Shown: piece by piece, positions 1 through 64,000 of the stretch
Layout of the letters: the number at the start of each line of letters is the position of its first letter
How positions within the stretch are numbered: the stretch's first letter is position 1
From: an uncultured Bacteroidales bacterium
GTDB taxonomy: Bacteria; Bacteroidota; Bacteroidia; Bacteroidales; Bacteroidaceae
Reading direction: 5' to 3'
DNA: 64,000 nt
Assembly: GCA_902801475.1 (NCBI GenBank)
Contig: CADCIO010000009.1
Span: 1 to 64,000, forward strand
The notes under the pieces: model-generated
Database searches by the model: none
Told to the model about the DNA's origin: nothing
Seen by the model: the letters and a program-made list of their open reading frames with translations, nothing else
Position numbers and translations under genes: made by a program

Positions 1-90
1 AAGAGACAAGCATATGGATACAGAGACGAGAAGTTCTTTGAACTCAAAATCCTTTCTCTACACGATAAGACCTATGCATTTGTCGGATGA
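1..90 (+). CDS. C-terminal fragment of a probable transposase
   Basis: Frame 1 is open from the window edge to TGA at 88-90 and encodes 29 residues beginning KRQAYGYRDEKFFELKI. The GYRDxxFFxLKI pattern resembles the extreme C-terminus of ISL3/ISAon1-like transposases that are common in Bacteroidales. This is from memory of the family and rests on few residues. The gene begins outside the window, so it cannot be said whether it is intact. Its position beside two primase genes fits a mobile or accessory segment. Confidence 0.5.
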   Translation, partial: KRQAYGYRDEKFFELKILSLHDKTYAFVG

Positions 91-422
91 ACCTTTTTTG
101 AGTTTGTGACACCTCCTTATCATCAACTTTGGTCAGAATGACTGAGTCGAAATGATCAGATTGTCATATTGACTCATTGCCTGTCAATGTCAACACATGG
201 TTCCCTCACAATGATTACGCAATGTGACTCTCTGAGTTTATTGTGCTAATTGTCAATTAATTATAAATAAGATTATATCTTTTCCGCTCTCAAACAAATA
301 GCCTAACTTTGTACCATCTTCTTAGGCACGAAGCCGCGTGCCCATCATGAAGTGGTGGTGAATCAGACGCCGTCGGCAAGGTAAACCTGAGACCACATTA
401 TTTCCTAAAATAAAAAACGATT
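91..422. other. Intergenic region with putative promoter and leader
   Basis: This 332-base AT-rich gap lies between the transposase tail and the primase-helicase gene. I see no convincing gene in it. The right part carries a probable -7 box (304-311) and a leader of about 100 nt with a small hairpin: GGCACG at 325-330 pairs with CGTGCC at 337-342. The transposon end, if the element is intact, should lie just after position 90, but I could not identify an inverted-repeat terminus without its partner. Confidence 0.6.
304..311 (+). promoter_or_regulatory. Putative Bacteroidota -7 promoter box
   Basis: TAACTTTG matches the Bacteroidota -7 consensus TAnnTTTG. A good -33 TTTG is not present at the expected 19-20 nt distance; only a TTTC-like sequence is found near 281. 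The predicted transcript starts near 318, giving a leader of about 105 nt before the ATG at 423. Confidence 0.4.
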
Positions 423-1904
423 ATGGGAAATAATGCAAGCAACCCCGTCCTTGACCCTCTGGGTGAGGACATCCAAACAAATCTCGACATCCTCGTGGAG
501 AAGAATGAGGAGCGAGAGCAGTTCATTGACCGCATCGTGCTCGATGCAAAGGCCGCTGACATGAAAGACCTGTCGGCTGAGATTAGTGCGCTCATCAAGC
601 AACAAAAGGCAACTTGGAAGAAGAGTGCCATTGAGCTGGTGAGTGGTGAAATCATCCGTGCCCTCGGTGGCGACCTTGCCGTGTTCAATTATGAACCGCG
701 CGCGAAGGCATCGCAGGAGGTGTATCTCTACACTGGCACCCATTGGCAGTTGCTTGATCAGCAAGTCTATTTTGACTTTATCAATGAGTGCGCTCAACGC
801 ATTGGCGTGCCTGTGGAGGAACTGCATGAGCCTGCCTTCATGGAACGCATCTATTGGCAAGTGGCTTTCCGTGTGGCGCATAGCAGACCGATGCAGCACT
901 CCTGCAAAGTGAGTCGTATCAACGTGAAGAACGGTACGCTTGAAATCCGTACGGATGGTACGGTCATTCTGCATGAACACCGTCGTGAGGATTACTTCCT
1001 CTATTGTCTCTGCTATGTGTATGACCCGATGGCAGAATGTCCCAAGTGGTTAAAGTTCCTCAGCGAAGTGCTTTCCGACGCAGAAGCTCAGCGTGTGCTG
1101 GCCGAATACATTGGCTACTGCTTTGTTCACGGCATCAATCCTGAAAAGATGCTCGTCTTGTTGGGTGGAGGTTCCAATGGCAAGAGTGTCATCCTTGCTG
1201 TGATCGAGGCCTTACTTGGTCGTCAGAACGTGAGCAATGTCACGCTTTCTGACCTCACGAGCGATGCTGAGAAACGCTGCATGATTGAAGGCAAGTTGGC
1301 CAACATCAGCCATGAGTCAGACCGTGAGATTGACGCTTCCATGCTGAAAAAGATAGTCAGCCAGGAACCTGTCGATATCCGCAAGCTCTATGTGGGCACA
1401 CGCATCATCCGCGAATATGGCAAACTCATCACCTCGTTCAACGCTCTTCCACGTGCAGAGGCGACACATGGTTTCTACCGCCGTTGGCTCATCCTTCCTT
1501 TTCGTCGTACCATCACAGAACAGGAAGCAGATGTGAACCTCTCTGCAAAGCTGTGTGGCGAACTCAGCGGTATCTTGAACTGGGTGCTTGAGTCTCTACC
1601 TCAGTTCATGAGCAGAGGTCAGTTCTCACAATGTGAAGTTTGCCAGAAGGAGCTTGAACGCTTCCGTCTGCAGTCGGACTCCGTGCAACTGTTCCTCTAT
1701 GAATGCTGTGAGCGTGATGAGACCTTCACCACTACCGGCAAAGACCTCTTCGCCAAGTACAAGAGTTTCTGCTATAACGACATGCTCCGTCCTGTGGGTA
1801 AGCAACGTTTCTTCGACCGTATGGAGTCTTTGAACGTGACGCGCACCACTTATGGCAATCAGGTATTGTTTAACTTAAAACTGAATTCCGAAGCAAGTAT
1901 CTAA
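423..1904 (+). CDS. D5/P4-type phage-plasmid primase-helicase
   Basis: This 493-aa protein resembles the C-terminal half of P4-alpha/D5-type primases, which are superfamily 3 helicases that unwind origin DNA of phages, plasmids and mobilizable elements. The Walker A motif is GGGSNGKS at residues 248-255. Downstream come the expected segments EGKLANISHESDRE (Walker B-like), then TSFNALPRAEATHGFYRRW, the motif C/arginine-finger region. The N-terminal roughly 200 residues correspond to the D5_N region. The priming function is probably supplied by the next gene, which carries CHC2 and TOPRIM motifs. The gene ends 37 bases before the next start, so the two are probably cotranscribed. Function is inferred from motifs; which element it belongs to is unknown. 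Confidence 0.85.
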   Translation: MGNNASNPVLDPLGEDIQTNLDILVEKNEEREQFIDRIVLDAKAADMKDLSAEISALIKQQKATWKKSAIELVSGEIIRALGGDLAVFNYEPRAKASQEVYLYTGTHWQLLDQQVYFDFINECAQRIGVPVEELHEPAFMERIYWQVAFRVAHSRPMQHSCKVSRINVKNGTLEIRTDGTVILHEHRREDYFLYCLCYVYDPMAECPKWLKFLSEVLSDAEAQRVLAEYIGYCFVHGINPEKMLVLLGGGSNGKSVILAVIEALLGRQNVSNVTLSDLTSDAEKRCMIEGKLANISHESDREIDASMLKKIVSQEPVDIRKLYVGTRIIREYGKLITSFNALPRAEATHGFYRRWLILPFRRTITEQEADVNLSAKLCGELSGILNWVLESLPQFMSRGQFSQCEVCQKELERFRLQSDSVQLFLYECCERDETFTTTGKDLFAKYKSFCYNDMLRPVGKQRFFDRMESLNVTRTTYGNQVLFNLKLNSEASI

Positions 1905-1918
1905 TCAACATCCACATT

Positions 1919-1948
1919 ACGACACGGCGCGACTCAACGCCGTGTCGT
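1919..1948 (+). promoter_or_regulatory. Perfect 11-bp stem-loop covering a GTG start
   Basis: ACGACACGGCG at 1919-1929 and CGCCGTGTCGT at 1938-1948 are exact reverse complements separated by 8 nt. The right arm contains the GTG at 1942-1944 chosen as the start of the CHC2 primase. No T-run follows, so it is not a classical terminator. It could make translation of the second primase depend on ribosomes finishing the first gene, or it could be a DNA-level site. Confidence 0.75.
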
Positions 1949-2934
1949 TCACCACACTTGCTGAACATTACGGCACGGTGGTCAAACGAGGCAGCGCACT
2001 CTTTACAATCTGCCCTTGGCACGAAGATAAGCATCCATCGCTGGCACTCTATGACGAGGCACCTCATCAGCGTAGTCATTGCCATTGCTTTGCGTGTGGA
2101 AAGACTGCTTCACCTATCGACTTTGTCATGCAACACGAAGGGTGCACCTTCCAACAAGCTTGTGAAATCATTTGTCGTCTATTTGGCATCTATGGAGATA
2201 GCCCAACACCGCTTCCATATCGAAAGGTCAAGCCCATAGAGCTTGCAACACCGAAAGAGTACACTTACATCCCGATGGATTATGTGGAGCAGCATCTTTC
2301 GGCTGAAAATTCCTTCTGTGTGGGACTCAGATATCTGTTCGACCCTGCACTTGTTCTGCATCTCACCGAAGAGTACCGCCTCGGATGCCTCGACACGGGC
2401 ACTTATCCCGACTCCGTCCTCTTTCCAAGCATTGACACCAATGGGCGTGTGCACAACATCAAGGTGCAGCACTACACTGCCGATCCTGCATCGCCTGATT
2501 ACCTCAAGAGCGACAAACGTCACTGCTTCTGGCTGGGTACACAACTCGTCAAGCAGGGACTTTTGCCCACCGATGCACAGTTCGACAATGACTGCCTCTT
2601 CGGGGCACACCTTCTTCCACGTTATCCGACAGCTCCTGTCATATTGGTCGAAAGCCCCAAGAACGCTCTCGTTGGAGCCTGCGCTTATCCGGAGTTTCTT
2701 TGGGTGGCGACAGGCAACAAGGGAATGCTCAAACGCTCGGTGCTCAGTCCTTTGCGTGGACGTATTGTCGTGGTCTATCCCGACCGTGATGCCATCAACG
2801 AATGGGAAGAGAAACTCCAGCACATGCAAGACATCGCTCCTTTCCGTGTGTCTCGGCTATGTGAGCACGTGGCACCGGATGATCAGCTGAAATACGACAT
2901 TGCCGACTACATCATCAGCTGTCAACTTGCTTAG
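1942..2934 (+). CDS. CHC2 zinc-finger / TOPRIM primase-like protein
   Basis: This 330-aa protein has an N-terminal zinc ribbon of the DnaG type: C24-x2-H27 (CPWH) and C49-x2-C52 (CFAC). A TOPRIM-like domain follows, with ILVESPKNA supplying the conserved glutamate and VVVYPDRDA the DxD acidic pair. It should therefore synthesise RNA primers, working with the helicase encoded just upstream. No ATG is available before the zinc finger in this frame, so the GTG at 1942 is the most sensible start. At 330 aa it is much shorter than chromosomal DnaG (about 600-700 aa) and lacks a helicase-binding C-domain, as is usual for primases of mobile elements. Confidence 0.85.
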   Translation: MSFTTLAEHYGTVVKRGSALFTICPWHEDKHPSLALYDEAPHQRSHCHCFACGKTASPIDFVMQHEGCTFQQACEIICRLFGIYGDSPTPLPYRKVKPIELATPKEYTYIPMDYVEQHLSAENSFCVGLRYLFDPALVLHLTEEYRLGCLDTGTYPDSVLFPSIDTNGRVHNIKVQHYTADPASPDYLKSDKRHCFWLGTQLVKQGLLPTDAQFDNDCLFGAHLLPRYPTAPVILVESPKNALVGACAYPEFLWVATGNKGMLKRSVLSPLRGRIVVVYPDRDAINEWEEKLQHMQDIAPFRVSRLCEHVAPDDQLKYDIADYIISCQLA

Positions 2935-2961
2935 TGCATTTTGAGTTTTCATTTAGTTTTT

Positions 2962-3016
2962 GAGGCATCTGTTTGCATATCCACTTTATTGGGAATCAAC
3001 CGGATGCCTCTTTTAT
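2962..3016 (+). terminator. Probable terminator after the primase pair
   Basis: GAGGCATCTG at 2962-2971 pairs with CGGATGCCTC at 3001-3010 (10 bp, one G-U) and is followed at once by TTTTATTTTT. The loop is long at 29 nt, which lowers confidence, but stem plus T-run directly after the stop at 2934 is typical for the end of a transcription unit. Confidence 0.6.
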
Positions 3017-3226
3017 TTTTAGTTTTTATATCTTTTCTATCAAAACTATTATAGAAAGAAAAATAAAATAAAAAGTTTTTCGGCAAAACTTGGCAAAAAC
3101 TAAAAATTGTTTTGCAATCTTCTTACATTCAATTAATTGCAAATATTTTAGCAAGCTTCAAAAACTCAACAAAAAGTAAAACTGAGCATTACAGGTAAGA
3201 AAGCACTCCAAAGAACCATTTTCCCA
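3017..3226. other. AT-rich spacer
   Basis: This is very A+T-rich intergenic sequence between the terminator and the operator array. It has short inverted repeats (TTTCTAT ... ATAGAAA around 3036-3058) and the duplicated word GGCAAAA/CTTGGCAAAA. I see no coding potential and no convincing RNA gene. Confidence 0.6.
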
Positions 3227-3230
3227 AAAT

Positions 3231-3346
3231 CGTTTACTCCACTAACCGAAATTTTCCCAAAATCGGTTACTACAATAACCGAAAATTGCAAAAAATCGGT
3301 TATTACGATAACCTTTTTATCTTTTATTTGGTTATTAAACTAAGTT
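3231..3346 (+). repeat. Phased array of 18-bp inverted repeats (operator-like)
   Basis: Three 18-bp units begin at 3231, 3264 and 3297, exactly 33 bp apart. They are CGTTTACTCCACTAACCG, CGGTTACTACAATAACCG and CGGTTATTACGATAACCT. The central unit is an inverted repeat with arms CGGTTA and TAACCG. A degenerate fourth unit begins at 3329, 32 bp further, and overlaps the -33 box of the ATPase promoter. The A-rich flanks (CCAAAATCG) are also conserved between units. Even spacing close to three helical turns places the units on roughly one face of the DNA, as for cooperative binding of a dimeric regulator. No regulator gene is adjacent. Confidence 0.8.
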
Positions 3347-3358
3347 CTTGTATCTTTG
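3327..3358 (+). promoter_or_regulatory. Promoter of the DUF4143 ATPase gene
   Basis: TTTG (3327-3330), 20 nt, then TATCTTTG (3351-3358) is an excellent match to the Bacteroidota -33/-7 promoter. Transcription should start near 3365, only about 17 nt before the ATG at 3382. The fourth, degenerate unit of the inverted-repeat array lies within it, so a bound protein would compete with RNA polymerase. Confidence 0.8.
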
Positions 3359-3381
3359 CGCCCAAAATATCAGATTGAAAT

Positions 3382-4578
3382 ATGGAGACTCTTTTCAAAA
3401 AACATCGTGTATTGATCTCGCAGACGAGTACGGAGACTGTCCGCGAGATGATGAAGTCCGTGAAATGGGAGAAGCAACTCGTGTCCATACGAGGGTCGCG
3501 TGGTGTTGGAAAGACGACACTCGTGCGGCAATACATCAAGCAGAAATATGGCGTGAATGCCGGTGAGGCTCTCTATTGCGTGATGGACAGCATGTATTTC
3601 ACCACCCACACCCTGTTGGAAGTGGCGGAGCGGTTCCACTTGATGGGCGGCAAGCATCTATTTCTGGATGAAGTGCATAAATACCCTACGTGGAGCAAGG
3701 AACTGAAGGAAATCATCGACCTTTGGCCAGACATGAAGGTTACCTTCACGGGCTCATCGCTCCTCCAAATTCTGAATGCGGATGCCGACCTCTCGCGCAG
3801 GGTGCTCAGCCACGACATGGCAGGACTGTCATTCCGCGAATACATCCGCTTTTATAAAAACATCGAACTGCCTGTGCACACGTTGGAGGAGATATTGAAG
3901 GATGCGGATGCCATCTGTGAGGAGGTCTGCCAAGTGTGTCATCCCCAGACACTTTTTGAGGAATACTTGCGTGTGGGTTACTATCCTTTCTACGATGGCA
4001 ACGAACAGGAGTACTATAGCAGGATTGAGAATGTGGTCAGTTTCATCATCGACCAGGAAATAACGCAGTTCTGTGGCGTTGATCCTGCCTATACCCGTAA
4101 ACTCAAGGCTATGATGCTGTTTTTGGCTAACAATCTGCCATACGATGTGAATATAGCCAAACTCTCGTCGTATTTGGAACTCAACAAGACGACCGTGCTG
4201 AGTTATCTCTCCTATATGCAGAGGGCTGAGCTATTGCATCTGCTGTATTCCGACAACAAATCGGTGACCAAGATGCAAAAACCTGATAAGATTCACATCC
4301 ACAACCCTAATATGCTCTGTGCATTGAGTTCTAATCTGAATGTCGGCACATTACGTGAGTGTTTTGTAGTCAACCAACTTTCAGTAGGTCACACTGTGGA
4401 GTATGGAAGGACACAAGGTGACTTCTTGATTGATGGCAAGATTACCATTGAAGTGGGTGGGCAGGACAAGTCCTTCGACCAGATAGCGGACATTCCTAAT
4501 TCATACGTACTTGCTGATTCCTTGGAATTTCCAGTAGGCAAGAAACTCCCCCTCTGGATAGTTGGTCTGCTGTACTAA
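3382..4578 (+). CDS. AAA-family ATPase with DUF4143 domain
   Basis: This 398-aa cytoplasmic protein belongs to the AAA_14/DUF4143 group, which is abundant in Bacteroidales and of unsettled function. Walker A is GSRGVGKTT at residues 38-46. Walker B is LFLDE at 93-97, and TGSS further on is a sensor-1-like segment. The C-terminal third has the DUF4143 layout: a helical linker with a winged-helix-like segment (LNKTTVLSYLSYMQRAELL), then a degenerate nuclease-like core (GDFLIDGKITIEVGG). The start at 3382 fits the promoter. The gene is monocistronic, and the preceding operator array suggests tight control. Members of this family often lie in genomic islands. Confidence 0.85.
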   Translation: METLFKKHRVLISQTSTETVREMMKSVKWEKQLVSIRGSRGVGKTTLVRQYIKQKYGVNAGEALYCVMDSMYFTTHTLLEVAERFHLMGGKHLFLDEVHKYPTWSKELKEIIDLWPDMKVTFTGSSLLQILNADADLSRRVLSHDMAGLSFREYIRFYKNIELPVHTLEEILKDADAICEEVCQVCHPQTLFEEYLRVGYYPFYDGNEQEYYSRIENVVSFIIDQEITQFCGVDPAYTRKLKAMMLFLANNLPYDVNIAKLSSYLELNKTTVLSYLSYMQRAELLHLLYSDNKSVTKMQKPDKIHIHNPNMLCALSSNLNVGTLRECFVVNQLSVGHTVEYGRTQGDFLIDGKITIEVGGQDKSFDQIADIPNSYVLADSLEFPVGKKLPLWIVGLLY

Positions 4579-4651
4579 ACTAACAAAGAATGCGCGCTCT
4601 TTTTTCTTCTAAAAAATCTTCATAATTCCTTGAAAATAAATCAGTTTTCTC

Positions 4652-4682
4652 TTGCATATGTCAGAAAAAAGTCGTAACTTTG
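4652..4682 (+). promoter_or_regulatory. Promoter of the HU-like gene
   Basis: TTG (4652-4654), a 20-nt spacer and TAACTTTG (4675-4682) match the Bacteroidota promoter. The start should fall near 4690, leaving a leader of about 150 nt before the ATG at 4838. The leader is G-rich and contains two similar words, GGGACGCGTTCT and GGGACGGGTTCT. Confidence 0.7.
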
Positions 4683-4837
4683 TGGTGTGGTTGAGGAGGG
4701 GTTTTTACGGGGACGCGTTCTAAATATTTCTGCGCCGCGGAGGAGAAAAATCTGGGACGGGTTCTGGGAAAAAGGCCATCGGAGACTACAGGAGTTAGTT
4801 AACAAAATGTAAAACCCAACTAAAAAACAGAGTTATT

Positions 4838-5389
4838 ATGGCACTGAAAGTAAAAGCAAGGGAGAAACTCATCAAGTTCTCCAAGACAGACGAGGGTGTG
4901 TGGCGCTATGTCATGCAGCCAGAGTTGTATTCGGCACTTACACAGGAGAAGGTCATCAGGGAAGCTGCTTTGCGCAGCGGCGTTTCTGAGGGCGTAATGC
5001 ATGCCTGCTGGGATGCTGCTGGCGAAGTGATCAAGGCTTGGGCAACAGAAGGTCACAGTGTGGCCTTGCCTGGACTTGGCACCATGCGTTTCGGTCTCTC
5101 AGCCAAGACGGTGGCGGATGTGAACGATGTGAAGACAGGACTCATCAAGACCCGCCGCATCATCTTCACGCCAGCGATGGAATTGAAGAACGAGTTGGCC
5201 AACACCAGCGTGGTCATCACATGTTATGACCGCAACGGCAACGAGGTCAAGCGCGTCACTTCTGCCGACTCGGGAGAGGTGGAAGACCCTGAAGGTGAGA
5301 ACACCAACACCGGCGAGAATACCGGCGACAATACTGGCGACAATGGTGGTGGCAACGGCCAATTGATTGACGACCCTGATGGAGACTAA
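4838..5389 (+). CDS. HU-like DNA-binding protein with acidic repeat tail
   Basis: This 183-aa protein has residues ~1-125 resembling the Bacteroidales 'HU family / histone-like' group: a helical N-terminus, the turn GHSVALPGLGTMRFG, and a beta-arm segment ending RRIIFTPAMELKNEL. It probably binds DNA non-specifically as a dimer. The last 40 residues are a low-complexity acidic tail built of GEN/GDN/TGxN repeats ending DDPDGD, which is not part of the fold. It is monocistronic, with its own promoter upstream and a bidirectional hairpin terminator downstream. A specific role is not known. Confidence 0.8.
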   Translation: MALKVKAREKLIKFSKTDEGVWRYVMQPELYSALTQEKVIREAALRSGVSEGVMHACWDAAGEVIKAWATEGHSVALPGLGTMRFGLSAKTVADVNDVKTGLIKTRRIIFTPAMELKNELANTSVVITCYDRNGNEVKRVTSADSGEVEDPEGENTNTGENTGDNTGDNGGGNGQLIDDPDGD

Positions 5390-5425
5390 CGATGTCTGAA
5401 GGCTGATGCCTAATGACTGAAAATG

Positions 5426-5466
5426 AAAAAAGGGGGCTGACACCGTGGTGGTGCCAGCCCCTTTTG
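5426..5466. terminator. Bidirectional terminator, copy A
   Basis: GGGGCTGACACC (5433-5444) pairs with GGTGCCAGCCCC (5450-5461) around a 5-nt loop. The single A-C mismatch on the plus strand becomes a G-U pair on the minus strand. It is flanked by A6 on the left and T4 on the right, so it can stop the HU-like gene from one side and the converging surface-protein operon from the other. The same hairpin occurs at 15803-15829. Confidence 0.85.
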
Positions 5467-5584
5467 TTTATTGTCAATTCTTATCTGTCATCGTCTACCA
5501 TATCCTCCGCCCATTCCAGATCCTCTTTCTCACGCACAACTCCATTTCAATGGCCTCTGTCAGAGGCTGTATATATTGCTTCTT
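5434..5584. repeat. Duplicated 3'-flank module, copy A
   Basis: This stretch is essentially identical to 15803-15932, except that copy A has 21 extra bases (5534-5554). It starts inside the terminator hairpin and runs up to the stop codon of the 546-aa surface protein. Together with the near-identical 3' coding ends of the two GLUG genes it shows that a 3' block was duplicated or converted. Confidence 0.85.
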
Positions 5585-7224
5585 CATTGTACCACGACCT
5601 TTTTACCGTTAAACAAATAAATTCCCTTCTCCGTTGGCTTACCGTTGAGCTTCACACCGCTCAATGTCCACCAACTGTCATCTTCCATCTGACTTCTTCC
5701 ATCTTCCATCGAAATGATTCCCGTCACGATTTCCTCCTCTCCGTAGTCAACAACCACCGTCCGCACAGGTGCGGCAGATGGATTGGTCAGTTCGAAGTGG
5801 GCGCGGCAGGAGCGGAGCGTGCGTGCGTTCGCCGAATGTCCAATCTTGTTGGCAGAGCCGATGTAGAGGATGTTGCCGATGTTGGTTTCATCGATGACGA
5901 AGGGCGAGTAGCTGCCCACGAACGTCACAGCGCCGTCCTTGCTGCTGACAGACTGGTCAGAAGGATTCTCGTTCCTGATGGTCACACCGTTGAACACGGG
6001 ATCACTGATGTCATCGCCGCTTTTCCACTTCACAATGTAGGGGAGGCCTGCCTTAATTTTATTTGCGGGAAGGAATTCAAGGTGGAGTGTGCCTGTCGCA
6101 GCGTCATAGCGTGTGTCACAAGCGTCGCTGTTGCCAAGTGTCATCACAGTGGCATCTTCCAAAGGTGTGCCCTCGAAATCGTCCACGTCGAACGGCAGGC
6201 AGAGCGTGTTCCAATAGCCGTCCTTGATGAGGGTGCGGCCTGCGAGGGTGACATCCACACCCTCAGCCCCATTGTAACAACTCAACCAGGTAGCATTATC
6301 GATGACGGCCTCGGTGTCGTTGTCAAGGAGGGTGAGCTCGGTGAGCTCGGCGGGCTGCAAGAGACCTTCAGTGCCTTCTTCTCCTTCAATGACAGCACCA
6401 CAAGCCCCAACAATATCTCCTATGTTTGTGGTGCCTGTAACGCTGCCCATAAATAAACAGTTTTCGATAACGCCACGCTCTTCATCATCTTTGTCGAGAC
6501 TGCTTATCAAACGGCCTGCAATGCCGCCAACACAGTCATCACCCGTCACGGTGGCTGCACTGACACAACCACTCAAAGTCGCGTCTGCACATTCACCGAT
6601 AATGCCACCAGCGAAGGTTCCTGGAACATCGACGTTGGTTCCTGGTTCTTCATCGGATTCGATTGTAATAGAGACTGCCTCCACGGTCACGTGACTTCCT
6701 ACGATACAATTAAAGATACCATGATTAGAATCATCGTGTACACCGCTGGCAAGTCCTGCAATCGCTCCCACATCAAAGTTTCCCGTGAATGAGCAGTGAT
6801 CCATCTTGACATTCTGGATGAGTGCGCCAGAGATATAGCCGAAGAGTCCGATGCTTGTACCCTCTGGGTCGCTGTAGTTAATACCACTGATAACGTTACC
6901 CAGACCATCGAAGGTTCCAGCAAATGGAACCCCATCTAATCCGTCTCCATATCCGATGGGGACAAATTCGTCAGATTCAGATTGGCTGAATGTGATGTTA
7001 TCCGTCACCTTGAAGGTCAAGCCTTCGCAAGTATTTCCTTCATTGACATATACTGCGAGGTCGTTCAAATTATCCACACTGCTGACAGGATAGAACTTGT
7101 TAGAGGAATTATCATCATTCAAAGTCATACTGCCAATAGTCTCTGGCCATTCAACATCTTGCGCCCATGCCCCCTGTCCAAATACAACCAGAGAGACGAT
7201 GGCGATAATTGCTTTCTTTTTCAT
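5584..7224 (-). CDS. Secreted GLUG-type surface protein (546 aa)
   Basis: The N-terminal signal peptide (MKKKAIIAIVSLVVFGQGAWAQ) sends it across the inner membrane. Residues ~50-290 hold GLUG-like beta-helix turns (GLFGYISGALIQNVKM, AGGIIGECADATLSGC, VGGIAGRLIS), the kind found in large bacterial adhesins. A conserved module AGRTLIKDGYWNTLCLPFDV follows. The last ~35 residues (WTLSGVKLNGKPTEKGIYLFNGKKVVVQ in part) resemble a type IX secretion sorting tail. The final ~95 residues are almost identical to those of the 1827-aa protein at 16047-21530. The gene is the last of a probable three-gene unit, 34 bases after the lipoprotein gene. Binding partner unknown. Confidence 0.75.
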   Translation of the reverse strand: MKKKAIIAIVSLVVFGQGAWAQDVEWPETIGSMTLNDDNSSNKFYPVSSVDNLNDLAVYVNEGNTCEGLTFKVTDNITFSQSESDEFVPIGYGDGLDGVPFAGTFDGLGNVISGINYSDPEGTSIGLFGYISGALIQNVKMDHCSFTGNFDVGAIAGLASGVHDDSNHGIFNCIVGSHVTVEAVSITIESDEEPGTNVDVPGTFAGGIIGECADATLSGCVSAATVTGDDCVGGIAGRLISSLDKDDEERGVIENCLFMGSVTGTTNIGDIVGACGAVIEGEEGTEGLLQPAELTELTLLDNDTEAVIDNATWLSCYNGAEGVDVTLAGRTLIKDGYWNTLCLPFDVDDFEGTPLEDATVMTLGNSDACDTRYDAATGTLHLEFLPANKIKAGLPYIVKWKSGDDISDPVFNGVTIRNENPSDQSVSSKDGAVTFVGSYSPFVIDETNIGNILYIGSANKIGHSANARTLRSCRAHFELTNPSAAPVRTVVVDYGEEEIVTGIISMEDGRSQMEDDSWWTLSGVKLNGKPTEKGIYLFNGKKVVVQ

Positions 7225-7258
7225 ATTTCAATAATTCGTTTAATCTGTGTAATCGTTG

Positions 7259-7909
7259 TTAAAGCTTGATGATGCGAGATGCCTCGTGGGCATTCTCGTC
7301 GGTGATGTCGGTCGTCTGTTTGTCACCTCCATCATCGTAGCCACCCACGATACCCGCTTCGGCGAGCATCTGCCAATAATCGTATAGAACGGTACCCTCC
7401 TCCTGGCTGGGGCGGACGAGCGTGAGCATAAAGCTGTGCCCCTTGTAGGTGACATTGGCGGTGATGACGTCCTTCGTGGCGTCATAGTGCATGTTTGTCA
7501 CTTGTGGTGCATCAGTCAGATGGCTCGTTGGTGTGATATTACCCTCGCTGTCCATCGTGTAGTCAAAACTGGCTTCATCGTTGTCGCGCATGAAGATGCC
7601 GTCGAAGTTCACCATATCGTTTTCTTTGAGGAACAGGTAGCCCCAGTAGCTGGCATCGGTATAAGTGCCATTAAGATAGACGAGCACACCAATGTGGTCG
7701 TAGTCCGTCATGTCGTCCTCTTCCTCGGTGCGCCAGTTGGCGGTCTCACCGCTGATGGGCACCTCGGCATACCAGTGGCCGTGCAATTTAAGCAGCTGCT
7801 CTTTGGAGGCAGCGCCTGACTCGTCGTCCTTTGAACAGCTGGTGAAGGCTGCGGACAGACCGCAGCTCACCAGACAGATACAAAACAGTTTAATTATCTT
7901 TTTCATCAT
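7259..7909 (-). CDS. Small lipoprotein of unknown function
   Basis: This 216-aa protein has a lipoprotein signal peptide with lipobox AAFTSC, giving Cys25 as the lipidated residue; the following SKDDES lacks hydrophobic residues, as expected for a surface or periplasmic lipoprotein. The mature part begins LLKLHGHWYAEV and continues as alternating strands rich in W/Y, which could form a small lipocalin-like beta-barrel; that is only a guess from the GxW-like start. It has no type IX sorting tail, unlike its neighbours. It lies 80 bases after the 2564-aa gene and 34 bases before the 546-aa gene on the same strand, with no promoter or terminator I can see between them. Confidence 0.65.
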   Translation of the reverse strand: MMKKIIKLFCICLVSCGLSAAFTSCSKDDESGAASKEQLLKLHGHWYAEVPISGETANWRTEEEDDMTDYDHIGVLVYLNGTYTDASYWGYLFLKENDMVNFDGIFMRDNDEASFDYTMDSEGNITPTSHLTDAPQVTNMHYDATKDVITANVTYKGHSFMLTLVRPSQEEGTVLYDYWQMLAEAGIVGGYDDGGDKQTTDITDENAHEASRIIKL

Positions 7910-7941
7910 CGTTTACTTGTTAATGTACTTGATATTTCATA

Positions 7942-7989
7942 TCGAGCTCGTTCCCGTTCGGAAGAACCTGAGCAAGCTCGGCTTTTCCC
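7942..7989 (-). repeat. 48-bp 3' hairpin element, copy 1
   Basis: This element directly follows the stop codon (7990-7992) of the 2564-aa gene. Its outer 24 bases (7942-7965) match 15999-16022, and its inner half forms a bulged hairpin of about 12 bp. The inner half differs in sequence from copy 2, but both fold. It has no T-run, so it may stabilise or punctuate mRNA instead of terminating it. Confidence 0.6.
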
Positions 7990-10900
7990 TCACTTAATCA
8001 CGACCTTTTTACCATTGTATATATAGATACCCTTGTCAGGCTTGCCTGGCAGTTCGCGACCGTTGAGGTCGTAGTAGCGATGGGTGCCGTCCTCGTCGAT
8101 GGTCTCGATGCTGTCGATGTCGGTCGTGTCGTCATCCAGCATCATGCTGATGCGGGTGCTGGCGTGGCGGGCACTTGGCAGCAGGAAGGCACGGAAAGGC
8201 AAGATGCTGGCTTTGCTGTCGTCAGTGCTCACAGGATGCCAGTCGCCGTCGCTCTGCAGGATGTAGGCGCCCATGTCGGCAGCCTCTTCATTGCTGATGG
8301 CGTCGAAGGTGCCGCGCAACGTGTAGCCCACAGCGTCAACCTGACGTCCGTAGGTGTCGCCGCCGCTGGCAGGGATGGTCTGGGCGATGTCGCTGTTCAG
8401 TGTCGTTGACATCTTGCGGAAGCGCTTGTTGCCCACCACTTTCAGCAGATAGGGTTGCATAGGCTCCAGCTCGCCCTTCACCTCCGTGAACACGAGGCTG
8501 TTGCCGTCGCGCTCGCTCAGCTTGTAGGCACGTGAATACTGCGGCACATTCATCTTATAAGGTACGCAGAGCGTGTAAGGGATGGCTGAGGCAGCCAGCG
8601 TGCGTGAGTTCTCAATCTTCTCGGCCTCGAACTCGTAAGGTACGACATAGGAGAGTGAGTCTGCCAGTCGGTAGGTCTTCGTGCGCAGGATGTCGCCGCT
8701 GGCCACCACCACGTTCGTCTCGTCGGTGTTGCCATAGGTGGCTGGCACGTAGGCCAGTGTCTGCTGGGTGTTGATGCCGTACTTGGCAAAGCCACCGTCG
8801 CGCAGGGTGCTGATGACGTCGGTAGAGTCGCACCGCAGGAAGTCAACCGAGCGCAGGTGTCGGTTAGCGTCGAAGAGACCTTCCTCCATCTCGCAGAGCG
8901 ACAAAGGCATGGATATGTGTTCCAGTTCCTTGAGCGGTGCCAGGGTGGCTTTATCCATGTACACTATGCGGGTAAAGCTCAACGGAGCGAGATTGCGAAC
9001 ACCTGTATTGAAGTCAAACCATCCCCTTACCGAAGTGATTTCGCTCAGTTCATCCTGAGTGGCAGCACCGTGAGAGGCGAAGGCGCAGAACGAGTCATCG
9101 TCGTTGAATACGCCCGTAGAGACGTTGTTGGTGCGCTGCCATGAGGAGCCGGTGAAGGCTTCGTCGAGCAGATAGTTGCGGTATTGGGTTGGGCGCACGT
9201 AGAAGGCGTCGAACGTCGGGTTGTAGTTGTTGCACAGCAAACGCCAGATGGGGTGATCCGAACTGATGGCTATCTTCTTTTTAGCGAGGATATACATGCG
9301 GCTGAGCATGGCATCGTCGTCGAGTGCACTCCAGTTGAAGTCCTCCATGTCGTCGCCGATGACCAGCGTCTCAAGGCTTTCGCACTCCTGCAGGGCACGA
9401 CGGCCAACCTCCTTACAAGTCTTCGGCAGGATGAGTGTCTTCAGGCTGTGAGCGCGCAGGAAAGAGTGCTGTGGCAGCAAGTTGTCTTTGACAGCATAGC
9501 CCATCGGAGTAAGAGAACCGTCCCAACGCCTGTATTCTCCCCATACCGCACTGCTTTCGTCGGTCTTCTTAATCTGGGCATCGTAGAGGTCGAGGTATTC
9601 CAGACGTCCGACATAGTTGCGCGACTGTGTCCAACAGCAGTAGCCAGCCAAGTATTTCATCAGGTCGATGTCAACGCCACCGATAGGACCTACCACCTTC
9701 AGTCTGAAGATGCGGCTGTAGTCGCCACGCACACCTACCAGATATTTAGTGCTTGAACCTACTTCTTCGTGAGTCTTGACTTCCAGACCTAATGCCTTGC
9801 CCAGCGTGTTCGGTTCCTTCACGACGACAGTCAGGATGTCTCTGTTGGCATTGTCATCGTCTGCATTGATGTGGTCGGCATACTGTGCCCACTTGGTGCG
9901 GTAGAGCTTGGCATAGCGGCGCGGCACGAAGATGCGGAAGTTGGATGGCAGATCGCGGAAGGCGTCTTCAGCCAGTTCAGCGGGCTGGATGCCGAAAACA
10001 CGGATGGTGTCGAGTTTTCCACAATCGGCGAAGGCGCTGGTTCCGATGTATTCAACAGAAGCAGGCAGGGTGATGCGTCGCAGGTCACCAGACCCCTGGA
10101 AGGTGTTTTCGAGGCGCTTCACGTTCTGGAAGTTGTAGAAATCATCGAAGTCCTGCAAGCTACTGCGGTTAAAGATGCCTTCCACGCTCTCACGCATCAG
10201 GTACACCGAGGGGAAGAACTCGTTCTGGAGAGCCAGCAGTTTCATGGCCCTGTCATCGATGAACGGAGCGTCAACAGCACTTGCCTGAGAGATGATACCA
10301 TAGTCGTTCATGTAGTCGCCAATCTGCGAGGGAAGTGTATATACTTGCTGCAATGAGACGCCCCATGGGTCGTTGGAACTCGTCTTGGCGTATTGGTCAG
10401 TCAGGAACACCAGTTCCTCCAGCGGGTAGTCGAACAGTCCATCCGTGTATTGCCAGCTATCATATTCCTTCACGGCTCCCGTTATGGCTACGCGTTTCAA
10501 GCCACTGCAGCCAGCGAAGACGCGTGCATCAATTTTCGTTAAGCTCTTCGGCAGGACAACCGTTTCCAGCGCTGTGCAACCCATGAAGAGGTAAGTGGGC
10601 AGTTCATTGTCATTCTTGATGTTATAGCGCGTACCGACCATGGCGTGTTCGTCGTTGTAGTAGTGATAGCCGTCGTCGGTCTCCTTGATGTCGGCATTGT
10701 AGAGGTTCAGGTAGCGCAGGCATCCGTCGGTGGGCTTGCCGCCACCAGTGTAGGCATCGCTGCCTGCCAAGTATCGGATGACGGCCAAATCGACGTTGCC
10801 TAACGGACCGCTGACGGTCAGCGAGTCGTACTTGGCGTAGTTGCCGTGTACGTAGCGTGGCTCGTCGCCGAAGAAGAGTCCTGAGTAGCTCATCTCTACG

Positions 10901-13900
10901 AAGAGACCCAGTTTCTCAGCCAGTTCATTGGGCTTGCTGACGGTCACCACCTTATTGACATGATAGTCGGCATCGCTCACGATGTAGTCCTTGTACTCAG
11001 ACCATTCCTTAAGATAAGTCTTGAGGCTCTGTGCAGGCACGTAGATCTTCATGCCCTCGTTTCTGGGGAACACGTCGTCGCACAGATAGAATGGCTTGGG
11101 GTTGCGCACACGGATGGTCTTAAGACTGGTGCAACCGCTGAAGGCATTGTCGTCGATCAGGGTCAGCATAGATGGCAGTTCAATCTCCTGCAAGGCTGAG
11201 CAGTCCATAAAAGCACGTTCCATGATCATGTTAAGGCTGGGTGGCAGAACGACATTTGTCATCTTCGTCAGTCCCTTAAACCATTCTGGATAGATGGTGA
11301 TCAATTTGACGCCCTCGAAGTGCTGAAGGTCGGCCAGCGAGAGGATATCATCCTTCTGAGCGGTGAATCGGCCATTGAGCAATGGGAAGTCGGCACCTTT
11401 TCTGCGCGACAGGTCGATATAGTCGTCCCATGTGGCAGGATCGTAGCCCGTATGTGCCCTGTCGTAGTAAGGCTGGTCTTCCAGAGCAGCCTTGAAACCC
11501 TTGTCAGAAGGCTGGATGATGCAAGGCATGAAGCGATCCTTGTACTTTACCCATGAGGTGTCAGCTTCGAACCATGCCACCTGTTGCGGCATCATCCTGA
11601 TTTTGGCATTTGTTCCTTCCAAAACTCCCCTGCCGAGCTTCACCTGCTGTGGCTTGATGGGAACAATGTGGTTGTCGCCGTCGGTGACGAGGTAGAGCAT
11701 GTCGAGGTACTCCAGTCCTGAATAGGAGAAACATGAGTCTTCCAGTGTCACGTCCAGACCCGTGTAGCTGTCGCCGAAGGCACCCGTACCCTTCAGGTCG
11801 GTGAAGTTCACGACTTTCAGGTTCTTGTTGCCATAGAAGGCTTTGCGTGCCACAGCATCAAGCTGGAAGTTGTTGTACACGCCGATGTCGTTACACAGCT
11901 TCAGTCCGCCCTGATGCTCTTCAAGGAACTTGTTGTCGGCTCCCGTCACGATGGTGTGCTCAATCTTGTGACCGTTCACCTTGTGCACTTTCTGCGTGGT
12001 GCCGTTCTCGTAGGCATAGGCGTAGTTGCCGCCATACTCCTGATACTGAGTCTCAGGTTTTGCAGGCTCATAGACGAACCACTGTTTCATGGGTGCCCAC
12101 GACTCGCTGTCGAGGAAGTCCTGCTTGCGTGTTGGGTCTATGATGATGCGTATCTTCGTGGAATCGACATTGGCAAACACGTGGTCTCCAGCCAAGATAA
12201 AGCTCTCAGGACCAAGTGCCTGTGTGCCGTTCTTCTTGGTCTGCACACGCAGGTCGATGGTGGTCAGGTTGGTACAGCCAACGAATGCCGAGTCGGGAAT
12301 AGTGAGCAGCATGGGGATAGCCTCATCGCTCTCTATGGTGTTCTCATAGAACTTGATGGTCTTCAGATTCTTCTTGTTGTGGAAAGCATCCTTGGCCCAT
12401 GTCATCGTACGGGCATTGTTGTTGCGACCCTGTCCCTTGCCTGTTCCGGCATAGATGGTCACCTCTTCCTGGTCGGGCACACTCTTGATGTAAGTGTGAT
12501 AGCACAGGTTCTTGGTAGGTGTGGTGATGATGTAGCCACCGCCAACCATGCCCACCTGATGGATGTTAGACAGGATGTTCTCGCGCATACCCTTGCGCAG
12601 GGCTTCGCCGTCGTAGGTGCCGCTGCCACCCCAGCATGAGGTAGCGATGATGCCTGCCGTACTGACGGTTCCAGCCAGCGCCTGACCACCAATGTAGTAG
12701 GCACTTTGCTTCAGGACTGAAGGCAGTTGAGGGGCTACGATCTTTTCTGCTGCCGTGTATGCTGCGTCCGCAATCTGCTTGATGCACAGATTAATAACAG
12801 GATTCTTGCCGACGAAAGATTGAGTTTCATTCACTGCAGTCATTGCCAAGAATGTGTGCATCGATTCGGAACTGACAAATTCTCCTTGTTCGGTGATGAG
12901 AGGAAAACTGACGTCCATTATTTTCTTCTCCAATCCTACTTGCACCTTCTTAGCATAAGTTGAGTACATAAGGCCATAAACACCTTTGACGGGGGAAATT
13001 CCCTCTGCCTCGTTACCCATCAAGTTCGGGAGATATTTTTTGACTGGAGAATCCAATAGATCGTCCCACAAATTCTGTGTGCGACTCTGAATATCAGCTT
13101 CACATAGAGTCTTTAGCTTGGTCATGTCTGTCATGTACGTCTCAAAAGGTTCCTTGAGCGCCTTGACAGCCTTGAAGGCATCCTCCACTTCCATAGCAAA
13201 GAGTGCCACTTCAAGGGCGATACGCGGAATTGTCCACCACGACACATCCTGGCTGACGGTCTGCGAGGTCTGCAGGATGCCGCCTGGCGAGGTCATGTAG
13301 CCGTAGGTCAAGCCGTCTAACTGGAAATCATTCATCTGCTGCTTCTCGGGCACGAAGTCCTCGGGCTGGATGAAATCGGCATAAATCATCCAGTTGGGGT
13401 CGTCGAGGAACTCCTGATAACGGTCGGGAGACACGATGATCTTGAAGTCTTCTGGCAGACTGGCTTTAATGGCGTCATTCAGCTCTGAGGTCTTTAAGGT
13501 CTTCATGTCAACATCGGAGGGCAGACCGAAGATGTTGTCGCCCGGAATAACGTCCTGAGGGCCGAGCGTCTCCCAGTTGTCGCTGCCGTCCTGCACGTAA
13601 TAGTACATACGCAACTCCTTGAGGTTGGTGCAGCCCTTGAGCGCACCGTTGCGGATAACTATCTTCAGGTCGTTGTAGGAGTTCTCCGAACGGCCGTTGG
13701 TCTGCCAGAACTCGATGTTCTTCACATCCTTGCTCTGTCCGAGACTCTCGAGGGCGATGGTCTTGTAGTTATAGTAGGAACCAGGGTCGTTGTAGATGCG
13801 CATGGTGCCGTTGCTCAGGCTGCCGGCATCGACACCCACCACCTTGGTGTACCAGATGTTCTTGTCGGATGTGGAGAGCAGGCTGCTGGCATTGAACTGC

Positions 13901-15684
13901 TGGTAGTCTGCGTTCCAGTATTTCAGGGTCTCCATCAGCTGGGCGTGACCCTCGGCGTTGTTCTTCAGCGACTCGCCCTTGGTGTTGCGCATCTCGCTGT
14001 AGCGGGCACCGTTCACGTCCATATCGACATTGGTGTGGTTATAGATGAAGATGCGGTTGTTCACACCCTTCCACGCCTTGTTGCTCAGGTAATTCTGATA
14101 CTCTGAGGCATCAACGGTGAAGTTGGCCTGCGGGGAATTGTAGAAGACGTTGCTGCTCACCTCAGTCACCTGCACGTCCTTGAGCGCCTCCCAGTGGTTG
14201 TCGCCCCTGGTGGTGTACTGCATCATCTTAATTTCCGTCAAGTTGGAGCAATAGGCAAAGGCTTGGTCGCCAATCACGAAGTCGAATGGGAACGAGGCAT
14301 TTTTGGTGCTGGCATCAGTATCCTTGAAGTAGAGTGTCTTCAGCTCTGTGCAGCCCTGGAAGGCATGGGGAGCGATGCAGCCCACGAGCGTATGGTCGCG
14401 CCCTACACCCGTCAGGTCGTTGTGTATCTGTGCTCCGTCTGAGGGAATGTCACCAGGCACCCAGCCTACAACGGCGGTCACCCATACTTTGTTGCCGTCG
14501 GCATCCCACTTGAAGAGGTCGTCATTTTTGTCGAACTGATAGCCCTTCTGCTGGCACACCTCGTTGCTGAGGTAGAGGTGATAGTCGCGGCGGCTCAGGT
14601 AGCGGTACTTCGTGCCGTCCATCACGCGCTCATCCGATGGCTTCACCATGTAATCGAGGGGACTGAACATCGGCTTGCGGCTCAGGTCGCTGATCACATG
14701 AGTGCCATTGCGCTGCCACGGGTCTTTGATGTAGCACGAGCCGTTGGTCTCCCAGTGGTTGAAGTTGGCATCGTCAGAAATCGACAGCTGGATAACGGCT
14801 CCGTTCTGCCAGTATTTCTCGCCGCCGAAGTCGATGGTCGGCTCGCTGATGATCTCGGCCTCGCAGCCATCAGACACCAGCACCTCGCGGAACACGGCAA
14901 CACCCTGCTCACCACCCATCAGCTGGGTGTAGTAGCACTCCTCGAACGTACACGTCACACCGGCAACCGTACGGGCAAAGGTGGCGCAATCGTCATAGTA
15001 GGGGGTCTCCTTCGGGTCCACCATACAGTGCTTGAAGTCAATGGGCAGGTTGGTGTAGCCCACCAGACCACTACTGCGGTTGGACCAGCCAGAGAAACCA
15101 CCAATAAACGAACTGTTCTTGATGACAGGACTTGCCGTGCAGGTGCTCTCCACCACGGCCACAAGTCCGCCAAAGGTGGCGTCACTGTCGAGATTGCTGT
15201 CGGCAAACAGTCTGCTGCTGACATGGCAGTCGTCGATGGTGGTCGTACGGGAGCCGTCTATCAGCGAGGCAATGCCTGCGGCATACTTGTGGCGGCTGAA
15301 GATGCTGCCCTTTACCTTGAGGTGACGGATGGTGGCACCGTCGAGTCTGATGAACGGGGCGCAGTAGTCATCGGCGTATTCGAAACGGTCGGGCTTGGCG
15401 CCGCCACGATCGTAGGTCAGCGTGTACATGCCACCACTGAAAGTGCCGCTGAAGGGTTTGTCACTTGCGCCAACGCTGATGCCCTCGGCATCAATGTCGG
15501 CCGTCATTTCGAAATACTTGCCGCTGTAGCTGTTGCCGCCGTTCACGTCGTCGGCCAGTTGCTTCCAGTCGGCACTGCTTTTGATCTTGTAGGGATCGGC
15601 AGACGTTCCGTCGCCATCCCACGCCCATGCCACCTGCGCGATTGCACACAGCAAGGCAAGCATCAAAAATGCTTTCTGTTTCAT
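7990..15684 (-). CDS. Giant BspA-like leucine-rich-repeat surface protein (2564 aa)
   Basis: The signal peptide is MKQKAFLMLALLCAIAQVAWA. Residues ~20-300 are a beta-helix-like N-module related to that of the 1827-aa protein. Most of the rest carries irregular BspA-type (LRR_5) repeats such as AFQGCTELKTLYF, AFSGCTSLKTIRV and AFADCGKLDTIRV. Residues ~800-1030 are a helical, repeat-free insert. Two large tandem units begin near residues 1580 and 1945 (VNKVVTVSKPNELAEKLGL and RDILTVVVKEPNTLGKALGL). The C-terminus YYDLNGRELPGKPDKGIYIYNGKKVVIK (last ~28 residues, quoted in part) resembles a type IX sorting tail. BspA relatives bind host proteins and other bacteria; the ligand here is unknown. It is first in the unit and has its own promoter. 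Confidence 0.85.
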   Translation of the reverse strand: MKQKAFLMLALLCAIAQVAWAWDGDGTSADPYKIKSSADWKQLADDVNGGNSYSGKYFEMTADIDAEGISVGASDKPFSGTFSGGMYTLTYDRGGAKPDRFEYADDYCAPFIRLDGATIRHLKVKGSIFSRHKYAAGIASLIDGSRTTTIDDCHVSSRLFADSNLDSDATFGGLVAVVESTCTASPVIKNSSFIGGFSGWSNRSSGLVGYTNLPIDFKHCMVDPKETPYYDDCATFARTVAGVTCTFEECYYTQLMGGEQGVAVFREVLVSDGCEAEIISEPTIDFGGEKYWQNGAVIQLSISDDANFNHWETNGSCYIKDPWQRNGTHVISDLSRKPMFSPLDYMVKPSDERVMDGTKYRYLSRRDYHLYLSNEVCQQKGYQFDKNDDLFKWDADGNKVWVTAVVGWVPGDIPSDGAQIHNDLTGVGRDHTLVGCIAPHAFQGCTELKTLYFKDTDASTKNASFPFDFVIGDQAFAYCSNLTEIKMMQYTTRGDNHWEALKDVQVTEVSSNVFYNSPQANFTVDASEYQNYLSNKAWKGVNNRIFIYNHTNVDMDVNGARYSEMRNTKGESLKNNAEGHAQLMETLKYWNADYQQFNASSLLSTSDKNIWYTKVVGVDAGSLSNGTMRIYNDPGSYYNYKTIALESLGQSKDVKNIEFWQTNGRSENSYNDLKIVIRNGALKGCTNLKELRMYYYVQDGSDNWETLGPQDVIPGDNIFGLPSDVDMKTLKTSELNDAIKASLPEDFKIIVSPDRYQEFLDDPNWMIYADFIQPEDFVPEKQQMNDFQLDGLTYGYMTSPGGILQTSQTVSQDVSWWTIPRIALEVALFAMEVEDAFKAVKALKEPFETYMTDMTKLKTLCEADIQSRTQNLWDDLLDSPVKKYLPNLMGNEAEGISPVKGVYGLMYSTYAKKVQVGLEKKIMDVSFPLITEQGEFVSSESMHTFLAMTAVNETQSFVGKNPVINLCIKQIADAAYTAAEKIVAPQLPSVLKQSAYYIGGQALAGTVSTAGIIATSCWGGSGTYDGEALRKGMRENILSNIHQVGMVGGGYIITTPTKNLCYHTYIKSVPDQEEVTIYAGTGKGQGRNNNARTMTWAKDAFHNKKNLKTIKFYENTIESDEAIPMLLTIPDSAFVGCTNLTTIDLRVQTKKNGTQALGPESFILAGDHVFANVDSTKIRIIIDPTRKQDFLDSESWAPMKQWFVYEPAKPETQYQEYGGNYAYAYENGTTQKVHKVNGHKIEHTIVTGADNKFLEEHQGGLKLCNDIGVYNNFQLDAVARKAFYGNKNLKVVNFTDLKGTGAFGDSYTGLDVTLEDSCFSYSGLEYLDMLYLVTDGDNHIVPIKPQQVKLGRGVLEGTNAKIRMMPQQVAWFEADTSWVKYKDRFMPCIIQPSDKGFKAALEDQPYYDRAHTGYDPATWDDYIDLSRRKGADFPLLNGRFTAQKDDILSLADLQHFEGVKLITIYPEWFKGLTKMTNVVLPPSLNMIMERAFMDCSALQEIELPSMLTLIDDNAFSGCTSLKTIRVRNPKPFYLCDDVFPRNEGMKIYVPAQSLKTYLKEWSEYKDYIVSDADYHVNKVVTVSKPNELAEKLGLFVEMSYSGLFFGDEPRYVHGNYAKYDSLTVSGPLGNVDLAVIRYLAGSDAYTGGGKPTDGCLRYLNLYNADIKETDDGYHYYNDEHAMVGTRYNIKNDNELPTYLFMGCTALETVVLPKSLTKIDARVFAGCSGLKRVAITGAVKEYDSWQYTDGLFDYPLEELVFLTDQYAKTSSNDPWGVSLQQVYTLPSQIGDYMNDYGIISQASAVDAPFIDDRAMKLLALQNEFFPSVYLMRESVEGIFNRSSLQDFDDFYNFQNVKRLENTFQGSGDLRRITLPASVEYIGTSAFADCGKLDTIRVFGIQPAELAEDAFRDLPSNFRIFVPRRYAKLYRTKWAQYADHINADDDNANRDILTVVVKEPNTLGKALGLEVKTHEEVGSSTKYLVGVRGDYSRIFRLKVVGPIGGVDIDLMKYLAGYCCWTQSRNYVGRLEYLDLYDAQIKKTDESSAVWGEYRRWDGSLTPMGYAVKDNLLPQHSFLRAHSLKTLILPKTCKEVGRRALQECESLETLVIGDDMEDFNWSALDDDAMLSRMYILAKKKIAISSDHPIWRLLCNNYNPTFDAFYVRPTQYRNYLLDEAFTGSSWQRTNNVSTGVFNDDDSFCAFASHGAATQDELSEITSVRGWFDFNTGVRNLAPLSFTRIVYMDKATLAPLKELEHISMPLSLCEMEEGLFDANRHLRSVDFLRCDSTDVISTLRDGGFAKYGINTQQTLAYVPATYGNTDETNVVVASGDILRTKTYRLADSLSYVVPYEFEAEKIENSRTLAASAIPYTLCVPYKMNVPQYSRAYKLSERDGNSLVFTEVKGELEPMQPYLLKVVGNKRFRKMSTTLNSDIAQTIPASGGDTYGRQVDAVGYTLRGTFDAISNEEAADMGAYILQSDGDWHPVSTDDSKASILPFRAFLLPSARHASTRISMMLDDDTTDIDSIETIDEDGTHRYYDLNGRELPGKPDKGIYIYNGKKVVIK

Positions 15685-15745
15685 TTATCCTATTATTATA
15701 AATTAAAGAGCTCTACTTTTGTGTGTCTTATTCGTTTTTGCGCTG

Positions 15746-15777
15746 CAAAGGTACGCCTTTTTGCTTTCTTTAACAAA
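15746..15777 (-). promoter_or_regulatory. Promoter of the giant BspA-like gene
   Basis: Read on the minus strand: TTTG at 15777-15774, 20 nt, TACCTTTG at 15753-15746. This matches the Bacteroidota promoter exactly. Transcription should start near 15740, about 55 nt before the ATG at 15684. Confidence 0.8.
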
Positions 15778-15796
15778 TTTTCAACCAATTATTTGT

Positions 15797-15932
15797 TCAA
15801 AAGGGCTGACACCGTGGTGGTGCCAGCCCCTTTTGTTTATTGTCAATTCTTATCTGTCATCGTCTACCATATCCTCCGCCCATTCCAGATCCTCTTTCTC
15901 ACCTCTGTCAGAGGCTGTATATATTGCTTCTT
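15797..15932 (-). terminator. Terminator and duplicated 3'-flank module, copy B
   Basis: The hairpin GGGCTGACACC (15803-15813) / GGTGCCAGCCC (15819-15829) is followed on the minus strand by TTTTG and can end the 1827-aa gene transcript. The remainder up to 15932 is the second copy of the block at 5434-5584, lacking its 21-base insertion. Confidence 0.75.
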
Positions 15933-15998
15933 ATTCATAATTTCTGCGTTTTCTGCGATTTCTGCGAGACCTTACTGAATCACAACCTTGAGCTTCGC

Positions 15999-16046
15999 TC
16001 GAGCTCGTTCCCGTTCGGAAGACCTTGAGCAAACTCAGGTCTTCTC
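15999..16046 (-). repeat. 48-bp 3' hairpin element, copy 2
   Basis: It directly follows the stop codon (16047-16049) of the 1827-aa gene and has the same length and position as copy 1 at 7942-7989. CTCAGGTCTTC (16034-16044) pairs with GAAGACCTTGAG (16018-16029) around CAAA, giving 11 bp with one bulged base. Confidence 0.65.
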
Positions 16047-19000
16047 TCACTTAATCACAACCTTTTTACCGTTAAACAAATAAATTCCCTTCTCCGTTGG
16101 TTCTCCATTGAGTCGGATACCGCTCATAGTGTACCAACTGTCATCTTCCATCTGACTTCTTCCATCTTCCATCGAAATGATTTCCGTCACGATTTCCTCC
16201 TCTCCGTAGTCAACAACCACGGTCCGCACTGGTGCGGCAGATGGATTGGTCAGTTCGAAGTGGGCGCGGCAGGAGCGGAGCGTGCGTGCGTTCGCCGAAT
16301 GTCCAATCTTGTTGGCGGAGCCGATGTAGAGGATGTTGCCCTTGTTCTCGTCCGTGATGGCGAAGGGTGAGTAGCTGCCCACGAACTTGATGCCCTCGAA
16401 GTTGGCTTCGGTGGAGGCAGTTGCGTTGACGGTCACGTTGCTGAACACGGGGTTCTTGATGTCGCGGGTGTTGGGGTCGTCCTCGTCGTAGTCCTCAGCT
16501 TTCTTCCACTTGATGATGTACGGTGTGCCTGCCGCGATCGTGGCGACAGGGTCGCTGAAGGTCAGGGTCAGTGTGCCATCCTCGATGCTGGTGCTGCTCA
16601 GTGTGCGAGCTTCTGCTCCTGCCAACGGGCTGTCGGCGATTGTCACGTCGAACGGCAGGCAGAGCGTGTTCCAATAGCCGTCCTTGTAGAGGGTGCGGCC
16701 AGCAAGCTGCATGGGGTACTTGCATGGTCCCCAGCCCAGGTCGAGCGGGGTGCCGTTGATGCCGGCGGTGGCGAGGCGAGCGAGCAGGCCGAGGGCAACG
16801 CTGTTGTTGGCGTTGTCGCGCAGGGTGGGCACCGCACCGTTATTGTCGGTGCGGTCGCCAGGACCTCCGCCGGAGACGAGAGTGATGTTGCCGATGCCTA
16901 CGTTGGTGGCGTTAGCCGTACCTGCTACGGTGCAGGCTTGATAGTAGTTGTTCTCAAATGTGCCATCGTTGTTCCTGCCGCAGATGGCACCGTGGCTATA
17001 GTCCCAGACGGTGGTCACGATGGATCCGATGGCGAGGTTGCCGCGCAAGGTGCCTTTATAGTTCCAGCCCACGACGCCGCCAAAGTAGGTGAACTCATTA
17101 TCGGGATTGCCGGAAATCTTGGCTGCACTGGTGCAGTCGCTGACTTCACAGCCTATGTAGTTGTAGCCCACGATGCCGCCGTGGGTGTCGGTCGTCTTCC
17201 GGGCGGCGTGGATGATGACGGTGGATGTGGCATGGCAGTCGCTGACGTGGGATGGCTCATAGGGGTCGTCGTTGGTGGGTTCTTCGCTGCGGTAGCGGAT
17301 GTCACCGCCGTTGTTGCCCACGATGCCGCCGGCGAAATCTCCGGCGGTGATGCGGGTGTCGGTGAGGATGATGCCCCGTATGTCGGCACCAGCAGTCACG
17401 CCGAAGAGGCCTTGATGCCTATCCCCGAAGGCGTGAAGTTGGTCGTGGCTGTTGTCTCTCTGATAGATGCGGATGCCGCTGACGGTGTGGCCCTGGCCAT
17501 CGAAGTGGCCATTGAAGGTGTAGTAGTGGCCGGTGACATTGCCCGTCTGGTAGAAGCGGCCGATGGCGGTGTAGTTGTTCTCTTGGCTCGAGGTTTCGTT
17601 CCAAGCAGAAGTGTAGCTGTAGGTGATGTCGGCTCCGAGCTTGAAGTACTTGCCCTCGTACTTGCCCCTCCAAGTGCTTGTTTGACTGTCCTCGCTATTG
17701 ACGCGCTGTGCCAGCATGTTGAGCTGATCCTTATTATATATCATGTATGCATTGTCCCAGTCGTCACCGGTGTTCTCCTCGGCCCAGTCAATGGCGACTA
17801 AGTTTTGGGTACTGAGATTGACGGTCACGTCGGCATCGGGCATGACGAGCGTGTAGGGGTTGTCCGAGCCGCTGAGCGAGCCTTCGCTGACGGCATAGCC
17901 GCTGAATTGATAGCCCGCCAGCGGAGTATTGTCGAGCGTCAGTTTCACGGCGTCGCCGCTGCCGTAGTAGATTTGGTCGCCGAAAGCGAGTCCGCCGCCG
18001 CTGTAGGTGGTGATGCCGCTGACGGTGTACACGGTCTGGTCGCCAGTGAGGGCGATGGCCTGGACGGTGACGTGATCGTCCCCCGTGACGGTGCGCGAGG
18101 CTTTGCCCTGGGCGTCGCCGAGGGTCTGGGTGTAGTAGATGCCGGTGTCGTTGGTGCCGGGCGTCCAGTTGCGGGCGAAGGTGGCTCCGTCGGTGACGGC
18201 GTTGGCGTCGGACTGCGGAGCGTAGAGGCTGTTGGTGATGGTGAGCGTGCTGCCGTTGTTATAGCCCACGAAGCCGGCGCAGCGGGTGGTGGGGGTGGAG
18301 CCGGTGCTGATTATCTTTCCGTCGAAGACGCAACCGCAAATGGTGACTGTGCCGCTACTCGGACGGCCTACGATGCCTCCGTGTGTGCCGTCGCCCTCGA
18401 CGAGACTTTCGATGACGGTGCTGACAAGGCAGTTCTCAATGTTAACCACACCCCAGCAACCGCCTACAAGACCACTGCCATATTTGCGAGAGCACTCGAC
18501 GGTGCCAGTCACCTTCAGGTTGCGGATGGCGGCGGGGGTGTCGTTCGCGTCGCTGGGGTTGGCCTTGGTAGTGGTTACGTAGCTGAACGGGGCGGTGTAA
18601 TCATGGCTGTTGTCGGTGCTGAGGTTGATGTAGAGCGTATTGCCACCGCCGTCGAAGGTGCCGGTGAAGTCGTGCTGACTGCTGCCCGCCATACGTTTGA
18701 CGGGGTTATCTGCCGAGCCGACATTTCCTTCCAGTTTCACCGTCTTGCCAGTGAAGTAGCCCTTCGCATAGTCTTTCAGTATGTCGCAGAAGATGTTCCA
18801 GCCCGTGACGGTCCTGATGGTGTACGAGCCGTCGCTGTTCTCAACGAAGTGCACGGGGTCGGGGGTGCAGGCCAGCGTCACGGCTGCATGACTCGTCCCC
18901 ACACCGATGATGCTTGTGAGGTCGGCCTTGCCGTCGGTGGCGGAGATTGGCTCGCCGTTCACGGTCAGCAGGCAGTTGTCGGGCACGGTGATATAGACCT

Positions 19001-21530
19001 TGGTCGCCGACGGGCAATTATCAAAGCATCCTGCCGCGATGCTGGTCAGGCTGCGGGGGAAGGTGACCTCGCCGTTGAAGTAATTAAACGCGCCACTCCC
19101 TACGCTGGTGAGTCCTATGGGAAGACTGACGCTCGTCAGATGCAAGCAGTTGTAGAATGTATAAGCCCCGATATGGGTCACGCCGCTTCCGACGGTGGCC
19201 GAGGTAATATCTTCGTAGTGTGCTGCCCATGGCACGTCGGTCGGCGTGGCGTAGTCGGTCATGGCACCTGTGCCACTGATGGTGAACTGCTCGTAGTGGC
19301 CATCCTGGTCGTCGTCGTGCAGGGTGTAGGTGACGCCGGTTCCGCACGAGCCTGTCCTGTCAGCGTAGTAGATGCGGAATTGCTTCGTCAGGGTTCCCGC
19401 GTAGTAGCCCTGTCCAGTGGCGGTCAGCGTGGCGATGCCCCCATTCACGTTGTTGGTGCAGCTCACGGTGTAGTCAGTCCCAGCTTCGAGCACATCCCCG
19501 CTTACGGTCAGCGTGATGTCGGGCACGATGGCGCTGCCCGTATAGACCTGGTTGGGGATATCGGCAATGGTGCCGGTAGCGATGTTAATCAGCGTCTCGT
19601 TGCTCAGCGCGGCTGTGATGGTGATGTCGGCGCTGCCCATGGTGAGCACACCTTTGTTGCTGACCGATGCACCGGTGTTGGTGGGCGAAATGGTGAATAT
19701 GGGTCGGTAGCCGTTAGGGTTGTAGCCTGTATAGCTCAGCTGCGCGGTGGCATTCGGGAGGTAGTAGTGGCTGTTCTGAGTGTTGAAGCCTCCCGTGGGG
19801 GCAGGGCTGGGCAGTCCGACATTGTTGCCGAGGGTCACCTTATAGACGCTGCGGCTGACGTCGCCGGTGGTGCTGTCATGTTTTTTACCGATGCCGGTGG
19901 AGACGTTGCCCGTGCCTACGTAAAGATAGCAGTTGGTGACATGGGTGCTGTTCGAGGCTTCGCCGATGAGGGCACCGGTGTATATTGTGCCGCTGCCCGT
20001 GACGTTAAGCGTAGGACTGACAACGAGGCAGTTCTCGACAGTGGCGCCAGAAGTGTAGCCGATGAGTGCGCCGCCATTGAATTGAGTGGTGGTGACATTG
20101 TGTGTTGCGGTGATACTGGGGCTATCGAGGATGACGTTCCTGAAGGTGCCATTCACGACGTTGCAGAAAAAGCCGGGCTTATCTTGAATGTAGAGGCCGC
20201 TGACGAAATGGTTGCCACCATCGTAGATGCCCCTGAATTGACTGTTTGCTGGCGTGAAGGGGCTGCTGCTGCCGCCGAGGTCGATGTCGGCGGTCTGTAT
20301 GAAGCGCTTACCTTTACATTGGTTCCCCGAGTTGACATATCTGGCAAGGGCGCGGAGGTCGGCACTTGTGTTTATCTTGTAGAACAAGCCGTTTTCATCC
20401 TCGTCCACCTGGAAGTCATGGTCACCCAGCGTCTCGGTACTTTTCACGAGATAACTGATTTGCCGGGAGCCGGTATAACTGCCTTTGCCCGTAACGATGA
20501 TGGTGTATGTGCCGTCGGTCCTGCCGTCGCCGCTCCATGCCAAGGTGTAGTGCGTGTTCTTCGTCAGCACCGTGCCGTCAACTGCGGTCACGACAGGCTC
20601 CGGCTTAATTTCTTGACCTGTTCGGATGTAATACTCTTTCACGCCGCTGATAGTGGCAGTGCCGAGATGATTTAGGTTCATAATGGGAATGACCTTGTCG
20701 CCGCTGACCTCCCAGCTGGGGCCGAGTTGGGTCTGGAGGGTGCTGCCCGTGGCGTCGGTCTGCCTCCCCTGCACGTCGCCGTATGCTGTCTTGTAGTAGC
20801 TATTGGAGAACGACGAGCCGCCGTTGCGGTTGAATGTTGCACTGCCACTGGTCTCTTTCAGGTTCAGCGTACCGTTCTGGAAGCAGTTGGTGTACACGAG
20901 CGTAGTCTTGCGCCATCCCACCATTCCGCCACACTTGATGGTGTTGCTGCCGGTGATGCTGCCGTCGAAGAGGCAGTTGGTGATACGGAGTGAACCATCT
21001 TCCTGGACAGCCACGAAGCCGGCATGGGTGCCGTCGCCATCGACAGACGATATAATAGCCACGTTGCTCCAGCAACTATGGATGGTGCAGTTGCCATAGC
21101 TATGGGCGGCGATGCCAGCGGCAAACTGGTAGCCCGTCGTGATGGTGCCCGTCACTTTGAGCGTGTAGATGGTCGCCCCCTCAATGTAGAGGAACGGGGC
21201 GCAGTCGTTGGCTGTCGCCGTGTAGTTGACGGTCAGCGTGTGCCCGTCGCCCATGAACGTGCCCTTGAACCTGTTGTCGCTCGTGCCCGCCATCGTCGTG
21301 ATGCCGCTGATGTCGGCAGTCAGCTTCACAATCTTGTTTTCATACGTCGTGCCGCTGTTCACGGCATTGACGAACGTCGTCCAGTCCGTTGCTGAGGTAA
21401 TGAGATACGGGTTGGCAGCCGTTCCGCTGCCCGAAAGTCCGTCAGCCCACGCCGTCGTGGCGGTGAGCACTATGAGCGCCAGCGTCATCGCCAGCCGCAT
21501 CATTTTTGTTTTGTGTTTCATTTTATTCAT
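16047..21530 (-). CDS. Large secreted GLUG / beta-helix surface protein (1827 aa)
   Basis: The signal peptide ends around TATTAWADG. At least four related beta-helix modules follow, each opening with a 'fill-in' motif such as YLITSATDWTTFVNAVNSG and containing GTFDGGGNTLYIN- or GHFDGQGHTVSGI-type and GGIVGNNGG-type (GLUG) turns. One BspA-like leucine-rich stretch sits in the middle (HIGAYTFYNCLHLTSVSL). The end carries AGRTLYKDGYWNTLCLPFDV and a tail (KGIYLFNGKKVVIK) resembling a type IX sorting signal. The last ~95 residues match the 546-aa protein almost completely. Met4 (21521) is an alternative start. It is monocistronic, with a promoter at 21662-21692 and a terminator at 15803. Probably an adhesin; ligand unknown. 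Confidence 0.8.
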   Translation of the reverse strand: MNKMKHKTKMMRLAMTLALIVLTATTAWADGLSGSGTAANPYLITSATDWTTFVNAVNSGTTYENKIVKLTADISGITTMAGTSDNRFKGTFMGDGHTLTVNYTATANDCAPFLYIEGATIYTLKVTGTITTGYQFAAGIAAHSYGNCTIHSCWSNVAIISSVDGDGTHAGFVAVQEDGSLRITNCLFDGSITGSNTIKCGGMVGWRKTTLVYTNCFQNGTLNLKETSGSATFNRNGGSSFSNSYYKTAYGDVQGRQTDATGSTLQTQLGPSWEVSGDKVIPIMNLNHLGTATISGVKEYYIRTGQEIKPEPVVTAVDGTVLTKNTHYTLAWSGDGRTDGTYTIIVTGKGSYTGSRQISYLVKSTETLGDHDFQVDEDENGLFYKINTSADLRALARYVNSGNQCKGKRFIQTADIDLGGSSSPFTPANSQFRGIYDGGNHFVSGLYIQDKPGFFCNVVNGTFRNVILDSPSITATHNVTTTQFNGGALIGYTSGATVENCLVVSPTLNVTGSGTIYTGALIGEASNSTHVTNCYLYVGTGNVSTGIGKKHDSTTGDVSRSVYKVTLGNNVGLPSPAPTGGFNTQNSHYYLPNATAQLSYTGYNPNGYRPIFTISPTNTGASVSNKGVLTMGSADITITAALSNETLINIATGTIADIPNQVYTGSAIVPDITLTVSGDVLEAGTDYTVSCTNNVNGGIATLTATGQGYYAGTLTKQFRIYYADRTGSCGTGVTYTLHDDDQDGHYEQFTISGTGAMTDYATPTDVPWAAHYEDITSATVGSGVTHIGAYTFYNCLHLTSVSLPIGLTSVGSGAFNYFNGEVTFPRSLTSIAAGCFDNCPSATKVYITVPDNCLLTVNGEPISATDGKADLTSIIGVGTSHAAVTLACTPDPVHFVENSDGSYTIRTVTGWNIFCDILKDYAKGYFTGKTVKLEGNVGSADNPVKRMAGSSQHDFTGTFDGGGNTLYINLSTDNSHDYTAPFSYVTTTKANPSDANDTPAAIRNLKVTGTVECSRKYGSGLVGGCWGVVNIENCLVSTVIESLVEGDGTHGGIVGRPSSGTVTICGCVFDGKIISTGSTPTTRCAGFVGYNNGSTLTITNSLYAPQSDANAVTDGATFARNWTPGTNDTGIYYTQTLGDAQGKASRTVTGDDHVTVQAIALTGDQTVYTVSGITTYSGGGLAFGDQIYYGSGDAVKLTLDNTPLAGYQFSGYAVSEGSLSGSDNPYTLVMPDADVTVNLSTQNLVAIDWAEENTGDDWDNAYMIYNKDQLNMLAQRVNSEDSQTSTWRGKYEGKYFKLGADITYSYTSAWNETSSQENNYTAIGRFYQTGNVTGHYYTFNGHFDGQGHTVSGIRIYQRDNSHDQLHAFGDRHQGLFGVTAGADIRGIILTDTRITAGDFAGGIVGNNGGDIRYRSEEPTNDDPYEPSHVSDCHATSTVIIHAARKTTDTHGGIVGYNYIGCEVSDCTSAAKISGNPDNEFTYFGGVVGWNYKGTLRGNLAIGSIVTTVWDYSHGAICGRNNDGTFENNYYQACTVAGTANATNVGIGNITLVSGGGPGDRTDNNGAVPTLRDNANNSVALGLLARLATAGINGTPLDLGWGPCKYPMQLAGRTLYKDGYWNTLCLPFDVTIADSPLAGAEARTLSSTSIEDGTLTLTFSDPVATIAAGTPYIIKWKKAEDYDEDDPNTRDIKNPVFSNVTVNATASTEANFEGIKFVGSYSPFAITDENKGNILYIGSANKIGHSANARTLRSCRAHFELTNPSAAPVRTVVVDYGEEEIVTEIISMEDGRSQMEDDSWYTMSGIRLNGEPTEKGIYLFNGKKVVIK

Positions 21531-21552
21531 ATATGGTTATATTATAATTGAG

Positions 21553-21651
21553 TCACTTCTTGTTCTTCTTGATCATCCCCAGCGCTACCACGCCCGCCAA
21601 TATATTGGCCACGAAAGAGGCGGCTATGAGCAGCAGGGTGACGAGCAGCCC
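21553..21651 (-). pseudogene. Possible small membrane-peptide frame in the adhesin leader
   Basis: In the leader of the 1827-aa gene a frame of 32 codons ending TGA (21555-21553) encodes a hydrophobic helix followed by a lysine-rich end (GLLVTLLLIAASFVAN ... ALGMIKKNKK). It has no start codon in frame. An ATG at 21653-21651 lies one base out of register, so a one-base insertion would create a 33-residue membrane peptide starting at the predicted transcription start. It could be a decayed small gene, or chance. Confidence 0.35.
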
Positions 21652-21661
21652 ATTTTGAGTG

Positions 21662-21692
21662 CAAAATTAAAGAACATTTCTAACACTTGCAA
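21662..21692 (-). promoter_or_regulatory. Promoter of the 1827-aa adhesin gene
   Basis: On the minus strand: TTG at 21692-21690, 20 nt, TAATTTTG at 21669-21662. The spacing is ideal. The start should be near 21655, which gives a leader of about 125 nt. Confidence 0.7.
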
Positions 21693-21925
21693 TTTTTATT
21701 TAAAAATTTGGAGCATAATCAACTATCTGTGCCAACCCAAATAAGAAAAAGACGGACTCAGAATTCAGAATTCAGTTTTATCTTGCTCCGAAGTTTGTAA
21801 TATCGCGCGATTCGTTTGGTCATATGCAGAATACTTTGTACCTTTGCAACCGAGATCGGAAACCTGTGGAGATGAACTAGGCAAGTGGATAGATACACAT
21901 TATTAAATATAAATAGATACGTTTT
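21693..21925. other. Divergent intergenic region
   Basis: Together with the leader and promoter entries to its left, this completes the gap between the adhesin gene and DUF3467. It is AT-rich, with a GAATTCAGAATTCAG direct repeat near 21759-21774 and the DUF3467 promoter at its right end. No gene is seen. Confidence 0.6.
21815..21846 (+). promoter_or_regulatory. Promoter of the DUF3467 gene
   Basis: TTTG (21815-21818), 20 nt, TACCTTTG (21839-21846). The start should be near 21853, about 73 nt before the ATG at 21926. Confidence 0.8.
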
Positions 21926-22246
21926 ATGGCAGAAAACAACCAGCAGCTTCAGATCGAGCTGAAGCCAGAGGTGGCTGAGGGCACCTATTCGAACCTCGCC
22001 ATCCTCACTCATTCAAGTAGCGAATTTGTGGCAGACTTTGTGCAGATGATGCCGGGTATGCAGAAGGCGCAGGTGAGGAGCCGCATTATCATGGCTCCTG
22101 AACACGCCAAGCGTCTGCTGATGGCCTTGCAGGACAATGTGCAGAAGTATGAGAAGCAGTTCGGTCCTATCCGACTGACTCAGGTGCAGCAGTCGAACGA
22201 AGGAAAGACAATCGCGCCCTTCACGATTAAGCAGGGTGAAGCTTAA
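21926..22246 (+). CDS. DUF3467 family protein
   Basis: This 106-aa soluble protein matches the conserved DUF3467 pattern: an N-terminal strand with EGTYSNLA, the central SSSEFVADFVQMMPGMQKAQVRSRIIMAPEHAKRLL region (residues ~31-66), and a charged C-terminal helix. The biochemical role is unknown. As I recall, in Bacteroidales this gene commonly sits between rpoC and rpsL; here rpsL does follow, but upstream come adhesin genes in place of rpoBC. It has its own promoter and a strong terminator, so it is probably transcribed apart from the ribosomal genes. Confidence 0.9.
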   Translation: MAENNQQLQIELKPEVAEGTYSNLAILTHSSSEFVADFVQMMPGMQKAQVRSRIIMAPEHAKRLLMALQDNVQKYEKQFGPIRLTQVQQSNEGKTIAPFTIKQGEA

Positions 22247-22274
22247 TTTTTGGGGACTCAATTTTACAGGTTCC

Positions 22275-22319
22275 GGGTGCTTTTTGCTATGTGACATGGC
22301 GAAAAGTACCCATCTTTTT
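22275..22319 (+). terminator. Terminator after DUF3467
   Basis: GGGTGCTTTTTGCTAT (22275-22290) pairs over 16 bp (three G-U) with ATGGCGAAAAGTACCC (22296-22311) around GTGAC, followed by ATCTTTTTG. This is a strong intrinsic terminator that separates DUF3467 from the ribosomal operon. Confidence 0.85.
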
Positions 22320-22404
22320 GTTAAATAATCTTAAAAATAAAGGTTTTTCTCCGTGTTGAGGGAAAAATATTCCTTTGGAAACATGTTATTCGGCAGAAAA
22401 TGCG

Positions 22405-22647
22405 TAACTTTGCACCACTTTTTGGAGTAGTGCGTGCCTTAGTTAGGTACATTGTGTGTCGTGTGGAGTGATTTTTATCTGTAGGAAACAGGCATTGGAA
22501 AGAGAGAAAGCGACACTGATTTTAGCACGAAGCAAAGCGGGTAGCTGACCATAAAGCGTGGTTCCCCCTTCGGGTGGAAGGGATATGGTAGGCACTCGGA
22601 CAAAAGATTGAATATCATTAAATAATAACATAAAAAAATTAAACAAA
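22405..22647 (+). promoter_or_regulatory. Promoter and long leader of the str operon
   Basis: TAACTTTG (22405-22412) is a clear -7 box; the -33 element is weak. Transcription from about 22419 would give a leader of about 228 nt before rpsL. The leader holds a hairpin CCCTTC (22566-22571) / GAAGGG (22577-22582) and other G+C-rich segments that end near 22600, followed by an A-rich unstructured ribosome-entry region. Length and structure suggest autoregulation or attenuation. This entry covers most of the 22247-22647 gap. Confidence 0.6.
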
Positions 22648-23028
<381 letters not shown>

Positions 23029-23185
23029 TCCTTTTCTTACAAACTAAAAAAGTAATTACAGTTTTTTCACAAAGTTTGGTTTGACGGAAATGCTTGAAGG
23101 GTTGAGTAAATGCCCTTGAGTGGGCGTTGAAGACACACACACAAATGCAGCCTCAGACTAAAGAAAGATTAAATCAAACAAAAAA
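23029..23185 (+). promoter_or_regulatory. rpsL-rpsG intercistronic region with alternative hairpins
   Basis: AAGGG (23097-23101) can pair with CCCTT (23113-23117), while GCCC (23112-23115) can pair with GGGC (23122-23125). The two hairpins share bases and exclude each other. In Escherichia coli, protein S7 represses its own synthesis by binding the S12-S7 spacer; this spacer is a candidate for an analogous control. No promoter was recognised in it. Confidence 0.5.
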
Positions 23186-23662
23186 ATGAGAAAAGCTAAA
23201 CCAAAGAAGCGTGTGGTGCTTCCAGATCCAGTTTACGGAGATGTGAAGGTAACAAAGTTTGTTAACAACCTCATGTATGATGGCAAGAAGAGCGTGGCTT
23301 ACACCATCTTCTACACAGCACTGAAGAATGTAGAGAACAAGATGAAGAACGAGGAGAAGTCTCCACTGGAAATCTGGAAGACTGCCCTTGACAACATCAC
23401 TCCACAGGTGGAGGTGAAGAGCCGCCGTATCGGTGGTGCCACTTTCCAGGTGCCAACAGAGATCCGTGCTGACCGCAAGGAGGCCATCTCGATGAAGAAC
23501 ATGATCTCTTTCGCTCGTAAGCGTTCGGGCAAGAGCATGGCTGACAAGCTTTCTGCTGAGATTATGGACGCTTTCAACCAGCAGGGTGGTGCATTCAAGC
23601 GTAAGGAGGATATGCACCGCATGGCTGAGGCTAACCGTGCATTCGCACACTTCCGCTTCTAA
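23186..23662 (+). CDS. rpsG: 30S ribosomal protein uS7
   Basis: This 158-aa primary 16S rRNA-binding protein organises the 3' (head) domain of the small subunit and contacts the E-site tRNA. The start MRKAKPKKR and the motifs [17 protein letters not shown] and [12 protein letters not shown] at the C-terminus are characteristic. Length is normal. It is followed 44 bases later by fusA. Confidence 0.99.
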
Positions 23663-23706
23663 TAAAACACATTCATTAAACATTAAGGTAAAAAGGAAAA
23701 AAGAGT

Positions 23707-25824
23707 ATGGCAAAGCAAGATTTGCATCTTACGCGTAACTTTGGCATCATGGCCCACATCGATGCTGGTAAGACTACCACATCTGAGCGTATCCTGTTCT
23801 ACACAGGTAAGACTCATAAGCTGGGTGAGGTTCATGATGGTGCCGCAACTATGGACTGGATGGCACAGGAGCAGGAGCGCGGTATCACTATCACTTCTGC
23901 TGCTACAACAGCATATTGGACTTGGAACGGCAACAAGTACAAGTTCAACCTGATTGACACTCCGGGACACGTGGACTTCACCGCTGAGGTGGAGCGCTCT
24001 CTGCGTGTGCTCGACGGCGCTGTGGCCACTTACTGTGCAGTAGGTGGTGTGGAGCCTCAGTCAGAGACTGTATGGCGTCAGGCCGACAAGTACAATGTTC
24101 CACGTATCGGTTACGTGAACAAGATGGACCGTTCTGGTGCAGACTTCTTCGAGGTGGTTCGCCAGATGAAGGAAGTGCTGGGCGCAAAGCCTGTTCCAGT
24201 GGTGATTCCAATCGGCGCTGAGGAAAACTTCAAGGGTGTGGTTGACCTCATCAAGATGAAGGCTATCCTGTGGCACGACGAGTCGCTGGGCGCAGACTAT
24301 GATGTAGAGGACATCCCTGCTGAGCTTCAGGCTGAGGCAGAGGAATGGCGCGGCAAGATGCTCGAGGCTGTTGCTGAATTTGATGATGCGCTGATGGAGA
24401 AGTTTTTCGATGATCCTTCAACCATCACTGAGGAAGAGTGCATCCGCGCACTCCGCAACGCTACTTGCGCTCTCGAGTGCACTCCAATGCTTTGCGGTTC
24501 TTCATTCAAGAATAAGGGTGTGCAGACATTACTTGACTATGTGTGCGCTTTCCTCCCATCACCACTTGACACTCCAAACATCGTGGGTTCTAACCCAACG
24601 ACCAAGGAGGAAGAGGATCGTAAGCCATCTGAGGATGAGAAGACTTCTGCTTTGGCATTCAAGATTGCCACTGACCCATATGTGGGCCGTCTCACATTCA
24701 TCCGCGTATATTCAGGTAAGGTAACCGCTGGTTCCTATATTTATAACACCCGTTCGGGCAAGAAGGAGCGTGTGTCTCGTCTGTTCCAGATGCACTCTAA
24801 CCACCAGAACCCTGTTGAAGAGATTTCTGCAGGTGACATCGGTGCAGTAGTGGGTTTGAAGGATATTCACACCGGTGACACGCTCTGCGATGAGGACGCA
24901 CCAATCGTATTGGAGTCTATGGACTTCCCAGATCCAGTGATCGGTATCGCCGTTGAGCCTAAGACTCAGAAGGACCTCGACAAGCTGTCTATCGGCTTGC
25001 AGAAGTTGGCTGAGGAAGACCCAACTTTCACTGTGAAGACTGACGAGCAGTCTGGTCAGACTGTCATCTCTGGTATGGGTGAGCTCCACCTCGATATCAT
25101 CATCGACCGTCTGAAGCGTGAGTTCAAGGTTGAATGTAACCAGGGTAAGCCTCAGGTGAACTATAAGGAGGCTATCACGAAGACTGTCAACCTCCGCGAG
25201 GTGTACAAGAAGCAGTCTGGTGGTCGTGGTAAGTTCGCCGACATCATCGTGAACGTAGGTCCTGTTGATGATGACTTTGAGGGTACAGGTCTCCAGTTCG
25301 TTGACGAGGTGAAGGGCGGTAACGTGCCTAAGGAGTTCATTCCTGCTGTGCAGAAGGGCTTCGCTGAGTCGATGAAGAACGGTGTGCTGGGCGGCTTCCC
25401 AATGGACAGCATGAAGGTGACACTCGTGGATGGTAGCTTCCACCCAGTCGATTCAGACCAGCTGTCGTTCGAAATCGCTGCACGTCAGGCTTACAAGAAC
25501 GCTTGCGCTCAGGCTAAGCCAGTGCTTATGGAGCCTATCATGAAGCTCGAGGTTGTTACTCCAGAGGAGAACATGGGTGACGTGATCGGTGACTTGAACA
25601 AGCGCCGCGGTCAGGTGGAAGGTATGGACAATGCCCGTTCCGGTGCCCGCATCGTGAAGGCTATGGTTCCACTGGGCGAGATGTTCGGTTATGTGACCGC
25701 TCTCCGTACCATCACTTCAGGTCGCGCCACTTCATCTATGCAGTATGACCACCACGCACCTGTGTCAAGCACGATTGCCAAGGCTGTGCTTCAGGAGTGC
25801 AACGGTCGCGTAGATCTCGTATAA
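23707..25824 (+). CDS. fusA: Elongation factor G
   Basis: This 705-aa GTPase moves tRNAs and mRNA through the ribosome after peptide-bond formation and helps recycle ribosomes. GTPase motifs: AHIDAGKT (residues 16-23, P-loop), RGITI (switch region), DTPGH and NKMD. The C-terminal domain IV/V signature [12 protein letters not shown] is present. Position in the str operon marks it as the housekeeping EF-G; some Bacteroides species carry a second, specialised fusA2 elsewhere. There is no tuf gene after it, so tuf must lie elsewhere in this genome. Confidence 0.98.
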
Positions 25825-25840
25825 TCAAGAAAAAGTTTGG

Positions 25841-25878
25841 GGGTGCAGGCAAGCATACGACTCTTTGCCTGCATACCC
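25841..25878 (+). promoter_or_regulatory. Hairpin between fusA and rpsJ
   Basis: GCAGGCAA (25845-25852) pairs with TTGCCTGC (25865-25872), and flanking bases extend the stem imperfectly. The T-run is poor (CTTACTTAT). It may be a partial terminator or a leader structure for the S10 genes, which begin at 25920. Confidence 0.55.
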
Positions 25879-25919
25879 TCTTACTTATATATAATAATTA
25901 CATCAAATAATTAAAAACA

Positions 25920-26228
25920 ATGAGTCAGCAAAAAATTCGTATTAAACTGAAGTCTTACGACCACAACCTCGTTGACAAGTCAGCAGAGAAGATCGTGAAG
26001 GCTGTGAAGGCTACTGATGCTGTAGTGAGCGGTCCTATTCCACTCCCAACGCACAAGCGCATCTTCACTGTGAACCGTTCCACTTTCGTGAACAAGAAGT
26101 CTCGTGAGCAGTTTGAGCTCAGCACTTACAAGAGACTGATTGACATCTACAGCTCTACCACAAAGACTGTGGACGCACTCATGAAGCTCGAACTCCCTAG
26201 CGGTGTTGAGGTTGAGATTAAGGTTTGA
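25920..26228 (+). CDS. rpsJ: 30S ribosomal protein uS10
   Basis: This 102-aa head protein of the small subunit opens the S10 gene block. The signatures [14 protein letters not shown] and [17 protein letters not shown] are clear. In other bacteria it also acts with NusB in transcription antitermination. It is preceded by a 95-base hairpin-bearing spacer and followed 32 bases later by rplC. Confidence 0.99.
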
Positions 26229-26260
26229 TCAAATTAGAGAACAATTAAAAGTTTATTGAA

Positions 26261-26875
26261 ATGCCAGGATTAATTGGAAAAAAAATCGGAATGACATCCG
26301 TTTTCAGTGCTGATGGCAAGAATATGCCATGCACTGTTATCGAAGTAGGTCCTTGTGTTGTAACTCAAGTAAAGACTGTCGAGAAAGATGGCTACGCTGC
26401 TGTGCAGGTGGGCTTCCAGGACAAGAAGGAAAAGCACACCACGAAGCAGATGATGGGTCACTTCAAGAAGGCAGGTACAACACCAAAGAGACACTTGGCC
26501 GAGTTCATTTATGACGAGGAACACAACCTCGGTGACGTAATCACAGTTGAACTTTTCAACGACACTGCTTACGTTGATGTAACAGGTACATCTAAGGGTA
26601 AGGGATTCCAGGGCGTCGTGAAGCGTCATGGTTTCGGTGGTGTAGGTCAGGCTACTCACGGTCAGGATGACCGTCTGCGTAAGCCCGGTTCTATCGGTGC
26701 TTGTGCCACTCCTTCTCGCGTGTTCAAGAACGTTCCTATGGGCGGTCAGATGGGCAACGAGCAGGTGACTACACACAACCTTCAGGTAATTAAGGTAGTT
26801 CCAGAGCACAACCTCCTTCTCTTGAAGGGTAGTGTTCCAGGCTGCAAAGGTTCAATCGTTATAATCAAGAAGTAA
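26261..26875 (+). CDS. rplC: 50S ribosomal protein uL3
   Basis: This 204-aa protein has a globular domain that binds 23S rRNA and a long loop reaching toward the peptidyl-transferase centre. The signatures [13 protein letters not shown] at the N-terminus and [15 protein letters not shown] with [10 protein letters not shown] (the region methylated by PrmB in E. coli) are present. Only 3 bases separate it from rplD, so translation is probably coupled. Confidence 0.99.
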
Positions 26876-26878
26876 GCA

Positions 26879-27508
26879 ATGGAAGTTTCTGTATTAAATA
26901 TCAAGGGCGAGGACACTGGTAAGAAGGTGGTTCTGAACGATGCAATCTTCGGAATTGAACCTAACGACCACTGTATCTACCTCGCAGTGAATCAGTACCT
27001 CGCTGCTCAGCGTCAGGGTACTCACAAGTCTAAGGAAAGAAGCGAAATCGCTGGTTCTACTCGCAAGCTCATCCGTCAGAAGGGTGGTGGCGGCGCTCGT
27101 CGCGGCGACATCAAGTCTCCAGTGCTTCGTGGTGGTGGCCGCGTGTTCGGTCCACGTCCTCGTGACTATTGGTTCAAACTGAACAAGAAAGTGAAGGCTT
27201 TGGCTCGCAAGAGTGCGCTCTCTTATAAGGCACAGCAGAATGCAATCATTGTTGTTGAGGACTTCGATTTTGAGGCTCCAAAGACCAAAGACGGTGTTGC
27301 TATGTTAAATAATCTTAAAGTTGAGGGTAAGAAGACACTCATCGTTTTGCCAGAAGTAAAAAAGAACGTAAATTTGTCAGTCCGTAACATTCAGCGTGTT
27401 GACGTTATGACGGCTAGTGCACTCAATACTTACAAGGTAATGAATGCAAATGTGCTTGTTGTGACCGAAAATGCGCTTAAGTTAGTTGACGAGACTTTTA
27501 ACAAATAA
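26879..27508 (+). CDS. rplD: 50S ribosomal protein uL4
   Basis: This 209-aa exit-tunnel protein lines the constriction together with uL22. The tunnel loop is recognisable as [20 protein letters not shown], followed by [13 protein letters not shown]. In E. coli uL4 is also the autogenous repressor of the S10 operon; whether that holds here is unknown. Altered residues in the loop give macrolide resistance in other species; none is obvious here. Confidence 0.99.
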
Positions 27509-27525
27509 GGTAAGGAGGTTCAGAC

Positions 27526-27819
27526 ATGGCATATATCGTAAAACCATTGGTTACAGAGAAGATGACAGCTATTTCAGAGAAGCAGAACAACAAGTTCGGC
27601 TTCATCGTGCTTCCTTCTGCCAATAAGATTGAGATTAAAAAGGAAATTGAAGCTAAGTATAACGTAAATGTAGTTTCGGTTAACACCATGAACTACGCTG
27701 GCAAGCGTAAGAGCCGCTACACTAAGGCTGGTGTTATCAAGGGCCGTACGAAGGCGTTCAAGAAGGCTATCGTTACCCTGAAAGAAGGCGAGACTATTGA
27801 TTTCTATAGTAACATTTAA
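27526..27819 (+). CDS. rplW: 50S ribosomal protein uL23
   Basis: This 97-aa protein sits at the mouth of the exit tunnel, where trigger factor and the signal recognition particle dock. [12 protein letters not shown] at the N-terminus and [20 protein letters not shown] are characteristic. AAGGAGGT at 27512-27519, six bases before the ATG, is a perfect Shine-Dalgarno sequence, which is unusual in this phylum and decides the start. Confidence 0.99.
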
Positions 27820-27827
27820 TAAAACAA

Positions 27828-28652
27828 ATGGGTATTCGTAAATTTAGACCAGTAACTCCTGGTCAAAGACACAAAGCTATTGGTACGTTCGATGATGTTA
27901 CTACATCAGTACCAGAGAAAACTCTTGTTTTCGGTAAGCGCAGCACTGGCGGTCGTAACAACTCCGGCCAGATCACTGTCCGTTACAGAGGTGGCGGTCA
28001 CAAGCGTTTGATTCGTATTGTCGATTTCAAGAGAGAGAAGGACGGAATTCCCGCAGTGGTGAAGACTATTGAGTACGATCCAAACCGCTCTGCGCGCATC
28101 GCACTCGTATTCTACGCTGACGGTGAAAAACGTTACATTGTTGCTCCTAACGGATTGCAGGTAGGTGCCACCATCATGTCAGGTCCAGACGCTGCTCCAG
28201 ACCTCGGCAACACACTGCCCCTTGAGAACATCCCAGTCGGTACTGTGATTCACAATATCGAGCTGCGTCCAGGTCAGGGTGCCAAGATGGTTCGTTCTGC
28301 CGGCAATTTTGCTCAGTTAACTTCACGTGAGGGTCGCTACTGTGTCATCAAGCTTCCTTCAGGCGAAATTCGTAAGGTGCTTTCAGTTTGCCGCGCAACC
28401 ATCGGTAGCGTCAGCAACTCAGATCACGCACTGGAATCTTCAGGTAAGGCTGGTCGCAGCCGTTGGCTTGGTCGTCGTCCTCACAACCGTGGTGTTGTGA
28501 TGAACCCAATTGATCACCCAATGGGTGGTGGTGAAGGACGTCACACCGGTGGACACCCACGTTCACGCAACGGCCTCTACGCTAAGGGTCTCAAGACTCG
28601 CGCGCCAAAGAAGCAGTCAAACAAGTACATTATTGAAAGACGTAACAAATAA
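27828..28652 (+). CDS. rplB: 50S ribosomal protein uL2
   Basis: This 274-aa protein is one of the most conserved rRNA-binding proteins and is needed for subunit joining and peptidyl-transferase activity. The C-terminal signature reads [19 protein letters not shown]. The histidine equivalent to the functionally important His229 of E. coli is kept (DH), and the second histidine of DHPHGGG is replaced by Met, as I recall for Bacteroidales in general. It starts 8 bases after rplW. Confidence 0.99.
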
Positions 28653-28664
28653 AGTTAACTGATT

Positions 28665-28934
28665 ATGAGTCGTTCATTAAAAAAAGGTCCATACATCAAT
28701 GTGAAGCTCGAAAAGAAGGTTCTCGCCATGAACGAGAGCGGCAAGAAGAGCGTTATCAAGTCATGGGCTCGCGCTTCAATGATATCCCCCGACTTCGTAG
28801 GTCATACCATTGCAGTGCATAACGGTAATAAATTTATCCCTGTTTACATTACTGAAAATATGGTAGGTCATAAGCTCGGTGAGTTTGCACTTACTCGTAC
28901 TTTCCGCGGTCACGCAGGTAACAAGAAGAAGTAA
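28665..28934 (+). CDS. rpsS: 30S ribosomal protein uS19
   Basis: This 89-aa head protein works with uS13 at the A-site side of the small subunit. [10 protein letters not shown] at the start, [30 protein letters not shown] in the middle (family signature, abbreviated) and [10 protein letters not shown] at the end are diagnostic. Length is normal. Confidence 0.99.
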
Positions 28935-28975
28935 TTGTAGAACAGGCTCAACCAAGTAAAAAAGACTATTAAATA

Positions 28976-29380
28976 ATGGGAGCAAGAAAAAGATTAATGG
29001 CCGAGAAGATTAAAGAGGCCAAAAAGACTGTCTACTTCGCCAGTCTTCGCGATGTTCCTTCATCGCCACGCAAGATGCGCTATGTCGCAGACCTCGTGCG
29101 TGGCATGGAAGTGAGCAAGGCTCTTGCGACGCTCAAGTTCAACAGCAAGGATGCTGCCAAGGACATCGAGAAGGCACTTCGTTCTGCAATTGCTAACTGG
29201 GAGCAGAAGAATGACCGCAAGGCTGAAAACGGAGAACTCTATATCTCTAAGATTTTTGTTGACGAAGGCGCTACTCTCAAGCGTATGAGACCAGCACCTC
29301 AGGGACGTGGCTACAGAATCCGCAAGCGTTCTAACCACATCACCATCTTCGTGGACGCTAAAACTAATGAGGAAAAGTAA
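28976..29380 (+). CDS. rplV: 50S ribosomal protein uL22
   Basis: This 134-aa tunnel protein has a long beta-hairpin that, with uL4, narrows the exit tunnel. The recognisable core [14 protein letters not shown] and the hairpin segment [20 protein letters not shown] are present. It has a slightly basic N-terminal extension ([17 protein letters not shown]). rpsC starts 2 bases after the stop. Confidence 0.99.
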
Positions 29381-29382
29381 TT

Positions 29383-30114
29383 ATGGGACAAAAATGTAAT
29401 CCAATAAGCAACCGCCTCGGTATCGTAAGAGGTTGGGATTCTAACTGGTTCGGCGGAAATGATTTTGGCGATAACCTCCTTGAGGACAGCAAAATCCGCA
29501 AGTACCTCAACGCACGTCTCGCAAAGGCAAGCGTTTCCAAGATTGTTATTGAGCGTACGCTGAAACTCGTCACCATCACAATCTGCACAGCTCGTCCTGG
29601 TTTCATCATCGGTAAGGGCGGTGAGCAGGTGGAGGCTCTGAAGAAGGAGCTGAAGAAGGTGACTGACAAAGAGGTTCAGATTAACATTTATGAGATCAAG
29701 CGTCCAGAACTCGATGCTGTGATTGTTGCAGGCAACATTGCACGCCAGATTGAGGGCAAGATTGCTTACCGTCGCGCCATCAAGACTGCTATCGCTAACA
29801 CGATGCGTTCTGGTGCAGAGGGTATCAAGGTGCAGATCTCCGGTCGTCTCAACGGTGCAGAAATTGCACGTAGCGAGATGTTCAAGGAAGGTCGTACTCC
29901 TCTTCACACACTTCGCGCTGATATCGACTACTGTCTTGCAGAGGCTCTCACAAAGGTCGGTCTCCTTGGTATCAAGGTTTGGATCTGCCGCGGTGAGAAG
30001 TTCGGCAAGCAGGACCTCACACCTAATTTCTCTCAGCAGAAAGATGCTGCCCGTGGTGGCAATAATGGTGGCGGACGTCGTTTCAGAAACAGAAAGCCTA
30101 ATAACCGCAATTAA
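29383..30114 (+). CDS. rpsC: 30S ribosomal protein uS3
   Basis: This 243-aa protein lines the mRNA entry channel and helps the ribosomal helicase activity. The KH domain motif is [18 protein letters not shown], and the C-domain signature [11 protein letters not shown] is present. A Gly/Asn/Arg-rich tail of about 25 residues ([19 protein letters not shown]) extends past the usual end, a common feature in this phylum. The following spacer of 66 bases is long for this operon. Confidence 0.99.
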
Positions 30115-30135
30115 TTAATCTGCTTGCAGACCAAA

Positions 30136-30152
30136 GCGCGAAACGCTCGCGC
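30136..30152 (+). promoter_or_regulatory. GC-rich hairpin between rpsC and rplP
   Basis: GCGCGA (30136-30141) pairs with TCGCGC (30147-30152) around AACGC. It is an isolated stable hairpin in a 66-base spacer where most neighbouring genes are separated by 2-20 bases. A role in processing or translational control is possible. Confidence 0.5.
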
Positions 30153-30180
30153 AGAGGCGCAACCTAAGAAGTAATTAACT

Positions 30181-30612
30181 ATGTTACAGCCAAAAAGACA
30201 AAAATATAGAAGACCGCAAAAAGGTCGCGGTCGCTGGAAGGGTGTCTCGCACAGAGGTACTGAACTCGCTTTCGGTAGCTTTGGCATAAAGGCACTTGAG
30301 ACTAAATGGATTTCTGCTCGTCAGATTGAGGCTGCCCGTGTTGCGATTACACGTTACATGCAGCGTCAAGGTCAGGTTTGGATTCGCATCTTCCCTGATA
30401 AGCCAATCACCAAGAAGCCTGCTGACGTCCGAATGGGTAAAGGTAAGGGTGATCCATACCAGTATGTGTTCCCCGCTAAGCCAGGCCGCATTCTTTTCGA
30501 GATTGAAGGTGTTTCATACGACATCGCTAAGGAGGCTCTCCGTCTCGGTGCCCAGAAACTTCCTACTACTACAAAGTTTGTTGTACGTCGTGATTACGAT
30601 AAAAACGCTTAA
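30181..30612 (+). CDS. rplP: 50S ribosomal protein uL16
   Basis: This 143-aa protein is positioned next to the A-site tRNA elbow and the peptidyl-transferase centre. [16 protein letters not shown] at the start, then [16 protein letters not shown] and [19 protein letters not shown] (family signature) identify it. RpmC follows after 2 bases. Confidence 0.99.
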
Positions 30613-30614
30613 TT

Positions 30615-30803
30615 ATGAAAATTTCAGAAATTAGAGAACTTACTAACGAAGAGCTCGCTGAGCGCATCGAGGTGGAGACCGCTAACCTGAACAACATGAA
30701 GTTCAACCACAGCATTTCTCCGCTTGCCGACAATTCTCAGATTAAGAAGTTGCGTCACGACATCGCACGCATGAAGGGCGAGCTTACCCAGCGTAATAAA
30801 TAA
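30615..30803 (+). CDS. rpmC: 50S ribosomal protein uL29
   Basis: This 62-aa two-helix protein sits near the exit-tunnel opening, next to uL23. EIRELTNEELAERIEVE and a conserved LKxxIAR-like segment (IKKLRHDIARMKGE) fit the family. It lies in the canonical place between rplP and rpsQ. Confidence 0.98.
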   Translation: MKISEIRELTNEELAERIEVETANLNNMKFNHSISPLADNSQIKKLRHDIARMKGELTQRNK

Positions 30804-30807
30804 TTGA

Positions 30808-31071
30808 TTGAGAATGGAAGCAAGAAATTTAAGAAAGCAAAGACAGGGTGTCGTTACGAGCGACAAGATGGACAAGACTATCGTCGTGTCTGCCAAGTTC
30901 AAGGAGAAGCACCCTATATATGGTAAGTTTGTCCAGAAGACAAAGAAGTACCATGCTCATGACGAGAAGAACGATGCCCACATTGGTGACACTGTTCTGA
31001 TCATGGAGACTCGCCCATTGAGCAAAACCAAGAGATGGAGATTAGTACAAATCGTTGAAAGAGCTAAGTAA
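30808..31071 (+). CDS. rpsQ: 30S ribosomal protein uS17
   Basis: This 87-aa OB-fold protein is a primary binder of 16S rRNA in the 5' domain. [17 protein letters not shown] and [20 protein letters not shown] carry the family signature. The first Met (30808) and a second at the third codon (30814) are both possible; the second gives the more usual MEARN start. Confidence 0.98.
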
Positions 31072-31073
31072 TT

Positions 31074-31439
31074 ATGATACAGGTAGAATCAAGATTGCAG
31101 GTCGCTGATAACAGCGGTGCTCGCGAAGTGCTTTGTATCCGCGTTCTCGGCGGTACAAGACGTCGCTATGCTACTGTAGGAGACGTTATCGTTGTAGCAG
31201 TTAAGAGCGCTATTCCTACGAGTGAAGTAAAGAAGGGTTCTGTCTCAAAGGCTCTGATCGTTCGTACAAAGAAGGAGGTACGTCGCCCAGACGGTTCTTA
31301 CATCCGTTTCGATGACAACGCATGCGTTCTCCTGAACAATGCTGGCGAAATGAGAGGTAGCCGTATCTTTGGCCCTGTAGCCCGTGAGCTCCGTGCTGCA
31401 AACATGAAGGTAGTTTCTTTGGCTACTGAAGTACTTTAA
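31074..31439 (+). CDS. rplN: 50S ribosomal protein uL14
   Basis: This 121-aa beta-barrel protein forms an intersubunit bridge and is the docking site for the silencing factor RsfS in other bacteria. [20 protein letters not shown] and [14 protein letters not shown] are near-invariant. It starts 2 bases after rpsQ. Confidence 0.99.
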
Positions 31440-31461
31440 TCCTTAAAAGTAAAATACAGCA

Positions 31462-31779
31462 ATGAGTAAATTACATATTAAGAAAGGCGACATGGTCTTC
31501 GTGAACGCTGGCGATGAAAAGGGCAAGACCGGTAAGGTCACTAAGGTTCTCGTCGAGAAGAAGCGTGCCATTGTCGAGGGTGTGAACATGGTCAAGAAGA
31601 GCACCAAGCCAAGCGCAGCACACCCACAGGGAGGTATTATCGAGCAGGAGGCTCCAATCCATATCTCTAACCTGAATGTTATTGACCCAAAGACTGGCAA
31701 GCCCACTCGTATCGGTCGCAAGAAGGGTGAGAATGGAAAGTTAGTTCGTTACGCTAAAAAATCTGGGGAGGAATTATAA
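31462..31779 (+). CDS. rplX: 50S ribosomal protein uL24
   Basis: This 105-aa assembly initiator of the large subunit has a KOW motif at the N-terminus ([20 protein letters not shown]). [17 protein letters not shown] is the family signature. Its stop codon TAA (31777-31779) overlaps the ATG of rplE by one base, and its last codons contain the GGGGAGG that can serve as the rplE ribosome binding site. Confidence 0.99.
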
Positions 31780-32333
31780 TGAGTACTACTGCACAATTGA
31801 AGAATGTATATGCTGAGCAGATTGCTCCAGCACTGATGAAGCAGTTCAACTACTCTTCACCAATGCAGATTCCTGTGTTGAAGAAGATTGTGGTTAACCA
31901 GGGTCTTGGTATGGCAACTGCTGATAAGAAAGTGATTGAAGTTGCAATGAACGAGATTGCCCAGATTACGGGTCAGAAGCCTGTTGCAACAAAGTCAAAG
32001 AAGGACATCTCAAACTTCCGTCTCCGTAAGCAGATGCCTATCGGTGTGATGGTTACGCTTCGTCGTGAGCGCATGTATGAGTTCCTTGAGAAGCTCATCC
32101 GCGTGTCACTCCCACGTATCCGTGACTTCAAGGGTATCGAGTCTAAGTTTGACGGTCGTGGTAACTACACTTTGGGTATTACTGAGCAGATTATCTTCCC
32201 TGAGATCAACATCGACCAGGTGGATAAGATTACAGGTATGAACATTACCTTCGTAACTTCTGCCAAGACTGATGAAGAGGGCTATGCATTGCTCAAGGCA
32301 TTCGGTCTTCCATTTAAGGACGCTAAAAAGTAA
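31779..32333 (+). CDS. rplE: 50S ribosomal protein uL5
   Basis: This 184-aa protein binds 5S rRNA and contacts the P-site tRNA and the small-subunit head. [32 protein letters not shown] and the C-terminal [20 protein letters not shown] identify it. A Shine-Dalgarno-like GGGGAGG at 31765-31771, seven bases before the ATG, supports the overlapping start. Confidence 0.99.
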
Positions 32334-32341
32334 TATAGAAA

Positions 32342-32644
32342 ATGGCAAAGGAATCAATGAAGGCACGCGAGGTTAAGCGTGCAAAGCTCGTAGCAAAGTA
32401 TGCCGCTAAGCGTGCAGCTCTGAAGAAGGTGATTGCTACTGCTGAGGATCCAATGGACGCATACGAGGCTGCTCGTGCACTCCAGGACATCCCTGCAAAT
32501 GCAAATCCTATCCGTCTTCACAACCGCTGCAAAATCACTGGACGTCCAAGAGGTTTCATGCGTCAGTTTGGACTCTCTCGTATCCAGTTCCGCGAGATGG
32601 CATCTGCTGGTCTGATCCCAGGTGTGAAGAAGGCAAGCTGGTAA
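32342..32644 (+). CDS. rpsN: 30S ribosomal protein uS14 (zinc-free type)
   Basis: This 100-aa head protein is of the long, zinc-independent type: only one cysteine is present (in [14 protein letters not shown]), so the CxxC...CxxC ribbon of the short type is lacking. [23 protein letters not shown] at the C-terminus (quoted only in part by the family pattern) is typical. A 213-base spacer with alternative hairpins follows before rpsH. Confidence 0.98.
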
Positions 32645-32857
32645 ATTGCGGTTATCGGCGAACTGATTTAGTAAACAAAAATCTGACGGTTACCAGTTCG
32701 GGGGTAACCTGAAGATACTTTGCTTCTAAAAAACGGTGGAGGAAAACAGTCGCAGACTAAGCCCCTTCGCTGGTAAAGCTAAGTAAAGATAGTTTTAATT
32801 CAAGTTTAAATATTGTCGGGATTTTCCCAAACACTTCCCGATTAATTTAATTCTATT
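32645..32857 (+). promoter_or_regulatory. Structured rpsN-rpsH spacer, candidate leader RNA
   Basis: GGTTACC (32688-32694) pairs with GGTAACC (32703-32709). Part of its loop, within CAGTTCG (32694-32700), can instead pair with upstream CGAACTG (32659-32665). The two pairings overlap, giving either a switch or a pseudoknot. In E. coli, S8 represses the spc operon through an RNA site in this operon; a comparable function is conceivable here. No -7 box of good quality was seen. Confidence 0.55.
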
Positions 32858-33253
32858 ATGACAGATCCAATAGCTGATTATCTCACGAGACTGAGAAACG
32901 CAATCATGGCTAAGCACAAGGTTGTCGAAGTTCCAGCCTCTAACCTCAAGAAGGAAATCACTAAGATTCTCTTCGACAAAGGTTACATTTTGAACTACAA
33001 GTTCATCGAAGAGGGTCCTCAGGGCGCTATCAAGATTGCTCTTAAGTATGACCCACAAACAAAAGTAAGCGCTATTCAGTGCTTGAAGCGTGTGTCTCGT
33101 CCTGGTCTCCGTAAGTACACAGGATACAAGGACATGCCACGTGTGATCAACGGATTAGGTATCGCAGTTGTATCTACATCCAAAGGTGTAATGACAGACA
33201 AGGAGGCTTCAGAGCTCAAGGTGGGCGGTGAAGTTCTTTGCTATGTTTATTAA
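32858..33253 (+). CDS. rpsH: 30S ribosomal protein uS8
   Basis: This 131-aa primary 16S rRNA-binding protein (helix 21) is needed for platform assembly. DPIADYLTRLRNAIMAKH at the start and GIAVVSTSKGVMTDKEA near the C-terminus, where the STSKG loop contacts rRNA, are characteristic. In E. coli it is the spc operon repressor. It is preceded by the 213-base structured spacer. Confidence 0.99.
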   Translation: MTDPIADYLTRLRNAIMAKHKVVEVPASNLKKEITKILFDKGYILNYKFIEEGPQGAIKIALKYDPQTKVSAIQCLKRVSRPGLRKYTGYKDMPRVINGLGIAVVSTSKGVMTDKEASELKVGGEVLCYVY

Positions 33254-33269
33254 TTAAGGAGGATATATA

Positions 33270-33839
33270 ATGTCTAGAATTGGTAAATTACCTATTATTA
33301 TTCCTGCAGGAGTGACTATTACTCATAAGGATGACATTGTAACTGTGAAAGGTCCTAAAGGCGAACTCAGCCAGTACGTAAACCCTGCCATCAAGGTTAC
33401 TATTGAGGACGGAAAGTTGACAATGGAGGAGAATGAAGAACTGATGCAGGATAACACGAAGCAGCGTCATGCTTTCCACGGTTTGTATCGCTCGCTCGTC
33501 AACAATATGGTTGTCGGCGTTTCTGAAGGCTACAAGAAGACTCTTCAGATTGTCGGTGTCGGTTATCGTGTTTCAAATCAGGGCAACGTTCTTGAATTCG
33601 CACTGGGATACTCTCATGCTATCATCTTCGAACTTCCTAAGGAAATCAAGGTGGAGACAAAGTCTGAGAGAAATCAGGATCCTCTTATCATGCTCGAGTC
33701 ATGTGACAAGCAGCTGCTTGGACTCGTTTGTGCTAAGATTCGCTCATTCCGCAAACCTGAGCCATATAAGGGCAAGGGTATTCGCTTCCAGGGCGAGGTG
33801 ATTAGAAGAAAGTCTGGTAAATCTGCAAGTGCAAAATAA
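33270..33839 (+). CDS. rplF: 50S ribosomal protein uL6
   Basis: This 189-aa two-domain protein lies near the sarcin-ricin loop, where EF-G and EF-Tu bind. MSRIGKLPIIIPAGVTI and the C-terminal PEPYKGKGIRFQGE are diagnostic. AAGGAGG at 33256-33262, seven bases before the ATG, is a strong Shine-Dalgarno sequence, unlike most genes in this window. Confidence 0.99.
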   Translation: MSRIGKLPIIIPAGVTITHKDDIVTVKGPKGELSQYVNPAIKVTIEDGKLTMEENEELMQDNTKQRHAFHGLYRSLVNNMVVGVSEGYKKTLQIVGVGYRVSNQGNVLEFALGYSHAIIFELPKEIKVETKSERNQDPLIMLESCDKQLLGLVCAKIRSFRKPEPYKGKGIRFQGEVIRRKSGKSASAK

Positions 33840-33855
33840 TTAAATTGATAAGAGT

Positions 33856-34197
33856 ATGATTACAAAGATTGAAAGACGTATCAAAATTAAATATAGAGTA
33901 CGCAATAAGATTTCTGGTACTGCTGAGCGCCCACGCATGAGCGTGTTCAGAAGTAACAAGCAGATTTATGTTCAGGTAATCGATGACGATGCACAGAAGA
34001 CTTTGGTGTCTGCATCTTCACTTGGTCTGGAAAAGATGAACAAGTCAGAACAGGCAGAGAAGGTTGGCGAGATGGTTGCAAAGAAGGCTCTTGAAGCTGG
34101 AATCACAGCTGTCGTGTTCGACCGCAACGGTTACTTGTATCATGGTAGAGTTAAGAAGGTGGCTGATGCTGCCCGTAATGCTGGACTTAAATTTTAA
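33856..34197 (+). CDS. rplR: 50S ribosomal protein uL18
   Basis: This 113-aa protein holds 5S rRNA in the central protuberance together with uL5. [20 protein letters not shown] in the first half and [20 protein letters not shown] at the end match the family. Length is normal for bacteria. Confidence 0.99.
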
Positions 34198-34205
34198 ATA
34201 CGATT

Positions 34206-34715
34206 ATGGTAAATAGAGTTAAAGTACAAAACGATGCCGAGCTTAAAGACCGCTTGGTTGCTATTAATCGTGTTACTAAGGTTACTAAGGGTGGTCGTAC
34301 ATTCACATTCGCTGCCATCGTTGTTGTAGGTGATGGTAACGGCGTGATTGGCTATGGTCTTGGTAAAGCTGGTGAAGTTACAGCAGCTATTGCAAAGGGT
34401 GTAGAGGCTGCAAAGAAGAATTTGGTAAAGGTCCCTGTGCTGAAAGGTACTGTTCCTCATGAGGCATACGCTAAGTTTGGCGGTGCACGTGTTCTCATTA
34501 TGCCTGCTTCAGAAGGTACTGGAGTGGTGGCTGGTGGCGCTATGCGTGCTGTGCTTGAGAGTGTCGGTATCACAGACGTGCTGGCTAAGTCTAAGGGTTC
34601 CTCTAACCCTCACAACCTCGTGAAGGCTACAATTGAGGCACTCGCTAACATGCGCGATGCAAAGACTGTCGCACAGAACCGTGGTGTTAATTTGACAAAA
34701 GTATTCAAAGGATAA
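34206..34715 (+). CDS. rpsE: 30S ribosomal protein uS5
   Basis: This 169-aa protein acts in decoding fidelity and mRNA entry. [20 protein letters not shown] (double-stranded RNA-binding-like N-domain) and [20 protein letters not shown] are typical. Spectinomycin-resistance changes in other species map to the loop around the TKGGR segment; no deletion is visible there. Confidence 0.99.
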
Positions 34716-34727
34716 GGAGATATAATC

Positions 34728-34904
34728 ATGGCAACAATCAAGATTAAGCAAGTGAAAGGTCAGGCTGGCCGTCCAATTGACCAGAAGAGCACTCTTGAGT
34801 CTCTTGGTCTGGGCAAGATTAACAGGGTCGTTGAGCGTGAGGATTCTCCATCTTTGCGTGGTATGATTCGCAAGGTGGCACACCTTGTTGAGGTTATTGA
34901 CTAA
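34728..34904 (+). CDS. rpmD: 50S ribosomal protein uL30
   Basis: This 58-aa protein is found between rpsE and rplO, the canonical place. The sequence starts MATIKIKQVKGQAGR and contains LGLGKINRVVE, typical of uL30. AAGGAGAT (34714-34721) six bases before the ATG supports the start. The stop TAA is at 34902-34904. Confidence 0.97.
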   Translation: MATIKIKQVKGQAGRPIDQKSTLESLGLGKINRVVEREDSPSLRGMIRKVAHLVEVID

Positions 34905-34933
34905 CGTATTAATACATTAAAATCAGATTAGAA

Positions 34934-35380
34934 ATGGAATTATATAATTTGCAACCCGCTGCAGGCGCTACCCACAATAGTAAGCGTGTCGGTCGTGGCT
35001 ATGGTTCAGGTAAGGGTCGTACTTCCACGCGCGGTCATAAGGGTGCTAAGGCACGTTCTGGTTATAAGAAAAAGATCGGTTTCGAGGGTGGTCAGATGCC
35101 ACTTCAGCGTCGTGTTCCTAAGTTCGGTTTCAAGAACATCAACCACGTTGAGTACAAAGCTGTCAACCTTGACCTTATCCAGAAACTCGCTGAGGAGAAA
35201 AACCTCACAAAGATTGGAATCGAAGAGCTTATTGCTGCAGGTTGGGTGAACAAGAATCAGCTTGTGAAGGTTCTTGGCAAGGGTGAGTTGACTGCTAAAG
35301 TTGACGTCGAGGCTCACGCTTTCTCAGCTACAGCTGAAGCTGCAATTAAAGAAAAAGGTGGAAACGCTGTAAAACTTTGA
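34934..35380 (+). CDS. rplO: 50S ribosomal protein uL15
   Basis: This 148-aa protein has a glycine/arginine-rich N-terminal extension that penetrates 23S rRNA: KRVGRGYGSGKGRTSTRGHK. GFEGGQMPLQRRVPKFGF is the family signature. It ends 4 bases before secY. Confidence 0.99.
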   Translation: MELYNLQPAAGATHNSKRVGRGYGSGKGRTSTRGHKGAKARSGYKKKIGFEGGQMPLQRRVPKFGFKNINHVEYKAVNLDLIQKLAEEKNLTKIGIEELIAAGWVNKNQLVKVLGKGELTAKVDVEAHAFSATAEAAIKEKGGNAVKL

Positions 35381-35384
35381 ACTA

Positions 35385-36737
35385 ATGAGCAAGTTTATTG
35401 ATAAAATCAAGGATATCAAGCTTGTTAAGACATTAACAAACATTTGGCGTATTGAGGATTTGCGTTCACGCATCCTCATCACGCTGCTGTTTGTCGCCAT
35501 CTACCGTTTTGGTTCATATGTGGTGCTTCCTGGTATTGACACAGAGGCATTGCAAGGACTGAAAAACCAGACAGAAGGCGGTCTGATGTCACTTCTTGAT
35601 ATGTTCTCGGGTGGTGCATTCTCTAAGGCCTCTATCTTCGCACTTGGAATCATGCCCTACATCTCTGCTTCCATCGTGATGCAGTTGCTAGGTATCGCTG
35701 TTCCATACTTCCAAAAGATGCAGCGCGAAGGAGAAAGCGGACGTCGCAAGATGAGTCAATATACCCGTTATTTGACAGTGCCAATCCTTATCTTCCAAGG
35801 CATCTTCTACCTGATCAACCTTCAGACTCAGACTCAAGGTGCGGCAATTTACTCATCTTTGGATTGGAATGTGTTTATCCTTTATGCAACAATCATTCTT
35901 GCTGCTGGTAGCATGTTCGTTCTTTGGTTGGGTGAAAGAATCACTGATAAGGGTATCGGAAATGGTGTGTCCATCATCATTATGATTGGTATCATCGCAC
36001 GTTTCCCAACCGCTGTCATTCAGGAATTTGGTTCACGTCTTTCAGCAGGACAGGGTGGTCTCGTCATGTTCCTCGTCGAGATTGTATTGTTCCTTGCAGT
36101 GATTGCTGCAGCAATTCTTCTCGTGCAGGGTGTGCGCCGTGTTCCTGTCAACTATGCAAAGAAGATCGCAGGTGCTCGTCAGATTGGTGGTGCACGTCAG
36201 TACATTCCTCTGAAGCCCTACGCTGCAAATGTGATGCCTATCATCTTCGCTCAGGCTATCATGTTCATTCCTGTCACTCTGGCACAGTTCTCTGGTAGCA
36301 AACTGAATCCAGTTGTCAACCAGTTGATAGACAATAATAGCTTTATGTACAACCTCATCTTTGCTATTCTGATTATCCTGTTTACTTATTTGTATACAGC
36401 AATCACTATCAATCCTGTGCAGATGGCTGAAGACATGAAGAGAAATAATGGTTTCATCCCTGGAATCAAGCCAGGTAAGGAAACTGCAGACTATATCGAC
36501 AAGATTATGTCTCGTATCACGTTCCCTGGTTCTTTGTTCTTGGCGTTGATTGCCATTCTCCCAGCCTTTGCAGGCATCTTTGGTGTACAAAGAGAGTTTG
36601 CCGCTTTCTTCGGTGGTACTTCTCTTCTCATCCTCGTTGGTGTGGTTCTTGACACGCTGATGCAGATTGAGTCGCACCTGATGATGCGTCATTACGACGG
36701 ACTGCTTGATACGGGCCGTGTTCGTGGCGAACATTAA
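35385..36737 (+). CDS. secY: Preprotein translocase subunit SecY
   Basis: This 450-aa integral membrane protein is the pore of the Sec translocon, with ten predicted transmembrane segments; the first cytoplasmic part contains IEDLRSRILITLLFVAIYR. GEGSYVV-like plug and gating segments and the cytoplasmic loop RRVPVNYAKK are recognisable. It exports the many signal-peptide proteins encoded in this window. Its location after rplO is the standard bacterial arrangement; map follows after 17 bases. Confidence 0.98.
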   Translation: MSKFIDKIKDIKLVKTLTNIWRIEDLRSRILITLLFVAIYRFGSYVVLPGIDTEALQGLKNQTEGGLMSLLDMFSGGAFSKASIFALGIMPYISASIVMQLLGIAVPYFQKMQREGESGRRKMSQYTRYLTVPILIFQGIFYLINLQTQTQGAAIYSSLDWNVFILYATIILAAGSMFVLWLGERITDKGIGNGVSIIIMIGIIARFPTAVIQEFGSRLSAGQGGLVMFLVEIVLFLAVIAAAILLVQGVRRVPVNYAKKIAGARQIGGARQYIPLKPYAANVMPIIFAQAIMFIPVTLAQFSGSKLNPVVNQLIDNNSFMYNLIFAILIILFTYLYTAITINPVQMAEDMKRNNGFIPGIKPGKETADYIDKIMSRITFPGSLFLALIAILPAFAGIFGVQREFAAFFGGTSLLILVGVVLDTLMQIESHLMMRHYDGLLDTGRVRGEH

Positions 36738-36754
36738 GCACTGCTTTAGACAAG

Positions 36755-37552
36755 ATGGTATATCTGAAAACTGACGAGGAGGTGGAGCTTCTCCGAAAGG
36801 CAAACCTGCTTGTGGGAAAGACATTGGCGGAACTGGCGAAAGTGATAGAGCCAGGGGTCACGACAAAGCAACTGAATGAAATAGCAGACACTTACATTCG
36901 TGACCAGGGAGCCATTCCGACCTTCTTCGGATTCCCCAATCCATATGGAGGTCCATTCCCTGCCAGCATTTGCACCTCAGTCAATCATCAGGTTGTTCAC
37001 GGCATACCCAACGACACTCCGTTACAGGAGGGAGATATCGTCTCGATCGACTGTGGCACACAGCTGAATGGCTATTGCGGAGATTCTTGCTACACCTTTG
37101 CGGTGGGCGAGATCTCGGAAGAAGTCCAAAAGTTGTTGACAACCACTAAGGAAGCCCTTTACAAGGGAATTGAACAGGCCGTTGTCGGTCACAGGTTAGG
37201 AGACATATCATACGCCGTCCAAACCCACTGCGAAGCTCAGGGCTATGGTGTAGTCAGAGAGTTTGTGGGTCACGGGATAGGGAAGAAGATGCATGAAGAC
37301 CCTCAAGTGCCGAACTATGGCAGAAGAGGAAATGGAATGTTGCTCAAAAATGGCTTGTGTATTGCGATAGAGCCGATGATAGCCATGGGCACCAAAGACA
37401 TTTACATGCAAGAAGACCGGTGGGGCATCGTGACAAGAGACAAGAAGCCCGCAGCACATTTTGAGCACTCAATTTGTGTGCGGAAGGGAAAGGCTGACAT
37501 CCTCTCGTCGTTTGAAGAAATAGAAACAGTATTAAGAGAAAAATCTTTATAA
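36755..37552 (+). CDS. map: Type I methionine aminopeptidase
   Basis: This 265-aa metalloenzyme removes the initiator Met from nascent proteins at the ribosome. The metal ligands of the family are in place: SIDCGTQLNGYCGDSC (first two Asp), GHGIGKKMHEDPQVPNYG (His), then EPMIAMG (Glu) and, near the C-terminus, a Glu in AHFEHSI. No N-terminal zinc-finger extension is present, as in E. coli MetAP. Its place between secY and infA is common in Bacteroidales and Firmicutes. Confidence 0.98.
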   Translation: MVYLKTDEEVELLRKANLLVGKTLAELAKVIEPGVTTKQLNEIADTYIRDQGAIPTFFGFPNPYGGPFPASICTSVNHQVVHGIPNDTPLQEGDIVSIDCGTQLNGYCGDSCYTFAVGEISEEVQKLLTTTKEALYKGIEQAVVGHRLGDISYAVQTHCEAQGYGVVREFVGHGIGKKMHEDPQVPNYGRRGNGMLLKNGLCIAIEPMIAMGTKDIYMQEDRWGIVTRDKKPAAHFEHSICVRKGKADILSSFEEIETVLREKSL

Positions 37553-37555
37553 AGT

Positions 37556-37774
37556 ATGGCTAAACAGTCTGCTATCGAACAAGATGGAACTATCGTCGAG
37601 GCATTGTCAAATGCAATGTTTAGAGTAGAGTTGGAAAATGGTCATGAGATCATCGCCCACATCTCTGGCAAGATGAGGATGCACTACATCAAGATTCTGC
37701 CAGGTGATAAGATTCGTGTGGAGATGTCCCCTTATGACTTGTCCAAAGGTCGAATAGTATTCAGATATAAATAA
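37556..37774 (+). CDS. infA: Translation initiation factor IF-1
   Basis: This 72-aa single OB-fold protein occupies the A site of the 30S subunit during initiation. [19 protein letters not shown] and [20 protein letters not shown] are diagnostic; length is exactly standard. It begins 3 bases after map. Confidence 0.98.
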
Positions 37775-37783
37775 AATCACAAT

Positions 37784-37900
37784 ATGAAAACAAGAGCATC
37801 ATTGAAAAAGCGTACACCTGATTGCGTAATCGTAAGGCGCAAAGGCCGCCTGTTTGTTATTAACAAGAAGAACCCTAAGTTCAAGACTCGTCAGGGATAA
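37784..37900 (+). CDS. rpmJ: 50S ribosomal protein bL36
   Basis: This 38-aa protein reads [17 protein letters not shown] ... NPKFKTRQG, between infA and rpsM as expected. It has a single cysteine (Cys14) and therefore lacks the zinc ribbon of the four-ligand form. This zinc-free type is usual in the phylum. Confidence 0.97.
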
Positions 37901-37933
37901 TTCTTTGGTAAGAAATTGAAATTAAAGTAAGAT

Positions 37934-38314
37934 ATGGCAATAAGAATTGTAGGTGTAGACCTCCCACAGAACAAGCGAGGTGAAATTGCGCTCACATACA
38001 TTTTTGGTATTGGACGCAGCAGCGCCGGTAAAATCCTTGAGAAGGCTGGCGTAGACAAAGACATTAAGGTAAAGGACTGGAACGACGAACAGGCCGGTAA
38101 GATTCGTGCAGTGATTGCTGCCGACTACAAGGTGGAGGGTGACCTCCGTTCTGAGATCCAGCTGAACATCAAGCGCCTGATGGATATCGGTTGCTACCGT
38201 GGCATCCGTCATCGTCTTGGTCTTCCTGTACGTGGTCAGAGTACTAAGAACAATGCACGTACTCGCAAGGGTAAGAAGAAAACAGTTGCAAACAAGAAAA
38301 AGGCTACTAAATAA
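37934..38314 (+). CDS. rpsM: 30S ribosomal protein uS13
   Basis: This 126-aa head protein forms intersubunit bridges with uL5 and touches the P-site t[23 protein letters not shown] and [20 protein letters not shown] identify it. The C-terminal lysine-rich tail ([14 protein letters not shown]) reaches the decoding site. Confidence 0.99.
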
Positions 38315-38323
38315 TATTAGGAT

Positions 38324-38713
38324 ATGGCAAAGAAAACAGCTTCTGCAAAGAAGAGAAACGTTAAGGTTACCGCTGAAGGTCAGCTTCATGTACACTCTTC
38401 TTTCAACAACATCATTGTTACTTTGGCTAACAGTGAAGGTAATGTTATCTCTTGGTCAGCAGCCGGTAAGATGGGTTTCCGCGGTTCAAAGAAGAACACC
38501 CCTTACGCTGCCCAGATGGCAGCGCAGGATTGCGCCAAGGTTGCTTTCGACCTCGGTCTCCGCAAGGTGAAGGCATACATCAAGGGTCCAGGCAATGGTC
38601 GTGAGGCCGCTGTGCGCGGTTGCCATGCGGCAGGAATTGAAGTGACAGAGATCATCGACGTTACTCCACTCCCACACAACGGATGCCGTCCTCCAAAGAG
38701 AAGAAGAGTTTAA
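38324..38713 (+). CDS. rpsK: 30S ribosomal protein uS11
   Basis: This 129-aa platform protein lies near the mRNA exit and the anti-Shine-Dalgarno region. [32 protein letters not shown] and the end [11 protein letters not shown] are near-invariant. It has a basic N-terminal extension typical of the phylum. Confidence 0.99.
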
Positions 38714-38816
38714 TCATTACACAATTATGTCATTTGCCAACGAGTTCGTTTTGTCGCATCTTTCCTTTCTGCGGCTGCTGCTGAGAACTGCATGGCATTA
38801 AACATTAAGAAAATAT
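38714..38816 (+). promoter_or_regulatory. Candidate uS4-binding leader RNA before rpsD
   Basis: TGCCA (38735-38739) and TGGCA (38793-38797) can close a junction that contains two hairpins: AACG/CGTT around AGTT (38739-38750, sharing one base) and CGCA (38755-38758) / TGCG (38770-38773). The spacer is 103 bases in an otherwise compact operon. Published motif searches described an 'S4-Bacteroidia' RNA upstream of rpsD, as I recall; whether this is that motif needs a covariance-model search. Confidence 0.55.
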
Positions 38817-39422
38817 ATGGCTAGATATATTGGACCAAAATCAAGAATTGCTCGTCGTTTTGGCGAGGCAATCTTTGGACCTGACAAAGTTTTGTCTAAA
38901 AAGAATTATGCTCCTGGTCAGCATGGTAACAACCGCCGTAAGAAGTCTTCTGAGTACGGTCTCATGTTGGCAGAGAAGCAGAAGGCAAAGTACACTTATG
39001 GTGTGCTTGAGCGTCAGTTCCGCAACCTGTTCGAGAAGGCAGCTACCAAGTCTGGCGTAACAGGTGAGATTCTCCTTCAGTTCCTTGAGGCACGCCTTGA
39101 CAACGTAGTGTTCCGTCTTGGCTTGGCTCCTACACGTGCAGCTGCTCGTCAGCTCGTGAGCCACAAGCACATCGTGGTTGACGGTCAGGTTGTGAACATT
39201 CCATCTTACTCAGTGAAGCCAGGTCAGATTGTGGCTGTCCGCGAGAAGTCAAAGAGCCTTGAGGTGATTGACGCAGCTCTTGCAGGTTTCAACCACAGCA
39301 AGTACCCATGGATTGAGTGGGACGAGAACGTTAAGGGTGGTAAGTTCCTCCACATGCCTGAGCGTGCAGACATTCCAGAGAATATCAAGGAGCAGATGAT
39401 TGTCGAGTTGTACTCTAAATAA
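38817..39422 (+). CDS. rpsD: 30S ribosomal protein uS4
   Basis: This 201-aa assembly initiator binds the 5' domain of 16S rRNA. The start [20 protein letters not shown] and the S4 RNA-binding domain [20 protein letters not shown] with [16 protein letters not shown] are clear. There is no N-terminal zinc-cysteine cluster. In E. coli it represses its own operon. It is preceded by the structured spacer and followed after 14 bases by rpoA. Confidence 0.99.
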
Positions 39423-39436
39423 TAAAATATAATCAA

Positions 39437-40429
39437 ATGGCGATATTAGCATTTCAAAAACCAGAAAAAGTCGTAATGTTGGAGGCTGACGACAAGTACG
39501 GAAAGTTCGAATTCCGTCCTTTGGAGCCAGGCTATGGTATTACTATCGGTAATCCACTCCGTCGCATTCTTCTTTCTTCGCTTGAAGGTTATGCTATCAA
39601 CACCATCCGCATTACTGGTGTTGAGCATGAGTTCTCTACGATTCCAGGTGTGAAGGAGGATGTTACCAACATTATCTTGAATCTGAAGCAAGTTCGATTC
39701 AAGCAAGTCGCTGATGGTTTTGACTCAGAAAAAGTGTCAATTTCCATCGAGAATTCAACCGAGTTTAAGGCTGGAGATATCAACAAGAGCCTCAATGGAT
39801 TTGGAGTGTTAAATCCAGATTTGGTCATTTGCCATTTGGATCCTCAGGCAACATTGGAGCTGGAGTTGAGCATCAACAAGGGTCGCGGATATGTTCCTGC
39901 AGACGAGAATCGCGAGTTCTGCAAGGAAATCAACGACATTGCCATTGACTCTATCTACACTCCTATCCGCAACGTCAAGTTCGCAGTGGAGAACTATCGT
40001 GTGGCACAGAAGACCGACTACGAGAAACTCGTGCTCGAGATTACCACAGATGGTTCCATCCATCCAAAAGATGCTCTCAGAGAGGCATCTAAGATTCTCA
40101 TCTACCATCTCATGCTGTTCTCTGACGAAAAGATTACGCTCGAGAATGCAGACTTTGATGGCAATGAAGAATTTGATGAGGAAGTACTGCGTATGCGCCA
40201 GTTGCTGAAGACCAAGCTCGTCGATATGAACCTCTCTGTTCGTGCCCTCAATTGTTTGAAGGCTGCGGATGTGGAGACGCTCGGCGACCTCGTGCAATTC
40301 AACAAGACAGACTTGCTCAAGTTCCGTAACTTTGGTAAGAAGTCACTCACAGAGCTTGACGACTTGCTTGAGAGCTTGAACCTTTCGTTCGGAACAGACA
40401 TTTCTAAGTATAAATTAGACAAAGACTAA
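39437..40429 (+). CDS. rpoA: RNA polymerase alpha subunit
   Basis: This 330-aa protein forms the assembly dimer of RNA polymerase. The N-terminal domain carries [28 protein letters not shown] (positions ~17-45, family signature). The C-terminal domain (residues ~250-325), which contacts activators and UP elements, has [18 protein letters not shown] and [17 protein letters not shown]. Length and both domains are complete. Confidence 0.99.
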
Positions 40430-40435
40430 TCAAAA

Positions 40436-40957
40436 ATGAGACACAATAAGAAATTCAACCACCTTGGTCGTAAGCACTCTCACCGCAAGGCGATGCTTGC
40501 CAACATGGCAATCTCCCTCATTATGCACAAGAGAATCACTACGACGCTTCCAAAGGCAAAGGCTCTTCGTGTGTATGTTGAGCCACTGATTACAAAGTCA
40601 AAGGAGGACACGACTCACTCTCGTCGTGTTGTGTTCAGTTACCTTCAGAACAAGTATGCCATCACTGAACTTTTCAGCACCGTTGCAACAAAGGTTGCTG
40701 ATCGTCCTGGTGGCTACACTCGCATCATCAAGTTGGGTCGTCGTCCATCTGACGATGCAGAGATGGCATTCATTGAGTTGGTTGACTTTGATGAGAACAT
40801 GGCAAAGACTGAGGCTAAGAAGACTCGCACTCGCCGTTCTCGCAAGTCAGCTTCTAAGGCTGAGGCTCCTGCAGCCGAGGCTCCAAAGGCTGAAGCACCT
40901 GCTGAAGTTGAGGCTCCTGCTGAAGAAGCTCCTGCTACTGAGGCATCTGCAGAATAA
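40436..40957 (+). CDS. rplQ: 50S ribosomal protein bL17 with Ala/Glu/Pro-rich tail
   Basis: This 173-aa protein has a normal bL17 core in its first ~125 residues ([54 protein letters not shown]). A basic linker ([14 protein letters not shown]) and then about 35 residues of AEAP-type repeats follow. The tail is not part of the ribosomal fold. It is the last gene of the cluster, 26 bases before the terminator stem. Confidence 0.98.
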
Positions 40958-40983
40958 TTATTGCCAACAATTCATATCTTGCA

Positions 40984-41014
40984 GACCGCATACACCTCGT
41001 ATGCGGTCTTTTTT
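40984..41014 (+). terminator. Strong terminator of the ribosomal cluster
   Basis: GACCGCATAC (40984-40993) and GTATGCGGTC (40999-41008) form a perfect 10-bp stem with a 5-nt loop, followed by six T (41009-41014). It is a textbook intrinsic terminator 26 bases after the rplQ stop. Confidence 0.95.
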
Positions 41015-41055
41015 GTCTCCAATATGATGAAAAGAAACCTTTATGTTTGAATTTA

Positions 41056-41087
41056 TTTGCAACATTTAAGATTTTTTCGTAAGTTTG
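41056..41087 (+). promoter_or_regulatory. Promoter of the GH43 gene
   Basis: TTTG (41056-41059), 20 nt, TAAGTTTG (41080-41087). The start should be near 41094. An in-frame ATG at 41085 lies inside the promoter, so the true start must be the next one at 41115. Confidence 0.8.
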
Positions 41088-41114
41088 CCACGTAATTTTG
41101 AAATTGACCTGTTT

Positions 41115-43256
41115 ATGAAAAAGTTTTTACTGACAATTTGTGGGCTCTTCGGGCTCAGTCTGGCAATGATTGCGCAGCAAGTGAAAGAACAGAAAGAGAT
41201 GCAAGAACTGACTTTGAGTGAGGTGTCTTCTCTCTATCAGCTCCAGCCACGCAAGTGGAAAAGTGTTCACGATCCTTCTGTGGTGTGGGATGCTGCCACG
41301 CAGACTTTCTACATCTATGGTTCCCACTATTATGGTGTGAAAACCAAAGACTTCAAGACCTACAGCGATATCACCCGTTATTACAAGGGCAGTTATGAAT
41401 CTAACGATGCTTATAAAGCATTTAAAAGTAACCCTGTCCATACGGTGAAACGTTGTTTGCCAGGTCAAACAGAGGTGGAAGATGTGGTGCTCCCGTCTTT
41501 TGATGCAGCTGCATTCTGTTCCACATACGCTTCTTCTGAAGCCTCTTGGGTGTCTGGAGACCAGTGGGCACCAGACATTGTTTACAATCCGAACAAGAAG
41601 AAATGGTGCTATTATCTCAGTTTAAATGGTGACTATTGGGCTTCTGTGGTGGTGCTGATGACAGCTGATAAGCCTGAAGGACCATTCACTTATGAAGCAC
41701 CTATTGTGTTTGGCGGTTTTGACGGTCAAACACGTTCTGGTAAAAATGTTTCATATAAAGACACAGACCTTGAAGTGGTGCTTGGCACACAGTCTTCTTT
41801 ACCTTCCCGCTATAAGACTAGTGCATGGGGCAATTTGTGGCCCAACTGCATTGATCCTTGTGCTTTCTTTGATGAAGATGGTGAACTTTGGCTTGCTTAT
41901 GGCTCATGGTCTGGTGGCGTTTTTATGCTCAAACTCGACAAGAATACAGGTCTGCGCGATTATACCAACACCTATCCCTCTACCACTTATGCAGGTAGGG
42001 CACCTAACGGAACCTCTTTCACAGGATACACCAGCGATCCTTATTATGGCAAACTCATAGCAGGAGGCTGTTATGTTAGTGGCGAAGGCCCCTACATCCA
42101 GCACATCGGTAATTACTACTATCTTTTCATGAGCTATGGTGGATTTGCTCCAGACGGAGGTTACGAGATGCGTGTGTTCCGTTCTGACAAGCCCGATGGT
42201 CCCTATAAAGATGCATCAGGTAATCTTGCCACCTATGCGGCATACCAGCTGAATTATGGTCTCAATGCTGCGACAGATAAAGGGATGAAGCTTCTTGGTG
42301 TCATGAACAATTGGGGGCTGATGACAGTGGGGGAGTGTGCCCAAGGACATAATTCTGCATGTCAAGACGATAAAGGACGTACCTTCTTGGTTTGTCACAC
42401 CAAATTTAATGATGGCACGATAGGTCATCAGATACGTGTTTATCAGCTCTACCTTAACAAGCAGGGTTGGCTCTGTGCTGCCCCCTTCCAGTTCGATGGG
42501 GAAGAAACCACTGACGAGATGATTTCCACCACTCAGCCTTGGTCTGCAACCGACATTGAGGGTGATTACCATGTTCTTGTTCATCCATACAGACTTGATC
42601 ATTCAAAGATGCAGGAAGCTACTCCTTCAATCATCCATTTATCAGCAGATGGAAAAGTGACAGGCGCTTTTAGAGGCTCATGGTCTTATACAGATGAGGG
42701 TAAGTCATATTTCCAGATCCGCTTAGGCTCTGTTACATACTATGGCGTTGTGGTCGAGCAGACCCTTGAGGGCTCGAATGCCAAGGCGCTATGTTTCACT
42801 GCTGTGAGCAATACGGGCATTCCTTGCTGGGGCTATAAAATGCAGCCGAAGTACGCCATTGCTTATAATTACAACCAATACAACGCTGTTTATTTCAAGA
42901 GAACTATGTTCTCGAAAGTGACAGGTGATAAAGACATTCTCTTTACTCCCGAAGAAAATGTGATGCTTAACTGGATTTCTTCCAATCCAGAGGTGCTTTC
43001 TAACACGGGCAAATTCACGGCACCAGCAGAAGACACATCCTTTACGATGACTGCCAGAATGGAATGTGGCAATTTCTATTGGCAACGGGATTTTTCAGCC
43101 AAAGCTATAGGTGACCCTTCATCCATTTCGGGCGTTCCAATGGAGGGGCAGGCAAACAACATCTTTGACGGCATCTTTGACATGATGGGACGCCGTGTTG
43201 AGAAACCATCCCATGGATTTTATCTTATCAAAGGCCAAAAAGTCTGGTTCAAGTGA
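41115..43256 (+). CDS. Secreted GH43 family glycosidase (arabinanase-like)
   Basis: This 713-aa protein has a signal peptide (MKKFLLTICGLFGLSLAMIAQ) and a five-bladed beta-propeller of the GH43 type. The three catalytic acids are Asp53 (HDPSVVW), Asp247 (CIDPCAFFDEDG) and Glu324 (GEGPYI). LWLAYGSWSGGVFMLKLD is typical of endo-1,5-alpha-arabinanases, so arabinan is the likely but unproven substrate. A C-terminal beta-domain follows, and the end (FDMMGRRVEKPSHGFYLIKG plus KVWFK) resembles a type IX sorting tail, so the enzyme is probably at the cell surface or outside. ATG 41115 is chosen because the upstream ATG at 41085 overlaps the promoter. Confidence 0.88.
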   Translation: MKKFLLTICGLFGLSLAMIAQQVKEQKEMQELTLSEVSSLYQLQPRKWKSVHDPSVVWDAATQTFYIYGSHYYGVKTKDFKTYSDITRYYKGSYESNDAYKAFKSNPVHTVKRCLPGQTEVEDVVLPSFDAAAFCSTYASSEASWVSGDQWAPDIVYNPNKKKWCYYLSLNGDYWASVVVLMTADKPEGPFTYEAPIVFGGFDGQTRSGKNVSYKDTDLEVVLGTQSSLPSRYKTSAWGNLWPNCIDPCAFFDEDGELWLAYGSWSGGVFMLKLDKNTGLRDYTNTYPSTTYAGRAPNGTSFTGYTSDPYYGKLIAGGCYVSGEGPYIQHIGNYYYLFMSYGGFAPDGGYEMRVFRSDKPDGPYKDASGNLATYAAYQLNYGLNAATDKGMKLLGVMNNWGLMTVGECAQGHNSACQDDKGRTFLVCHTKFNDGTIGHQIRVYQLYLNKQGWLCAAPFQFDGEETTDEMISTTQPWSATDIEGDYHVLVHPYRLDHSKMQEATPSIIHLSADGKVTGAFRGSWSYTDEGKSYFQIRLGSVTYYGVVVEQTLEGSNAKALCFTAVSNTGIPCWGYKMQPKYAIAYNYNQYNAVYFKRTMFSKVTGDKDILFTPEENVMLNWISSNPEVLSNTGKFTAPAEDTSFTMTARMECGNFYWQRDFSAKAIGDPSSISGVPMEGQANNIFDGIFDMMGRRVEKPSHGFYLIKGQKVWFK

Positions 43257-43258
43257 GT

Positions 43259-43284
43259 CTGCAATTTCGGTTTTGCTTTTTTGA
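43259..43284 (+). terminator. Weak terminator-like hairpin after the GH43 gene
   Basis: GCAA (43261-43264) pairs with TTGC (43273-43276), followed by six T (43277-43282). The stem is only 4 bp, so some read-through into the next operon is possible. The rest of the gap to 43373 is AT-rich with no gene. Confidence 0.35.
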
Positions 43285-43373
43285 CTTTTACTGTCTAAAA
43301 TTAACCAAAATTGGCTCAAATTGGGAGTTGAATTGTTAAATTTAAGTTTTCTTGCAATTCTTTTAATTATTTT

Positions 43374-43405
43374 TTTGTGTATGTCTTGAAAAAGTCGTTT
43401 CTTTG
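43374..43405 (+). promoter_or_regulatory. Promoter of the FAS1/SusCD operon
   Basis: TTTG (43374-43377), 20 nt, TTTCTTTG (43398-43405). The -7 box deviates from TAnnTTTG at one base (TT for TA) but spacing is ideal. The start should lie near 43412. A 12-bp perfect palindrome, ATTTGGCCAAAT, follows at 43431-43442, about 20 bases into the transcript, and could be an operator. The leader before the ATG is about 125 nt. Confidence 0.6.
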
Positions 43406-43536
43406 CAAAAGTTATATGATTAACGTGGGAATTTGGCCAAATATGACCACGGGGATTCGATAGCTAAGAAATAATACTTTTTACTAAAAACTTTTTACAA
43501 TTTAGAAGGACAAACAATCTATTCTAATTAATAATT

Positions 43537-46404
43537 ATGTTGTATAACTTTCAGAGGAAAAAACTGTGCAGACACCTCTTGGTAGGGGGTGCGCTGTGTG
43601 CTGCAGGTTTGGGATTTTTCTCATGTTCTGACCGTTACAACTTGGATGAAGACCAGCCTTCTGGTTTGGACAACATCTATGGTTACATGAAGAACCGAGG
43701 TAATTTCACCAATTATCTGCATCTGATTGACGATCTTGGGCAGGCTGAGATTCTATCCAAGACCGGTAGTAAAACAATGTTCATCGCTGACGATGATGCG
43801 TTTGCGGAATTCTACGCGCACAATGATTGGGGGGTTAAGAAGTATGAAGACCTCTCGCTGGCGCAGAAGAAGCTCCTGCTCAACACGTCAATGATTGACA
43901 ACCCGTATTCGACCACGATGCTGTCATCAGCTCAGGCTCCGGGTACAGGACGTCCAGCGAAAGGCGAAGTGTGTCGTCGCGCCACATCCATGTCGTTGCT
44001 CGATTCTGTCATGGTTGTAACGTCTGCGAATGCCGACAACATTTTGCCAGACAATCCGTACTTCAATGAGTTGCGTGCGAACCATGATTCTATTGTGTTG
44101 TTCACAGATGCATCGAATCCTGCGCCCATGCTTCATTTTACGGGTAAGTTCGTAACATCGAACCAGCTGAGCTTTTCGGACATTGACTTTATCTACAACC
44201 AGCCGGAAGGAACCTTCCTTTCTGATGACATCTACGTCAACAATTCTCGCGTGACAAAGTCCAACATCTTCTGTAAGAACGGTTTCGTTCATCAGGTGGA
44301 TAAGGTGCTTGTTCCGCTGGACAACATGTCTGAAATCATTCGCAAGAATCCAAAGATGTCTACATTCAGCAGCATCATCGAGCGTTTTGCTGCGCCAAAG
44401 GACTCTATCAGCTTACGTGAAACTTACAACTTGTCAAAGGGTACTAATTATGACTCTGTCTTTGTCAAGCGTTATTTCTCCGACCGTTCTTTCGGCTCGA
44501 CGATGGCGACCAGTGTGAAGTTCATGTATGACAAGAATGGTAACACTTTCGACGGCGCTTTGAAGTTCGACCCAGGATGGAATGGTTATATCCCAGAAAT
44601 TGCCAATGACCGTCAGCCTATGATGGAAGATATGGCCATCATGCTAGTGCCATCTAACGAGGCTATCCAGAACTGGTGGAACGGTGGTGTGATTGAGAAG
44701 TATTATGGTACTATCGAGAACACGCCAAGTTCTGTGCTTGATGACTTGATTCGCGTGAACCAGATTCAGGCGTTCACCTCTTCAGTTCCTTCCAAGTTTA
44801 ATGCTGTGCTCAATGATGCCAACGAACCTCTTGGAATCACGAAGGAAGATGTAGATAGTGTATATCTCGGTTGTAACGGTCTCGTATTCCTGACCAACAA
44901 AGTATTCGCTCCTGCATCTTATTCTTCAGTGTTGTTCCCAGCCGTGATTGACAAGTCACGTTTCACTGTGATGGACAATGTCATCACTCCGATGAACTAC
45001 AACTACTACCTCAACTCTATGGTGTCTCGATTTGTATTCCTCCTTCCAACGAATGATGGCCTTCTGACATACATCGACCCTGTTTCTTATGGACAGACCG
45101 TGAAGAGAATGTGGGAGTTCAAGTTGGATGAGAAATTGCAGCTTTATGCAAATATCTACGACTGCGATGAGAATGAGGATGGCACATTCACCAAGAGAGG
45201 CACAGCAACTCCTCTCAGAGGCGGTGTGACCAACGGTATTCTCAACAACCGTATGGAAGACATGCTCGACAACATCATCGTGGTGGAGCCATTCCGTGAA
45301 GGTAAGAAGTACTATAAGACCAAGGGCCGCAATTTCGTGAAGATTGAGAAGAAGGGTGTCAAGAATTATGAGGTGTCAGGTTCTTACCATAATAATATTG
45401 GCCAGCCACTTGTGACAGTTGACGCTTATGATGGCGAAGACATCCGCAATGGTATCACACTCGCATTGGATGGCGTTGTAATGGGTACACCTAACTCTGT
45501 GGCAAAAACTCTGCATGATACTGTCGTTCCAGGCATGGATCCAGAACACAACGACTCTATCTTCTCTGAGTTCTTCGGAATTGTTGAGGCATGTGCTGTC
45601 AGCAAAGCTAACTCCAAGAATGGATGGCAAGCTGCAGATCAGACTTATGGTAACCTCTTCAATATCAAATCTCCAGGTTTGATTGGTTCTGAGGACGCAA
45701 CGACTACTAAGGCTACTTATCTTCTGAACAATTATCACTATACAGTATATGCTCCAACCAATGCGGCAATGGAAAAGGCGTACGCAGCAGGACTTCCAAC
45801 ACTTGAAGACCTTGCAGCAGCTGAAGAGTATGACCTCGAGATGGGTTACTCTGGCCCAGGTTCGACTACTGAAGACAACTTGAAGTCCCGCGCTGATTCC
45901 ATCAAGGAGGTGATGCTTGACTTTGTGAAATATCACATCCAGGACAACGCGATCTTTGTTGATGTAGATACTGCAGGTGTCTTCGAAACTGGTAAAACAG
46001 AGTTGATCAAGGCCACTCAGGTGGACGAGACAACAGGCGAAGAGTCATGGGGTGGCAAGTATTCTCCCGGACGTCCTTACAAATTGGACGTCAAGGTGGA
46101 AGGTGGCCAGATGTACGTAACAGACTGCCGCAATGGATATTCAGGTGAAAAAGCTTTGGGCGGAAATCAGACCAAGGTGGTCATCAAGGATGGTGCTTAC
46201 AACCTGATGGCACGTGAATATTGGTTGGAAAGCTCCGGTGCTATCACTAATCCTAATAATGTGAGACTCAACAACTCTTCATTCGTTGTTATCCACGCTA
46301 TCGAAGATCCATTGATTTTTGCCGATGGTAAACACTATGATTCTAAGGGTAATGAGATTGCAACCCAGTTCACCTATACTTATAAGCCACTTACATCAGA
46401 ATAA
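43537..46404 (+). CDS. Multi-FAS1 (fasciclin) domain lipoprotein
   Basis: This 955-aa lipoprotein has lipidated Cys30 in GLGFFSC. I see four FAS1-like units at about residues 45-265, 270-455, 480-590 and 690-930. Each ends in the family pattern 'NG-h-V..-D-h-hhP' (for example NGFVHQVDKVLVP), and the last carries the classic YTVYAPTNAAM. FAS1 domains mediate adhesion to proteins or polysaccharides in many organisms. Here it precedes a SusC/SusD pair by 11 bases and heads the operon, so it probably sits on the cell surface as the accessory lipoprotein of that transporter. Ligand unknown. Confidence 0.8.
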   Translation: MLYNFQRKKLCRHLLVGGALCAAGLGFFSCSDRYNLDEDQPSGLDNIYGYMKNRGNFTNYLHLIDDLGQAEILSKTGSKTMFIADDDAFAEFYAHNDWGVKKYEDLSLAQKKLLLNTSMIDNPYSTTMLSSAQAPGTGRPAKGEVCRRATSMSLLDSVMVVTSANADNILPDNPYFNELRANHDSIVLFTDASNPAPMLHFTGKFVTSNQLSFSDIDFIYNQPEGTFLSDDIYVNNSRVTKSNIFCKNGFVHQVDKVLVPLDNMSEIIRKNPKMSTFSSIIERFAAPKDSISLRETYNLSKGTNYDSVFVKRYFSDRSFGSTMATSVKFMYDKNGNTFDGALKFDPGWNGYIPEIANDRQPMMEDMAIMLVPSNEAIQNWWNGGVIEKYYGTIENTPSSVLDDLIRVNQIQAFTSSVPSKFNAVLNDANEPLGITKEDVDSVYLGCNGLVFLTNKVFAPASYSSVLFPAVIDKSRFTVMDNVITPMNYNYYLNSMVSRFVFLLPTNDGLLTYIDPVSYGQTVKRMWEFKLDEKLQLYANIYDCDENEDGTFTKRGTATPLRGGVTNGILNNRMEDMLDNIIVVEPFREGKKYYKTKGRNFVKIEKKGVKNYEVSGSYHNNIGQPLVTVDAYDGEDIRNGITLALDGVVMGTPNSVAKTLHDTVVPGMDPEHNDSIFSEFFGIVEACAVSKANSKNGWQAADQTYGNLFNIKSPGLIGSEDATTTKATYLLNNYHYTVYAPTNAAMEKAYAAGLPTLEDLAAAEEYDLEMGYSGPGSTTEDNLKSRADSIKEVMLDFVKYHIQDNAIFVDVDTAGVFETGKTELIKATQVDETTGEESWGGKYSPGRPYKLDVKVEGGQMYVTDCRNGYSGEKALGGNQTKVVIKDGAYNLMAREYWLESSGAITNPNNVRLNNSSFVVIHAIEDPLIFADGKHYDSKGNEIATQFTYTYKPLTSE

Positions 46405-46415
46405 TAGTTCAGAAT

Positions 46416-49400
46416 ATGAAAAAAATAATATCAACCCTCATGCTTTTAGCGTGCTTCTGTGTTCAGATGAGCGCGCAGGTAAAAGCGGGCGACATTATCA
46501 GCGGTCAAGTATGGGATGATTTCGACCCTTTGATGATGTGTAATGTTGTGGAAATCGACCACAATAATCGTATCGTCGCCCATGGAACTACCGATATCAA
46601 CGGTAACTTCTCTTTTGCAATTAAGAATCCAAAGGATAAAATCCGAATCTCTTATATTGGTTGCCAGACAGTTGAACTGCCTATCAACAAGAAGGCTTTC
46701 GGAAAGATTGTCCTGAAGAGCAACACAGTCATTCAAGACGTTGTGGTGACAGCTGTCCGAAAGAGTCAAAGTACTGGCCTCGCTATCCCGATGGATCAGA
46801 TTGCCACTGCGAGCCAGTCTATTGATATGAAGGAGTTTGAAGGTATCGCCATGACTTCTGTCGATGAAGCTCTTCAGGGACGTATCGCAGGTCTCGACAT
46901 CGTTGCCAACTCTGGTGACCTTGGCGCAGGTACTACAATCCGTCTTCGTGGTGTATCTACCATCCACGGTAACCAAAACCCATTGGTTGTTGTGAACGGA
47001 AACCCCATCACGGTGGATGACGGATTTGACTTCGAAAATGCCAATGACGAGCGTTTCGCAGAACTCTTGCAGGTGAACCCTGATGACATCGAAACTATCA
47101 CCGTCCTCAAAGATGCTGCCGCACAGGCTATCTGGGGTTCGAGAGGTTCTAATGGTGTCATCGAAATCAAGACAAAACGTGGTGCGAAGGGTAAGACAAG
47201 AGTTCGATATAACTACCGTCTTACTGGTAACTGGATTTACAAGCGTTACAAGCTGCTCAATGGTGATGACTACACCATGTACATGAAGGAGGCATACTTC
47301 AATCCTCGTCAGGAGTCCAGCTTTGCTGATAAGTCTTCTGCTGACTTCATCCCAGAAATTGCTTATGCACCCGAATGGGCTGAATATAATATGTATAATG
47401 ACAACACTGATTGGGTGGATGCTGTTACGCAGTTTGGTTTGCTCCATTCTCACAGCATCAACCTGACGGGTGGTGGTGAAAAGGCTAATTTCCGTGTGTC
47501 TGGTGGTTATGATACACAGAGCAACTACATCATCAAACAGGGCATGGATCGTCTGACCACGAACGTGGCATTGGACTACAACGTGTCTGACCGTATCAGG
47601 GTTTCTACTAACTTTGACTTCATCTACACCAACCGTGACCTCCACAACACAGGTGATGCTATTGGTGTGGCTCAGCGCAAGATGCCAAACCTTTCTATTT
47701 ACCGCGAGGATGAAAATGGTAATGACCTGCCAGAATACTACACCATGAATAAGTGGATTACACGTCAGACGGGTGTGTATGCAGCAAGTGCTTATCTGGA
47801 TGACCAATATGGTATGGTAAACCCTGTGGCGAAGGCTTACAACTCTTCACAGAAGACCACTCAGTTGGTTCTCCGTCCTGAGTTCATCTTCCGCTATGAC
47901 ATCTTGGGCACTCAGCCTGATCAGCATCAACTTCGTTATGAAGGTCAAATCCGCTTCGACATCTCGAATGACGAAAGCAGTAGTTATGTGCCAGGATGGT
48001 TGTCTTCTATTTCCATGTTGGATACGGGTAATAATACTTCTTATAATACCTCATCAGCCAGCAACTCGAAGAGTCACTCCATGTCCACTCGCCATATGTT
48101 GACTTTCACTCCTCATTTGAAGGAAGGTCACTCTCTGATGGTGATGGGTCGTTATGACTATGGTCAGAGCAACAGCTCTAACCAGAGTACGGGTCTTGAC
48201 CGTATGCCAACCACCGCAGATATCACTTCAACCCTCGCAGGTGGTGTGATTTCCAGCTTCGGCTCAGGTGCAGGTCATTCCAAACACCAGAACTTGACGT
48301 TCCAGGCTCACTATTCTTATAAGGGTCGTTACAGCATTACTGGTGTGCTTCGTGGTGACTGTACCACAGCTTTTGGTCCTGACCGTCCATGGGGCTTCTT
48401 CCCTGCATTGTCTGGTCGTTGGAATATTAGCAAGGAGCCATTCATGGAGAAAGTGAAGTGGCTTTCGATGCTGTCTATCCGCCCATCTTGGGGTTATTCA
48501 GGTAATGCTCCTGGTGGTGACCTTTGGCGTTCAAAGTATGGTAATGGTGCGGGTTACATGGGTGCTTCATCTGTTGTTCCTAACAACATTCGTTTGGCAG
48601 GTTTGCGTTACGAGAAGAAGCAGTCTTTCCAGGTTGGTTTTGACTTCGGTTTCTTGAAGGATAAGATTACCGGTAATGTTGATATCTATACTTCAAAGGT
48701 GACTGACTTGTTGCAGCAGAATTATGGTATTCCAACTTCTTCGGGTTATACCTCTTTGCCAACCTACAATGATGGTTCTTTGCGCAATGAAGGTTGGGAG
48801 TTCAATATCAATGCCAACCGTTTTGTGAAGGTGGGTGATTTCTCAATGGACTTCAATATGTCTTTCGCAAACAACCGCAACCGCATCCTGTCTATGGACG
48901 CCACTTGTTTGGATGGATTGAACGAGGAATTCAATTATAACAATAAGCAGTATTTGTCTCGTGTTCAGCTGAACAATCCATTGAACTCTATCTATGGCTT
49001 CCGTTATAAAGGTGTCTATGCTTATTCAGAGTACTCTGATGAGGAAGTGGAAGGTTTGAGTGGTCCTAACTCACCAGTTGTTCGCAATGAGAAGGGTGAA
49101 CCTATCTTCGACTCAACAGGTGCTCCTAAGATGATGTACTTCAATTATGGTGGATCTAGCCAGTATGCATTTGTGGGTGGTGACGCTATCTACGAAGATA
49201 TCAACCACGATGGTCAGATCAATGAACTGGATATCGTATATTTGGGGTCTTCGCTTCCAAAGATTACGGGTGGTTTCGGTACGAAATTCCACTACAAGGG
49301 ATGGGAACTCAACTTGCAGTTCAACTTCCGTACAGGCTTCAAGGTGATCAACACGGCTCGTATGGATTTGGAGAACATGTCAAACAACAACAACCAGTCA

Positions 49401-49757
49401 ATTGCTGTCAACTGGCGTTGGCACAACGAGGGTGATATTGCACCTCTTCCACGTGCTGCTACTACAAAGACGCAGTTTAACACGTACAACTATTTGGGTT
49501 CTGACCGCTTCGTGGAAGATGCTTCTTTCCTCCGTCTGAACTACTGTCAGTTGTCTTACTCGTTCGATCCCAAGTTGTTAAAGCAGTGGGGTTTGAGCCA
49601 GTTGCGTCTGAACCTCTTGCTTAACAATGCATTCTGTCTCACCAAATACTCAGGTCTTGATCCAGAGCATGGTGCAGGTGGTTATAAGGCAGCGTATGAC
49701 GGTGATACGAACCCACGTTCACGTTCGTTCACATTCGGTATTAATGTTTCATTCTAA
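46416..49757 (+). CDS. SusC/RagA-type TonB-dependent outer-membrane transporter 1
   Basis: This 1113-aa protein has a signal peptide (MKKIISTLMLLACFCVQMSAQ), an N-terminal carboxypeptidase-regulatory-like domain (SGQVWDDFDPL ... ISYIGCQTVELP), then VVVTAVRKS, the plug (LQGRIAGLDIVANSG, TTIRLRGVSTIHGNQNPLVV, the SusC signature) and a 22-strand barrel ending FGINVSF, with a terminal Phe for outer-membrane insertion. It should import a ligand captured by its SusD partner, powered by TonB. The SusD gene follows after 17 bases. The substrate cannot be told from sequence. Confidence 0.92.
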   Translation: MKKIISTLMLLACFCVQMSAQVKAGDIISGQVWDDFDPLMMCNVVEIDHNNRIVAHGTTDINGNFSFAIKNPKDKIRISYIGCQTVELPINKKAFGKIVLKSNTVIQDVVVTAVRKSQSTGLAIPMDQIATASQSIDMKEFEGIAMTSVDEALQGRIAGLDIVANSGDLGAGTTIRLRGVSTIHGNQNPLVVVNGNPITVDDGFDFENANDERFAELLQVNPDDIETITVLKDAAAQAIWGSRGSNGVIEIKTKRGAKGKTRVRYNYRLTGNWIYKRYKLLNGDDYTMYMKEAYFNPRQESSFADKSSADFIPEIAYAPEWAEYNMYNDNTDWVDAVTQFGLLHSHSINLTGGGEKANFRVSGGYDTQSNYIIKQGMDRLTTNVALDYNVSDRIRVSTNFDFIYTNRDLHNTGDAIGVAQRKMPNLSIYREDENGNDLPEYYTMNKWITRQTGVYAASAYLDDQYGMVNPVAKAYNSSQKTTQLVLRPEFIFRYDILGTQPDQHQLRYEGQIRFDISNDESSSYVPGWLSSISMLDTGNNTSYNTSSASNSKSHSMSTRHMLTFTPHLKEGHSLMVMGRYDYGQSNSSNQSTGLDRMPTTADITSTLAGGVISSFGSGAGHSKHQNLTFQAHYSYKGRYSITGVLRGDCTTAFGPDRPWGFFPALSGRWNISKEPFMEKVKWLSMLSIRPSWGYSGNAPGGDLWRSKYGNGAGYMGASSVVPNNIRLAGLRYEKKQSFQVGFDFGFLKDKITGNVDIYTSKVTDLLQQNYGIPTSSGYTSLPTYNDGSLRNEGWEFNINANRFVKVGDFSMDFNMSFANNRNRILSMDATCLDGLNEEFNYNNKQYLSRVQLNNPLNSIYGFRYKGVYAYSEYSDEEVEGLSGPNSPVVRNEKGEPIFDSTGAPKMMYFNYGGSSQYAFVGGDAIYEDINHDGQINELDIVYLGSSLPKITGGFGTKFHYKGWELNLQFNFRTGFKVINTARMDLENMSNNNNQSIAVNWRWHNEGDIAPLPRAATTKTQFNTYNYLGSDRFVEDASFLRLNYCQLSYSFDPKLLKQWGLSQLRLNLLLNNAFCLTKYSGLDPEHGAGGYKAAYDGDTNPRSRSFTFGINVSF

Positions 49758-49774
49758 TAAAAAGGCTTAAAGTC

Positions 49775-51742
49775 ATGAAAAAAATAAAAAATAGAATATT
49801 ATCGGCTGTCGCACTGATTGTTGCGGGATTTGGCTTTAGTTCCTGCGACATCGACCTGCTCCCACTCAACGAGGTTGTCTATGAGAACTTCTGGACCAAC
49901 AAGGATGATGTGGAGAGCGTGGTGAATGCTTGCTACGGAGCTTTTCGCAAGCAAGATGTTGTGACTCGAATGATGGTTTGGGGCGAATGCCGTTCCGACA
50001 ATGTTCAGGCGGGCCAAGATCAGTCTCAAGACTTGAGATTCTTGCTGAAGGGTAGTCTTAAGACCACCAATCAATTCTGCGATTGGAGTTCTCTGTATAA
50101 GGTGATCAATTATTGTAATGTTGCCATGTATGAGGCACCTCAGGTGATGAAGAAAGACCCGAACTATACGGAGTCTGACTATCATGTGAACAAGGCTGAA
50201 TGCTCTTTCATCCGCGACTACTGCTACCTGACGCTCATTAAGACCTTCAGGGATGTTCCTTTCACTTTCGAACCTTCTTTGGATGACACGCAGACTTATC
50301 GTTTGCCTCAGACTAAGTTCGAGGTCGTATTGGATTCACTGATTGCAGACATTGAGTCATGCAAGGATTTTGCTCCGCTGCGTAATAATAGCCAAACACT
50401 GAGAGCTGGTGTGGATAATACGGAGAACACTGGTAAAGTGACGCGTGTGGCCATGTATTCTTTGTTGGCAGAGCTTTATTTGTGGCGTGCTTCTGATTAC
50501 AAGCTTAGCAAGGCTGAGCAGAATGAGTACTACAAGAAGTGTATCGATTGTTGTGACTGGGTACTCGCTTATAAGATGCAACGTTATGACGAAGGTGATG
50601 CGAAAGAGGATATCGATCAGGAAGTGTATAAGGAATATGGTTATCCCTTGTTAGCAGAGGAACTTTCGGTGGGTCAAAATACCAACGGTCCTGCTGCCAC
50701 CAATGCAATCTTTGGAGACGGTGCTTCTTTCGAGACACTTTTTGAGATTACTTATCACAATTCTGTCCAGAATAGAGAGTATGCGCTTGATAATAATGAA
50801 AGACATGCGGTCGAGCAAATGTATGGAACTAGTTCTCGTACACAGCAGGTGAAAGCTGCAGAAAGTTTGTTTGAAAGCAAACCTCAATCATCTGACAGCT
50901 ATTCTGACACCAGATTGTTCTCAGTACCATCAGACTACCGTAGCATTGCATCTTTCTACTATAATGAAGAAAGTGGTGTCTCCAGCATCTACAAGTATGT
51001 GGTGGGTCAGAACCGAGCAGGTTCTTCTGCGGAATATGGTAGCGTAGGTTCATCCTACACTGCAGCACGTAGTTCTTTGTCATATAATAGTAGTTATTAT
51101 CCTAACTGGATTCTTTATCGTCTGACAGAAATCATGTTGTTCCGTGCAGAGGCAGAAATTGAATTGGCTTTCAATATGGATGCTTCTGAGACGGAGAACA
51201 ATGCCGAGGAAAATGCCGGAGAAACTGAGGAAAATGCCGAAGGTGGGGAGAATGCCGAAGGTAATGAGAACACAGAAGGCGGCGAGGAATCTAATAGTGC
51301 AAAACTTCGTAAGATTTCTGTGCTGGTTCGTGGCAACTCGCTCACGACAGCAGATGAGCTGAAAGATGATGCCTTCAAACTGATTTCCGCTGTGTATCGT
51401 CGCTCTAATCCTATTGTTCAGACCAAGACACAGTATGCTCCTCCGCAGCCATCGACTTACAGTGACTACCACAAGCTTCTGATGAACGAGCGCAGACGTG
51501 AGTTCCTCTTTGAGGGTAAGCGTTTCTTCGATTTGGTTCGTGTATCACGTCGTGCAGGTAACACGCAGGAATTGCGTCAGGCTTTGGCGACCAAGTACAG
51601 TGAAGCTGGTCCTGCTGTGGCTATCAAGTTGATTCAGATGGGCTTTATGTATATGCCTGTCTATAAGAAGGAAATGAAGATTAACCCAGCTCTCGTCCAG
51701 AACGAAAGTTATTTGGATGAAGAGGAAAACAAAAAACAGTAA
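49775..51742 (+). CDS. SusD/RagB-type lipoprotein 1 with acidic insert
   Basis: This 655-aa surface lipoprotein (Cys24 in GFGFSSC) forms the lid over SusC. SusD-like helices are recognisable (YSLLAELYLWRASDYKLSK) and the C-terminal RagB/SusD domain contains LLMNERRREFLFEGKRFFDLVR. Residues ~471-507 (51187-51295) are a low-complexity Glu/Asn/Gly run (NAEE, GETEEN, GGEN) that interrupts the fold just before that domain. It starts 17 bases after its SusC, and the next FAS1 gene follows after 3 bases. Confidence 0.9.
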   Translation: MKKIKNRILSAVALIVAGFGFSSCDIDLLPLNEVVYENFWTNKDDVESVVNACYGAFRKQDVVTRMMVWGECRSDNVQAGQDQSQDLRFLLKGSLKTTNQFCDWSSLYKVINYCNVAMYEAPQVMKKDPNYTESDYHVNKAECSFIRDYCYLTLIKTFRDVPFTFEPSLDDTQTYRLPQTKFEVVLDSLIADIESCKDFAPLRNNSQTLRAGVDNTENTGKVTRVAMYSLLAELYLWRASDYKLSKAEQNEYYKKCIDCCDWVLAYKMQRYDEGDAKEDIDQEVYKEYGYPLLAEELSVGQNTNGPAATNAIFGDGASFETLFEITYHNSVQNREYALDNNERHAVEQMYGTSSRTQQVKAAESLFESKPQSSDSYSDTRLFSVPSDYRSIASFYYNEESGVSSIYKYVVGQNRAGSSAEYGSVGSSYTAARSSLSYNSSYYPNWILYRLTEIMLFRAEAEIELAFNMDASETENNAEENAGETEENAEGGENAEGNENTEGGEESNSAKLRKISVLVRGNSLTTADELKDDAFKLISAVYRRSNPIVQTKTQYAPPQPSTYSDYHKLLMNERRREFLFEGKRFFDLVRVSRRAGNTQELRQALATKYSEAGPAVAIKLIQMGFMYMPVYKKEMKINPALVQNESYLDEEENKKQ

Positions 51743-51745
51743 GTT

Positions 51746-53878
51746 ATGAGATTATCAGGAATTAAATTCTGGGCAGTTGCCCTCTTTGTAGTTGCGTCCA
51801 TCCAGGTGGCGGTTGTGAGCTGTTCTGATGACCCTGGTGTGGAGAACTACTATACGCAGTCCCGAGAATATGCTGCCGACTACTTGAAGAATCGTGAGCA
51901 GTACTCTGAGTACTTGAAGATTCTTGAGCGCGCAAGGGGAGAATATGACCTCCGTCTTGTCGACATGTTGGGCACATATGGCTCGTACACCGTGTTTGCT
52001 CCTACAAACGCGGCTGTGGAGAAGTATCTGGCAGAGCGTGGATTGAGCTCTGTGGATGAGTTGTCTGTTCAAGACTGCGATACGATTGCGTTGAACTCAA
52101 TCATCGAAGCAGCGTATTTTACGACAGACTTCAATGATGGTCAATATCCTAAGTCTAACATGCTGGAGCACATCGTTAGTGTGAAGTCTTATCAGGAGTG
52201 GGATGCACAGAAAAATGACTCTGTCCTGGCTATGTACATCAACCAGACTTCTCAGGTGACTCATGCTGATGACTCTGTGTCGAATGGTGTGGTACATACC
52301 GTGAGCACCATCGTAGGTTCCAGCAACGACCTGATTGGTACCGTGATTTTGAGTGACTCAACTTGCATGCTCTATGGTAAGGCATTTCAGGTGACAGGTA
52401 TTATGGATACACTCCAGGATCACTATGTGGATGACACTTACGGATGGGCTAATGACAAGGATCGTATTGACTCATGTACTTGGACCAACACCAAGTTGTG
52501 TATCCCAACTGCTAAGCACTTGGATGGCTCTGGCGGTGAGTACGACAACGTGGCTTATCCTGTGAAGCGTTACTTCAATTATACAGTGTTCATGTGCCCT
52601 GACTCTATCTTGAAGGAGAAATATGGTGTCACGACGCTTTTGGGAAAGACAGATCCTGCTTCGTTGGAGTATCTGGCCCACCAGCTCTATGACCCCATGT
52701 ATCCTGAAGATGCAGATGACGATGATCTGACGAGCCGCAAGAATGCCCTCAATCGCTTCATCTCCTATCATGTGATTGACCGCTATGGTGACTATTACAG
52801 CCTGACGTCAATGGATAACAACGACTTGCAGTATAATTTCAACCGTATGAAGTATGACATCTGTGACTGGTATGGTACTTTGATGCCTCAGTCATTGATG
52901 AAGTTCTCCTTCCCTTCAGGTCCTCAGGTCGGTTTGTACATCAACCGTCGAAGCGTCCGTCACCATGCGGATGAGCGTGGAGGTTGGTATCGTGGTGCTA
53001 AGATTGCTTCACCGAAGGAGTATACCAGAACTACTACAGCTTTGAACGGTATGTATCATTATATCGATGACGTTGTGGCATACGACCGAAACATGCAGGA
53101 AATAGTCATGAACGATTGTATCCGTCTTGACTGTACGACCTTGTCTCCTGACTTCATGACTAAGTTGACAGATGGTGAGGTTGCACGTGGTCACACATGG
53201 GGCGGCAATAAGAAGTATGATAGTGCAAAGAACACAAACAACCCATCGGATAACAACAACCGAAGCGTTGGTTTCAAGCCAGGTTACGCACGTAACTTTG
53301 AGATGACTGCCAACACCCACATGCACGTACGTGGCCGTTCACTTTGGTTCTGGTCATACGAGGGTGATGAGGTGATCTTCAAGGGACGTTATGACTTCAC
53401 TTTGAAGTTGCCAGCTGTACCTGCAGGTACATACGAGGTTCGTATGATGACCTGTGTGGGCTTTGATACACGTGGTATCGTGCAGTATTACATCGATGGC
53501 GAGCCTCAAGGCATTCCATTTGACATGCGCCCAGGTGGACGTACCTTGTTTGGATGGAAGAATGATACAGACTTGGGTGATGACGATGCTATCACAGCAT
53601 TTGACAAAGCCATTCACAACATTGGTTGGATGAAAGGACCTAAGTGCTATCATTGCGGATGGCGTAGCAGTTTCGATGCGGGTTCTGCCACCATGCGCGC
53701 TCAGGACAACACAATCCGTAAGGTCATTGGTACCTTCACTACGGATGGTAAGTCTGACCACTTCTTGAGAATACAACAGAAGATGGAGTCTGAGAACAAC
53801 GAGTTGAACTTCGACTTTATCGAGCTTTGTCCAAGTTCTGTGTATAATAATGAATACTTTGCAGAACCTACTTGGTAA
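51746..53878 (+). CDS. FAS1 lipoprotein with C-terminal beta-sandwich (710 aa)
   Basis: The lipoprotein signal ends at Cys26 (VAVVSC). Two FAS1 units lie at about residues 45-225 (SYTVFAPTNAAVEKYL ... NGVVHTVSTIV) and 226-450 (YFNYTVFMCPDS ... LNGMYHYIDDVVAYD). Residues ~520-710 look like a jelly-roll domain (LPAVPAGTYEVRMMTCVGF), similar to carbohydrate-binding modules in outline only. The same order of domains occurs in the next gene, so the two are probably paralogs. The gene is 3 bases from susD1 and 65 bases from the next, a spacer that contains a hairpin. Confidence 0.78.
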   Translation: MRLSGIKFWAVALFVVASIQVAVVSCSDDPGVENYYTQSREYAADYLKNREQYSEYLKILERARGEYDLRLVDMLGTYGSYTVFAPTNAAVEKYLAERGLSSVDELSVQDCDTIALNSIIEAAYFTTDFNDGQYPKSNMLEHIVSVKSYQEWDAQKNDSVLAMYINQTSQVTHADDSVSNGVVHTVSTIVGSSNDLIGTVILSDSTCMLYGKAFQVTGIMDTLQDHYVDDTYGWANDKDRIDSCTWTNTKLCIPTAKHLDGSGGEYDNVAYPVKRYFNYTVFMCPDSILKEKYGVTTLLGKTDPASLEYLAHQLYDPMYPEDADDDDLTSRKNALNRFISYHVIDRYGDYYSLTSMDNNDLQYNFNRMKYDICDWYGTLMPQSLMKFSFPSGPQVGLYINRRSVRHHADERGGWYRGAKIASPKEYTRTTTALNGMYHYIDDVVAYDRNMQEIVMNDCIRLDCTTLSPDFMTKLTDGEVARGHTWGGNKKYDSAKNTNNPSDNNNRSVGFKPGYARNFEMTANTHMHVRGRSLWFWSYEGDEVIFKGRYDFTLKLPAVPAGTYEVRMMTCVGFDTRGIVQYYIDGEPQGIPFDMRPGGRTLFGWKNDTDLGDDDAITAFDKAIHNIGWMKGPKCYHCGWRSSFDAGSATMRAQDNTIRKVIGTFTTDGKSDHFLRIQQKMESENNELNFDFIELCPSSVYNNEYFAEPTW

Positions 53879-53886
53879 ATAACATT

Positions 53887-53921
53887 CAGTCCCCCTTGCC
53901 CATCTTGGGCAGGGTGGGCTG
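53887..53921 (+). promoter_or_regulatory. Intra-operon hairpin between the two FAS1 genes
   Basis: CCTTGCCC (53894-53901) pairs with GGGCAGGG (53907-53914) around ATCTT, and the outer bases CAG ... CTG extend the stem imperfectly to 53887-53921. There is no T-run. It lies in the only spacer longer than 20 bases within the operon and may protect or separate the two mRNA halves. Confidence 0.6.
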
Positions 53922-53943
53922 ACAATGACAACATTAAAAGAAT

Positions 53944-55863
53944 ATGAATAATATCAAAAATACATTCCGTGCCGGATTCGCAATAGCAGCAGGACTCGTT
54001 GTGATGTACTCATGTACTGACACATGGGACGACCATTACAATGCAGGACAGTCAACGCTGAAATTTAATGGCACAACGATGCAGGCTCTCGAAGAGACTG
54101 CACCAGACTTCGCCAAGGTAGTCAAGGCGTATGGGTTCTCTCGTGAACTTTCTTCAGATAACACCTATACGGTGTGGGCACCTGCTGATGGTTCCTTCGA
54201 CCTGTCTGACTACGTAGGCGCTAATGGCGAGAGAGTGGCAGATTCTGCAGAAGTGGTAAATGACTTCATCAAGAACCACGTAGCACTTTATTCATTGTCG
54301 CTCAGCCCCAAAGACCAATCTTTCAGCTTGTTGAACAGGAAAAGAGGAAGCATGACGTCTGACGGCATGTTTGGTCATTCCAAGATTGACGAGCAGAAAA
54401 ACAATATTTCTTGTCAAAATGGTATTCTTCACCTGATTGACCAACCATCTCCATATGCTAACAATCTTTTTGAAATGATTGCCAAGCAGTATAAGGCTGA
54501 TACGGAAGCAGGTAAGGACACCTTGTCTCTTTATGCTTATCTGTATGATGAGAAAGTGAATAAGGATACCTTGATTGAGGGGAAATCTGTCAGCCGCGGT
54601 GTGGATGCAGATGGTAATAAGATATGGGTGAGCAAGTATCTGGAACAGAACAATACGGTGCTCAAGAACCACGATGCAAGACTCTATGAAGAGGACTCTC
54701 TTTTTATTGCGATTCTTCCTTCTGCCAAGGCATGGGGCGAGCGCTACAAGAAGGCTGAGTCACTGTTGAAGTTCAACCCTTCTGAGGACAATCGTGCTCC
54801 TGGCACTTGCGACTCATTGACACGTCATTATGCCAACACGTTTGCCATGACCGACTTGTACTATAACCAGAATGCTAATGAGCATTGGGAAGACTCCCTG
54901 AAGTCAACTGACTATTACAATGCTTGGCATGGTGTGAACGATTGGACGCAACACGTGTACTACAGCAAGGAGCCAAAGGATATGCCAGAGGATAAAGAAA
55001 TCAATGATATCTTGGCAAAGTGTGGGGATCCAGTTGAGTGCTCTAATGGTATTGCTTATCTCGTTGATGAATATCCTTTCACGGCAGTGGAGCAGTTCTT
55101 CAAGAAGATTAAGGTGACAGCATCTGATGCTTCTGTGAATAAGTTGGGCTCTGGTGACAACTGGACTTACACCAAGGGTGTGAATAAGACTTTCAGTATG
55201 CGTGCAGGAACCTTCACCTCAACGGTGAACATCCCTGTTTATGATGATGAAGGTGAGATTATCTCCTATGAGAGAGAATCTTTGCGCCAGCCTTTTAGTT
55301 ATGTGGACTTCACTCCAACCAGTGGTAACATCACGGTAGGTTTCAATGTTCCTAACACCCTTTCTGGTACATATGACATCTATATTGTCACTTGTCCCAT
55401 CTGGTTTAAGGATGATTATGCAAATATTCCAATAGAAGAATGGGACGCTCGTCCATACCGTTTCACTGCCACGATTATTGAACGTGACGATGAGGGTAAG
55501 AACATCGGTCAGTTCCCATCTAAGGGTAAGACACTGGAGAATCCAGAACCTATTGACGAGAAGCAGAAAACAATCTTCTTGTCACAAGGTGGTGTGACTT
55601 ATAACGACAAAGGGCAGACCGTCATCAATGATACGACTTATCTGGGACAGTATCAGTTCAAGAATGCCTATTATGGCAGAGCTGACTACGGTGTGATCAT
55701 TCAGATTGCATCTTCTATTCTTTCGAGTCAGAGAAAAGACTTCTCTAACGAGATGCTCATCAGCTCGATCATTCTGAAGCCACATGATGAAGATGCACCA
55801 GTGGCAGAAGAAACAAAAACGAGAAAAAGTATTCAGTTGACAACTTCTAATATACGTAAATAG
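53944..55863 (+). CDS. FAS1 lipoprotein with C-terminal beta-sandwich (639 aa)
   Basis: The lipoprotein signal ends at Cys24 (VVMYSC). Two FAS1 units lie at about residues 38-170 (NTYTVWAPADGSF ... NGILHLIDQ) and 172-390 (LFIAILPSAKAW ... SNGIAYLVDEYPF). A C-terminal beta-rich domain (residues ~400-620) contains TLSGTYDIYIVTCPIWF, which mirrors AGTYEVRMMTCV of the preceding protein. It ends 2 bases before the second susC gene, so translation is probably coupled and the product is likely a partner of that transporter. Ligand unknown. Confidence 0.78.
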   Translation: MNNIKNTFRAGFAIAAGLVVMYSCTDTWDDHYNAGQSTLKFNGTTMQALEETAPDFAKVVKAYGFSRELSSDNTYTVWAPADGSFDLSDYVGANGERVADSAEVVNDFIKNHVALYSLSLSPKDQSFSLLNRKRGSMTSDGMFGHSKIDEQKNNISCQNGILHLIDQPSPYANNLFEMIAKQYKADTEAGKDTLSLYAYLYDEKVNKDTLIEGKSVSRGVDADGNKIWVSKYLEQNNTVLKNHDARLYEEDSLFIAILPSAKAWGERYKKAESLLKFNPSEDNRAPGTCDSLTRHYANTFAMTDLYYNQNANEHWEDSLKSTDYYNAWHGVNDWTQHVYYSKEPKDMPEDKEINDILAKCGDPVECSNGIAYLVDEYPFTAVEQFFKKIKVTASDASVNKLGSGDNWTYTKGVNKTFSMRAGTFTSTVNIPVYDDEGEIISYERESLRQPFSYVDFTPTSGNITVGFNVPNTLSGTYDIYIVTCPIWFKDDYANIPIEEWDARPYRFTATIIERDDEGKNIGQFPSKGKTLENPEPIDEKQKTIFLSQGGVTYNDKGQTVINDTTYLGQYQFKNAYYGRADYGVIIQIASSILSSQRKDFSNEMLISSIILKPHDEDAPVAEETKTRKSIQLTTSNIRK

Positions 55864-55865
55864 TT

Positions 55866-58800
55866 ATGCAGCACTTCAATAAATACGGAATCGCAGCATT
55901 CATGTTCTTCCTTGGAATCGCACTTCCAGCCGTTGCACAAGAGGAGGTAACAGAGGAGGTAACAGAGGTTGCTGCACCTATCAAAAAGGTTAAGCCAGCG
56001 AAGACATACCCAACCATTGACGTGAAGGGTAAGGTGGTGGATGCTGTTACAGGCGAGCCACTTGCCGGTGTTCGACTCCAGGCTTTCAACAACAAGTATT
56101 ATACAGCCATGACGGATGAGAATGGTGAATACACTATTCAAGTTCCCCAATTCGTCACGGCACTCACTGTTCGACTCGAAGGCTACAACCTGACCAATGT
56201 GTCTATCAATGGTCGTACAACCGATGTAAACGTACGTTTGCAGTCGGATATTCTGAAAGATGATTATACGACCAATGCATCGGCACGCAAGAGTGTGACT
56301 GAGATCGACTTTACGAACACGCCAGCGCTGACCATCGACCAAGAGATACAGACTCGCTTGGGAGCTGATATCAGAAGCATCCAGCGTTCTGCTAATCCTG
56401 GTGAAGGTATGGCGATGTTCATCAATGGTCTGAACTCGTTGAACTCAAACGCTATGCCACTCGTCGTATTGGATGGTGTGGTGTATGACATGTTGTATGA
56501 CACAAGGATGCTGCACAATGGTTACTTCAATAACCTGTTGCAGGCCATCAACGTGGACGACATCGAGTCCGTGAATGTTCTGAAGAATGGAACTGCCATC
56601 TATGGTGCTAAGGCTGCCAATGGCGTCATCGAAATCAAGACCAAGCGTTGTCACTCAATGGCAACTCGTATCGATGTGAACATCAATACAGGTTTTGAAG
56701 TTGCTCCTAAGACGTATGAATTGATGAATGCAGGACAGTATCGTTCTTATGCATCAAACCTCTTGCAGACCACTAACACTACGCTGACGGAGTTCAAGTT
56801 CTTGCACTCTGAACCAGACTATTATTATTATAATGTGTATCATAATAATACTGACTGGAACAAGGAAGTCCACAGAACGGCTTGGACACAGAACTACGGC
56901 ATTTCTATCCAAGGTGGTGATGATATCGCACAGTATAACCTCTCTGTAGGCTATGGCGATGCTAAGTCAACTCTGAAGAAAAATGATATGCAGCGTTTCA
57001 ATGTACGTTTCAATACCGACATCGTGCTGAACAAGTGGTTCTATACCAAGTTCGATGCCAGCTACACGAACGTGACACGTGACTTGCGTAGCGATGGTTG
57101 GGCTAACAACCAGCACTTGCAGGCATTGGCTTCACCCAGTGCATTGGCTAACATCAAGGCTCCTTTCTTGAGCCCTTACGACTTTGCTACAGACAGAAAT
57201 GTGACCAACTTCATTGCAGATGCTGATGATTATCTGAATGAGGTTTGGGGTAATATCAATACATCGAGAGCTCAGCTTGCTAACCCAGTTGCAATCCTTG
57301 GAAATGGTGAGGCAAAGAACAAGAACCACTCTGATTGTACGATGATTAATGTCTCCATCGCCCCAACATGGGAGCCTACAAATGACTTCTCTTTGACAGA
57401 GAAATTCAGCTACACCATCCAGAGTATGGATGAGGCTTACTTCACCCCAATCATTGGTATGCCTACTTATACACTACCTGGTAACATGGACGCAACAGAG
57501 AACTCCAAGTATTCCATGTTCTCGAAGCACAATGCCGTGTTCTCTGATACGCGTGCTGATTGGAAGATCCTTCCTAATGGTGCTCATCGTGTAGAGGTGT
57601 TCGGTGGTGTCCGCTTCATGAATGACACATACAGAGCTTCTTATCTGTTGGCAGATGGAACGGGTAGTGATAAGACTCCTAACACGGGTAGCAGAAACCG
57701 TAAGATTACGGGTTCTGACACGAACTGGAGAACGCTGGCTTACTATGCAAATGCTGATTACAACTACATGGAGAAGTATTATGTATCTGGTCAGTTGTCT
57801 ATGGAAACATCTTCTCGTTTCGGTAAGAATGCAGGTATGAAGATGTTTGGTGTAGGTTGGGGTGTATTCCCATCTGTCCAGGGTGCTTGGGTCATTTCCA
57901 ATGAAGATTGGTTCCCAACGGGACACGGAGTGGATATGTTGAAGATCAATGGAGGTTTCGAGTCTGTGGGTAACGACGCGATGGATAACTCTGCTACACT
58001 GACCTATATGTCATCTGAAATGGTAGGTGGTAGAAGAATCTCTTCTCTTGGTTTGGCAAACATCGGTAGTTCTTCTCTCCAGTGGGAGACTACGAACCGC
58101 TTCAATGTGGGTCTGGAAGGTAACTTCTTCAACAACCGCTTGAACTTGAGAGCTAACTACTTCTGGTCTAAGACCAACAACTTGATTACTCTGGGTACTT
58201 TGGCTTATGTGGCAGGTCTTCCAGATTACTTCACCAACGATGGTGCGTTGAAGAATAATGGATTTGATGCTGCTTTCAATGCCAAGGTGCTTGATGGAAG
58301 AGATTTCAAGATTGAGTTGGGCGCAAGCATTGGTCATTATAAGAACAAGTTGACTCGTCTGCCAAAGGGTGTGAACTCTTTCGAGACAAATCTCTATGGT
58401 GGTACTGTCCTCTCAGAGGTAGGCAAGAGCGCTGGTGTCTTCTACGGTTATAAGACAGATGGTGTCTATAAGGATACGCAAGCTGCGAATGATGATGGCA
58501 AGTTCATTCGTGACGATGCAGGTAATCCTGTTTATTTCGGTGCAGGTGACATAAAGTTCGTGGATAAGGATGGCAATGGTGAAATCAATGAGAACGATCG
58601 CTTCGTGATTGGTGACCCCAATCCAGACATCTATGGTAACATCAGCCTGAAACTTCACTATACGAAGAACTGGACATTGGCTGCTAACTTCAACTATTCT
58701 GTGGGCAATGACATTTATAACTATGAACGTGCCGTATTGGAAGGCGGTTCTAACTTCGTCAACCAAACTACAGCTGTCGTTCGTAGATGGACCACGGAGG

Positions 58801-59114
58801 GTCAGGTGACAGATATTCCAAAGGCTACTTATTCTGACCCAATGGGTAACAGCCGTTTCTCAGACCGTTGGATTGAGAATGGCTCATATCTGAAGTTGAA
58901 GAATGTGACACTGTCATACAAGGTGCCAATCCAGAATGAGTACATTCAAGGTATGACCGTTTGGTTTGCAGCGAACAACCTCTTCACGCTGACAAAGTAT
59001 CTGGGTCCAGATCCAGAACTCTCTTGTGGCAACAGTGTTTTGTATCAGGGCATAGATGCTGGCTATCTGTCATCAGGTCGCAGCTTCCATCTTGGTGTTA
59101 AGATTAACCTCTAA
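55866..59114 (+). CDS. SusC/RagA-type TonB-dependent outer-membrane transporter 2
   Basis: This 1082-aa protein's signal peptide ends near LPAVAQ. The mature N-terminus has a short repeated acidic segment (EEVTEEVTEV), then the carboxypeptidase-regulatory-like domain (VKGKVVDAVTGEPLAGVRLQ), a plug (MPLVVLDGVVYDM, VNVLKNGTAIYGAKAANGVI) and the barrel, ending LGVKINL. The usual VVVTAxG segment before the plug is not recognisable, and the plug signature is less canonical than in transporter 1, so the two pairs are divergent and not a recent duplication. The SusD partner follows after 12 bases. Confidence 0.9.
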   Translation: MQHFNKYGIAAFMFFLGIALPAVAQEEVTEEVTEVAAPIKKVKPAKTYPTIDVKGKVVDAVTGEPLAGVRLQAFNNKYYTAMTDENGEYTIQVPQFVTALTVRLEGYNLTNVSINGRTTDVNVRLQSDILKDDYTTNASARKSVTEIDFTNTPALTIDQEIQTRLGADIRSIQRSANPGEGMAMFINGLNSLNSNAMPLVVLDGVVYDMLYDTRMLHNGYFNNLLQAINVDDIESVNVLKNGTAIYGAKAANGVIEIKTKRCHSMATRIDVNINTGFEVAPKTYELMNAGQYRSYASNLLQTTNTTLTEFKFLHSEPDYYYYNVYHNNTDWNKEVHRTAWTQNYGISIQGGDDIAQYNLSVGYGDAKSTLKKNDMQRFNVRFNTDIVLNKWFYTKFDASYTNVTRDLRSDGWANNQHLQALASPSALANIKAPFLSPYDFATDRNVTNFIADADDYLNEVWGNINTSRAQLANPVAILGNGEAKNKNHSDCTMINVSIAPTWEPTNDFSLTEKFSYTIQSMDEAYFTPIIGMPTYTLPGNMDATENSKYSMFSKHNAVFSDTRADWKILPNGAHRVEVFGGVRFMNDTYRASYLLADGTGSDKTPNTGSRNRKITGSDTNWRTLAYYANADYNYMEKYYVSGQLSMETSSRFGKNAGMKMFGVGWGVFPSVQGAWVISNEDWFPTGHGVDMLKINGGFESVGNDAMDNSATLTYMSSEMVGGRRISSLGLANIGSSSLQWETTNRFNVGLEGNFFNNRLNLRANYFWSKTNNLITLGTLAYVAGLPDYFTNDGALKNNGFDAAFNAKVLDGRDFKIELGASIGHYKNKLTRLPKGVNSFETNLYGGTVLSEVGKSAGVFYGYKTDGVYKDTQAANDDGKFIRDDAGNPVYFGAGDIKFVDKDGNGEINENDRFVIGDPNPDIYGNISLKLHYTKNWTLAANFNYSVGNDIYNYERAVLEGGSNFVNQTTAVVRRWTTEGQVTDIPKATYSDPMGNSRFSDRWIENGSYLKLKNVTLSYKVPIQNEYIQGMTVWFAANNLFTLTKYLGPDPELSCGNSVLYQGIDAGYLSSGRSFHLGVKINL

Positions 59115-59126
59115 TTTGTATCAATC

Positions 59127-61238
59127 ATGAAAATGAAATCTATTATAAAATGTGGCTTGATTTTGCTTGGACTCGGAACAGCCACAGTGTCATGCGAGGA
59201 CATGTTTACAGCAGATAACACGCTGGTGACTACAAATCTCGCTCCACAAGACACACTTTATCAGATGATGGGCATTGTTAAGCGTATGCAGAAATTGGCA
59301 GACCGTACAGTGCTGTTGGGTGAGGTGAGAGCCGACCTTGTTGACGTGGATCCAATCCATGCATCGGCAGACATCCAAGAGCTTGCTGCGAACAATGTGT
59401 CTGCAACGAACATCTATAACCAGCCTGCCGATTATTATGCTGTCATCAACAGTTGTAACATTTATCTCGCATACGTTGACTCTTTGCGCAATTCTCAGGG
59501 AACTCGTAAGTATTACGAGAAGGAAATCCTTGCTGCAAAGTGCTTCCGTGCATGGTGCTATCTTGAGTTGATCAAGAACTATGGCGAGGTACCTTACGTT
59601 CGTACGCCTGTGCTAACCTCAGACGAGGCGGAAGATATTGTGGCATCGGGCAAGAAGGAAGGTCTGGTGACGATTGTGACCGATATGATCAACGACTTGA
59701 GCAACTTCCGCATGGATGAGAACAACGACTTGCGTCAGGGTTATGGTAATGCATCGTTCGGTAGCGTTCGTGTTCGTGACGTGTTCATTCCTGTTCGTGC
59801 CATGTTGGCAGAGCTGTATTTGTGGCGTGCTTCCTACACGGGTAGTGAAGCGGATTACAAGAATGCCATCTGTATGTACCACGACTACTTCACTTTCCCT
59901 GGTGAGGAAATTAACACTGGAGGAGGTTCTGCAGAATGGGGTTCTCGTGACGCTCAGAGACCAGCTTCTACCAGTTATGCAAGCTACTATTTCTTGGATG
60001 AAACGGAATGTGCAGGTGTACTTCCATTGGAGACTTCAGAATATTATGGAACAGTTTCAAAGTTGAGAAATGTGTTCTGCTCCCTCGACTCCAACAACTA
60101 TTACCCTGCAGTGATGGCTTCACAGCGTGCCAAGGACATTTCCAACTCTCAGGACTATTGTCAGTTGATTCTTTACACGAATGCTCGTCCTGAGATATAT
60201 TATCGTGAGCATGATCCTAACCTCTATTCTGAGTACATGACCATGGAGGGCGACCTTCGCTTGTATGCTGTTTCGGATGGTCCAGACAACGTGAAGGACA
60301 ACTCATCCAACAGCCGCGAGAATAGCAGTTACAATAACATGTATTTCCTGAATAGAAAGTATGGTACGACGACGGATGGCTCAAACCATTTGCCTTTCAT
60401 TCCTTTCTTCCGTAACAACATTCTTTATCTGCACTTTGCAGAGGCATTGAACCGTGCTGGTTTCCCTGAGACAGCGTTCGCTATCTTGAAGTATGGTCTT
60501 TCTTACTACACAATTGGCGATCCAGAGAAGAGGGTCATTTCACAGGATGAGTTTGATCGTCTTTGCGAGATTACTTCAAAGGGCTTCACCGTTCAAGAAG
60601 CTAAGTACACGGATGATGAACTTAAAAAGAAGACAACAGGTACCGCTGTTATCTGGAACTCAAGTGTATTCGGAACTTATAACATCGTTCCTCTGGATCA
60701 GATGGGCCCAACCCTGACGATTGAAGGTGGTGACTATATTCAGAGAGGTATTCACTCTTTGGGTAGCGGTGACACAGAATACAATGAGAAGTACTACCTG
60801 GATGACGAAGACACTAAGAAGGGGCTGAAGACTTATGTGGAGGATATCGAACTTGAAGAAGTTCCACGTCTGAGCAAGAACTCTACTCATGAGGATTCTG
60901 TTGAGTATGACCGCGTCATTGAGTATAATGCATGGGCTGACTCTGTGAACATTGCACGTAAGGATAGCGTTGATACTTACAATGCTGAGTATCTGGCATC
61001 TTCTGATGTTCGCGCTAAGCGTCAGGCTCACGTCGCTCAGCTCATTCTCGACGAGGAGGCATTGGAAGGTGTCTTCGAGGGCCTGCGTTTCTATGACATC
61101 ATGCGTTATCAGATGCAGGAGAAGGGTGGTGCCTCTTTGGGTACAACCATTACAATGCCTGCTTACATTGAAGAGAAGTATGGTACGACCACTAAGATGG
61201 CGGGCAAGCCATGGTTCCTCACGCTACCGGACAAGTGA
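59127..61238 (+). CDS. SusD/RagB-type lipoprotein 2
   Basis: This 703-aa lipoprotein (Cys23 in TATVSC) has SusD tetratricopeptide-like helices (FRAWCYLELIKNYGEVPYV, RAMLAELYLWRASY) and the C-terminal motif LDEEALEGVFEGLRFYDIMR. It is longer than the common 500-600 aa, with a charged insertion at about residues 555-640 (LEEVPRLSKNSTHEDSVEYD). It is the last gene of the operon; a terminator follows 27 bases after the stop. Confidence 0.88.
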   Translation: MKMKSIIKCGLILLGLGTATVSCEDMFTADNTLVTTNLAPQDTLYQMMGIVKRMQKLADRTVLLGEVRADLVDVDPIHASADIQELAANNVSATNIYNQPADYYAVINSCNIYLAYVDSLRNSQGTRKYYEKEILAAKCFRAWCYLELIKNYGEVPYVRTPVLTSDEAEDIVASGKKEGLVTIVTDMINDLSNFRMDENNDLRQGYGNASFGSVRVRDVFIPVRAMLAELYLWRASYTGSEADYKNAICMYHDYFTFPGEEINTGGGSAEWGSRDAQRPASTSYASYYFLDETECAGVLPLETSEYYGTVSKLRNVFCSLDSNNYYPAVMASQRAKDISNSQDYCQLILYTNARPEIYYREHDPNLYSEYMTMEGDLRLYAVSDGPDNVKDNSSNSRENSSYNNMYFLNRKYGTTTDGSNHLPFIPFFRNNILYLHFAEALNRAGFPETAFAILKYGLSYYTIGDPEKRVISQDEFDRLCEITSKGFTVQEAKYTDDELKKKTTGTAVIWNSSVFGTYNIVPLDQMGPTLTIEGGDYIQRGIHSLGSGDTEYNEKYYLDDEDTKKGLKTYVEDIELEEVPRLSKNSTHEDSVEYDRVIEYNAWADSVNIARKDSVDTYNAEYLASSDVRAKRQAHVAQLILDEEALEGVFEGLRFYDIMRYQMQEKGGASLGTTITMPAYIEEKYGTTTKMAGKPWFLTLPDK

Positions 61239-61265
61239 TGTGATTTGAATCACTTACATGATAAA

Positions 61266-61298
61266 GGGGTTATGCCGAGCATTGGTATAGCCCCTTTT
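61266..61298 (+). terminator. Terminator of the FAS1/SusCD operon
   Basis: GGGGTTATGCC (61266-61276) pairs over 11 bp (two G-U) with GGTATAGCCCC (61284-61294) around a 7-nt loop and is followed by TTTTCTTTTT. It is a clear intrinsic terminator. Confidence 0.9.
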
Positions 61299-61327
61299 CT
61301 TTTTCTGTGCTATTTTATGGCATTCCT

Positions 61328-61358
61328 TTTGTGAGGTCAGATATTTTGTGTACCTTTG
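61328..61358 (+). promoter_or_regulatory. Promoter of the PEP-synthase-like gene
   Basis: TTTG (61328-61331), 19 nt, TACCTTTG (61351-61358). The start near 61365 leaves a leader of only about 25 nt before the ATG at 61390. Confidence 0.75.
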
Positions 61359-61389
61359 CAAGCAGAAACATCATGTTGCAGTCTTCATT

Positions 61390-64000
61390 ATGGCAAATGT
61401 CGAGAACAAGTATCCTACACTCCGTGAAACCAAATTTGTGGATTTGATGCAGAAGCGCGTGTTCAACGTGCTGATTATCGCAAATCCCTACGATGCGTTT
61501 ATGCTGGAAGATGACGGACGTGTGGATGAAAAGATTTTTGATGAGTATGCGAAGTTGGGTCTGCGTTATCCCCCTCGGTTCTTCCGTGCTGCCTCTCAGG
61601 AGGATGCGGCAGGGCTGATTGGCAGGACGAAGTTTGATCTGGTCATTTGTATGCCAGGAACGGCTAATAATGATGTGTTCGATATTGCTCGAGGCATCAA
61701 GACTGAGTTCCCGACACTCCCCATTGTGGTGCTCACTCCCTTCTCGCATGGCATCACGCGCCGTATGGAGAATGAAGATCTGAGTGTGTTCGAATATGTG
61801 TTCTGCTGGTTGGGTAATACGGAATTGTTGCTGTCCATCATCAAACTGATTGAGGATAAGATGAATCTGGATAACGACTTGGCAGCAGGTGTGCAGATGA
61901 TTCTTGTGGTTGAGGACAGCATCCGTTTCTATTCTTCCTTGCTTCCTAATCTCTATCAGTTTGTCTTGCAACAGAGTCTGGAGTTTGCCACAGAAGCGCT
62001 GAACTCTCAGTTGGAGATGTTGCGTATGCGTGGACGCTCCAAGATTGTCTTGGCACGTTCCTACGAAGAAGCATGGGCGCTCTATTCTAAATATAGCGAC
62101 AATGTCCTGGGCGTCATCAGCGATTGCCGTTTCCCGATGCTTGCTGATAGCAAGGAGAAGGATGAACTGGCAGGATTTAAGTTGCTGAGTGCTATTCGTG
62201 AGGTGGATGAGTATGTGCCTTTGGTGCTCAACTCCAGCGAGAGCGACAAGAAACCTTATGCCGACAAGTGCAAGGCTGCCTTCATCGACAAGAACTCCAA
62301 GATGATCAATCAGGATCTCAAGGATTTGATGACCAAACATTTTGGTTTTGGCGATTTCATCTTCCGCAATCCAGACACGATGGAGGAGATAGGACGCGTA
62401 CACAACTTGAAGGAGTTGCAGGACAACATCTTCACTTTGCCGGCAGACTCGCTCAGCTACCACTTGCGCCATAATAATGTCTCTCGATGGTTGGCTTCAC
62501 GTGCCATCTTCCCTGTGGCTGAGTTCCTGAAGAAGATAACGTGGAAGGTGGAGACAGATGTGGATGCCCATCGTCAGTATATCTTCGATGCCATTGTCAG
62601 CTATCGAAAGATGAAAAATCAGGGTGTGGTGGCCATCTTCCATCGCGACCGCTTCGACAGTTACAGCCAGTTTGCTCGCATTGGTGAGGGCTCTTTGGGT
62701 GGAAAGGGTAGAGGCTTGGCTTTCCTCGATAACATCATCAAGCGTCGTACAGATCTCAATGAGTTTGAGAATGCTACTGTGCAGATTCCCAAGACGGTGG
62801 TGCTTTGTACAGACATCTTTGACCGTTTCATGGAGTCGAACGGACTCTATGAGGTGGCGCTCTCAGATATTTCCGACGAAGAGATTCTCCAGCACTTCCT
62901 GCATGGACGATTGCCGGAGGAATTGGCGGATGACCTCATGTCCTTCATGGATGTGGTCAATGGCCCTGTTGCCATCCGTTCCTCTTCTTTGTTGGAAGAC
63001 AGCCACTATCAGCCTTTCGCTGGCATTTATTCCACCTATATGATTCCACGTGCCAATGACAAGTACGTGCGTCTGGAGATGCTGTCCAATGCCATCAAGA
63101 GCGTCTATGCCAGCGTGTTCTATCGGGCATCGAAAGATTATATGGTGGCCACTTCCAACGTCATCGACCAAGAGAAAATGGCAGTCATCCTTCAAGAGGT
63201 GGTCGGTCAGAAGTACGAGAGTGGCTTCTATCCCACCATTTCAGGTGTGGGACGTAGCATCAACTACTATCCCATTGGGGATGAGACTGCCGATGAGGGT
63301 GTAGTGGAACTGGCGCTTGGATTGGGAAAGTACATCGTGGATGGAGGTCTCTGTCTGCGTGTCTGTCCTCATCATCCTGATAAGGTGTTGCAGACAAGTG
63401 AGATGGAGATTGCCTTGAGGGAAACGCAGACAAAGTTCTATGCGTTGGATGTGGAGACGAACGAGAAGGACGAGGCGGATAGGGCACCTTTGGCATTCCA
63501 GGTGGATGATGCCTTCAACCTCAAGAAGGTGACCGTTCGCGATGCCGATCACGATGGCTCTCTCAAGTGGATTGTTTCTACGTTTGACCCTTATGACCAA
63601 TGCATTTACGATGGCTACTATGAGGGAAAGAATCGCAAGATCATCTCCTTCTCTGGTGTGTTGCAGAATGGCGTGTTCCCATTGCCGGAACTCCTGCAGA
63701 AGGTGCTGTTCTATGGACAGAAGGAGATGGCGCGTCCTGTGGAAATTGAGTTTGCTGTCAATCTTCATGATGACAAGACAGGCGAGTTCTATCTCTTGCA
63801 GATTCGTCCGATGGTGGATAACCAGATGCAATTGGATGAGGACATCACGCTGATTGCGGATGATGCTTGTTTGCTTCGTAGCCATAACGCCATTGGTCAT
63901 GGTATTGTCAATGATGTCTTGGATGTGGTATATGTCAAGACCGACGATTATAGTGCTTCCAACAACCCCACGATTGCTGAGGAAATCGAGCGCATGAATC
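61390..64000 (+). CDS. PEP-synthase-like protein with receiver-like domains (partial)
   Basis: The frame is open from ATG 61390 to the window end (870 codons). Residues ~24-145 and ~165-330 look like two receiver-type domains. The second has MILVVEDSIRFY for the first strand and NVLGVISDCRFPM around the possible phospho-aspartate, so it may be a genuine receiver; the first lacks a clear acidic pocket. Residues ~420-815 match the pyruvate/PEP-dikinase ATP-binding domain, with GSLGGKGRGLAF, PVAIRSSSLLEDS and FYLLQIRPM. The His-domain and PEP-binding domain would lie beyond the edge, so it is unknown whether catalysis is possible. It could interconvert pyruvate and PEP under phosphorylation control, or be a regulatory relative. 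Confidence 0.8.
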   Translation, partial: MANVENKYPTLRETKFVDLMQKRVFNVLIIANPYDAFMLEDDGRVDEKIFDEYAKLGLRYPPRFFRAASQEDAAGLIGRTKFDLVICMPGTANNDVFDIARGIKTEFPTLPIVVLTPFSHGITRRMENEDLSVFEYVFCWLGNTELLLSIIKLIEDKMNLDNDLAAGVQMILVVEDSIRFYSSLLPNLYQFVLQQSLEFATEALNSQLEMLRMRGRSKIVLARSYEEAWALYSKYSDNVLGVISDCRFPMLADSKEKDELAGFKLLSAIREVDEYVPLVLNSSESDKKPYADKCKAAFIDKNSKMINQDLKDLMTKHFGFGDFIFRNPDTMEEIGRVHNLKELQDNIFTLPADSLSYHLRHNNVSRWLASRAIFPVAEFLKKITWKVETDVDAHRQYIFDAIVSYRKMKNQGVVAIFHRDRFDSYSQFARIGEGSLGGKGRGLAFLDNIIKRRTDLNEFENATVQIPKTVVLCTDIFDRFMESNGLYEVALSDISDEEILQHFLHGRLPEELADDLMSFMDVVNGPVAIRSSSLLEDSHYQPFAGIYSTYMIPRANDKYVRLEMLSNAIKSVYASVFYRASKDYMVATSNVIDQEKMAVILQEVVGQKYESGFYPTISGVGRSINYYPIGDETADEGVVELALGLGKYIVDGGLCLRVCPHHPDKVLQTSEMEIALRETQTKFYALDVETNEKDEADRAPLAFQVDDAFNLKKVTVRDADHDGSLKWIVSTFDPYDQCIYDGYYEGKNRKIISFSGVLQNGVFPLPELLQKVLFYGQKEMARPVEIEFAVNLHDDKTGEFYLLQIRPMVDNQMQLDEDITLIADDACLLRSHNAIGHGIVNDVLDVVYVKTDDYSASNNPTIAEEIERMN

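Follow-up and report, generated by a model that had tools for sequence, protein, structure and literature searches.

Dyad arrays of fixed pitch at the promoters of single-gene ATPase cassettes: likely autoregulatory operators

The window, that is the whole stretch of 64,000 nucleotides analysed here (contig CADCIO010000009.1 of an uncultured Bacteroidales bacterium, assembly GCA_902801475.1), carries close to its left end a gene for an ATPase which is preceded by four dyad units and a promoter, arranged as follows.

3226..4590, + strand: cassette (array and gene), given as the outer limits of DNA homology with about 20 orthologues, the flanks being otherwise unrelated
3231..3248, no strand: dyad unit 1, CGTTTACTCCACTAACCG, with a single arm mismatch
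3264..3281, no strand: dyad unit 2, CGGTTACTACAATAACCG, with perfect arms
3297..3314, no strand: dyad unit 3, CGGTTATTACGATAACCT, with a single arm imperfection
3327..3330, + strand: -33 box TTTG of the Bacteroides-type promoter consensus
3329..3346, no strand: dyad unit 4, TGGTTATTAAACTAAGTT, degenerate and weaker, 32 bp past unit 3 and within the -33/-7 spacer
3351..3358, + strand: -7 box TATCTTTG, 20 bp downstream of the -33 box
3382..4578, + strand: ATPase gene, 398 aa, with an AAA_14 P-loop domain, a predicted winged helix and a C-terminal DUF4143-like domain; matches PADLOC PDC-S01

The centres of the units lie at 3239.5, 3272.5, 3305.5 and 3337.5, giving spacings of 33, 33 and then 32, the fourth unit thus being one base short. 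This last unit sits between the -33 and -7 boxes, its left edge overlapping the TTTG, and the two boxes follow the consensus reported for Bacteroidetes promoters, TTTG / TAnnTTTG (PMC7366714). The window array is real: a direct repeat as good was found in none of 2000 dinucleotide shuffles of the 200-bp region upstream of the gene, and the exact pattern GGTTA-N6-TAACC occurs at only three places in the 3.0-Mb genome, two of which are in the array. The third, at 56520, was weighed up as a further site but dropped, because it lies inside a susC-like coding region, and is taken as chance. When the pattern was searched as a pair (two units, a 17-bp gap and no more than three mismatches), the array was the only place in its own genome at which it was found, so copies of the motif are not spread over that genome. 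The first-pass annotation had described 18-bp units at 3231, 3264 and 3297, each 33 bp apart, and a decayed fourth at 3329 overlapping the -33 box; both claims held, the spacing of the fourth being 32. Its statement that no regulator gene is adjacent held as well, the neighbours of the ATPase gene encoding DUF6371/CHC2 zinc-finger (primase-like) and HU-HIG proteins.

Two observations on the surroundings may be recorded here. Upstream of the cassette, at 423-2934, D5-like/DUF5906 and DUF6371/CHC2 zinc-finger (primase-like) proteins are encoded, and these suggest the replication module of an integrated element. Further downstream, at 7990-15684 on the - strand, lies a gene for a 2564-aa secreted, repeat-rich protein which by eye has the look of BspA-type leucine-rich repeats.

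The gene product had been called a DUF4143 ATPase, a label which is only partly upheld. AAA_14 (PF13173) is matched at 88.4 bits (E 5e-25), well above the Pfam gathering cut-off of 27, whereas DUF4143 (PF13635) reaches 25.8 bits and falls short of its cut-off of 28.1; no protein in the same genome matches DUF4143 at E<=1e-10. The protein is therefore DUF4143-like and not a scored member of that family. It does match the PADLOC PDC-S01 profile models (E 2.9e-29), as do all of its aligned relatives (58/58). The AlphaFold model is confident overall (mean pLDDT 93.5) and predicts a winged helix at about residues 235-290 with a recognition helix at 269-281. Residues 11-317, the ATPase and winged-helix part, are structurally closest to the archaeal AAA+ ATPases SSO1545 (2fna) and PABY2304 (2qen), with Z 16.3 over 260 residues and an rmsd of 4.1-4.2 A, yet sequence identity to these two is just 14-15%. 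Weaker structural matches (Z 12-14) were to switch ATPases of the STAND type including CED-4, resistosomes and Avs. A sequence search of solved structures returned no relative, and comparison with PHROGs gave only weak P-loop matches. VIA-align, whose match list is dominated by the ATPase domain, returned no family covering the C-terminal part. In that part a check for PD-(D/E)XK catalytic residues found D347 and E357 to be invariant; the position of the ExK lysine is taken by G359 (EVGGxxK), and four residues on there is an invariant lysine, K363, in 58/58 relatives. A nuclease fold was considered for this domain and remains unconfirmed, as the model is there of moderate confidence and the several nucleases among the structural matches include none below E 0.1. 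Nuclease activity is left open because D347, E357 and K363 are kept but a glycine replaces the ExK lysine.

The array proved to be a property of the family rather than of the window locus. For each gene, the 200 bp preceding the start codon were searched for the best 18-bp direct repeat with a period of 22-60, and this repeat was set against 60 dinucleotide shuffles. Among the first 91 related genes 37 beat all shuffles, 35 of the 37 at a period of 32-34, whereas the region 500-700 bp upstream of the same ATPase genes gave a significant repeat in just 1/86, with a period of 56. With the set extended to 145 related genes, 66 beat all shuffles, 61 of them at a period of 32-33 and one at 34; if significance is ignored, the best period was 32-33 in 99/145, against a chance expectation of ~5% (two of 39 possible periods). 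A second set drawn from two other collections gave 61/80 loci at 32-33; this amounts to a partial replication, since some species are common to both sets. It takes in records labelled Fibrobacter, Lentisphaeria and Flavobacteriia in addition to Bacteroidales, and in records labelled Treponemataceae and Geobacter within it the array was not significant. In ordinary genes some significant repeat was found in 15/162, a single one of which had a period of 32-34. The family-wide pitch is thus shown directly. About a third of the related loci have no clear array by the shuffle test, and that nearly every gene of this ATPase family has its own array, at a fixed pitch of 32-33 bp and over its promoter, is the probable generalisation.

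Whilst the pitch hardly varies, being 32 in some lineages and 33 in others, the units themselves vary widely in sequence, with GGTTA..TAACC, TGCACT..AGTGCA, CCCTCATTGAGGG, TTTCTTT..AAAGAAA, GTGTTTT..AAAACAC and others all being found. Within a unit the arms match at 5.13 of 6 positions, compared with 2.40 (sd 0.14) when arms are paired across loci, showing that the dyad symmetry is locus-specific. Units of the GGTTA or GCTTA type, with their spacing, were kept upstream of all examined orthologues of 68-91% identity, and close orthologues in different families and phyla have units in common. Paralogues within a single genome, on the other hand, carry different units, as is seen directly, for instance, in three genomes (G574, loci L170, L193, L199 and L204; G620, loci L171, L195 and L206; G021, loci L009, L038 and L061). 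In 18 genomes with the GGTTA type, paired units were found at ATPase genes only, barring one match in a coding region; this exception is weak (three mismatches) and was counted twice, one genome having been reached by two handles. As a minor point, a period of 33 goes mostly with dyads of even length (48 even, 11 odd), whereas loci with a period of 32 are split (15 even, 18 odd).

The arrays are also fixed in relation to the promoter. Measured against the -7 box TAnnTTTG, the unit centres keep a common phase (Rayleigh R 0.63, n=83, p about 7e-15): modulo the period they fall ~14.5 bp downstream of the third base of that box, which puts one unit between the -33 and -7 boxes and the following one at about the transcription start. 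The phase-lock is a measured result; that this is where a repressor would sit is a likely interpretation, repression itself being inferred. At a few loci (L009, L017 and L195) all units are placed between the promoter and the start codon, an arrangement which fits repression as well; it is also possible that these units act in RNA.

Which protein reads the array was approached by comparing the similarity of motifs with the similarity of proteins, region by region and corrected for the rest of the protein. In the first scan the sole region to stand out was around residues 221-280, with a partial rho of 0.20 at residues 231-260 against a maximum of 0.14 in 300 permutations. With 97 proteins the peak was again found at 226-285 (partial rho 0.19), where matched columns, 200 random sets of similar conservation, gave a mean of 0.02 (sd 0.05, max 0.15). 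The signal at 226-285 persists among pairs of <45% identity. For pairs of <40% identity it gives 0.18 and is no longer unique: the highest value among matched columns is 0.22, and the neighbouring region 286-345 is as good, windows starting at 286 reaching 0.22. When positions are ranked singly, residues 268, 269 and 274 come out near the top; all three belong to the beginning of the modelled recognition helix. The co-variation with the predicted winged-helix region is shown, and no other part of the protein foretells the unit sequence consistently by its similarity; however, the effect is modest in size and permutation does not fully remove the effect of shared ancestry. It was proposed on first reading that the dyad symmetry argues for protein binding, by either a distant factor or the ATPase itself. 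The former inference is supported in the absence of binding data and, as to the latter, the evidence now leans to the ATPase, because paralogues in the same genome differ in motif and the motif co-varies with the winged-helix region. We consider it likely, by inference alone, that the ATPase is the binder. A winged helix in AAA+ and STAND-like proteins often regulates the ATPase rather than binding DNA.

Array and gene together form the unit of homology. DNA similarity to about twenty orthologues sets in at 3226-3330, within the array or slightly ahead of it, and runs out around the stop codon (4550-4590), a few weaker matches beginning within the ATPase gene, and these limits enclose one gene. 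None of the compared orthologues, including those of 90% protein identity, was found next to the genes that flank the cassette in the window. Of 203 loci, 24 (12%) lie between complex direct repeats of 22-150 bp, compared with 4/340 control genes (1%; odds ratio 11, p 9e-8), low-complexity repeats having been left out of this final count; one of the four duplication-flanked controls proved to be an ATPase too. The upstream copy usually stops immediately ahead of the array, and no more than about 120 bp separate the stop codon from the beginning of the downstream copy. Among the copies are several gene ends, for instance the C-terminus of a topA-like gene (L016) and the beginning of a glycosyltransferase (L049). 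The topA-like gene end gives a single match in most sister species and two matches in G041, but the right flank is too diverged for an empty site to be called; at the two loci searched no complete empty site was recovered, the intergenic flanks differing between species. No flanking duplication was seen at the window locus itself. Neither was a shared 3' terminal sequence seen at close orthologues, in the absence of a dedicated scan for terminal inverted repeats. With duplications of 22-150 bp, the classical criteria for an insertion sequence or transposon (terminal inverted repeats and a duplication of fixed length) are not met. Close relatives are few in phage and plasmid collections (26 plasmid records and 2 phage records), and 4 were found on viral contigs. 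Neither this cassette of array and gene nor the family-wide rule had been noticed in the first-pass annotation.

An ordinary-looking control gene (L134:5120-6947) has a 93-bp direct duplication on its flanks, like the ATPase cassettes. Downstream of the ATPase gene, on its 3' side, the motif forms a further array at L244 (about 4599-4656) and L246 (about 4213-4280), these two representing one shared insertion, and also at L271 and L175; a scar, an element end or a second operator are all conceivable.

The best reading of these results, and a likely one, is of a mobile cassette of one ATPase gene, equipped with an insulated autoregulatory operator of its own; binding, repression, cooperativity, benefit and the direction of regulation are all inferred, there being no binding or expression data. 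In this model the array would be the operator of the gene behind it, and the ATPase would bind it through its own winged helix, each dyad taking up one dimer or else two subunits of an oligomer. Units at this pitch would lie about three helical turns apart, on the same face of the DNA. Binding would most likely repress the ATPase's own transcription, because units are found either within the -33/-7 spacer or on both sides of the -7 box, and the weaker outer units may add cooperativity. The specificity of the units would have diversified together with the winged helix, and several such genes may share a genome without cross-regulation because each ATPase lineage has its own unit sequence. Operator and gene would travel jointly, which would suit a gene that sets its own level of expression in each new host.

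The alternative that survives best, unlikely as it is, holds that the array is chiefly an end for recombination or transposition at which the ATPase/nuclease moves the cassette, the overlap with the promoter being secondary. In its favour, array and gene are together the homology unit, long direct duplications are enriched at the loci, and a few loci have the second, 3' array. However, the arrays are phase-locked to the promoter and are normally absent 3' of the gene, no pair of terminal inverted repeats was shown (again without a dedicated scan), and the duplications range from 22 to 150 bp or more, unlike the fixed-length duplications of transposases. A vertically kept paralogue, described below, has a promoter site too.

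Two further alternatives we judge very unlikely. In the first, the array keeps the ATPase in a DNA-bound resting state from which a trigger such as infection releases or activates it, regulation of the promoter being only a part of its role. The family is a candidate defence gene (PDC-S01; PMC12988326), its fold resembles the STAND-type ATPases, which are switch proteins, and multi-site arrays exceed the needs of simple repression; against this, there are no data on a trigger and the arrays lie exactly over promoters, as plain operators do. In the second, the ATPase gene is under the control of some other regulator of the host, global or distant, to which the array serves as binding site. Regulators encoded elsewhere act on many bacterial operators, and there are no expression data to exclude one here. 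However, ATPases of the same genome differ in their units while orthologues across families and phyla agree, those genomes have the paired motif at no other place apart from the one weak coding exception, and the motif tracks the ATPase's own winged helix, so that a host factor would need to move and diversify with each cassette. Lastly, the repeats could have arisen in AT-rich DNA by chance or through mutational expansion. In favour of this it can be said that the upstream regions are AT-rich and that 15/162 ordinary genes have some significant repeat, but it is all but ruled out by there being just 1/162 at 32-34 bp, by arms that remain complementary while their sequences change, and by an equal pitch across unrelated motifs.

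Beyond the preferred reading of an autoregulated cassette, a bolder one may be put forward, which we hold to be less likely than not: that the solitary AAA ATPases of this large family are self-recognising mobile genes in which the winged-helix key and the array co-diversify into many insulated specificities at a pitch of 32-33 bp, the array perhaps also holding the resting protein or aiding insertion.

Autogenous operators on mobile nuclease systems are already known, in the form of C-boxes and the omega/PaaR repressors (PMC3874152). The control of type II restriction-modification by C proteins (PMC3874152) is alike in that a mobile, nuclease-linked gene is self-controlled via dyads at its promoter, in that specificity groups insulate one system from another, and in being useful on entering a new host. 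However, C proteins are separate, small helix-turn-helix regulators, whereas the ATPase cassette has no adjacent regulator gene and the ATPase is the likely binder; unlike C-box systems, the ATPase arrays keep a pitch of 32-33 bp. The omega/PaaR repressors of toxin-antitoxin operons bind cooperatively to repeats at their own promoters, with an affinity that depends on the number and orientation of the repeats (PMC3874152), and cooperativity of this kind is inferred for the ATPase. These are ribbon-helix-helix proteins of three-gene operons, in contrast to the single gene found here, whose product joins a winged helix to an AAA ATPase. Insertion with long target duplications of variable length is known for restriction-modification genes (Nobusato et al. 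2000, cited in PMC1643837 and PMC3031569), which resemble the ATPase cassettes in that the sequence next to them is duplicated directly on both sides; here such duplications are seen at solitary ATPase genes, with no complete empty site recovered.

The same protein family has been described among the phage-defence candidates as PDC-S01 (PADLOC; PMC12988326), in which an ATPase is joined to a PD-(D/E)XK-like domain. Neither the literature searched nor the relevant sections of PMC12988326 were found to mention operators, arrays at promoters or comparable mobility for PDC-S01. More generally, no description of the array was found in the open-access literature searched, in which DUF4143 is scarcely named; subscription journals were largely outside this search. 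What is undescribed in that literature is a family-wide array of fixed pitch with a private sequence for each gene and an ATPase as its likely reader. PDC-S01 is reported to rank fourth in frequency among the (candidate) defence systems of prokaryotes (PMC12988326), and in a rumen survey (PMC13356809) no individual locus was more frequent; the anti-phage activity of most PDCs is pending validation (PMC12988326). With its function unproven, a self-matched operator offers a first handle, as it predicts the binding target of each ATPase, the condition under which the gene is off, and the pairs without cross-talk. Should the pairing of key and array be true, dozens of natural orthogonal regulator-operator pairs would be available for Bacteroidales and DNA specificity would be readable from protein sequence.

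Promoter sites were also seen in two related subfamilies. A paralogue subfamily (MESFYRTHxYLVEH) is kept vertically at one per genome (G000:C19:27027-28205, L005, and relatives L078-L094) and has a single shared dyad-like site, TTGCTATCTCnACTTTGCAA, in 13/16 sampled genomes, starting at a fixed distance about 35-37 bp before the -7 box. In a sample of genes retrieved with the DUF4143 profile (L095-L124), 16/30 carry a palindrome of their own, about 37 bp long at most and centred 11-31 bp before the start codon, compared with 4/121 controls. It is possible that promoter palindromes are a wider habit of these ATPases.
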